IMG/VR virus record: IMGVR_UViG_3300044961_000140
Coordinates: 1-29,953 of that record
DNA: 29,953 nucleotides
Strand: one strand, 5' to 3'
Source of the DNA: a virus
Below, in pieces: positions 1 through 29,953 of the stretch. The position numbers and the translations under genes were made by a program. Below the pieces are notes generated by a model that did not search any database, had not been told where the DNA came from, and worked only from the letters and a program-made list of their open reading frames with translations. The number at the start of each line of letters is the position of its first letter. Position 1 is the first letter of the stretch.

Positions 1-213
1 CGGCAGCAACGAGAACACCAACGGCCTGATCCGCCGATACCTACCCAAGGGCATGGACCTGTCCACCGTCAGTCAGTACACGCTGAACCGGATCGCCGGC
101 CTACTCAACGGTCGACCCCGAAAAACCATCGACTGGCGAACCCCGAACGAGGCGCTCGCCGAGGAAATCGCCATCTTCAAGAAAAGTGTTGCACTTGACT
201 CTTGAGACCACCA
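1..213 (+). mobile_element. IS30-family insertion sequence, 3' end (partial)
   Basis: The window opens inside an insertion sequence. Its transposase reads rightward and stops at 203-205. The element appears to end a few bases later, about 206-215, where a minus-strand phage reading frame that starts at 265 is interrupted. The bases around 188-212 probably form the terminal inverted repeat, because IS30-family ends usually lie just past the transposase stop. The other end lies outside the window, so neither the inverted repeat nor a target duplication can be confirmed. Confidence 0.75.
2..205 (+). CDS. IS30-family transposase, C-terminal fragment
   Basis: The last 67 residues of a DDE transposase are visible; the start lies left of the window. 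The fragment opens with GSNENTNGLIRRYLPKG, the signature of the IS30 C-terminal catalytic block, whose NEN glutamate is probably the third acidic catalytic residue. It continues with LSTVSQYTLNRIAGLLN, GRPRKTIDW and TPNEALAEE, all typical of IS30-family C-termini. The protein would cut and join the element ends as a DNA transposase. It is unrelated in orientation and function to the leftward phage genes beside it and marks a later insertion into the prophage. Nothing in the visible part is broken; whether the gene is whole depends on sequence outside the window. Confidence 0.92.
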   Translation, partial: GSNENTNGLIRRYLPKGMDLSTVSQYTLNRIAGLLNGRPRKTIDWRTPNEALAEEIAIFKKSVALDS

Positions 214-265
214 TGGGGCACGACTCATAGCGCCGCCAGATCCACCCATGCTTACACTCGCTCAT
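212..265 (-). pseudogene. small phage gene cut by the IS30 insertion
   Basis: A reading frame starts at ATG 265 (or ATG 271, which overlaps the preceding stop) with a GGAGA ribosome site about seven bases ahead. It encodes MSECKHGWIWRRYESCPM and then runs into the insertion sequence. The C-x-H and later C-P pairs look like the first half of a small zinc-binding protein whose second cysteine pair has been displaced. The gene is coupled to the Mor-like gene by overlapping start and stop codons, so it belonged to the packaging operon. In its present form it would read on into IS30 antisense sequence and stop at about 101. I do not recognise the family; the zinc-site idea is an inference. Confidence 0.55.
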
Positions 266-267
266 CG

Positions 268-597
268 TCATTCTCCATAACTCATGTTGCGGCCAAGGAT
301 CGCCCGATACCGGTAGTAGGTGCGGCGGCTGATGCCGAACCGCCGGCAGACCTGACGCGGCGTGGCGCCGTCTGCGATCGCATCGAGGATTTCCGAGACG
401 CGGGCGTGGGCGTCGACGCTCGGCACGTAGACCTGAGTGCCTTGGCGCACGTCGGCCAACGCTCGGAGCACAGTGTCGACGTGTCGCCGCACGTCCTCCG
501 GGTGAGCCAGGTGGTCGAGCATCTCGCAGACGCGGTCGGTGACGTCGTCGGCGAGCTGGCTGTACCGCGCGCGGGCGCGGAGGTTTCCAAGACTCAT
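268..597 (-). CDS. Mor/C-like transcription activator
   Basis: This 109-residue protein starts at ATG 597, overlapping the large-terminase stop in an ATGA junction. The N-terminal half (about residues 1-55) is helical and acidic. It is followed by VYVPS, then a C-terminal helix-turn-helix, DGATPRQVCRRFGISRRTYY, at about residues 78-97. This layout (helical dimerisation part, a YIPK-like strand, C-terminal HTH) matches the Mor/C family that activates middle and late promoters in Mu-like phages. In lambda-like prophages Mor relatives also occur near packaging genes. It could switch on the late operon, but no binding site was identified. An alternative is an unrelated small HTH protein. Confidence 0.6.
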   Translation of the reverse strand: MSLGNLRARARYSQLADDVTDRVCEMLDHLAHPEDVRRHVDTVLRALADVRQGTQVYVPSVDAHARVSEILDAIADGATPRQVCRRFGISRRTYYRYRAILGRNMSYGE

Positions 598-2501
598 AGC
601 TTGCCGCTCCATTCGGGCCTGGCGAAAGGACTCGTCGCGGGGAGCCGCGGGCTTGCTGCCGGCGGCGCGGATGGCTGGTGCGGGGCATCGATGGGCGCAG
701 CCTTGGGATCGGCATCGGCGATGCGGCGCTCGAGCAGATCCCAATCCGCGCGGCTGTTGCGATGCCAGCGCAGCTCGGGATGGTGCGTGGCGGCGTAGGC
801 GTAGACCCAAGTGTCCAGCGGTTCGTTGCGGGCCCCGCGGCGCAGCGTGAAGCGGTTCTTGGCCGGGTCGAAGGTCTCGGATGTGATGCCCGCGAAGAAC
901 GCCGGCTCCAGCTCATCGGGGAAGTGGACCATCCGATCCTCGGGCGCTCGATCGGCGTCGGCTGAGAGACGCCCGTAGAGCGTGTGCTTGATCGCGACAG
1001 TTCCGACCTGGTAGAGCTGGACGCCGCGCTTGTCGGTGCGGCCGCGCCAGTTGACATCGACCAGCTTCGGCTTGCCCAGGGCCGGCGCAGTGTTGGCCAC
1101 GGCGCCGTGCACGGCCATCGGCCGGCGCACGGTGGCGCGGCGCACCCAGGACTTGACTGCCTCGCCGCGATGGCCGCCGGTGTCGATGGCGACGGCAGCG
1201 GGCAGCAGCAGCGCGCCGGATTCGTGCTCGATCGGCCGCAGCAGGAAGTCGTCCAGGGCGGTCCAGACCTTGGGCTGGTCCGGATCGCCGGGCAGCGAGA
1301 CGTAATCGAGCGTCCAGGCCGCAAGGCCGCGCCCCCATCCGACCACGTGCGCCTCGAGGCGGTCGTCCTGGGTGTCGATCCCGACGGTGACGCCGAGCAC
1401 GCCACGCGGCGCGGTGCGGAGACGGTACGGCTCTGCGCGTTCGCGGACGATGTTGGTCTTGACCGCGCGCATGGCCGGGTCTTCCCACGGCTCGGCCAGC
1501 CGCTCGGTCACGAACACGCGCAGCTTCGGCGGATCGTTTGCGGCCTCCCGGAACTCGGCCACCAGGTCTCGCCAGCGCGGACCCATGCCGATGTTGTGGT
1601 AGAGCGCGTTCCACGTGTAACCGCGGACGCCCGGCTCCGGCGCCGCGTTCTCGGCGCGCCACTCGACGCCGGCCAACATCGCGGGCTTGGCGCGCTCGTC
1701 GATCTCCGCTCCGCAGTCGCGGCAGACGTAGACGACGTGCCGGGCATCATCGCTCCACGTGAGCCCGGCCCAGATCAGCGGCTGCCGGGAGCCGCAGTGT
1801 GGGCATGCCAGATAGGCTCGACGCTGGTCGGAGCGTGCCCACTTGCTTTCGAGGCGCGAGATGCCCTTGATGCCCGGCGAGCCGGTGAAGAGACGCTTGT
1901 AGGAGCTCGGGAACGCCGTGTTGCGGCCCTCGAACATCTTGACGATGTCCTCGCCGGTGGGCATTTGCGTCGGGAACTTGTCGAGCTCATCGACCCACAG
2001 GTTCATCACCGACTTGAGCGCAGCGCGACCCAGGTTTCCGCCGTGCTCCAGGAACAGCAGCCCGCCGGCAAAGTCCTTGTGGCCTTTGGTGTTGGTGGCG
2101 CTGCGCGAGTTGGCCACACCGGACAGCGCGGCGGCAGCCACTGGAGAATGCGTCAGCATGGGGTCGAGCTTTTGGGCGCGGAAGCTCTCGATGAGCTGCT
2201 CGGTGGGCTGAACGACCATGGTCGGGCCTGGCGCGTGGTCCATGATGTAGAGCAGCCAGTTCAGGCCCACGTCCGTCTTGCCGTACTGGATGGGCGCCAC
2301 GACGACGACCTCGCGCACGCCGTTACGCCGCGTCAGCGCGTCCATGGGCTCGACGAGCAGCGGGTTGCGGTCGTTTCGCCATGCGCCTGGGTAGGCGCTT
2401 TGGGAGCTGGCCAGCACGCGATGCGCGGCGGCGTGCTGCGAGACGGTCATCACCCGCTGCGGGCGGACGGCGCGCGCGGCGGTTTCGAGCAGGGGCATCA
2501 T
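594..2501 (-). CDS. terminase large subunit (GpA family)
   Basis: This 635-residue ATPase/nuclease packages DNA into the prohead. The ATPase part carries VVVVAPIQYGKTDVG at about 65-79, a GpA-type Walker A variant, and LWVDELDKF at about 168-176 as Walker B. A zinc-binding insert follows with CPHCG (233-237) and CRDCG (260-264). The nuclease part has VGIDTQDDRLEAHVVGWGRG near 373-392 and AIDTGGHRGEAV near 438-449, giving the acidic metal-binding residues. Length is normal for lambda gpA relatives. The start was set at 2501 because it overlaps the small-subunit stop as ATGATG; longer versions would run over the small-subunit coding region. The stop overlaps the Mor-like start. It appears intact. 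Confidence 0.95.
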   Translation of the reverse strand: MMPLLETAARAVRPQRVMTVSQHAAAHRVLASSQSAYPGAWRNDRNPLLVEPMDALTRRNGVREVVVVAPIQYGKTDVGLNWLLYIMDHAPGPTMVVQPTEQLIESFRAQKLDPMLTHSPVAAAALSGVANSRSATNTKGHKDFAGGLLFLEHGGNLGRAALKSVMNLWVDELDKFPTQMPTGEDIVKMFEGRNTAFPSSYKRLFTGSPGIKGISRLESKWARSDQRRAYLACPHCGSRQPLIWAGLTWSDDARHVVYVCRDCGAEIDERAKPAMLAGVEWRAENAAPEPGVRGYTWNALYHNIGMGPRWRDLVAEFREAANDPPKLRVFVTERLAEPWEDPAMRAVKTNIVRERAEPYRLRTAPRGVLGVTVGIDTQDDRLEAHVVGWGRGLAAWTLDYVSLPGDPDQPKVWTALDDFLLRPIEHESGALLLPAAVAIDTGGHRGEAVKSWVRRATVRRPMAVHGAVANTAPALGKPKLVDVNWRGRTDKRGVQLYQVGTVAIKHTLYGRLSADADRAPEDRMVHFPDELEPAFFAGITSETFDPAKNRFTLRRGARNEPLDTWVYAYAATHHPELRWHRNSRADWDLLERRIADADPKAAPIDAPHQPSAPPAASPRLPATSPFARPEWSGKL

Positions 2502-3085
2502 GCGCTCGGGTCCTTCGCCATGCCGTGCAGCGCGCGTGCCAGCGCCTCGCGCAGCAGCGTGTGCTCTTCGTGGATGATCGCGCGGCGCGCGTCCTCGCCC
2601 ATCTCCGGCGAGATCCGCTGCGCGATGGTGTCGCCGCAAGTCTCGAGGCCTTGGGCGAACTGCAGGACGATGAGCCGCACCTGGGCGGCGACCGCATCGA
2701 TCGCGATCAGCCTTCCGAGGCTGACCTCGAGGTCACGCTCTGCGGCCAGTGCCCTGGCGCGCTCGGCCCGGGCCCGCCACTGCTGGTAGTCGATGGAGCC
2801 GGGCACGTCGTCAGGCGCTTCGTCCCGCAACTCTCGGCCTGCTGTGCCAGTCTCAGCCGCTGGTCCATGCTGGCGCGCCGCGGCGTGACGCTCGGCCACC
2901 GCCGCGCGGGAAGGGTCCATCGTGTCGCGGATGCGCTGGACGCTCGCCGCCACGTCGACCAACCGCTGCGCCTGGTCGGCAAAGACCAGCCGGCCGTCAC
3001 GCGCGAGCTGCGTGACGTAGCTCGGCCGCCAGCCTTGCAGGCGAGCGAACTGAGCGCGCGTGGCGGTGGCCGGCGTGTCGCTCAT
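2498..3085 (-). CDS. terminase small subunit (Nu1-like)
   Basis: This 195-residue protein lies directly upstream of the large terminase subunit and is coupled to it by overlapping stop and start codons, as is usual for the packaging pair. Residues 8-32 (TRAQFARLQGWRPSYVTQLA and following) form a winged helix-turn-helix like the DNA-binding end of lambda Nu1, which recognises cos. A long helical region follows, with EQ/AR-rich segments around 115-190 that probably oligomerise and bind the large subunit. The start ATG at 3085 overlaps the stop of the preceding gene. It should recognise the packaging site and load the large subunit. Sequence similarity in this family is low, so the call rests on HTH, length and position. 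Confidence 0.85.
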   Translation of the reverse strand: MSDTPATATRAQFARLQGWRPSYVTQLARDGRLVFADQAQRLVDVAASVQRIRDTMDPSRAAVAERHAAARQHGPAAETGTAGRELRDEAPDDVPGSIDYQQWRARAERARALAAERDLEVSLGRLIAIDAVAAQVRLIVLQFAQGLETCGDTIAQRISPEMGEDARRAIIHEEHTLLREALARALHGMAKDPSA

Positions 3086-3480
3086 GCGGGCCCCGCCACC
3101 TCGTCAGCAGCCGCGGCCGGTGGCGCCGCGCAGAACTCGCGCAGACGGTCGGTGCGGTCGTCGCCTTCCGGGTAGGTGCGCGCGTAGGTGCTGAGGAACA
3201 GGATGTTGCACAGCACGTGGGCAAGGTGCGGGAGGCCGCTTTCTGGGTCGAGGTCTTCGCCGGCTTGCCACTTGGCAAGATGCCGCAGCGCGCAGGCGTA
3301 GCAGACGGACCAGTCCATGCCCTTGGCCCAGTTCCAGTCTGCGTACTTCGCGCGGCCGTACTCCAGGACACGCGCGCAGTCCTCCAAGGCGGCCAGAGGG
3401 ATCAGCTCGTAGGCAGGCTTGCCGGCATTGAAGCGGGCACCTGTTCCGCGTGCGCTGCTGTGGATGTCACCGATGCTCAT
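3082..3480 (-). CDS. dATP/dGTP diphosphohydrolase-like protein (DUF5664)
   Basis: This 132-residue protein starts at ATG 3480 behind a clear AAAGGAG site. It shows the DUF5664 pattern: RFNAGKPAYELIPLAALED, then GRAKYADWNWAKG, then ALRHLAKWQAGEDLDPESG followed by LPHLAHVLCNILFL. The E, H and D residues in the last two blocks are those expected to bind metal in this all-helical, MazG-like nucleotide pyrophosphohydrolase fold. Family members act on dATP or dGTP, and a related enzyme feeds 2-aminoadenine synthesis in some phages. No purZ, DpoZ or DatZ partner is visible here, so ordinary nucleotide-pool adjustment is more likely. It is the first gene of the packaging cassette and overlaps the small terminase by four bases. 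Confidence 0.8.
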   Translation of the reverse strand: MSIGDIHSSARGTGARFNAGKPAYELIPLAALEDCARVLEYGRAKYADWNWAKGMDWSVCYACALRHLAKWQAGEDLDPESGLPHLAHVLCNILFLSTYARTYPEGDDRTDRLREFCAAPPAAAADEVAGPA

Positions 3481-3777
3481 CTACAACTCCTTTACGAGAC
3501 GACGTGTGAGAGAGAGCGCACGCGCGCGATGTGCGGGCATGAGCGCCCGTGTGCGGGCAGGTGTGCGGGCACATGGGCGCGCAAAGCGCGCCTGTGCGGG
3601 GTGTGCGGGGTGTGCGGGCACACATACGTGCGCGCGCACGCGCGCACACGCGGGCGCATGGGCGCGCATCGCGCACGCGCGTATAGGTGCAAAAGTGCCC
3701 GCACACCCCGCACAGTCCAATAAAAACAACGACTTATGCCCGCACACACGGCCGCACATGTGCCGGCACACACGGCG
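3481..3777. other. iteron-like noncoding region, candidate replication origin
   Basis: I see no credible gene in these 297 bases. GTGCGGG occurs six times on the plus strand (3531, 3551, 3563, 3594, 3603, 3612); the last three are in tandem at an exact 9-base period. The inverse CCCGCAC occurs at 3698, 3707 and 3739. The inverted copies flank an AT-rich segment at 3714-3737 that includes aataaaaacaac. A 35-base strictly alternating purine-pyrimidine run covers 3618-3652. Repeats in both orientations plus a melting-prone segment next to a primase-helicase gene fit a phage origin. Frames open here encode only Arg/Ala/Cys/His-rich low-complexity sequence and are rejected. Confidence 0.5.
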
Positions 3778-6234
3778 TCAATGCGATGGGACGGCATGGC
3801 CAACGCCCTCCTCGCCGATCCAAGCCTGGGCCTGGTTCCGCCACGCGACCACGCAAGTGCCCAGGTGATCGCATTCCTCGACCCCGTCCGGCGCCTGCGC
3901 GCGGGCGCCCCACAGCAGCATCGAATGCGGGCCTCGCGGCGAGGCGTCCGACTTTGTCCGCCAGCGCTTGCGGGCATTTGGCACGCGATGGATGCGCTCG
4001 AGGTTCGCGCGAAAGCGCGTCATCGAGCTGGGTCGCTGGCCTTGCCTGGCGCACCAGACGCGGTAGAGCCCGAAGGCATCCTCCACCAGCGCCGGAACCA
4101 GCGACTCCACGATGTCTCCAGCCATCAGCGCATCGAAGAAGCCGGCGATGGTGTCGCGAGACAGCTCGATCACGCCGCGCTTGGCGCGGGTCATCGGCGG
4201 CGGCGACCCGGCGTGGAAGTCACCGAGATCGAGGTGCAGCAGATAGTGATGCAGGGCAGCGACGCCGCCGTTGGCAATCTCGTCGAGCACCGCCCGGTAG
4301 TAGTCCGCGGGCAGCTTGTCGGCGGTCCAGATCACACAATGGCGCCGGTCGTCCTCGTCGAGCGCGACCGGCTGCACCTCGTTCGAGAGGAACAACAGGT
4401 TGAGCGAGTTGCGCTCGTTGTAGGCGCGCACGTGCTTGGGGTTGATCCGCAGCCAGTCGCCTGTGATCAGCGACTTGAGCTTGTTCTTGACGTGCCAGAC
4501 TTCGTTTCTGGCAACGACCTCATCGCAGATGAGGAACAGCTTGCGGCTCGCCCAGTCGTTGTATTTGTCCTCGACGGCGGACTGGTCGAGGACGCCGCCG
4601 TAGGGTCCGTAGATCTCGCTGATGGCCTCGAAGAAAAGGTTCTTTCCGACGCCCTGCGGGCCATGCAAGACGAGGCAGGTCTTGAGCTTCGTCCCGGGTT
4701 TCTGGATCGGGAGCGCGAGCCACCGCAGCACCCACTGGTAGATCTCGCCTTGCAGGTGGCCCTCGTGGCTGCACATGTGGCGCAGCAGATCGAGCAGCCG
4801 CTCGCAGGAGCCTTGGCGCGGCTTCGTCGGCCAGCCGGCCCACAGGTTGCACGTGATCTTTGCATCGCACTCGGTCGGGTCGAAGCCCACGTTCTCGACG
4901 CGGACCACTTCCGCGTCCGGGCTCTCTGCCCATCCGCGCCAGACCTCTTTATGCGTGCATGCATCGCGCACGTCGGCGGTCGTGACCAGGATGCGCTCCT
5001 GCCGGTCGAACACCATGCCGCCCTGCCCGTACACCAGGGCGAACCGCGACAGCAGTTCCTCGCGGGTCTGGATCTTGCGAAGCGGCGCGCGCTCCCCGCC
5101 CCCCTGGGTGGCTGGGTCCCGCGCGGGATCGGATGCGCGGCCTTGATCCACGGCCTTGAGACGACGTGCCGGCAGCGCGGATTCGATCTGCGCCCGGACG
5201 GCCGCGAGGCCTTCGGCGGCGTGGAGGTCGTTGAAATCGGTGCGCTTCACGCCGCGCTCGAGGAACGCGGCCGCGCGTGACTCTGGGTCGGCGAACAGCG
5301 GCGCAAGCCACTTGCCCTTGGTCGCGATCGCAGCGGCGCTGGCCGCGTCGACGCCAGGGTTGACTTGTCCGTGATCTGCGCCGCAGTTCGGGCACTTGAC
5401 CGGGTGCGCGCTGAGCACAAGTCGGCTGCCGCACGCGCCGCACTTCCGGAAGTCGTCGTCGTCGGCCGCGTAGATGATCGCGACGTCCGGCCAGCGCTTG
5501 CGGATCGCCTCGCCCACCGGCATCAGGTTGCCGGCGTCGAAGGCCACGCACACTGTCAGCTGCGTCGCCGCGTAGATGCTGAGCATCGTGGCCAGCCCCT
5601 CGCCGATCACCACCACGCCGCTACTCGACGGCGATGGGCCGATCAGGTAAAAGTGGCCCCGCTTGGCGTGGCCCGGCGGCCAGAACTCCTTCTCGAGACG
5701 GCCAGTCTTTGCCGCCAGCGCCGGGCCGCGGATGATCTGGATGCCGTGGATGCGACCGGCGGTGTCGCACATGGGCACGACGACCTCGCCCAGCTTGCCG
5801 TAGCGGACCCCTACGCCTGGCACGCGCTTCGCGGCCAGGTATGGCGACTCGCCGTCTTCCAATGCGGCGGCCCACGCGGCGGCGGCCCGGCGCGCGGCGC
5901 TGGCTGCACTCTTGCGGCGCTGCTCTTCGGCCTTGCGCTGGCTCTCGCGGATAGACGCACGCAGCGCAGCTTGAGCCTGCGGGCTCAGGAGCTTCGTCTC
6001 GATCCTGATCTTCTGCGTGTTCGGGTTGTTCCCAGAGTAGACACCGTATGACCCGGCGATCAGCCAGTCACCTTGAGCGCCCTGGAACTCGTGCAGCCGG
6101 TACCAGCCGCACTTCTCCTTGCCCATCCCTGCGACACGACACCTCACGAAACGGTCGAACTGCACCCCCACGTCGGGCAGGATCAACCCGGCAGCGGAGA
6201 GCTGAGCTATGACCGAGTCGAGGTTCGCCGCCAT
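3778..6234 (-). CDS. phage DNA primase/helicase (Toprim plus SF3 helicase)
   Basis: This 818-residue replication protein has an N-terminal region (1-200) of the kind found in Toprim phage primases. A Toprim domain follows with VVVIGEGLATM (207-217), AFDAGN (231-236), AADDDD (256-261) and TDFND (332-336). A zinc ribbon, C265-C268 and C281-C284, sits inside the Toprim between its acidic motifs. The C-terminal half is a superfamily 3 helicase: LHGPQGVGKN (523-532, Walker A), LFLICDEV (566-573, Walker B) and LLFLSNEVQP as the downstream sensor motif. It should prime and unwind phage DNA. ATG 6234 is used because an in-frame stop lies six bases upstream; the ribosome site is weak. It lies directly beside the iteron-like region. 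Confidence 0.9.
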   Translation of the reverse strand: MAANLDSVIAQLSAAGLILPDVGVQFDRFVRCRVAGMGKEKCGWYRLHEFQGAQGDWLIAGSYGVYSGNNPNTQKIRIETKLLSPQAQAALRASIRESQRKAEEQRRKSAASAARRAAAAWAAALEDGESPYLAAKRVPGVGVRYGKLGEVVVPMCDTAGRIHGIQIIRGPALAAKTGRLEKEFWPPGHAKRGHFYLIGPSPSSSGVVVIGEGLATMLSIYAATQLTVCVAFDAGNLMPVGEAIRKRWPDVAIIYAADDDDFRKCGACGSRLVLSAHPVKCPNCGADHGQVNPGVDAASAAAIATKGKWLAPLFADPESRAAAFLERGVKRTDFNDLHAAEGLAAVRAQIESALPARRLKAVDQGRASDPARDPATQGGGERAPLRKIQTREELLSRFALVYGQGGMVFDRQERILVTTADVRDACTHKEVWRGWAESPDAEVVRVENVGFDPTECDAKITCNLWAGWPTKPRQGSCERLLDLLRHMCSHEGHLQGEIYQWVLRWLALPIQKPGTKLKTCLVLHGPQGVGKNLFFEAISEIYGPYGGVLDQSAVEDKYNDWASRKLFLICDEVVARNEVWHVKNKLKSLITGDWLRINPKHVRAYNERNSLNLLFLSNEVQPVALDEDDRRHCVIWTADKLPADYYRAVLDEIANGGVAALHHYLLHLDLGDFHAGSPPPMTRAKRGVIELSRDTIAGFFDALMAGDIVESLVPALVEDAFGLYRVWCARQGQRPSSMTRFRANLERIHRVPNARKRWRTKSDASPRGPHSMLLWGARAQAPDGVEECDHLGTCVVAWRNQAQAWIGEEGVGHAVPSH

Positions 6235-6291
6235 GCGTCAGTGATCCATTAGGCGAGACATTTCAGTAACTTGCGACGCCGCTACCTACCG

Positions 6292-6450
6292 CTAGATTGC
6301 GCCCCTTCGCACCCGCATCGCGAGGTGCCGGGGAGGACCCAAACACCTGGCACGCTGCTGCAGGCTGCCGCACACCGAGAGCGCATCGATCAGCGCCATG
6401 TCGGGCGAGCGCGCGCTGTCTTCCCGCAATGGGGAGCGGGGCCCGCTCAC
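6292..6450 (-). CDS. small hypothetical protein, possible HTH
   Basis: This 52-residue frame starts at GTG 6450, overlapping the stop of the upstream gene as GTGA, and ends at 6292 just before the primase. The central part, MALIDALSVCGSLQQRA followed by LGPPRHLAMRVRRGAI, has the spacing of a small helix-turn-helix (helix, glycine turn, helix ending in basic residues). Coupling to its neighbour and filling the gap before the primase favour a real gene. The GTG start, missing independent ribosome site and short length argue against. An internal ATG at 6399 would give a 35-residue version. Confidence 0.4.
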   Translation of the reverse strand: MSGPRSPLREDSARSPDMALIDALSVCGSLQQRARCLGPPRHLAMRVRRGAI

Positions 6451-6803
6451 GCTGCACCGCCCAGCATTGAGTGCACGATCTGGGCGTACTGCAGGTCATT
6501 GCGCAGATCAACGCCGATGCTCCGGGCGAGCTCTTCCGCGGCGTGGCGGACCTCGCCGCAGAAGTCATCGAAGGGAATGCCGCGAACGAATGCACCGGCC
6601 AGCACGTGCTCCGTGTGCGGCTCACGCTGGATTCGGACCTCGAGCATGGCCGCCCGATGATTCATCGCCACCCAGACCTGGCGAGGGGTGGCGTCGAGGT
6701 TGCGCCACGCTACGCACAGCGTGTAGGTGCACAGCCGCGCGACGTGCACCCGCTCACGGCGCGCATTTGTTGGGCCGACCATTGGACGGGCAGCCACGGT
6801 CAT
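6447..6803 (-). CDS. hypothetical early phage protein
   Basis: This 118-residue protein starts at ATG 6803, overlapping the stop of the CII-like gene as ATGA. The sequence is soluble and mixed. RLCTYTLCVAWRNLDATP lies in the first half. The C-terminal half (VLAGAFVRGIPFDDFCGEVR, then AAEELARSIGVDLRNDLQYA) looks helical and acidic. No catalytic or DNA-binding motif is recognised. Position in the leftward early operon, between a CII-like regulator and the primase, suggests a role in replication or its control, but that is inference. Confidence 0.7.
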   Translation of the reverse strand: MTVAARPMVGPTNARRERVHVARLCTYTLCVAWRNLDATPRQVWVAMNHRAAMLEVRIQREPHTEHVLAGAFVRGIPFDDFCGEVRHAAEELARSIGVDLRNDLQYAQIVHSMLGGAA

Positions 6804-7195
6804 GTGCCCACCGCGCGGATGCCGATGCGGGCCTGGATGACCTGCAGCTCTCGTACGGCCTGAATGAACTGCCGCTGCAGCTCGGCGGCCTCGTCTTGCG
6901 GCGTCAGTGGCTCTGGCCGCGAGTAGCCCGCCGCTGCGGCGACGTAATCCATCAGCGCGTGGCACCCAACCTCACGACCCCAGCGCGCCAGGGTGACCAC
7001 TTGTGCCAGGTCTAGCTTCTGGGCCCTGTCAGGGCTGATGCAGTCGTGCAGCCATCGGGCTGCCGCGTCCGGGTCCATCTCTGGACGCAGTCTTGAGCCA
7101 GCGGCCTTTGCGCCGCCAAGGGCGCGGACGACCTCGCGCAGCGCATCTTCCTGATCTAGGACTAACGCTGGTTGATAGCTGGTGGTCTTGCTCAT
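6800..7195 (-). CDS. CII-like phage regulator (CP76-type)
   Basis: This 131-residue protein starts at ATG 7195, placed behind GAGG five bases upstream; a GTG two codons earlier is possible but lies too close to that site. Residues 15-60 contain DALREVVRALGGAKAAGSRL, then DPDAAARWLHDCI and KLDLAQVVTLAR. This resembles the DNA-binding half of CP76/CII-type regulators, where a helix-turn-helix is followed by a conserved leucine-rich helix. The C-terminal part (100-130) is a long helix that could oligomerise. Lying next after the Cro-like gene in the early leftward operon is the usual place for such a regulator. Family assignment is by pattern only. Confidence 0.6.
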   Translation of the reverse strand: MSKTTSYQPALVLDQEDALREVVRALGGAKAAGSRLRPEMDPDAAARWLHDCISPDRAQKLDLAQVVTLARWGREVGCHALMDYVAAAAGYSRPEPLTPQDEAAELQRQFIQAVRELQVIQARIGIRAVGT

Positions 7196-7311
7196 GTGCA
7201 CCTCGTACGAAGCCTTGCGACGGGTTGGGGAGGTTTGGGATGGCTCCCCGCCGTCCGGGCGATCCGTGCTCGATCGTCAACCGCGTTTCGGATCGTTTCG
7301 GATGCCGAGCC

Positions 7312-7557
7312 TCAGCCGGACGCGTACGGTTCGTTCCCGCTGCGCGCGCGCTCGGACTGCGCGATGAGCGCGTCCCAGTCGACATCCGGCCTCAGCTCGT
7401 AGCGCAGCTGTCGGCTGCGGTTCTCTGGGATGGGGCCGTCGCGCCACTGGCTGACCGCGGCTCGGGTGACCCCCAACGCGGCAGCCAAGGCACTGACACG
7501 GTTGCCGAACACCGCGAGCGCGGCGGCCTTCGTGATGCGTGCGGGCGTGATGGTCAT
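7312..7557 (-). CDS. Cro/YdaS-like repressor
   Basis: This 81-residue DNA-binding protein has one helix-turn-helix: ALAVFGNRVSALAAALGV, then TRAAVSQWRDGPIPENRSRQ. The AALGV-T-AAVSQW turn and following IP-ENRSRQL match the YdaS/Cro family, which shuts off lysogeny promoters in lambda-like prophages. It is the first gene of the leftward early operon. ATG 7557 has no ribosome site, and a good promoter ends only a few bases before it, so the mRNA is probably leaderless. The matching repressor gene expected on the opposite strand at 7556-7930 is decayed. Confidence 0.85.
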   Translation of the reverse strand: MTITPARITKAAALAVFGNRVSALAAALGVTRAAVSQWRDGPIPENRSRQLRYELRPDVDWDALIAQSERARSGNEPYASG

Positions 7558-7930
7558 GGGTCGATTAGACCACTTTCCAGTTCATCTAGCAAGCAAATCC
7601 GGCTGGCCGAAGCGTCGGACGCGTCCCCATGCCACATCTTGTGGCCATCGGCCAGCCAGCACCCGTGACGACTCGCCGGACCTCTACGAGACGGTACTGC
7701 CGCTAGACGCGCAGACCTTGGGCGAGCACACAGCCAAGATCGCTATGCAGCCGCTTGCATTCCCAGCCGGCCTGCTCGCTGCGCACGGCGCGGACCCTGC
7801 TCACTGCCGATTCGTGCTCGCGCCTGACAGCAGCATGGCTCCGGCCATGCCCACCGGCGCCCTCGTGCGGACCCAAACCGTGTTCCTCATCCGCCACGGG
7901 CCAGTCGTCGAAACCCTGCAAGCGCGTTAG
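7556..7930 (+). pseudogene. decayed CI-type repressor (S24 peptidase remnant)
   Basis: On the strand opposite the Cro-like gene, where a lambda-type repressor belongs, the frame ending at TAG 7928-7930 encodes the remains of a LexA/CI S24 peptidase. LAFPAGLLAAHGADPAHCRF matches the stretch before the catalytic serine in these repressors, and DSSMAPAMPTGALV matches the usual GDSMEPTL-GDLV serine motif. The part that should carry the catalytic lysine is shortened and reads VFLIRHGPVVETLQAR, with glutamate where lysine is expected. The upstream 40 or so codons show no helix-turn-helix. It therefore lacks both DNA binding and a complete catalytic dyad. The recognisable homology runs from about 7676 to 7930. 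Confidence 0.65.
7564..7592 (-). promoter_or_regulatory. early leftward promoter
   Basis: On the minus strand TTGCTA (7587-7592) is followed after exactly 17 bases by TCTAAT (7564-7569), a reasonable sigma70 promoter. Transcription would start at or within a few bases of the Cro ATG at 7557, giving a leaderless message. No convincing palindromic operator was found inside it. Confidence 0.6.
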
Positions 7931-7935
7931 CGAAC

Positions 7936-7964
7936 TTGACAGGTGCTTTAACGCACGTTATGTT
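7936..7964 (+). promoter_or_regulatory. sigma70-like promoter of the rightward accessory operon
   Basis: TTGACA (7936-7941) is a perfect -35 box. After a 17-base spacer comes TATGTT (7959-7964) as -10. It lies 30 bases before the first gene of the plus-strand operon, which has a GGAGG ribosome site. This is among the strongest promoters visible in the window. Confidence 0.8.
7949..7960. promoter_or_regulatory. candidate operator overlapping the -10 box
   Basis: TAACGCACGTTA is an inverted repeat with 5-base arms (TAACG/CGTTA) around CA. It covers the end of the spacer and the first two bases of the -10 box, so a bound protein would block RNA polymerase. The likely ligand is the HTH protein at the end of the same operon or the lost repressor; which one is inference. 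Confidence 0.45.
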
Positions 7965-7993
7965 GCACACCACCACCACGACGGAGGTGTGCG

Positions 7994-8266
7994 ATGTCAA
8001 GTCCTGTTTGGAACGCCCAGCGTCGAGCTGAAGTGATCGACGCGATCCTGAACACCATCGGCCACCTCGGCTGGCCCGAGTCGGTCGGTAGCGATTTCCG
8101 CGACCTTGTGTTCCGCAAGGGCCTGCCCCGGCCGCCGGCCGGCGGCACGGTGCGCGGGTACTGCGCCGGGCTCACCGGCGTCGAACTCGTCAAGCTGTCG
8201 GATGCTCTCGACCTGCGCCTGGAGCAGATGCTGGACGACGAGATCGTCCGCGGAGGTGCGCGATGA
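7994..8266 (+). CDS. hypothetical protein, first gene of the rightward operon
   Basis: This 90-residue protein has an excellent ribosome site (GGAGGT, seven bases before ATG 7994) directly downstream of the operon promoter. The N-terminal part, RRAEVIDAILNTIGHLGWPE, is helical. The C-terminal part, ELVKLSDALDLRLEQMLDDE, resembles the last helices of XRE-type HTH domains (LVKLADALGVSLDQLL), preceded by GGTVRGYCAGLTG. It may be a small DNA-binding or regulatory protein, but no complete HTH can be claimed. Its stop overlaps the next start as ATGA. Confidence 0.75.
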   Translation: MSSPVWNAQRRAEVIDAILNTIGHLGWPESVGSDFRDLVFRKGLPRPPAGGTVRGYCAGLTGVELVKLSDALDLRLEQMLDDEIVRGGAR

Positions 8267-8391
8267 CCGCCATCGCGTTCCTCCTTGGCGTGGGCTTCGG
8301 AGTCGTTCTGACGATCTGGCTGGCGATTGCCCCGCTTGAGCGCGCGGCCCTGGAATCTGACGACGAGCCGCGGGGCGACGGCCATGCCTAA
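8263..8391 (+). CDS. small single-span membrane protein
   Basis: This 42-residue protein starts at ATG 8263, overlapping the previous stop as ATGA. It begins with one hydrophobic segment, IAFLLGVGFGVVLTIWLAIA (about residues 4-23), followed by an acidic tail rich in E and D. The layout is that of a small inner-membrane protein with a cytoplasmic tail. It could be a superinfection-exclusion or similar peptide, but nothing identifies the function. Confidence 0.6.
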   Translation: MTAIAFLLGVGFGVVLTIWLAIAPLERAALESDDEPRGDGHA

Positions 8392-8593
8392 CCGCTACCT
8401 GCGCTTGGACGTCCGTTCCAAGAATCCGAGCAGTCGCGCTGAGCAGGCCTGGCGCGCCAGGTACAACGCCGCGCGCACTGGCCGACCATGCCAGCCACCC
8501 ACCGCCGCGCCAGACGCGGACTGCTATCGAGCCGGCTACGCGGAGGGCGCGCACATCGCGCCCAACGTGCAGCCGCTGACCGCGGCCGGCTGA
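8384..8593 (+). CDS. hypothetical protein, faintly RMF-like
   Basis: This 69-residue protein starts at ATG 8384, overlapping the previous gene by eight bases. It is basic at its N-terminus. The middle shows AEQAWRARYNAARTGRPC, then DCYRAGYAEG. The repeated A-W/Y-x-x-G/A pattern with GRPC faintly recalls ribosome modulation factor and CrpP-type small phage proteins. The resemblance is weak and should be treated as a lead only. The stop and next start share one base (TGATG). Confidence 0.55.
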   Translation: MPNRYLRLDVRSKNPSSRAEQAWRARYNAARTGRPCQPPTAAPDADCYRAGYAEGAHIAPNVQPLTAAG

Positions 8594-8784
8594 TGACCAC
8601 GTTCGGCGCCATCTTGCTCGCGTCGATTGTCATCGCGCCGCCGATCGTGGCCGCGCTGTTGATGATCGCCACCGACAGATGGATCTGGCGCAGACAGCGC
8701 CAGCGCAAGGCCGGCGCGCCTGAAACTTACCTTGGCGAGCGCCAATCGACGCGCCGCCACTACCATGTCGAGGTGCACCCATGA
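8593..8784 (+). CDS. small membrane protein with basic tail
   Basis: This 63-residue protein starts at ATG 8593. Residues 4-27 (FGAILLASIVIAPPIVAALL and following) form one membrane span. RWIWRRQRQRK then gives a strong positive stop-transfer end, so the C-terminal tail should be cytoplasmic. No family is recognised. It is the second small membrane protein of this operon and is coupled on both sides, with its stop overlapping the next ATG. Confidence 0.6.
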   Translation: MTTFGAILLASIVIAPPIVAALLMIATDRWIWRRQRQRKAGAPETYLGERQSTRRHYHVEVHP

Positions 8785-9281
8785 CCATGACCGAAAAGGC
8801 GCGCGCGTACCACGCCGCGCTCTGGCAAGCATCTGCCGCGCTGGAGATCGGCGACGTCGACGCCGCGCGCCGCGCCATCGACAGCGCATTAAAGGACGAC
8901 GATTACCGCATGATGGTCGACTTCTTTACGGTCGCCACCGACCGAGGCGACCAGAAGCTGCTTCGCTGGCGTTACCGCGCCGAGCAGGCGAGTCGCCATT
9001 TCATCATCCACCAGCGGCACCCGGGCATCGCTGGCGAGGACGGGCCGTTCGTCGTCACCCACGATCCGACAGGGCTATACGTCGCGATCTACCGCACGCG
9101 CAGCGAGTGCCGTCAGTTGGTGCGGCTGCTGGAAGCGCGAGGCTCTCCCGCGCTCTCGGCCCGGACCATGCTGGAGATCCGAGAGCGCTTGTCCGACGCC
9201 GAGCGCCGCGAGTGGCGCGAGCTGATCGAGCAGGCCCGCATCCACCCTGTCGCACTGACCCAGACCGAACTCGCCGCATGA
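8781..9281 (+). CDS. hypothetical protein, largest of the rightward operon
   Basis: This 166-residue soluble protein starts at ATG 8781, overlapping the previous stop. The N-terminal third is helical (EKARAYHAALWQASAALEIG, then DVDAARRAIDSALKDDDY). The middle contains GPFVVTHDPTGLYVAIYRTR, likely beta strands. The C-terminal part is charged helix (LEIRERLSDAERREWRELIE). No catalytic motif or known domain is recognised. As the main protein of a cassette of small unknown genes under a strong promoter, it is the best candidate for the cassette's effector, for example an anti-defence protein; this is inference. Confidence 0.7.
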   Translation: MTMTEKARAYHAALWQASAALEIGDVDAARRAIDSALKDDDYRMMVDFFTVATDRGDQKLLRWRYRAEQASRHFIIHQRHPGIAGEDGPFVVTHDPTGLYVAIYRTRSECRQLVRLLEARGSPALSARTMLEIRERLSDAERREWRELIEQARIHPVALTQTELAA

Positions 9282-9508
9282 TGACCGCAGCCATGAGCAA
9301 CGTGATCAGTCTTCACACCCACCCTCGCGCTCGCGCCAAGATCGCCGGCCAGCTGGTGGCCGGCTACGCGACGCGCGCTGGACTCAACGCAGCGGCCGCC
9401 GCCGACGAAGCGCAACGCGCCCGCGTCCAGGTTCTCTCCGGCGCCAGCGTCGCCCGCGCGGTCGCGGAGGCTAGGTGGCGCATCACACGCGCCGGGAGAA
9501 CCGCATGA
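9278..9508 (+). CDS. hypothetical protein
   Basis: This 76-residue, alanine- and arginine-rich protein starts at ATG 9278, overlapping the preceding stop. An internal ATG at 9293 would remove five residues. After VISLHTHPRARAKIAGQLVA it is probably all helical, with LNAAAAADEAQRARVQVLSG as a long helix. No family or motif is recognised. Its stop overlaps the start of the HTH gene, so it would be translated with it. Confidence 0.6.
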   Translation: MMTAAMSNVISLHTHPRARAKIAGQLVAGYATRAGLNAAAAADEAQRARVQVLSGASVARAVAEARWRITRAGRTA

Positions 9509-9762
9509 GCAACGACAAACTGAAGGACGCGCACTCCGGCAGCACGGAGTGTCGCGCAAAGTCCAAGCACGCGGCCGGCGTCGCAGCACGCCTGCGTTCC
9601 AGTGCGGCAGCACGTCGCTTGGTCGTGATTGACGGCAAAGTCGAGGTGCTCGGCGAAGCGGCGGAGCGACTCGGCATTGAGCCGCAAAGACTGTCACGCT
9701 GGTATCGCGAGGGCTGCTGGACGACAGAGGCAATCCTGGGCCGCGCTCGCCGATCTACCTGA
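9505..9762 (+). CDS. putative HTH protein ending the operon
   Basis: This 85-residue protein starts at ATG 9505, overlapping the previous stop as ATGA. The C-terminal half reads LVVIDGKVEVLGEAAERLGI, then EPQRLSRWYREGCWTTEAIL. This is a helix-turn-helix (AAERLGI-EPQRLSRW) followed by the W-T/S-x-E-A-x-L ending seen in small phage HTH modules. Its position as last gene after several unknown small genes, with a palindrome at the operon promoter, resembles Aca autorepressors of anti-CRISPR operons. Binding of the palindrome at 7949-7960 is untested. Its last eight bases overlap the end of the convergent tail operon. Confidence 0.6.
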   Translation: MSNDKLKDAHSGSTECRAKSKHAAGVAARLRSSAAARRLVVIDGKVEVLGEAAERLGIEPQRLSRWYREGCWTTEAILGRARRST

Positions 9763-10660
9763 TCTCGCGCACCGTGTAGGCCGCCGACCCGACGATGCCA
9801 CGCGCGTCGGATCGGTCGGCCGCCTCCCACACCGGCGGCTCGCGCAACAGGCCGTAGATCGGCCCGAAGTCTGCCTGCGGCTGGATCAGCACCGGCCGCG
9901 ACGTGCCAGCGTGCGCGATCATCTCGGCCAGCCCGCCGGGAATGGCCGAGTACTCGTCGCGTGAAAGCGCAACGAACCGTCCCGACTGCACCCGCAGCTT
10001 GCGCCTCACCTGCGCCCGGTACGATCCCGAGAGCGCCGATTGCACATCCGAGGGGTCGACGATGGTCTCGGAATAGCCCTGGATGCCGACACCTGACGAC
10101 GGCCGCCACACGGGCCCGGCCCACACAGTCCCGATGCTCGGCAGGTCTGCCGCTGCGTCCCATGCGTTTTGCCGGCGATACGGGTCTCGCGTCCCCCACG
10201 GCAGCAGTAGCACGCCCTCCATCGTCAGCCTGACGCGCACCACGTCCGCGAGGATGTCTGCTTCGCTCTGCGAGGTCGGTGTGATGACGTGCGCGATCGT
10301 CTGAAGCAGGTCGCGCTCGCCGTAGTAGTCGCGCTCCGGCAATGTCACGTCGATGAAAGCGCCGATCCGATCCCACAGGCGGAATGTGATCGTCGACTGC
10401 GATGGAGTTTCGTTTCGGAAGTTTGTGCCGATGATCCCGACCACATCAACCGGCACGCCCTCAAGTGGCGTGTCACCGTCCCACAGGCCGACGCGGCATT
10501 CGACATCAACAGCGGTCTGATTCAAGGCCCAGATCGCCCGCACGTCCGGACGCGGGTCAGCGATGTTGCTCGCCGGCGCGTCGGTGCGGACGTTGGTCGC
10601 TGTAAAGGTCGTTCCGGTTTCGGCAATCCAGTTCCGCCAAGAAACCCATGCTGTTGCCAT
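9755..10660 (-). CDS. hypothetical tail-associated protein, last gene of the late operon
   Basis: This protein has 301 residues from ATG 10660, chosen because GGGAG lies six bases ahead; ATG 10666 would touch that site. The first 70 residues contain TGTTFTATNVRTDAPASNIA and aromatic, beta-rich sequence. Later parts include LVLR-free but strand-rich segments such as TITFRLWDRIGAFIDVTLPE and GRFVALSRDEYSAIPGG. No enzymatic motif is recognised. Position after the fibre-like gene suggests a structural tail-tip or decoration protein. The gene converges on the plus-strand operon, overlapping it by eight bases with no terminator visible between. Confidence 0.75.
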   Translation of the reverse strand: MATAWVSWRNWIAETGTTFTATNVRTDAPASNIADPRPDVRAIWALNQTAVDVECRVGLWDGDTPLEGVPVDVVGIIGTNFRNETPSQSTITFRLWDRIGAFIDVTLPERDYYGERDLLQTIAHVITPTSQSEADILADVVRVRLTMEGVLLLPWGTRDPYRRQNAWDAAADLPSIGTVWAGPVWRPSSGVGIQGYSETIVDPSDVQSALSGSYRAQVRRKLRVQSGRFVALSRDEYSAIPGGLAEMIAHAGTSRPVLIQPQADFGPIYGLLREPPVWEAADRSDARGIVGSAAYTVREIR

Positions 10661-10760
10661 CGTCATCTCCCGTTGCTCAGCGCACTATAGCCTGCGTCGC
10701 ATGATGTGCGCCCGCGCACTTCGCGCGCGCGCATGGTGCGCAGACGACGGAAGGCGTGCA

Positions 10761-11855
10761 TCACGCAAACTCCAAGCGAACCGCAAGCATCCCCGCCGGC
10801 GCGGGGAGATTTCCAAGGACTGTGTGATCGCGGTCAAGCTCAAGCTGGCACAGGCTGCCGCCGCTCACTGTGCCGGCAGGCGTGATCGCGGCGGTCGCGG
10901 GTGAGATCAGCACCCGCCCGGTCGCAGTCAGCGTGTCGGTCACGGACTGAGCCGTCCCCCACGCCTGATCGATTGCTTCGTCATGGGCGTAGCAGCGGGC
11001 GCGCAAGCGCCAGCACACATCGCCAGTGCCTTCCGTTGCGCGCCAGTACACCCGCGCCGTGCACGTCGTCGCGCCGTCCGGCCAGATGATCGTGGCTTGC
11101 GCGTACGCGGTCGCAAGGTGGCTGAAAACCACCTCGTAGAGGTTCTGGAGATTCGTGTTCTCCTCGAAGCTATCCACCATTGCGCCATCGGTTCTGCGCA
11201 TGATCCACGCGCCAGCCGGTAGCGTGATAGGCTGCGGTCCAGATGATCCACCGCCGCCGATCAGCTCCCACACCAGCGGCGATACCGAGGCCAGCCGGAA
11301 GAACCCAAGCGGAGACTCGACGCGGGCGACGTAGCCGATGTCGCCGGACACGTAGCTGGCGGCATCTCGCGCGGCGGCGTTTGCGTAGGACCAACGCGCG
11401 ATCGGCTGCGCTTGCCCGACGTTCGCTTTAACGTCCAGCTCTGCGACGAGCTCGCCGGAGCCGGACAGGGTGACATGCAGATCACCGCCGACCGAATAGA
11501 GATCAGCCGCCAGCCGCGTGATGCTGATCTGTGAACCAGGCCCGCCGCTCCAGACTGCCGAACTGACCCGATGCTGCGCGCGCAGCGTGCTCTCGCCGAT
11601 CACGCCTTCGATGATTAGCCGATCGGGGTCAGTGGCTGCGCCGCCCTGAATCACGGTGACGCCGAAACCAGCGGGAAGACCCGCCGGGACGGTGACCACC
11701 TGGGTGGTTTCCCGTTCCATGACCAACACCCGGCCATCGTCGCCGGCGGTCAGCGCGTAGTTGGCCGCGGAGATCACGGTCGGTGCGGCGCGGCGGTAGA
11801 ACGCGGCCCGGCCAACGCCTTGGCCGATCGGAAGGTTGCTGATGCGTACGGTCAT
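10761..11855 (-). CDS. tail fibre-like protein
   Basis: This 364-residue protein starts at ATG 11855. Residues about 24-120 follow a beta-rich module common in phage fibres: NYALTAGDDGRVLVMER, VVTVPAGLPAGFGVTVIQGG, then ISITRLAADLYSVGGDL. The central part (150-210) includes DIGYVARVESPLGFFRLASV, also typical of fibre surface repeats. The C-terminal 130 residues are probably a second beta domain that could contact the host surface. Receptor binding is therefore likely but unproven. It follows the preceding tail gene by seven bases. A 100-base gap separates it from the last gene, holding only GC-rich inverted sequence and a TATAGT-like hexamer. Confidence 0.7.
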   Translation of the reverse strand: MTVRISNLPIGQGVGRAAFYRRAAPTVISAANYALTAGDDGRVLVMERETTQVVTVPAGLPAGFGVTVIQGGAATDPDRLIIEGVIGESTLRAQHRVSSAVWSGGPGSQISITRLAADLYSVGGDLHVTLSGSGELVAELDVKANVGQAQPIARWSYANAAARDAASYVSGDIGYVARVESPLGFFRLASVSPLVWELIGGGGSSGPQPITLPAGAWIMRRTDGAMVDSFEENTNLQNLYEVVFSHLATAYAQATIIWPDGATTCTARVYWRATEGTGDVCWRLRARCYAHDEAIDQAWGTAQSVTDTLTATGRVLISPATAAITPAGTVSGGSLCQLELDRDHTVLGNLPAPAGMLAVRLEFA

Positions 11856-11862
11856 GGCTGCT

Positions 11863-12993
11863 TTACCCGCTGGTGATGGGGATGTCGTCGTCGTCGGTGA
11901 TCTGCACGTAATCGTCGGTCACGACGAATCGCGCGCCTGCCGGCGGCGGCAGCGGCCGGTCCGCTGGACGTGGCCGCAGCAGGCGCAGGACAGGCGGCGG
12001 GCCGACGGGTACGGAGACCTCGACCTCATGCACGCCGGTGGTGACGGACCAGGCCAGCTGCTCGACGATGCCGAGCGCGTCCGTTTCTGCGGCGTGCCAG
12101 CGCACGCGCACCAGGTCGCCCACGCGCACCCGGCCGAACGGCAGGTCGTCGCCCGGCAGCAGCACGGCGGACACGCGCCACGAAGGCCGCGCCACGAAGG
12201 CTGCCAGGCGCTGGCAAACGCCGATCGCGGTCCGCAGATCCGCGCACCACGGCAGATCCAGCGACCGCACGCGGCGCCCGTAGCGTTTGACCGCGCGCGG
12301 CGCATCAACCGCGCATTCGCCATCGGCACCGAACCGCGCGACGATTTCCGTCGCCAAGTCCTCGATGTCCGCAGATGCGGACTGCACGGACGGACGGGTC
12401 ACGATCGCCAACGGCAACCCGGCAGGATCAGGCACCGGCCACACCCGCGCGATGTGCAGTGAGGATGGCGCGAACACGGCCCCGACGGACGCGCAGACCG
12501 ATGCACAGGCCCGTTGCAGCGACGTGGGCGCCTCGATGCTGCCGGCCACGATCAGCTCGTAGCGACGGCACTCGCGGCCAAAGGCGCGCAGCGCGCTGGA
12601 CCACACGCCCCCTGCGGTGCGCACGATCAGATCGTGCAGCACGTCGGAGGCGAGGCTGATTGCAGCGCCGGTGCGCGCATCCAGAGCGCCGACCCCTTCG
12701 GCCGTGAGGTTGGCATCGGCCGGCAGCGCGGTGCCGAACTCCACGAACGCGAGCGGGGTGCCGTCTGGGTCCAAGCCGTTGCGCCACGACCAGCCGGTGA
12801 GCTGGTCCGGGCCGCGCGACACTTGCGTCACGCCCGCGACGGCGTGGCCTGCCCACACCCACACGCGCCCTTCGGCGTCATAGGGCAGCAGACGCCCGGA
12901 GACGCGGCCGTAACGCAGCGGCACCGGCTCGACCGGCGCCTTGCGCGGCCAGCGCGCGGTGGAGAGCATCGGGATGTCGTCGGTCCAGGGCAT
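11863..12993 (-). CDS. tail tip protein
   Basis: This protein has 376 residues from ATG 12993, which overlaps the stop of the 113-residue gene as ATGA; a longer frame extends upstream but would run across that gene. The sequence is beta-rich with several WxW segments (GRVWVWAGHAVAG, TGWSWRNGLDPDG). A late block, FGRVRVGDLVRVRWHAAETD, resembles hub-type tail proteins that place OB-like strands before the C-terminus. The end is acidic (VTDDYVQITDDDDIPI). No catalytic residues are recognised. The order after tape measure, then large tail protein, suggests a baseplate or hub role. Confidence 0.7.
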   Translation of the reverse strand: MPWTDDIPMLSTARWPRKAPVEPVPLRYGRVSGRLLPYDAEGRVWVWAGHAVAGVTQVSRGPDQLTGWSWRNGLDPDGTPLAFVEFGTALPADANLTAEGVGALDARTGAAISLASDVLHDLIVRTAGGVWSSALRAFGRECRRYELIVAGSIEAPTSLQRACASVCASVGAVFAPSSLHIARVWPVPDPAGLPLAIVTRPSVQSASADIEDLATEIVARFGADGECAVDAPRAVKRYGRRVRSLDLPWCADLRTAIGVCQRLAAFVARPSWRVSAVLLPGDDLPFGRVRVGDLVRVRWHAAETDALGIVEQLAWSVTTGVHEVEVSVPVGPPPVLRLLRPRPADRPLPPPAGARFVVTDDYVQITDDDDIPITSG

Positions 12994-13334
12994 CAGGCGG
13001 GCCGCTCGGAGTCGAGGTCCATGGCCACCCGATCCACGCTCGACGCGACGCGCCGGACACGCCCCGCGAACACGACCACGCCAGCGCGGTCGTACAGCGT
13101 CGCACGCGCGCCCAGCGGCGGCTCGGCCACGAGCTCGGCGGCATCGCGCAGCAGGCTGACGGACAGCGTGGGCACCGGCGGCGGGTCGACTCCCTGCGAG
13201 AGACTGCCGGAGATCGCGCCGACGCCCGCCAGCACCGCCACACGCGGCAAGGCCGCGTCCGCATAGCTCGGCGCGTCGGCGCCGGGCTCCACGGCCTGCC
13301 ACGGGCCGCGCGGATCGTCGACGCGGAGCATCAT
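12993..13334 (-). CDS. small tail tip protein
   Basis: This 113-residue protein starts at ATG 13334, the first of two adjacent ATGs that overlap the stop of the upstream gene. The sequence alternates short hydrophobic strands (PRVAVLAGVGAISGSLSQG, PTLSVSLLRDAAELVAEP, GARATLYDRAGVVVFAGRV), consistent with a compact beta-barrel like small baseplate proteins. It sits between two larger tail proteins, coupled to both. No family is assigned. Confidence 0.7.
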   Translation of the reverse strand: MMLRVDDPRGPWQAVEPGADAPSYADAALPRVAVLAGVGAISGSLSQGVDPPPVPTLSVSLLRDAAELVAEPPLGARATLYDRAGVVVFAGRVRRVASSVDRVAMDLDSERPA

Positions 13335-16300
13335 GCGGCAGCCTCGAGCTGGAGCCGCACGCTGTACCGACCCAGCGCGGCGTCGGACGGCTGCCATCCT
13401 CGAAGGTCGGACACGTCCAGCGCATCCGCACCCACGCGCACGATGCTCGGAATGCTGCCGATCACCACCGCCAGACGGCCTTGATCGATCTCGGTCGCGT
13501 GTGACAGACCATCGAGCAGCGCGTCCAGCGATTGCGCGGTCAGCCCCACATGCTGCACCTCAGCGCCGACCATGCGGCGGCGGCCTTGAGTCGGCAGCAG
13601 GTATTGCGCGGTGGCGACGCCGCTCGCAGGTCGCCCGTTGGCGTGCTCGAGCACCAGCGGCACGCCAAGCCAGACGTGCCCGATCTCGCAGGCGGCTGAG
13701 ACGATCAAGCGCCAGTGTGCCGCCGTGACCGCAGCGGGCAGCGTGTGCACGATGTGCGCGGCCCGCCATGTCACCGGCTGATTGTAAGTCAGCACCGCGA
13801 AATCGGACGTCGCCGAGGCCTGCAGCGTGATCGTCGCCGCAGACGGGATCGCGTGATCGCTGATCGCGAGATGCGTGACCGGGCCGGGCGTGGCAGGCGA
13901 CAGCGTCAGCGTGCAGGCAGCCGATGTGCGCATGCGCCCCGCGATCGGGCGCCGGACTTGCTGCGGGCCGTTGACAGCCAACGCACGGAACGTCCAGGAA
14001 TCGCCTGACAGGAAGCTCGGCGCTTCGCCGGGAACCCACGCGACGGACAAGCCGTCAGCCAGCGCGGCATCGGAGCCGATCTGACGGGGTGCCGACCACG
14101 CGCCGCCGTCGCGCCGCCAGCGCCAGCGGCCACCTTCGATCTCGAAGCGGAAGCGGTCGCCCAGCGCGTAGGGCACACCGCCGAGCGACAGGTTGAACGC
14201 CAGTCCGCCGCCCGAGTACGGCGCCGGCGCGGTACGGTCGATCACATGATCGGGCAGGCCGCCGTCGACGCTGCCGACCACAGTCCACGTCAGCAGATCA
14301 TCGCCGGTTTGCCCGCCGCCGAAGGCCACCGGCGTCGAGCGGATCACGTCCACGGTGATCTTGTCGCCCAGCACGTAGGTCTTACCGCCAGACTGGCCTT
14401 GGCCGGCCTCGATCAACAGCGTGAAGCTGTCGCCGGGCACCGCATCGCAGGCCTGGATGCCGAAGCCGAACTCCTGGGCATCCTCGATGGTCTCCTCGCC
14501 GGTCGGGCTGAAAAACCGCCGGACCGAGTGGTAGTAGTGGCCGGTGAAGGCCGGGAGCAGGGTCGGGTCATCCGGGACCCACCACTGCGCAGAACCTGGG
14601 TCACGCCAGCACCGCGATCCTTGTGGGCTGGCTTCAGCGAAAGGGTCGAGGCCTGCTGCGGCAAAGGCCGGGCCGAACAGGCCCGAGAGGCTGTCGATGT
14701 ACTGGGTGACGTTCGGCACAACCGCTGCGCCAAACGACTCGATCGTTGCCGCCTCCAGGCGCCAGGTGACGCTGCCATCCGTGACCTCGCGCCCGATCGC
14801 GCGCTGCGCGGCATCCCCGACACGCGGGAACCAGCTCGGCTCGGTCGCACCGGTCGTGCCGCCCGTCACAGCGCGCGCCACGACCCCAAAGCCCAGGGCG
14901 CGCACCGTGCCGCGTGGGACGGACGTGGATGGCGTCCAGTAGCGCGGCAGCGCCATCCACGTGACCTGATTGTCCACCACGGTCGCGTAGTCAGTGGTCG
15001 GCCAAGACGGCTCGGATGCGCCGCTCAGGGCGCTGGCCGTCACGCGCACATAGAGGCGACCATTGGCCGTGGTCGGCGCGACCGCGTCCGCGTTTGTCAC
15101 CGAAGCGCGCCACAGCTCGGCGGACGCGGCGCGCGTCGCGCGCTCAAACTGTGCCCACTCGCCCTCGACGCGCTCGAGCAGATCATCCAGCTCCGTGCCG
15201 ACATCGCGGCTGGCGCAGACCCAGGTCACGCCGCCGTCGACCACCGTGGCGCCGATCGTCGTCGGCCAGGTCGGCTCGGTCGCGCCGGTCGTCGCCGGGG
15301 AGAGACCGTCGTAGCGGTAGAGCCGGCCGTTCGGGGTCGTCGGCCGTCGGATGCCGTTGGGCTGGACCTGCTGGCTCGCCGCCCACGCCTGCGCCAGCGG
15401 CGTGCCGGCATCAATCCGGCGAAGCTGCTGGGCGATGTAGGCGCCGACGTCGTTGACGGATCGCATCAGGACGTCGCCGTCGACAGCGCCGCCGCGGCGG
15501 GATGCCATCCGAGAGCGCCACGCGGCGACCCGTTCCAGCCGGCGCTGTAGCACCGGGTGCATGTTCACTGACACACCTCCTTCGGGCTCGAGCCCGAGAC
15601 ACTCAAACGACGGGCCGCCCTCGATGGGCTGCTCGGTGCAGTCGCACTCGGGCGATGGGCGAACGCGCAGGGTCCACGTGATCGCGCGGGAGCGCGCGCG
15701 GGCCCCGAGCTGCAGGCGAGCGAGATGGATGCACGGCTCCGGCGCCGGCGGGGTGCGCGGAAGCGGCGAGACCGTGTAGCTGATGCGCGCATTGACGCTC
15801 GGCGGGCCGGCCAGCTGCGAAGGCACCTGGAAGCTGCCGACCGGGTGCTGATACAGGGCGCCGGTGATCGCCGCCGGCAGCAGCCCGGATTGCGTGCCTT
15901 CAACGCGCCAGCGCTCCTGGCCAGGGCGCGTGTCGTCGATGCAGGTGATCGTGATCGACTCCGTCGGCGCGGCGGTGCTCGGCTCGTAGCCGATCTCCGC
16001 GCGCTGCACGAATGCGCTACCGGTGCGCTGCTCCGCGACCACGAAAGGCGCGGTGCGATCCCACACGTCCAGCGTTGCCATGCCAAGCGGCGAGCGGTCC
16101 ACGATGACCGGATCAACCGGCGAGACCAAGCCACTCGGGTCCGCCTGCATCGCCGTCAGCGCGTCGTAGACGCTGGTCACGCCGGCGTAGGTGCGAGTCG
16201 TGGTCCCGTCGGTGACGCTGACGGTGTAAGTGCCGCTGACGGTGTAGACCGGTGTGCCAGCCGGGATCGCACGGACCGGCGCCGGCGAGAGGTTGTAGCC

Positions 16301-16912
16301 CCAGCGATTGCCGAGCCAGCGACGCCAGGCGCGATAGACCACCGGGTCGCGCCCGAAGCGCAAGCGCGGCGCTGTGGCGGGTACTTGTCCGTCGGCGGTC
16401 AGCGAGGGACCGCCAAAGTCATACGCCTCGCCCTCGAGGTCGACCGCCTGTGCGGGAATGGCGCGCGTGGCCGAGTATTCCGCGGGGACCGACACCAGCC
16501 CGGAGTCGTCCACCGAGATGCGGATGCCATTGCCTGGGTCACCGGGAGCGACTGCGACGAGCCGGACGCCGCAGAAGCGGCCGACCGCAAAGCGCGTCTC
16601 GGTGCCCAGATCCACGCAGGTGACCGTGATCACCTGGGGCACCAGCGCGCCGGGGTCGATGTCGGTCAGAGTGCCGTTGCCGACGCCGGTGAACACCGGC
16701 TGCGACACCCGCGGCGCGCCGCCGGCGTCGAGGTCGACGACCTCGACCTCGATCACGGTGTCCGCTTGGCCGGTGTAGGGCCCGGTCAGATCCAGCGACC
16801 CGCCGCCGCTCACCTGCTCCGACACCCGCGCGATGGCGTCGGACGGCACCATGTTGGTGACGCTGACGGACGCTTCGCGCGCGAGGTTCAGGCTGTTCGG
16901 AAGATAGATCAT
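13331..16912 (-). CDS. large tail protein with repeated W-rich modules
   Basis: This 1193-residue protein starts at ATG 16912, overlapping the tape-measure stop. The N-terminal 450 residues are beta-rich with many short repeats of V/T strands (GTYTVSVTDGTTTRTYAGVT). A cysteine cluster, ECDCTEQP and FECLGLEPEG, lies near 425-450. A helical segment with repeated R residues follows at 465-505. Three copies of a GATEPTWPTT-type module occupy about 504-719. The C-terminal 450 residues again look beta-rich, with GGRWRWRRDGGAWSAPRQIG near 930. Its size, and its place directly after the tape measure, suit a central tail-tip or side-fibre protein. I see no gpJ signature. Confidence 0.75.
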   Translation of the reverse strand: MIYLPNSLNLAREASVSVTNMVPSDAIARVSEQVSGGGSLDLTGPYTGQADTVIEVEVVDLDAGGAPRVSQPVFTGVGNGTLTDIDPGALVPQVITVTCVDLGTETRFAVGRFCGVRLVAVAPGDPGNGIRISVDDSGLVSVPAEYSATRAIPAQAVDLEGEAYDFGGPSLTADGQVPATAPRLRFGRDPVVYRAWRRWLGNRWGYNLSPAPVRAIPAGTPVYTVSGTYTVSVTDGTTTRTYAGVTSVYDALTAMQADPSGLVSPVDPVIVDRSPLGMATLDVWDRTAPFVVAEQRTGSAFVQRAEIGYEPSTAAPTESITITCIDDTRPGQERWRVEGTQSGLLPAAITGALYQHPVGSFQVPSQLAGPPSVNARISYTVSPLPRTPPAPEPCIHLARLQLGARARSRAITWTLRVRPSPECDCTEQPIEGGPSFECLGLEPEGGVSVNMHPVLQRRLERVAAWRSRMASRRGGAVDGDVLMRSVNDVGAYIAQQLRRIDAGTPLAQAWAASQQVQPNGIRRPTTPNGRLYRYDGLSPATTGATEPTWPTTIGATVVDGGVTWVCASRDVGTELDDLLERVEGEWAQFERATRAASAELWRASVTNADAVAPTTANGRLYVRVTASALSGASEPSWPTTDYATVVDNQVTWMALPRYWTPSTSVPRGTVRALGFGVVARAVTGGTTGATEPSWFPRVGDAAQRAIGREVTDGSVTWRLEAATIESFGAAVVPNVTQYIDSLSGLFGPAFAAAGLDPFAEASPQGSRCWRDPGSAQWWVPDDPTLLPAFTGHYYHSVRRFFSPTGEETIEDAQEFGFGIQACDAVPGDSFTLLIEAGQGQSGGKTYVLGDKITVDVIRSTPVAFGGGQTGDDLLTWTVVGSVDGGLPDHVIDRTAPAPYSGGGLAFNLSLGGVPYALGDRFRFEIEGGRWRWRRDGGAWSAPRQIGSDAALADGLSVAWVPGEAPSFLSGDSWTFRALAVNGPQQVRRPIAGRMRTSAACTLTLSPATPGPVTHLAISDHAIPSAATITLQASATSDFAVLTYNQPVTWRAAHIVHTLPAAVTAAHWRLIVSAACEIGHVWLGVPLVLEHANGRPASGVATAQYLLPTQGRRRMVGAEVQHVGLTAQSLDALLDGLSHATEIDQGRLAVVIGSIPSIVRVGADALDVSDLRGWQPSDAALGRYSVRLQLEAAA
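14755..15400 (-). repeat. three copies of a W-rich surface module inside the large tail protein
   Basis: Three segments share the pattern G-A-T/S-E-P-S/T-W followed by a VVD or VTD loop and V-T-W. Their core motifs are GATEPTWPTTIGATVVDG (about 15225-15290), GASEPSWPTTDYATVVDN (about 14950-15030) and GATEPSWFPRVGDA followed by VTDGSVTWRL (about 14765-14870). They are protein-level repeats, diverged at the DNA level. Comparable modules decorate many phage virion proteins. Confidence 0.75.
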
Positions 16913-19900
16913 CTGGCGAGCAACCCCATGCGTCGGAACTCAACCTCCAGCTCGCGCGCGAGCTGTCGGATGAACTCTTGCCGGTCCCCACCGATCAATC
17001 CGTTGACGGTGACGTTGACCACAGTAGACGCGCCGACCGTTGGCGTGGGAGTCTTTACCGCGGCGTCCGGACGTGATAGCGCTTCGTCTGCAAGACGCTG
17101 GCGATTGGCAGCGATGCTGTTGTCGGCCTCGATCTCGGCCTTGGCGCGATCTTTCGACGCTTGGATGGCGCGAAAGCTGCGGTCCGCATCCAGCCGGAAT
17201 GCCTCGTTCTCGCGCGCCAGCTTCTGCTCTGCGATCGCGATCTCACGCAGCTTCGCGTCGCTCAGCAGCCGATACTTCTCGCGCAGGCGTTCGATGCGCA
17301 CTGCGAGTTCGTCGGTCTCCTTGGTCTGCGCGCGCAGACTTTGCAGGTAGGAGTCGGCGTCTTTTTCCTGCTGCCGGATGCGCGCGGTGACCTCGTTAAC
17401 CGCATCCGCAAAGGCCCTCGCCGACACGATCGCCTTGCGGTTCGCGTCCATGTACGCGCGCAGGCCTTCCTCGCTGGTCTCGAACAGCGCCAGCGTCAGG
17501 TTGTTCATCGAGGCCGCTTGTTCGTCGGCAGCCCCGGCAGCGTCCTTGGAAGACTGCGCGGCATCTGATGCCGTCGCGGCGACGGTGCGATTGGCGTTTG
17601 CCGCTGCGTTCGACGCAGACGCGGCAGACTGCGACGCTGCTGCGGCCTGCGTGCTGGCGGCCGCCACATCTGCGCTGGCGGCGGCGGCCGATTTTGCCGC
17701 CTCATTGGCAGTGCTCGCAGCAGACCCTTGCCGCTGGATCGCGGCAGCGTTGGCGTCGCCCGCGCCTGCCGCGCTGCGGACGGCCGCCTCATAGGCAGCG
17801 ACCGTCTCGGTGAGGTCACGGAGCACTGGCGCCGTTTTCGCCGCGGCGGCGCCTTGCTGATCCAATGAATCCTTTAACGCGCGGCCGGAGGTTTCCGCCG
17901 CACCGGTGAGGCGGTCAAATGCGTCGACGGCCTCGGCAATGTTGCGCCCGAGATCCTCGTAGTTCTGCGCGACGGACGCCGCGAATGCGGCGGCCAGGTT
18001 TTCCGCGCGCTGAAGGTTCTGTGCAGCTGCCAGTTGGGCTTCGGTCGATCCGACCAGCGCCGTACTCGCTACGCGCAAGCGCGCCAAGGTCACATCGAGC
18101 TGCGCGCCGGCCTGCAAGACGCCGGAGATCACCACCGCGGTCGCGTTGACGAACGCCTGGAAGCCGTTCACGACCAGCGAGATCGTCCGCGCGACGGCGA
18201 CGACGGTATCCTTCACATCACCGACGTTGTCCGCGAAGCCACGCAACTGCTCGCCGGCCTGCGCCGCGAAATCCGCAACGCGCTGCGCCACCTCGCTGAA
18301 ATCGACGTCGCTGACGAACTCGCGCACCGCCTGCGCGGCCGCGCCGAACAGCCTAGGCAGCTCATCGCGGATGCGGGCGAAGTCCGGGCCGTCCACGAAC
18401 GTGCGGATGGCCTTCGCGAAGCTGTCGATTTCCGTGGCCAGCGGCTGCAGCAGCGGCTCAACCAGCTCTCGCCGGGCATCCGCAAAGGCTTGCTGCAAGC
18501 GCGCCGCGCTGGATGAGAGGTCCGCGTTGATGATGCCGGCCGCGCGCGAGGCGGCGCCAGTGGCGCCGTCCAGCTCGGCGCGCAGCGCCTGCAGCGACTG
18601 GCCGCCGTCTCTGGCCAATGCGCGCATGGCCAGCGTGGCACGGTCCCCCAGGGCCAACAGCGCGGTCTCGGCTTCGGGACCGCGCTTGCCGAGCTCGACC
18701 AGCACCTCGTTGAAGTCGCGGGTTTCGATCCCGAGCTTGTCAAGCTCTTTCGAGAATGCCGAGGCCGGGTCGCGGAGCGCGCCAAGCACCTGCGTCAACG
18801 CGGCGACAGCGCGGCCGCCCTCGATGCCGGACTGCGCGAGGCGCGCGATGATCGCGGAGGTGTCCGTCAGGTCGAGCCCGGCGTCTGCAGCGGCCGGGCC
18901 GAGGGTCTTGATCGACTGCGCGTACTCACCGACGGCCTGACCCGCCTTGAGCGCGCCGGCCACCAATACATCAGCGACCCGACCGCTTTCGTTGATCGAC
19001 TGGTTGAACGCCCCGGTGGCGTCCGCCAGCAGGTTGACCGCCGCGGCGGTGTCCAAACCTGCGGCGGTCGAGAAATCCAAGGCGCTGCGCAGCTGGGCCT
19101 GCGCATCAGCAGCGCTGAGACCCTCGCGGGTCAACTGCTCGACCGCTGCCGCCGCCTCGAGGACGCCTTTCGAGGCGTCCGCGCCGATGGATTCGATCTC
19201 GCGCTTGAGGTTCCCGACTTCCTCGGCGCTCAGCCCGCTGGTCGCCTGGATGCGACCAAGCGCGGACTCGAAATCCGCCGCGTCCTTGATGCCCGCCTGG
19301 AACAGACGCGTCGCGCCGAAAGCCGCGAGCCCCGCCAGTGCAGTGCCCGCCGCAGCGCCCAGCTTGACCAGGCTCCCGCCGATCTCGTTGACGCGCCCGG
19401 CGGCACTGCGCAGCGAACCGGACAGCTCCTCGTAGCGCGCTGCGAGCTGCTGGGCCGCCTTCTGACTGGCCGTGAGCTGCGTCGCCTGCTCAGTGATCGA
19501 TCCCGTGGCATCGCGGACCTCGCGCTCGAGCCGGTCGTATTCCTTGGCCAGGTTGTCGGTGTCGACCCCGGCTTTTTGCAGTCCGCCGGTAGTCTTGGCA
19601 AGCTCAAGCTGCTGCTCGCGCTGGCGCGCGGTCAGATCCGCAACCGACTTCTCAGCCGTCCGAAACGCCCGGTTGACCGCAGGGCTACTGCGATCGGTGG
19701 CCGAGAACTGCTGGTTCAGTTCCTCAAGGCCCTTCTTCGCGGCTTCAAGCTGCGCGGTGGTCTCGTTGAGTGCGCCCTTGAGCGTGACCGCCTTGGCGAC
19801 ATCCGACGCCACGCCGGCGAGGCGGTTGAGCTCGCCTTCGAGCTTGCCGGCTTGCGCCGCCGACTCTTCGGATTGCGTGCCTAGCTGGTCGATGGCCGCG

Positions 19901-19971
19901 CGCAGCGCAGCGACGTCGGCCTCCCCCGACGTCCGCATCAGAAGCTCGAGGATTTCCCGTTGCGTCGCCAT
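16909..19971 (-). CDS. tail tape measure protein
   Basis: This 1020-residue protein sets tail length and is threaded inside the tail tube. It opens with coiled coil (about 15-200). A hydrophobic stretch, ALAGLAAFGATRL, lies near 213-225. The TP901-type core covers about 227-410 and includes DFESALGRIQATSGLSAEEV, ALDFSTAAGLDTAAAVNLLA and EYAQSIKTLGPAAADAGLDL. More helices and a second hydrophobic region follow at 600-640. An alanine/serine-rich low-complexity segment covers about 725-822. The end is coiled coil closing with VVNVTVNGLIGG and EFRRMGLLAR. ATG 19971 overlaps the upstream stop. Length implies a siphovirus tail of ordinary size. Confidence 0.93.
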   Translation of the reverse strand: MATQREILELLMRTSGEADVAALRAAIDQLGTQSEESAAQAGKLEGELNRLAGVASDVAKAVTLKGALNETTAQLEAAKKGLEELNQQFSATDRSSPAVNRAFRTAEKSVADLTARQREQQLELAKTTGGLQKAGVDTDNLAKEYDRLEREVRDATGSITEQATQLTASQKAAQQLAARYEELSGSLRSAAGRVNEIGGSLVKLGAAAGTALAGLAAFGATRLFQAGIKDAADFESALGRIQATSGLSAEEVGNLKREIESIGADASKGVLEAAAAVEQLTREGLSAADAQAQLRSALDFSTAAGLDTAAAVNLLADATGAFNQSINESGRVADVLVAGALKAGQAVGEYAQSIKTLGPAAADAGLDLTDTSAIIARLAQSGIEGGRAVAALTQVLGALRDPASAFSKELDKLGIETRDFNEVLVELGKRGPEAETALLALGDRATLAMRALARDGGQSLQALRAELDGATGAASRAAGIINADLSSSAARLQQAFADARRELVEPLLQPLATEIDSFAKAIRTFVDGPDFARIRDELPRLFGAAAQAVREFVSDVDFSEVAQRVADFAAQAGEQLRGFADNVGDVKDTVVAVARTISLVVNGFQAFVNATAVVISGVLQAGAQLDVTLARLRVASTALVGSTEAQLAAAQNLQRAENLAAAFAASVAQNYEDLGRNIAEAVDAFDRLTGAAETSGRALKDSLDQQGAAAAKTAPVLRDLTETVAAYEAAVRSAAGAGDANAAAIQRQGSAASTANEAAKSAAAASADVAAASTQAAAASQSAASASNAAANANRTVAATASDAAQSSKDAAGAADEQAASMNNLTLALFETSEEGLRAYMDANRKAIVSARAFADAVNEVTARIRQQEKDADSYLQSLRAQTKETDELAVRIERLREKYRLLSDAKLREIAIAEQKLARENEAFRLDADRSFRAIQASKDRAKAEIEADNSIAANRQRLADEALSRPDAAVKTPTPTVGASTVVNVTVNGLIGGDRQEFIRQLARELEVEFRRMGLLAR

Positions 19972-20567
19972 CAGGTGCGCACCTTGAGCAGTCGCTGGAT
20001 CTCAGCGCGGAACGTCTTGCGCGCGTTTTCCAGCAGCTGCGGCCTCACGTCGCCATGGCTGCCATCGGTGACCGCTCGCCACAGCTCCGGGCCCTTGCGC
20101 TGGATGATCGGCAGACGACCGTGCAGGTCGTCGACCACGCCACCGCGCGGCGCGCGCTGGAAGATGCCGCCCGCGACACCGCGGCGCCCGACCGTGAAGG
20201 TGCGGGCGTAGGTCTTGGCTGGCGAATCGCGCCACACCTGGACCACCGCGCCCTCGGTATTTCGGCCGCCGTAGCGCGCACCGGTGAACAAGTGCAGCGG
20301 AATGCGCTTGCGGAGACCGCTCAGCACGACAGCCGCGCTGGGGCCGATGGTGGTCACACGCGCCGACAGGTACTCCCGAAGACGGGCCGGCGTGATGTTG
20401 AGGATCTCGCTGGCGACCAGACGCGGCGCATCGGCCTGCCAGCGCCGCTGGACCGTGACCGTGGCACGGCTCACGATCTGCTCAGTGCGGCGCGCGTCAA
20501 GGCCAGCCAGTCTCGAGGACAGCCGGTTGATCGGGCCCAGGTCGATACGGGGGCTGGCATTCGCCAT
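19971..20567 (-). CDS. minor tail protein Z-like (gpZ family)
   Basis: This protein has 198 residues from ATG 20567; a GTG at 20594 would add nine residues and has no better ribosome site. The N-terminal half is basic helix with LVASEILNITPARLREYLSA, matching the gpZ pattern of helices followed by a small strand domain. The C-terminal half has LSGLRKRIPLHLFTGARYGG, FTVGRRGVAGGIFQRAPRGG and RLPIIQRKGPELWRAV, the F-x-R...RLPI-GP arrangement of prophage tail protein Z. Lambda gpZ acts in tail completion and head joining. Here the gene lies between tail tube and tape measure, where tail assembly chaperones usually are. Confidence 0.75.
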   Translation of the reverse strand: MANASPRIDLGPINRLSSRLAGLDARRTEQIVSRATVTVQRRWQADAPRLVASEILNITPARLREYLSARVTTIGPSAAVVLSGLRKRIPLHLFTGARYGGRNTEGAVVQVWRDSPAKTYARTFTVGRRGVAGGIFQRAPRGGVVDDLHGRLPIIQRKGPELWRAVTDGSHGDVRPQLLENARKTFRAEIQRLLKVRT

Positions 20568-20621
20568 GGTCTCAACCCGCGCCCGCCCGGTCACCCGGGC
20601 GAGCGCGTTGGTCGTGCGCCA

Positions 20622-21623
20622 TCAGGCAGCCGGGCGACGGCTGAACACCGGAGCGCCAGCAGACGAGTCGATGGACAAGCTGAAGGTCATGGACTGGTAC
20701 TCGTTGCCGGACTTGAACGCATACTCGCCCGACGGGCTCAGGGACACGCTCGGGCAGTAGAGGTCGAAGTTCTCGCCGCGCGGATTCTGCGCGACGCACT
20801 GCAGGCGACCGCGGAGCGAGGTCTGGCGATTGAGCACGATCTGGTCGATGGTCTTGGCGGTCGGCGTGTACCCGAGCACCACCCGGAACGTGCGACCCGC
20901 TGCGCGCAGCGCAGCCGGCACGCGGCTGATCGCCGTCGCGATCTTGCCGGTCGACTTGATGTGCACCAGGCCCAGATCGGTGTCGAGTTCGTAGTCCGCC
21001 GGGGACGCGAAAGACTTGAGCCCAAGGTCGATGAACGTAGCGGTGCCGTCGGCAAAGGTCGACCCGTCGGTCGTGAAGGTCGGCGGCGACGCGCCGCTGG
21101 TGCCTGCAACCGTGCACATGTAGAAGTGGTCGTTCGGCGTGGCGGGCTCGTAGACGTCGCCCACCGCGTAGGCGGTGCTGTTGGCGCGAGCGACCAGTTG
21201 CGGGGCCACGGTGACAGCGGTGCAACCATGCACCGGCGCGGGCGTCGTCTGGCCCAGGCCGAGCTGGATCGAGGTCGACGGAAACACGAAGTCCGAGACC
21301 TCGCCGGTCACCGGGGTGGCGGACTGCGTGCGCGTGCCCATCGTGCCCTGCATGTAGGCGGCGATCAGCTCGTAGCTCATCTGCTCGGTGGTGATCTCGC
21401 CGTCGTAGCTGACGCTGATCGTGTCCTCGGCGAGCTTCCGGCCGATGCCGGACTCCTGGCTGACGTACTCGATCGTCTCCGAAGTCACCTCGATGGAGCC
21501 GGCGCTGGCCGGACTCAGCGGTCGGAAGGTCTGATAGGTGCCGTCGTCATTCTGCGGCGCGAACAGGATGGTGTTGCGGGCGATGACGAAGCGATTGACG
21601 TGCGTCGAAGCAAGTGCGGCCAT
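20622..21623 (-). CDS. major tail tube protein with inserted surface module
   Basis: This 333-residue protein starts at ATG 21623 behind a strong AGGAG site that overlaps the upstream stop. The N-terminal part (VTSETIEYVSQESGIGRKLA, then VSYDGEITTEQMSYELIAAY) is characteristic of siphovirus tail tube proteins that polymerise around the tape measure. Residues about 148-201 (NSTAYAVGDVYEPATPNDHF, then GTSGASPPTF and ADGTATF) form an inserted module like the three in the large tail protein. The C-terminal part (SLRGRLQCVAQNPRGENFDL, PSGEYAFKSGNEYQSMTF) completes the tube fold. Longer than minimal tube proteins because of the insert, which is probably displayed outside. Confidence 0.85.
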   Translation of the reverse strand: MAALASTHVNRFVIARNTILFAPQNDDGTYQTFRPLSPASAGSIEVTSETIEYVSQESGIGRKLAEDTISVSYDGEITTEQMSYELIAAYMQGTMGTRTQSATPVTGEVSDFVFPSTSIQLGLGQTTPAPVHGCTAVTVAPQLVARANSTAYAVGDVYEPATPNDHFYMCTVAGTSGASPPTFTTDGSTFADGTATFIDLGLKSFASPADYELDTDLGLVHIKSTGKIATAISRVPAALRAAGRTFRVVLGYTPTAKTIDQIVLNRQTSLRGRLQCVAQNPRGENFDLYCPSVSLSPSGEYAFKSGNEYQSMTFSLSIDSSAGAPVFSRRPAA

Positions 21624-21632
21624 GGTGCTCTC

Positions 21633-22130
21633 CTAGATCCGGCTGGGATCGCCGTAGTGGTGGGGGTAGTTGGTGATGACGTCGACCGAAACAATCGCAA
21701 GTCCGGCCACGTCAGCACCAAGGCTGAAACTGGCTTTGTCGATGCGCACCTCGTCGGCCACAAGGTTCACGCCGTCGTCGTCGCTGAGGTAAAGGTCGGC
21801 TCGGTCTTCGATGGCTCGCTCCAGGTCGGCGTAGAGTCGCTCCTGCGTCTCACCGGGGTCATCGCCGGCGTGATCGACGATCAGCACCGACCAGCGCACG
21901 GACTTCATGTGCAGCAGCGTGTTGCCGGTCGGCGTCCGCTCCTCGTTGCCCGGCTGCCGCCAGACCCACGCGCACGGCAGGTTCGCGCTGGAGGCGTTGG
22001 CGAGCGTGTCGATCGTCGGCGCTTCGCCAAACGCCCGGCCGGCAAGGTCGGTGTCGAACGGCGGGTGGCCGTCGATGCTCTTGACGCGGTCGATGATCGC
22101 GTGACGTATCCGAGCGGCTACGCTTTGCAC
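21633..22130 (-). CDS. tail terminator-like protein
   Basis: This protein has 165 residues from GTG 22130, overlapping the joining gene by 13 bases. No ATG closer to the start keeps the helical N-terminus (MQSVAARIRHAIIDRVKSID). The middle has the strand-rich part LPCAWVWRQPGNEE and MKSVRWSVLIVDHAGDDPGE. The C-terminal part is ADEVRIDKASFSLGADVAG then LAIVSVDVITNYPHHYGD. This pattern, with small size and position between joiner and tail tube, fits gpU-type terminators that stop tail polymerisation. Sequence similarity in this family is low, so position carries much weight. Confidence 0.75.
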   Translation of the reverse strand: MQSVAARIRHAIIDRVKSIDGHPPFDTDLAGRAFGEAPTIDTLANASSANLPCAWVWRQPGNEERTPTGNTLLHMKSVRWSVLIVDHAGDDPGETQERLYADLERAIEDRADLYLSDDDGVNLVADEVRIDKASFSLGADVAGLAIVSVDVITNYPHHYGDPSRI

Positions 22131-22438
22131 AGCACCACCCACGTCGATTCGTCCGACTGCTCGCGGCGCTGCACGGTGTAGACGCGCCCGTCGGCCAGCT
22201 CGATCAGATCGCCCCGCTCTGGGACCTGCGGCAGCGCGGCGCGCTCGATCCGGATCTGCGCGGTGTCCGTGACGCTCCGCACGTCGAGGAGACCCTCGAC
22301 CTGCTGGATGGCCTGGTCGATCATCACCGAGACGGAAACCGGCGCCCCGACCGTCGGGCGGTACGTGGCGACATCGGCAAGACCGCCGCTCGCCATCGCG
22401 CGGAAGATCCGGGCGTCGATTTCGCGCAGCGACATCAT
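22118..22438 (-). CDS. head-tail joining protein (gpFII-like)
   Basis: This protein has 106 residues from ATG 22438, the first of two adjacent ATGs behind GGGGG. It begins MMSLREIDARIFRAMASGGL, then TYRPTVGAPVSVSVMIDQA and LPQVPERGDLIELADGRVYT, ending VQRREQSDESTWVVLCKA. The short helical start, beta-barrel middle and late GDxIxLxDGxxYxV motif are those of gpFII-type joiners that connect completed head and tail. It is the first tail-side gene after the lysis terminator. It should need either read-through past that terminator or a promoter not recognised here. Confidence 0.8.
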   Translation of the reverse strand: MMSLREIDARIFRAMASGGLADVATYRPTVGAPVSVSVMIDQAIQQVEGLLDVRSVTDTAQIRIERAALPQVPERGDLIELADGRVYTVQRREQSDESTWVVLCKA

Positions 22439-22457
22439 CGCAGCGCCCCCATCGAAG

Positions 22458-22491
22458 AAAAAAGCCCGCCAGCGCCAAGCGCCAGGCAGGC
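22458..22491 (-). terminator. intrinsic terminator of the lysis cassette
   Basis: On the minus strand GCCTGCC pairs with GGCGGGC (one G-U pair), enclosing an inner GCGC-TTG-GCGC hairpin. Six T residues follow immediately. This is a good rho-independent terminator for leftward transcription leaving the outer-spanin gene. It lies in the 97-base gap before the head-tail joining gene. Confidence 0.75.
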
Positions 22492-22535
22492 AACGCCGCG
22501 TGTGCCCTGACCGCGCGGCGACGGTTCGTGTGGCC

Positions 22536-22820
22536 TCATCGTTCGCCCTCCGGGCCGAGCTGGCGCAGCTGCTCAAGCCGCGCGTTGGCTTCCTCGACCG
22601 AAGCGCACGCGCGCCGCCGTTGCTTTCGCACATCGCCCACGGTTGGACCTTCCTGTTCGCAGGCGCTTGCGTCAACCGGCTCCGTCAGCTCGGCCGGAAT
22701 AGGCTCGCGGACCGGGACCGGCACCTCGACGATCACTGGCTCAGTCGGGCAATCGCGCGCCCACCAGCGGCAGCCGGCGAGGCCCGCGCAGATGGCGACG
22801 ATGGCGAGCGCGCGGATCAT
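22536..22820 (-). CDS. outer-membrane spanin lipoprotein (Rz1-like)
   Basis: This protein has 94 residues from ATG 22820; a longer frame is available but this start places the signal peptide at the N-terminus and overlaps the previous stop. MIRALAIVAICAGLAGC is a lipoprotein signal with lipobox LAGC (cysteine 17). A proline-rich stretch, VIVEVPVPVREPIPAEL, is typical of Rz1-type outer spanins. A short helical tail follows (SVEEANARLEQLRQLGP). It should pair across the periplasm with the inner spanin at 23100-23492 to fuse the membranes at lysis. Last gene of the lysis cassette. Confidence 0.75.
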   Translation of the reverse strand: MIRALAIVAICAGLAGCRWWARDCPTEPVIVEVPVPVREPIPAELTEPVDASACEQEGPTVGDVRKQRRRACASVEEANARLEQLRQLGPEGER

Positions 22821-23023
22821 CCGTACCTCAGCGCGTCCCACACACGACGCCACCACGGCTCGCGCGGCGGGATGTCTTCCGGCTGCGCAACGGCTCGCTG
22901 GCGCGGGCGCTCAAGCTCGGATTCGAGCGCAAGAAAATCGTGGCCGTTGAGCCTAAAATGGATGTAATCGGCCGCTTCACCGAAGCGGCGGCGGGTGTTA
23001 GTTACTCGTGTGGTCTTGCTCAT
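22817..23023 (-). CDS. small hypothetical protein in the lysis cassette
   Basis: This 68-residue, charged protein starts at ATG 23023 and overlaps the 27-residue frame before it and the outer spanin after it by four bases each. It begins MSKTTRVTNTRRRFGEA and ends PREPWWRRVWDALRYG, with aromatic and arginine residues that could form an amphipathic helix. No membrane span is visible. Function unknown; it lies where nested spanin genes would normally touch each other. Confidence 0.6.
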   Translation of the reverse strand: MSKTTRVTNTRRRFGEAADYIHFRLNGHDFLALESELERPRQRAVAQPEDIPPREPWWRRVWDALRYG

Positions 23024-23103
23024 GCTTGTGTCTCCAGCCGCGGGATGTCGTAGGCAAAGATGACCTCGGGGCGCAGCAGGGTGCCGGCGACACTGCGGCT
23101 CAC
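23020..23103 (-). CDS. tiny coupled frame between spanin genes
   Basis: A 27-residue frame begins at GTG 23103, overlapping the inner-spanin stop as GTGA, and ends at 23020, overlapping the next start as ATGA. It encodes MSRSVAGTLLRPEVIFAYDI followed by PRLETQA. It would otherwise be the only gap in a run of overlapping genes, which supports a real translated frame. Size and GTG start leave it uncertain; it may act mainly to carry ribosomes on to the next gene. Confidence 0.45.
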   Translation of the reverse strand: MSRSVAGTLLRPEVIFAYDIPRLETQA

Positions 23104-23492
23104 GGCGCCACCGGACAGATGGTCGCGCGCTCGATCGCCGCGCACTCCGCAGTGCGTGTCGCCGCAGCGTAGCGATCCATCCACGCGCGCAGCGTTCGAT
23201 CAGCCTCGCGGCGCGCGGCCTGCGCCTGCACTACTGCCAGGCGGTCGCGCTCGCGATCGACCTCGCGCTCCTCGACGCATCGCGCCAGATCGGCGCGCAG
23301 CTTCTGCGTCGCACGCTCCCATGCCGTCGCCGACTGCACGGCCGCATCGCGCGCAGCGATCGCGCGCTCTAGCCGGACGCCGGTCGTCTCCTGTCGTGCA
23401 GACTGCACCCACAGCGCGCCGCCGAGCACCAGCGCCGCCAGCCAGCCGACGACGGCCACGATCGCGAGCACTCGGTCCGTCAGCCGGATCAT
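23100..23492 (-). CDS. inner-membrane spanin (Rz-like)
   Basis: This protein has 130 residues from ATG 23492, which overlaps the stop of the coiled-coil gene. A single N-terminal membrane anchor, DRVLAIVAVVGWLAALVLGG (about 7-26), is followed by a long charged coiled coil (RLERAIAARDAAVQSATAWE, then LRADLARCVEEREVDRERDR) reaching into the periplasm. Two cysteines near the end (AECAAIERATICPVAP) could form disulfides. Anchor plus periplasmic coil, and an Rz1-like lipoprotein shortly downstream, give the Rz call. Confidence 0.75.
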   Translation of the reverse strand: MIRLTDRVLAIVAVVGWLAALVLGGALWVQSARQETTGVRLERAIAARDAAVQSATAWERATQKLRADLARCVEEREVDRERDRLAVVQAQAARREADRTLRAWMDRYAAATRTAECAAIERATICPVAP

Positions 23493-23872
23493 GCCGCGCC
23501 CCTCGAGGCCCACAGCGCGATGATCGTCGCCACCGCCGCGACGATTCCGGTCGCGATGACGCGCACGGCGATCCCGACGATCGACGATCCAGCATGACCG
23601 ACTAGCTGCGCCCGCACATCCAGTGTGGCGACGCGGTTCTCGATGACCGCTACTTGCGACTCCAGTCGCGCGAGCGCGTCAAAAGCCCGCTCAAGCCCAT
23701 CGCGCTGCGTCGCTTGCCGCTCGGATAGTCGCACCAGATCCGCAAGCTGCTCGCTCATCGAACGGAGCGATTCCCTGATCGACTGGTAATCGTCGTGCAG
23801 CCTATCAACAGATGCCTCGAGGCGCTGGACACGGCCTTCAAGCGTCGCGGGTTCGCGGCGCGACGGACTCAT
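23489..23872 (-). CDS. coiled-coil membrane protein (holin-associated candidate)
   Basis: This 127-residue protein starts at ATG 23872, overlapping the endolysin stop. Residues 8-75 form a coiled coil (LEGRVQRLEASVDRLHDDYQ, SMSEQLADLVRLSERQATQR). One C-terminal span follows, SSIVGIAVRVIATGIVAAVA, from about 96 to 119. This reverse layout resembles XhlA-type haemolysin/holin partners and some antiholins. It may hold back or tune the holin. No direct motif proves that role. Confidence 0.6.
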   Translation of the reverse strand: MSPSRREPATLEGRVQRLEASVDRLHDDYQSIRESLRSMSEQLADLVRLSERQATQRDGLERAFDALARLESQVAVIENRVATLDVRAQLVGHAGSSIVGIAVRVIATGIVAAVATIIALWASRGAA

Positions 23873-24711
23873 GCCAGCCTCCGCGCAAGCATTGCTTCGT
23901 CAGCGCGGCGTCCGCACAGCCCGCGCTCAAGCTCCGAGCCGCGCCAGATGCGGCACATCGATGTCAGTTGCGCGGCGACGCACTCGGCGTCACCGGCAGG
24001 CAAACACACGTCCCGGATTTCCCTCATCTCCCGCCGCGATCCTCCCGTCATTGATGGACCGCGGTTGTACACGACGCTCACCAGCGCCCCTTGCACCGTT
24101 GGCGGCGCAGATTCGAAGGCGGGCCCAAAGGCTCGCGCCGCGAGATGCCGATACGCCGGTAGCGTCCGATCGCGGAAGACCTCGACCGCCATGTCCCACG
24201 GCACCACGATGTCGCGGAAGGCCGGCAGCGCCTCAGCCGCGCGCTGACCTGTCAGCCCGGCCGCCTGAGCCATCCGCTCGACCTGCGGATGCTGCGACCA
24301 GTCGGCGCGGATGCGGTGCGGTGTCTGGTGCCCGGCGTCGTAGCCGATGCCCCAGGTGATGCCGGACGCGCCGCCCGGCCAGATCGGGCGCGACAGCGCG
24401 CGCTCGTATCGCTCGCGAGACGTGACCTCCCAGCGGATGATGAGGTCGACAGCCGCTGGATGGACGGCGGCCGGCGGTGGCGATGGTCTCGTCGGTGCGA
24501 CTTCCTGAACCGCTTCCTGCACCGTCACGACGATCTCGGCCAGCGTCGGGATGGATGCCGGAGGCTGCGATACCTGGGCCGGGTCGCGCGCCTCGGTGCG
24601 ATCGACGGAGCAGCCTGCTACCAGCGCCGCGACCAGCGCCACAAGCGCCCAGACCGTAAAGATCGCCACACGGCGCCAGCCCCGCTCGTCGTCCGGAAGC
24701 CAGCGCCACAT
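23869..24711 (-). CDS. membrane-anchored endolysin (lysozyme-like)
   Basis: This 280-residue protein starts at ATG 24711, overlapping the upstream stop. Residues 15-34 (VAIFTVWALVALVAALVAGC) are a hydrophobic signal ending in a lipobox-like VAGC (cysteine 34). A proline-rich linker covers about 45-85. The catalytic part shows IIRWEVTSRERYERAL with the likely catalytic E95, GGASGITWGIGYDAGHQ resembling the T-x-G-I-G strand of T4-type lysozymes, and GALVSVVYNRGPSM. It should cleave peptidoglycan glycan strands. Release from the membrane (signal-arrest-release) or permanent lipid anchoring are both possible. Length exceeds minimal lysozymes because of the anchor and linker. Confidence 0.75.
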   Translation of the reverse strand: MWRWLPDDERGWRRVAIFTVWALVALVAALVAGCSVDRTEARDPAQVSQPPASIPTLAEIVVTVQEAVQEVAPTRPSPPPAAVHPAAVDLIIRWEVTSRERYERALSRPIWPGGASGITWGIGYDAGHQTPHRIRADWSQHPQVERMAQAAGLTGQRAAEALPAFRDIVVPWDMAVEVFRDRTLPAYRHLAARAFGPAFESAPPTVQGALVSVVYNRGPSMTGGSRREMREIRDVCLPAGDAECVAAQLTSMCRIWRGSELERGLCGRRADEAMLARRLA

Positions 24712-25070
24712 CAGCGCGGCACCCAGAAGTAGACGAGCAGCATCGCGACGAGGCCGACGTAGACGATTGCGTTACCGACGTAGGCGAGGATCGCCCCTGA
24801 CTCGCCGCGCATCAGGGCCGTCCAGTAGTCACGCTGCTGGCGCTCGGACAGCGGCATCCGCCACCGGCGCCACAGCAAGCGCGCGACGCCAGCGGCGGCC
24901 AGCGCGTAGGACAGCCTGATCGCGAGGTCGATCACGGCCTCAAGAGCCGTCTCGGCACCCCACGGCAACAGCGCGCCGAGGACCAGCCACGCGGCTAGCA
25001 CGGCCACGATCGTCAGCGGCAGCCAGCCCACCAACTCCTGCCATCGAATCACGAACTCACGTGCGCGCAT
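24711..25070 (-). CDS. holin candidate, three-span membrane protein
   Basis: This protein has 119 residues from ATG 25070 with a strong GGAGG site; a longer frame upstream has no ribosome site. Hydrophobic spans lie at about 14-36 (GWLPLTIVAVLAAWLVLGAL), 45-70 (LEAVIDLAIRLSYALAAAGV) and 95-117 (AILAYVGNAIVYVGLVAMLL). WRRWRMPLSERQQRDYW forms a charged loop between the second and third. As the first gene of the lysis cassette, directly ahead of the endolysin, it is the best holin candidate, although no family signature is certain. Confidence 0.6.
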   Translation of the reverse strand: MRAREFVIRWQELVGWLPLTIVAVLAAWLVLGALLPWGAETALEAVIDLAIRLSYALAAAGVARLLWRRWRMPLSERQQRDYWTALMRGESGAILAYVGNAIVYVGLVAMLLVYFWVPR

Positions 25071-25310
25071 GTCGCCTCCAGTTGTCAGGTCATCGGCCCG
25101 CACACCGATGGATTCGCAAAGTCAGGCGAGTAGGAGACCCAGGACATCGAGCGCGCGACGCGCTATTCCTCGCCCCTCTGCTGCCGCCGATCTTCCGTGC
25201 CCGTGGACTCGCTCGCGCGGGAGCCGCCCTGCTTTCGTCCGGGCGCTGCGGCTGGTCCGACGTGCCACAGAGAAGCGCGGCGGCCTGATGGCTTGCGTCC
25301 CGCGACCGCT
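25071..25310. other. intergenic gap between decoration and lysis genes
   Basis: These 240 bases lie between the decoration-protein stop and the lysis cassette. I see no convincing gene: short arginine/serine-rich minus-strand frames and a 20-codon frame lack ribosome sites. No clear -35/-10 pair was found, although a promoter for the lysis cassette would be expected here. A short 6-base hairpin (AGCGCG/CGCGCT) covers 25150-25164. Confidence 0.5.
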
Positions 25311-25664
25311 TTAGGCGACCGTCGAGAAGAATGGGTTGAGGATGACCTCGACAGTGGCGTCACCGGACGCAGCGCCAGACGCGGCGATCGCCGCGTTGCT
25401 GAGGTTGCCGGTCGTCGCGCCGCTGGTCTTGAGGTTGCCGGCGGTGTGGTCCCAGATCAGCTTGACGCCCGCGTTGATGGCACCGGATGCCTTCGGCAAC
25501 CGCACGCGACCGACGATCAGCGCGGCGCCCGTATTGCCGTTCGCCACAGCGTCGGTCGCCACGCCGAGCACCGAGCCGATCACGACGCCCTGGCCGCTGG
25601 CCACATTGCCGGAAGCGGTAAACTGCAGCGCGCGACCCTCGTTGATGAAGTTGTTCACTGGCAT
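25311..25664 (-). CDS. capsid decoration protein (DUF2190-like)
   Basis: This 117-residue protein starts at ATG 25664 behind a strong CAGGAG site. It begins MPVNNFINEGRALQFTASGN and continues VASGQGVVIGSVLGVATDAV, then ALIVGRVRLPKASGAINAGV and LIWDHTAGNLKT. These are hallmarks of the small beta-barrel DUF2190 family that decorates and stabilises capsids, trimming a viral shell as lambda gpD does. It lies immediately after the capsid gene, as expected. Intact and normal length. Confidence 0.85.
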   Translation of the reverse strand: MPVNNFINEGRALQFTASGNVASGQGVVIGSVLGVATDAVANGNTGAALIVGRVRLPKASGAINAGVKLIWDHTAGNLKTSGATTGNLSNAAIAASGAASGDATVEVILNPFFSTVA

Positions 25665-25684
25665 GTCTCCTGTATGGGGTGGTC

Positions 25685-25707
25685 GGCCGGGCCATCGCGG
25701 CCCGGCC
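25685..25707. other. intercistronic hairpin after the capsid gene
   Basis: GGCCGGGCC (25685-25693) and GGCCCGGCC (25699-25707) form a perfect 9-base stem with a 5-base loop in the 54-base gap between capsid and decoration genes. There is no following T-run on either strand, so it is not a classical terminator. It might stabilise the capsid message or attenuate transcription. Confidence 0.5.
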
Positions 25708-25718
25708 AGGGTGGGTTA

Positions 25719-27119
25719 TCAGGCGCCGGCGTTGGTGACGCAGCCGAGCCACGAGACCGCGCCGACGCCCCAGGCGTGCTCGATCTTCCACTCGCGCGCG
25801 GAGCTCCGGAAGTTGGTCTCCTCGGTCACCGTCGGCGACTGGCGACCCTCGACGAAGGCGACCTCGATCACCGGGTGCGTCGCCGGATCAGCGAACATGT
25901 ACCAGCGCGTGCCGCTGAGACGCGGCGTGTCGACGATGTCGCGCAACATGTTGGCGGCGATGTTGAACCGCTGCAGCTTGTTGTTCGCGTCCGGGTCGTA
26001 GGTGCTGTTGTTGACGACGCGCGCAGCGCCACCCACCGACAGCGGGCCGACAAAGATCGCCGGAGCGGCGTCGATGAAGTCGGCACCCTCGCCGGCGACG
26101 CGTTGTGCCAGCATCAGCTGGCGCGCGGCATCGAAGCTGGCGACGCTGGGGGCCGCCGCCGTGCCGGCGATGTTGCCGTGCGTCGAGTGGAACAGCGGGT
26201 TGCCGTCCGACATGTTCGGTCCGACGCCGCCGCCGATGGCCAGCAGCGCGTAGACGGCATCCTCGATCGTGCGGCCGGCAGCGATGCCGAGCGCGGTGGC
26301 CGCGTCGAGGATCGCCCCAAGGTCGTCGTTGACGATTAGCTCCGGCGACACCGACAGAATGGACCCGCGACGCTGGCCGGTAATGGTCTCGCGGCGGCCG
26401 TCGGACAGCGACCGGTTGTTGTACTCGGCGTGCGGGCCGGCAGGCGGCTGCAGATTGCCGATCGACCCGAACTGGTAACGGCCGTGCGGCCGGTAGTCGT
26501 TCAGCGTGCCGACGCGGCAGAACCGGTTCCAGGTGAACGGCGCCGACTGGTAGCCGAACAGCACGGTCTTGTTGAGCGTGTTCTCGAGCAGGACCGGGAA
26601 ATCGCCCGGGCTTTGCAGAGCCTTCACCGCGATCTCGCTGCGCGACATCGACGCGGTGTTGACGCCGGCGCGCTTGAGGCTGAGCTCCGCGAGCTCGCTG
26701 ATGCGGCTGTTGGCGAACGGATTGCCAGACAGCGCGGCGGTCCGCGCCTCGCCCTTCACGATGTTGTAGCGCGCGAGCAGCGCGGACGACTGAGCCTCGA
26801 TGCGCAGGTCCCGCTCATCGCGGCCGGCAGTTGCGCTGCCGATGGAGCCGCCGAGCGGCGTCGCGCGCGAGCCCAGCGTCTTGAGCGCCGCGGCGTAGAA
26901 GTCGTCGACCGAGCGGCTCACGTCCGCGAGGTAGGCATCGCCCAGCGCCTTGATGTCGTCGTGGCCAGGGAACTGGCCGACCATCTCCGTGATGCGCGCG
27001 TTGCGCTCCTTGAGCTTTGCCAGGACGGCCGGCTCGTCGTTGACTGGATGGCCGGCCGGCGCCGCCTGGTTGAGATTCGTGGCCGGCGTGGCGGCGGCGT
27101 TCGTGACGGGATCATTCAT
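25719..27119 (-). CDS. possible internal product: major capsid protein
   Basis: ATG 27119 (residue 794 of the fusion) follows AGGAG by eight bases, as good a ribosome site as those of the independent late genes. It would give a 466-residue protein starting MNDPVTNAAATPATNLNQAA. Residues up to about 110 are charged and helical (AKLKERNARITEMVGQF), like a capsid delta domain or scaffold. The rest contains HK97-fold-like capsid sequence including IVNDDLGAILDAATALG. Virions need hundreds of capsid subunits for twelve portals, so separate initiation here makes sense. Confidence 0.65.
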   Translation of the reverse strand: MNDPVTNAAATPATNLNQAAPAGHPVNDEPAVLAKLKERNARITEMVGQFPGHDDIKALGDAYLADVSRSVDDFYAAALKTLGSRATPLGGSIGSATAGRDERDLRIEAQSSALLARYNIVKGEARTAALSGNPFANSRISELAELSLKRAGVNTASMSRSEIAVKALQSPGDFPVLLENTLNKTVLFGYQSAPFTWNRFCRVGTLNDYRPHGRYQFGSIGNLQPPAGPHAEYNNRSLSDGRRETITGQRRGSILSVSPELIVNDDLGAILDAATALGIAAGRTIEDAVYALLAIGGGVGPNMSDGNPLFHSTHGNIAGTAAAPSVASFDAARQLMLAQRVAGEGADFIDAAPAIFVGPLSVGGAARVVNNSTYDPDANNKLQRFNIAANMLRDIVDTPRLSGTRWYMFADPATHPVIEVAFVEGRQSPTVTEETNFRSSAREWKIEHAWGVGAVSWLGCVTNAGA

Positions 27120-27923
27120 TTCGGGGTCTCCTGACGTGTGGCGGATAGCGGCTCGCGCTGCAGCGGGGATGAGACGCAGCACGTCCGGTCGAGCGGCTGC
27201 GGTGATGCGGGTCTTGAGCAGCGACGCGACCGGCGCGGGCGCTCGCGCCAGTGCAGCGGTGTAAGAAAGCAGCGCGGAGGCCGCGGCAGCGTCGTCTTGC
27301 GCCTCGCGCGACGGGTCGATCACACGGTCGGCAAAGCCCAGCGCCAGCGCTTCTTCGGCCGTGTAGTAGTGGTCCTTGCCGTCACTGAGCAGCTCCAGAA
27401 TGAAGTCTTCGCTCTTGCCGCTCTTGCGCGCGTAGTCGGCGACCATCGTCAGCGCGTACTTGTCGAGCACGTCCGCAGCCTCACGCAGCTGCACGGCGTT
27501 GCCGGCGGCGTAGCTCCACGGGGCGTGGATCATCAGCAGGCTGTTGGCCGGCATCTCGACTTCATCGCCCGCCATCGCGATCAGCGACGCGATCGATCCG
27601 GCGATGCCGTCGACGGTGACGATCTTGCGCGCGGGATGTCGCCGCAAAGCGTTCGCGATGGCGATACCGTCGGAGACGGAGCCGCCGATGCTGTTGATGC
27701 GCACGCGAATCGTCGAGGCGTTGAGCGTCTGCAGCTGCTCTGCCACTCGACGCGCCTCGACGGTTTCCTCAAGCCACGATTCGCCGATGGGGCCGTAGAT
27801 CAGCAGCTCGGCTTCACTGGCCCCAATCGCGCGCACCTCCAGCTTGGCGAGCCCAGGCGCAGCGGGATGGCCTGGTGTCGGCATCGCGCTGGCACGAATG
27901 CGGTTCAGCACTTTCGGTCGCAT
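25719..27923 (-). CDS. possible internal product: protease-capsid protein
   Basis: ATG 27923 (residue 526 of the fusion) is preceded by GGGAG five bases upstream. It would give a 734-residue protease-capsid protein starting MRPKVLNRIRASAMPTPG, just before the ClpP-like domain. The codon context suits independent initiation, which would provide protease without portal. Whether it is used is inference from the sequence alone. Confidence 0.45.
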   Translation of the reverse strand: MRPKVLNRIRASAMPTPGHPAAPGLAKLEVRAIGASEAELLIYGPIGESWLEETVEARRVAEQLQTLNASTIRVRINSIGGSVSDGIAIANALRRHPARKIVTVDGIAGSIASLIAMAGDEVEMPANSLLMIHAPWSYAAGNAVQLREAADVLDKYALTMVADYARKSGKSEDFILELLSDGKDHYYTAEEALALGFADRVIDPSREAQDDAAAASALLSYTAALARAPAPVASLLKTRITAAARPDVLRLIPAAARAAIRHTSGDPEMNDPVTNAAATPATNLNQAAPAGHPVNDEPAVLAKLKERNARITEMVGQFPGHDDIKALGDAYLADVSRSVDDFYAAALKTLGSRATPLGGSIGSATAGRDERDLRIEAQSSALLARYNIVKGEARTAALSGNPFANSRISELAELSLKRAGVNTASMSRSEIAVKALQSPGDFPVLLENTLNKTVLFGYQSAPFTWNRFCRVGTLNDYRPHGRYQFGSIGNLQPPAGPHAEYNNRSLSDGRRETITGQRRGSILSVSPELIVNDDLGAILDAATALGIAAGRTIEDAVYALLAIGGGVGPNMSDGNPLFHSTHGNIAGTAAAPSVASFDAARQLMLAQRVAGEGADFIDAAPAIFVGPLSVGGAARVVNNSTYDPDANNKLQRFNIAANMLRDIVDTPRLSGTRWYMFADPATHPVIEVAFVEGRQSPTVTEETNFRSSAREWKIEHAWGVGAVSWLGCVTNAGA

Positions 27924-29498
27924 GGAGTCTCCCATCGGGTTGCGAACGGCGGCGCGCGGGGGCGCTGCATCGTCTTTGGTGTCGTCGTCTGGCACCGGAA
28001 GATCCTGCGGCGCTGGCGAGGCAGCGTCCGCCCGATCCGGTATCCCCCACTCGCGCTTTTCCTCGATCCATTTCGCTTCCTGGTCGAGCACGTCGCGCGG
28101 GTTGGCGCCGCGGCGGCGGATGATCTCCGGGCCAGACATGTAGCAGTTCCGCTCCATGACCTCGAAGGCGTTAGCCTCGCGCAGCGGATCGATCCATGGC
28201 ATCTGCGGCGCCGCGAACCAGGCGTCCTGCGCCATCTCCAGCGTGACGCCGGCGGGCAGCCGCAGCTGGCCGGACATCACAGCCGCGCGCACAAAGCTCT
28301 CGTACGTGGGCTTCACGAACTGCGAAATGAACTCGGCGGCGAGCACGCCGTAGGCGCCCCAGCCTTCGACCAGCTCTTGGCGCTGCGCCGAGTAGGTGCC
28401 GTCGTACGTGCGCGCGAGGCTCGAATAGGTCAGGCGCAGGCCCGCCGCAGCGGCGCGCAGCTGTCCGGAGCGATACGCCTCGAGGTTCGTGTTCGGTCGG
28501 TTGGTGTCGATCGTCTCGACGCGTTCGCCGGCCACCAAATCGTCGAACACCATTCCTGGCTGGAAGTGCATCTGGCGCGGCGCCCTGGCGGCGTTCTCGG
28601 TCCACATCGCGGGCTCGCCCTTGATGATGACCGCCGCCATGCTGGCCGCGATCTTCGCGGCCACGCGCTCGGATTCCTCATAGTCCTTAAGGTCGTCCAG
28701 GCGAGTCATCACGCTGGACAGGATCGACACCCCGCGCAACTGCCCGAGGCGGCGCACGAGCTTCAAATGCCGCATCTGCGTGGCGTCCACGCGCTTGAGG
28801 TTCGGCATCAGCACGCCAGGCTCGCCGGGGTGCTGCATGTAGACGTAGTACCCGACGACGCGGTTCCAGTTGTTGCGCTGAATGCCTTGGAGGATGTTCT
28901 GCCCGGCGCTGTCGTAGTCGAGCGGCACAAGGTCCGCCTCGAGCAGCTCGATCGAGTACGGCACCGTGGTGCCGTGATCGAGCGCGATCACCGGGCCGAT
29001 CAGGTCTTGGACGAAGATCTCACCATCGCGGAGCCAGCTCAGCGCCGCGATGCGCTGCGCGGCATCCCACGAGTGGGACCACGTCACCTCCGGCCGGCGA
29101 GCCCAGTTGGCCCACAGCGTGCTGATCTTTTCGGCCAGCTGCGGGTCGACATCGCCGATGGTGTTGCGCGGCTGCGGCTCGACGGCAATACCCTTCGGTC
29201 CGACGATGTTCTGGACCAGCGTGTCCAGTGCACCGACCACGATGTCGTGGTTGCGGTCGTGGTGACGCGCCTGACTGCGCACTTGCACAGCCGACGCATC
29301 GACCGCGGCGTTGCCGCTGCCGTAGTTCCTGGCTTGCTTGCGCAGCCTGGTGGGCTCTGCGGCTTCGTACGCGCGCGACATCGCGAGCGCACGGAGGCGC
29401 GATTGCGCCCGGCGCTCGGCCCACTGCGGAGAGAGCCAGAGCGCAGCGCGCTCGATCGGCTCGATCACGCGCTGCACCAGCGGGCGCGGTCTGCTCAC
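25719..29498 (-). CDS. portal - ClpP-like protease - major capsid fusion
   Basis: One uninterrupted 1259-residue frame begins at GTG 29498, overlapping the gpW stop, and ends at 25719. Residues 1-~520 are a lambda-type portal (NYGSGNAAVDASAVQVRSQA; LQGIQRNNWNRVVGYYVYMQ). Residues ~530-760 are a ClpP-like prohead protease with INSIGGSVSDGIAIANAL, catalytic S635 in GIAGSIAS, H658 in LLMIHAPW and D709 in GKDHYYTAEEA. Residues 794-1259 are a capsid protein with a helical N-terminal delta-like region and DGNPLFHSTHGNIAG. There is no stop between them. Protease-capsid fusions are known; joining the portal too is less usual. Internal ribosome sites precede M526 and M794. Confidence 0.85.
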   Translation of the reverse strand: MSRPRPLVQRVIEPIERAALWLSPQWAERRAQSRLRALAMSRAYEAAEPTRLRKQARNYGSGNAAVDASAVQVRSQARHHDRNHDIVVGALDTLVQNIVGPKGIAVEPQPRNTIGDVDPQLAEKISTLWANWARRPEVTWSHSWDAAQRIAALSWLRDGEIFVQDLIGPVIALDHGTTVPYSIELLEADLVPLDYDSAGQNILQGIQRNNWNRVVGYYVYMQHPGEPGVLMPNLKRVDATQMRHLKLVRRLGQLRGVSILSSVMTRLDDLKDYEESERVAAKIAASMAAVIIKGEPAMWTENAARAPRQMHFQPGMVFDDLVAGERVETIDTNRPNTNLEAYRSGQLRAAAAGLRLTYSSLARTYDGTYSAQRQELVEGWGAYGVLAAEFISQFVKPTYESFVRAAVMSGQLRLPAGVTLEMAQDAWFAAPQMPWIDPLREANAFEVMERNCYMSGPEIIRRRGANPRDVLDQEAKWIEEKREWGIPDRADAASPAPQDLPVPDDDTKDDAAPPRAAVRNPMGDSMRPKVLNRIRASAMPTPGHPAAPGLAKLEVRAIGASEAELLIYGPIGESWLEETVEARRVAEQLQTLNASTIRVRINSIGGSVSDGIAIANALRRHPARKIVTVDGIAGSIASLIAMAGDEVEMPANSLLMIHAPWSYAAGNAVQLREAADVLDKYALTMVADYARKSGKSEDFILELLSDGKDHYYTAEEALALGFADRVIDPSREAQDDAAAASALLSYTAALARAPAPVASLLKTRITAAARPDVLRLIPAAARAAIRHTSGDPEMNDPVTNAAATPATNLNQAAPAGHPVNDEPAVLAKLKERNARITEMVGQFPGHDDIKALGDAYLADVSRSVDDFYAAALKTLGSRATPLGGSIGSATAGRDERDLRIEAQSSALLARYNIVKGEARTAALSGNPFANSRISELAELSLKRAGVNTASMSRSEIAVKALQSPGDFPVLLENTLNKTVLFGYQSAPFTWNRFCRVGTLNDYRPHGRYQFGSIGNLQPPAGPHAEYNNRSLSDGRRETITGQRRGSILSVSPELIVNDDLGAILDAATALGIAAGRTIEDAVYALLAIGGGVGPNMSDGNPLFHSTHGNIAGTAAAPSVASFDAARQLMLAQRVAGEGADFIDAAPAIFVGPLSVGGAARVVNNSTYDPDANNKLQRFNIAANMLRDIVDTPRLSGTRWYMFADPATHPVIEVAFVEGRQSPTVTEETNFRSSAREWKIEHAWGVGAVSWLGCVTNAGA
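27117..27132 (-). promoter_or_regulatory. internal ribosome binding site for the capsid protein
   Basis: The minus strand reads AGGAG (27128-27132), eight bases, then ATG (27117-27119), all inside the long fusion frame. The site decides whether free capsid protein is made. It lies in a linker between protease and capsid domains, where a start codon would leave both domains whole. Confidence 0.65.
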
Positions 29499-29713
29499 GA
29501 GAACACCGCCAGCGCGGCGCCGCCCGGGCGGCCGGCCTGCGCGTCCACCTCCGCGCGCGCGCGGCGCTCCCACATCATGCGCCCGCGCCGGATCTCCGCG
29601 AGGTCGGGGAGCGAAAGACTGCGGCCCGCAATCTGGAACGACTGGCCGGCCAGGATCGCCGCCTCGGCGTCCTGGTACAGCTGGGCCATCTGCTGCGCGG
29701 TGCGGCTGAGCAT
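29495..29713 (-). CDS. head completion protein (gpW-like)
   Basis: This 72-residue protein starts at ATG 29713 with a weak GAG ribosome site. It begins MLSRTAQQMAQLYQDAEAAI, then GQSFQIAGRSLSLPDLAEIR, ending in a basic tail. Helix, short beta hairpin with the F-x-I-x-G-R-S motif, and second helix (DLAEIRRGRMMWERRARAE) match lambda gpW, which binds below the portal and readies the head for tail joining. It immediately precedes the portal and overlaps it by four bases. Confidence 0.85.
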   Translation of the reverse strand: MLSRTAQQMAQLYQDAEAAILAGQSFQIAGRSLSLPDLAEIRRGRMMWERRARAEVDAQAGRPGGAALAVFS

Positions 29714-29736
29714 GGGCCAACTCTACGCGCGCGGGT

Positions 29737-29756
29737 GTGCCAGTTTTTTTTGGCAC
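29737..29756. other. small hairpin upstream of gpW
   Basis: GTGCCA (29737-29742) and TGGCAC (29751-29756) are perfect inverted repeats around an 8-base loop consisting mostly of T. It lies 24 bases ahead of the gpW start. It may be an operator or an RNA structure in the late leader; no partner protein is identified. Confidence 0.35.
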
Positions 29757-29809
29757 CGGCACAACGAGACGCTTTTATGAATGTAGACTTAACGATTAGA
29801 TTAGAAAAC

Positions 29810-29837
29810 TTGACGCCACGAACAAAAGGCGTATCCT
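29810..29837 (+). promoter_or_regulatory. promoter of the right-edge gene
   Basis: TTGACG (29810-29815) is followed after 16 bases by TATCCT (29832-29837) on the plus strand, in an AT-rich patch (29770-29830) unlike its surroundings. It lies 63 bases before the start of the plus-strand gene at 29900. A weaker minus-strand pair, TTGTTC and TAATCT, in the same patch might serve gpW. Confidence 0.5.
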
Positions 29838-29899
29838 ACGCCCATCGACGCAGACCGCGTCACCCGCGCCTCGGGGAGCAGGGGCTCTAGGAGAGAACG

Positions 29900-29953
29900 A
29901 TGAAATACGACATCAACAAGTTCCGCGCGCCCGGACTGACTGACGCGCAGGTA
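29900..29953 (+). CDS. unrecognised gene, N-terminal fragment
   Basis: The first 18 codons are visible from ATG 29900 to the window edge: MKYDINKFRAPGLTDAQV. AGGAGAG lies a suitable distance upstream and a promoter is present at 29810-29837. The fragment is too short to assign. It is transcribed away from the late operon and could be a phage gene at the prophage end, or the first host gene. Confidence 0.6.
   Translation, partial: MKYDINKFRAPGLTDAQV

Follow-up and report, generated by a model that had tools for sequence, protein, structure and literature searches.

The fusion of a lambda-type portal, a ClpP-like protease and a major capsid protein in one reading frame is, as judged from sequence, real and recurring. 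We analysed a stretch of 29,953 nucleotides (positions 1–29,953 of IMG/VR virus record IMGVR_UViG_3300044961_000140; hereafter the window), in which this frame lies on the minus strand. In the reading that we consider rather probable, it comprises three C-coterminal nested genes with one frame and one stop, and the portal is released by the embedded protease. The likely products would be chains of 1259, 734 and 466 aa with a common C-terminus, like those of lambda C/Nu3. The features concerned, in order of transcription, are:

29495–29713, minus strand: gpW-like head–tail adaptor, its TGA overlapping the portal GTG (GTGA) (phrog_118, E = 4e-18; sequence)
25719–29498, minus strand: fused ORF of portal, ClpP-like protease, scaffold and major capsid protein, 1259 aa, GTG start (sequence, Pfam, NCBIfam, fused relatives)
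27936–29498, minus strand: portal domain with C-terminal tail, residues 1–521 (PF05136 at 52–383, TIGR01539 at 55–487)
27928–27933, minus strand: GGGAGA, predicted Shine–Dalgarno (SD) for internal initiation at the protease (duplex energy −7.3 kcal/mol, ranking second among the 28 in-frame ATGs; the relative L001 has one too)
27921–27923, minus strand: internal in-frame ATG, M526, of a putative 734-aa protease–scaffold–capsid product (SD and ATG here in all fused relatives, weak in L347)
27315–27812, minus strand: ClpP-like protease domain, residues 563–728, triad S635/H658/D709 (Pfam, NCBIfam, structure comparison)
27127–27132, minus strand: predicted SD AGGAGA of the internal scaffold–capsid start (−7.4 kcal/mol, best of the 28; a family-wide signal)
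27117–27119, minus strand: internal in-frame ATG, M794, of a putative 466-aa scaffold–capsid product (most open of the 28; border of protease extension and scaffold in the model)
26823–27119, minus strand: scaffold (delta-like) helical segment, residues 794 to about 892 (AlphaFold model)
25731–26609, minus strand: major capsid domain, residues 964–1256 (PF25209, E = 1e-44)
25311–25664, minus strand: head decoration protein (lambda D-like), the next gene of the operon (phrog_122, E = 2e-18)

The frame runs from the GTG at 29498 to 25719, that is, 1259 codons and a stop, without an internal stop. It continues open 5′ of the GTG, up to 29762; we take this GTG as the natural start because it overlaps the TGA of the gpW-like head–tail gene (29713–29495). 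As a preliminary description of this DNA had proposed, portal, protease and capsid share this single open frame, with Pfam matches to Phage_portal_2 (residues 52–383, E = 3e-81), CLP_protease (582–728, E = 5e-25) and Phage_capsid_4 (964–1256, E = 1e-44). Its assignment of the portal to the lambda type is borne out by TIGR01539 (portal_lambda), which scores 329.5 bits over residues 55–487 against a curated cut-off of 172.7; residues 181–506 also match the solved phage portal 8gtd. NF045540 (protease/MCP fusion) reaches 488.0 bits over residues 563–1256 against a curated cut-off of 475, and the match to Clp_rel_HeadMat (NF045542) likewise exceeds its curated cut-off. Aligned with ClpP proteins of known structure, the protease has S635, H658 and D709 in the catalytic Ser, His and Asp positions, confirming the full triad described earlier; its model superposes on ClpP folds across 171 columns (about 2.4 Å). 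The AlphaFold model of the protease–capsid part was usable (mean pLDDT 71) and places the scaffold helices at about residues 823–877, between low-confidence linkers at 792–823 and 879–892. For the portal, the portal-plus-protease model was of low quality (mean pLDDT 43; 5 sequences) and hence unreliable, and we did not use it there.

Relatives with the same domain order, for which the preliminary description had advised a search, were found in L001, a separate IMG/VR record, and in six further contigs. L001 carries the same fusion in 1257 codons, with many substitutions and in-frame indels relative to the window, and is 97–98% identical to it over protease–capsid and 95% over portal–protease. 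Together with the window there are eight fused contigs (L001, L025, L177, L178, L179, L041 and L347), and all eight are metagenomic contigs. L347, truncated by the end of its contig, is continuous from the portal across the protease into the capsid domain; L177, L178 and L179 are 88, 81 and 81% identical to L025, and all come from different metagenomes. Errors of sequencing or assembly that delete a stop or change the frame have precedents in this family: the portal tails of L002 and L003 differ by one base, and L260 looked fused but proved to be frameshifted in its portal tail, so that we excluded it from the survey as an artefact. However, the fusion occurs in eight distinct contigs, and the window and L001 keep the frame despite many differing sites. 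Recurrence in other contigs effectively refutes assembly error, and we attach almost no probability to an artefact.

To place the fusion in its family, we surveyed relatives of the query from viral and genome collections, deduplicated and with complete portal and protease domains (222 loci). Portal and protease lay in different frames in 183 of the 222, in the same frame with a stop between them in 31 and fused in 8. On a maximum-likelihood tree of 100 loci, drawn without L177–L179 and L347, the fused state required 3 changes, at least 2 of which were forced by well-supported branches. The preliminary description had set against its own proposal the case that relatives always carry stops in this region. 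They do not: most have separate genes, and the fused contigs appear to form about three lineages, at least two and probably three. A scan of genome contigs with a single-protein query gave no match, and an alignment-based scan of genome contigs gave 80 relatives, 0 of them fused. Among named phage records (the best 40 in one search and 60 of 77 in another), no single feature spanned the annotated portal and protease.

In close relatives, the portal–protease junction is commonly ATGA, with the protease SD within the last portal codons. The protease–capsid gene begins 29 nt before the portal stop in F10 and 83 nt before it in Fels-1, in a different frame in both phages. In the fused phages, the portal and protease frames coincide and the stop is absent, while the protease SD and ATG are retained despite differing linker residues and lengths:

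window: GGGAGACTCCATG
L001: GGGGGAACCAATG
L025: GGAGACCAACATG
L178: GGAGAACCCCATG
L179: GGAGAATGCGATG
L041: GAGGTCATTACGATG

The protease SD of L347 is weak (−3.3). L025, L177 and L179 retain the ATGA letters of the former overlap, with TGA in the +1 frame. Owing to the kept SD and ATG, the missing stop and these ATGA remnants, we conclude that a shift of frame or the loss of a stop in the portal tail, which evolves fast, probably gave rise to the fusion; the event would have removed the stop and kept the protease's own ribosome-binding site. Unfused portal tails are weakly constrained, with 49% of differences at third codon positions versus 79% in the remaining portal. Between the window and L001, 1 of the 7 differences in the portal–protease linker falls at a third codon position, a small number of differences that agrees with relaxed constraint. 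In the near-identical L002 and L003, one homopolymer base in the portal tail toggles between the ATGA overlap and the same-frame arrangement with a stop.

The same drift could have produced a neutral or mildly harmful stop loss, whereby the portal tail came by drift to share the protease frame and the phage tolerates an extension that has no function of its own. In-frame neighbours with a stop are common (31/222), portal tails evolve fast and the fused lineages are few. On the other hand, four L025-type contigs, about 81–88% identical to L025 and from different metagenomes, all keep the fusion without a stop, and so do the window and L001; we consider such a functionless loss unlikely. Free portal might also arise if ribosomes changed frame within the portal tail and reached a stop close by, and the ATGA with its +1 TGA in L025, L177 and L179 speaks in favour of this. 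In the window, L001, L178 and L041, however, the first +1 and −1 stops lie at differing places, mostly beyond the protease start, and no shared stop or slippery site was seen in the fused contigs, leaving frameshifting very improbable.

For each of the 28 in-frame ATGs of the fused ORF, we predicted how strongly the SD region pairs with the 16S tail and how stably the mRNA folds locally. SD pairing is strongest at M794 (−7.4) and M526 (−7.3), with the third-ranked ATG at −4.1. The same two ATGs are the most open, with folding energies of −2.9 and −10.2 kcal/mol, respectively, versus a median of −16. Both stand at domain borders: M526 lies just before the protease and M794 just before the scaffold, at the start of the low-confidence linker that leads from the helical extension of the protease to the scaffold helices in the AlphaFold model. 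M794 thereby has the hallmarks of a lambda C/Nu3-like start, namely an internal in-frame start with a ribosome-binding site at the scaffold border. Strong folding is predicted at the portal start (−24.0), which would suit a coupled start of low yield.

These signals alter the earlier proposal that self-cleavage by the embedded protease must release the parts. Both borders have an in-frame ATG, a strong SD and open mRNA; therefore, protease–capsid and scaffold–capsid chains can be made directly, and the capsid is probably not tied one-to-one to the portal. Of the claim that every full chain ties the portal to one capsid subunit, the continuous frame stands, whereas the one-to-one tie probably does not, given the start signals at M526 and M794. 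The other option raised there, that the full chain is a minor product, fits better than obligatory self-cleavage.

Phage heads hold about 12 portal subunits versus several hundred capsid subunits. In a true polyprotein, the 1259-aa chain would be the sole product, cut by the protease into portal, protease, scaffold and capsid, and portal would equal capsid in number. The continuous frame, the intact protease and the lack of conventional separate genes are what such a polyprotein would predict, but it accounts neither for the pair of internal ribosome-binding sites that are strongest and most open nor for a scaffold–capsid start that is found family-wide. We regard it as decidedly unlikely.

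That scaffold–capsid start was examined in 112 non-redundant protease–capsid ORFs, 88% of which have an in-frame ATG with an SD of −5.5 kcal/mol or stronger in the protease–scaffold linker; as a control, out-of-frame ATGs of these linkers reach −5.5 in 5.8%. The SD is encoded via different residues in different phages (KE, GE/GD, EE/ED, QE, GA) and is therefore a nucleotide signal. The ATG with the strongest SD of the entire ORF falls within the linker in 78 of 112 cases (expected share, 14%), and in 108 of 112 the mRNA is less folded at the linker start than at the remaining ATGs of that ORF (mean difference, 6.8 kcal/mol); the 112 loci are related, so p-values for these comparisons overstate independence. 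Codon shuffling within the linker weakened the mean SD from the observed −6.7 to −3.1. Synonymous shuffling weakened it to −5.0 and was mostly non-significant (median per-locus p of 0.375). Synonymous shuffles lower the SD less because Glu, Lys and Gly codons themselves tend to spell an SD, and in a single sequence the choice of residues can hardly be told apart from the SD.

A second fusion type (NF045541; phage S1 gp8, PBb001) shares the capsid family with the window and has an SD and ATG at the same protease–scaffold border, in Bordetella phage PBb001 (L335) and Stenotrophomonas phage S1 (L336). It differs in its protease (a weak S78 match in PBb001 and none in S1) and in having a separate portal gene. 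The comparison suggests that the nested start either predates the type of protease or does not depend on it. The internal SD and ATG in nearly all protease–capsid fusion genes, those of F10 (L014) and Fels-1 (L015) included, probably mark a widely unannotated second product. The conserved internal start suggests that protease–capsid genes, usually annotated as one product, make at least two; if so, the two products would settle the stoichiometry problem in a lambda-like manner and change the annotation of many prophages.

Under the nested-gene reading that we prefer, ribosomes starting at the portal GTG, which overlaps the gpW stop, would make few 1259-aa portal–protease–scaffold–capsid chains. 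Those starting at M526 would make the 734-aa protease–scaffold–capsid chain and those at M794 the 466-aa scaffold–capsid chain, the latter in bulk. Owing to the internal starts, few portals and hundreds of capsids could arise without equal cleavage; the few portal-bearing chains would supply the 12 portal subunits, and free portal would then be the only product requiring proteolysis. As no stop follows the portal, free portal needs processing, unless the phage tolerates or exploits the extension. The most likely source of free portal is the embedded ClpP-like protease, which would liberate it in the prohead while also removing the scaffold; the released protease–capsid part may enter the shell. 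The preliminary description had pointed to the linkers as places to look for conserved cleavage sites; they are too variable to show one, and in our comparison among relatives no conserved cut site was visible in the portal–protease linker. This result, the relaxed constraint of that linker between the window and L001, the weak protease SD of L347 and the SD strength that survives synonymous shuffling weigh against the nested-gene reading.

Were the fusion left uncut, the portal would stay joined to the protease–capsid part, and full chains would form the portal ring and seed the shell at the portal vertex. Portal incorporation and shell nucleation would thereby be linked; several lineages have kept the fusion, and linker indels leave its frame intact. 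Yet the protease in the chain looks active, a single vertex would have to hold twelve fused capsid domains at close quarters and the linker is weakly constrained; we regard an uncut fusion as improbable. In a further variant, which we consider rather unlikely, the portal is made only as the N-terminal part of the fused chain; still uncut, this chain brings capsid and protease to the portal vertex, nucleates the prohead at that site and undergoes cleavage only at maturation, and the two internal starts supply the rest of the protease–capsid and scaffold–capsid. If such seeding by uncut chains is real, the limit of one portal per shell would be coupled directly to translation.

Protease–capsid fusions are established, as had been stated in the first account of this locus, both by the family NF045540 and by gp5 of Pseudomonas phage MD8 (PMC8508860). 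In the NF045540 fusions (Pseudomonas phages F10 and MD8 gp5; Salmonella phage Fels-1), as in the window, protease, scaffold and capsid form one gene, which stands behind a lambda-family portal and gpW. In these phages a separate portal gene overlaps the protease gene in another frame, whereas in the window the portal is joined in frame. The usual arrangement of a stand-alone protease–capsid gene after a separate portal, which is outside the protein-family definition, is thus not that of the window. In lambda, the scaffold (Nu3) is initiated in frame inside gene C, which encodes the protease. Its portal (B) and capsid (E) are separate genes, whereas in the window the capsid belongs to the nested product and the portal to the outermost one (for the C/Nu3 overlap, see Shaw and Murialdo 1980, as cited in PMC8508860). 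Microbacterium and other actinobacteriophages have portal–MuF and protease–scaffold–capsid fusions (PMC7302621), in which normally separate structural genes are likewise joined, with different partners; no portal–protease–capsid fusion is described there. In the open-access literature (subscription papers fell outside the search), we found no description of a portal–protease–capsid fusion or of an internal scaffold–capsid start in protease–capsid genes. Within that literature, the joining of a portal to the known protease–capsid fusion is a new arrangement. How a head acquires one portal is a long-standing question, for which a portal translated joined to protease and capsid is a natural test system.

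Elsewhere in the window, a 1193-aa tail-region protein (13331–16912, minus strand) has two short matches to phrog_20658, a head-decoration family, and no Pfam match. At the start of the record, a C-terminal fragment of an IS30-family transposase (2–205, plus strand) matches NF033563 (E = 1e-14), under the whole-model cut-off. A lambda-type large terminase (594–2639, minus strand) is encoded towards one end of the record, with gpW and the portal at the other; L001 has no terminase-size long ORF just upstream of the portal either. The order of terminase, gpW and portal would be ordinary if the record were circular.
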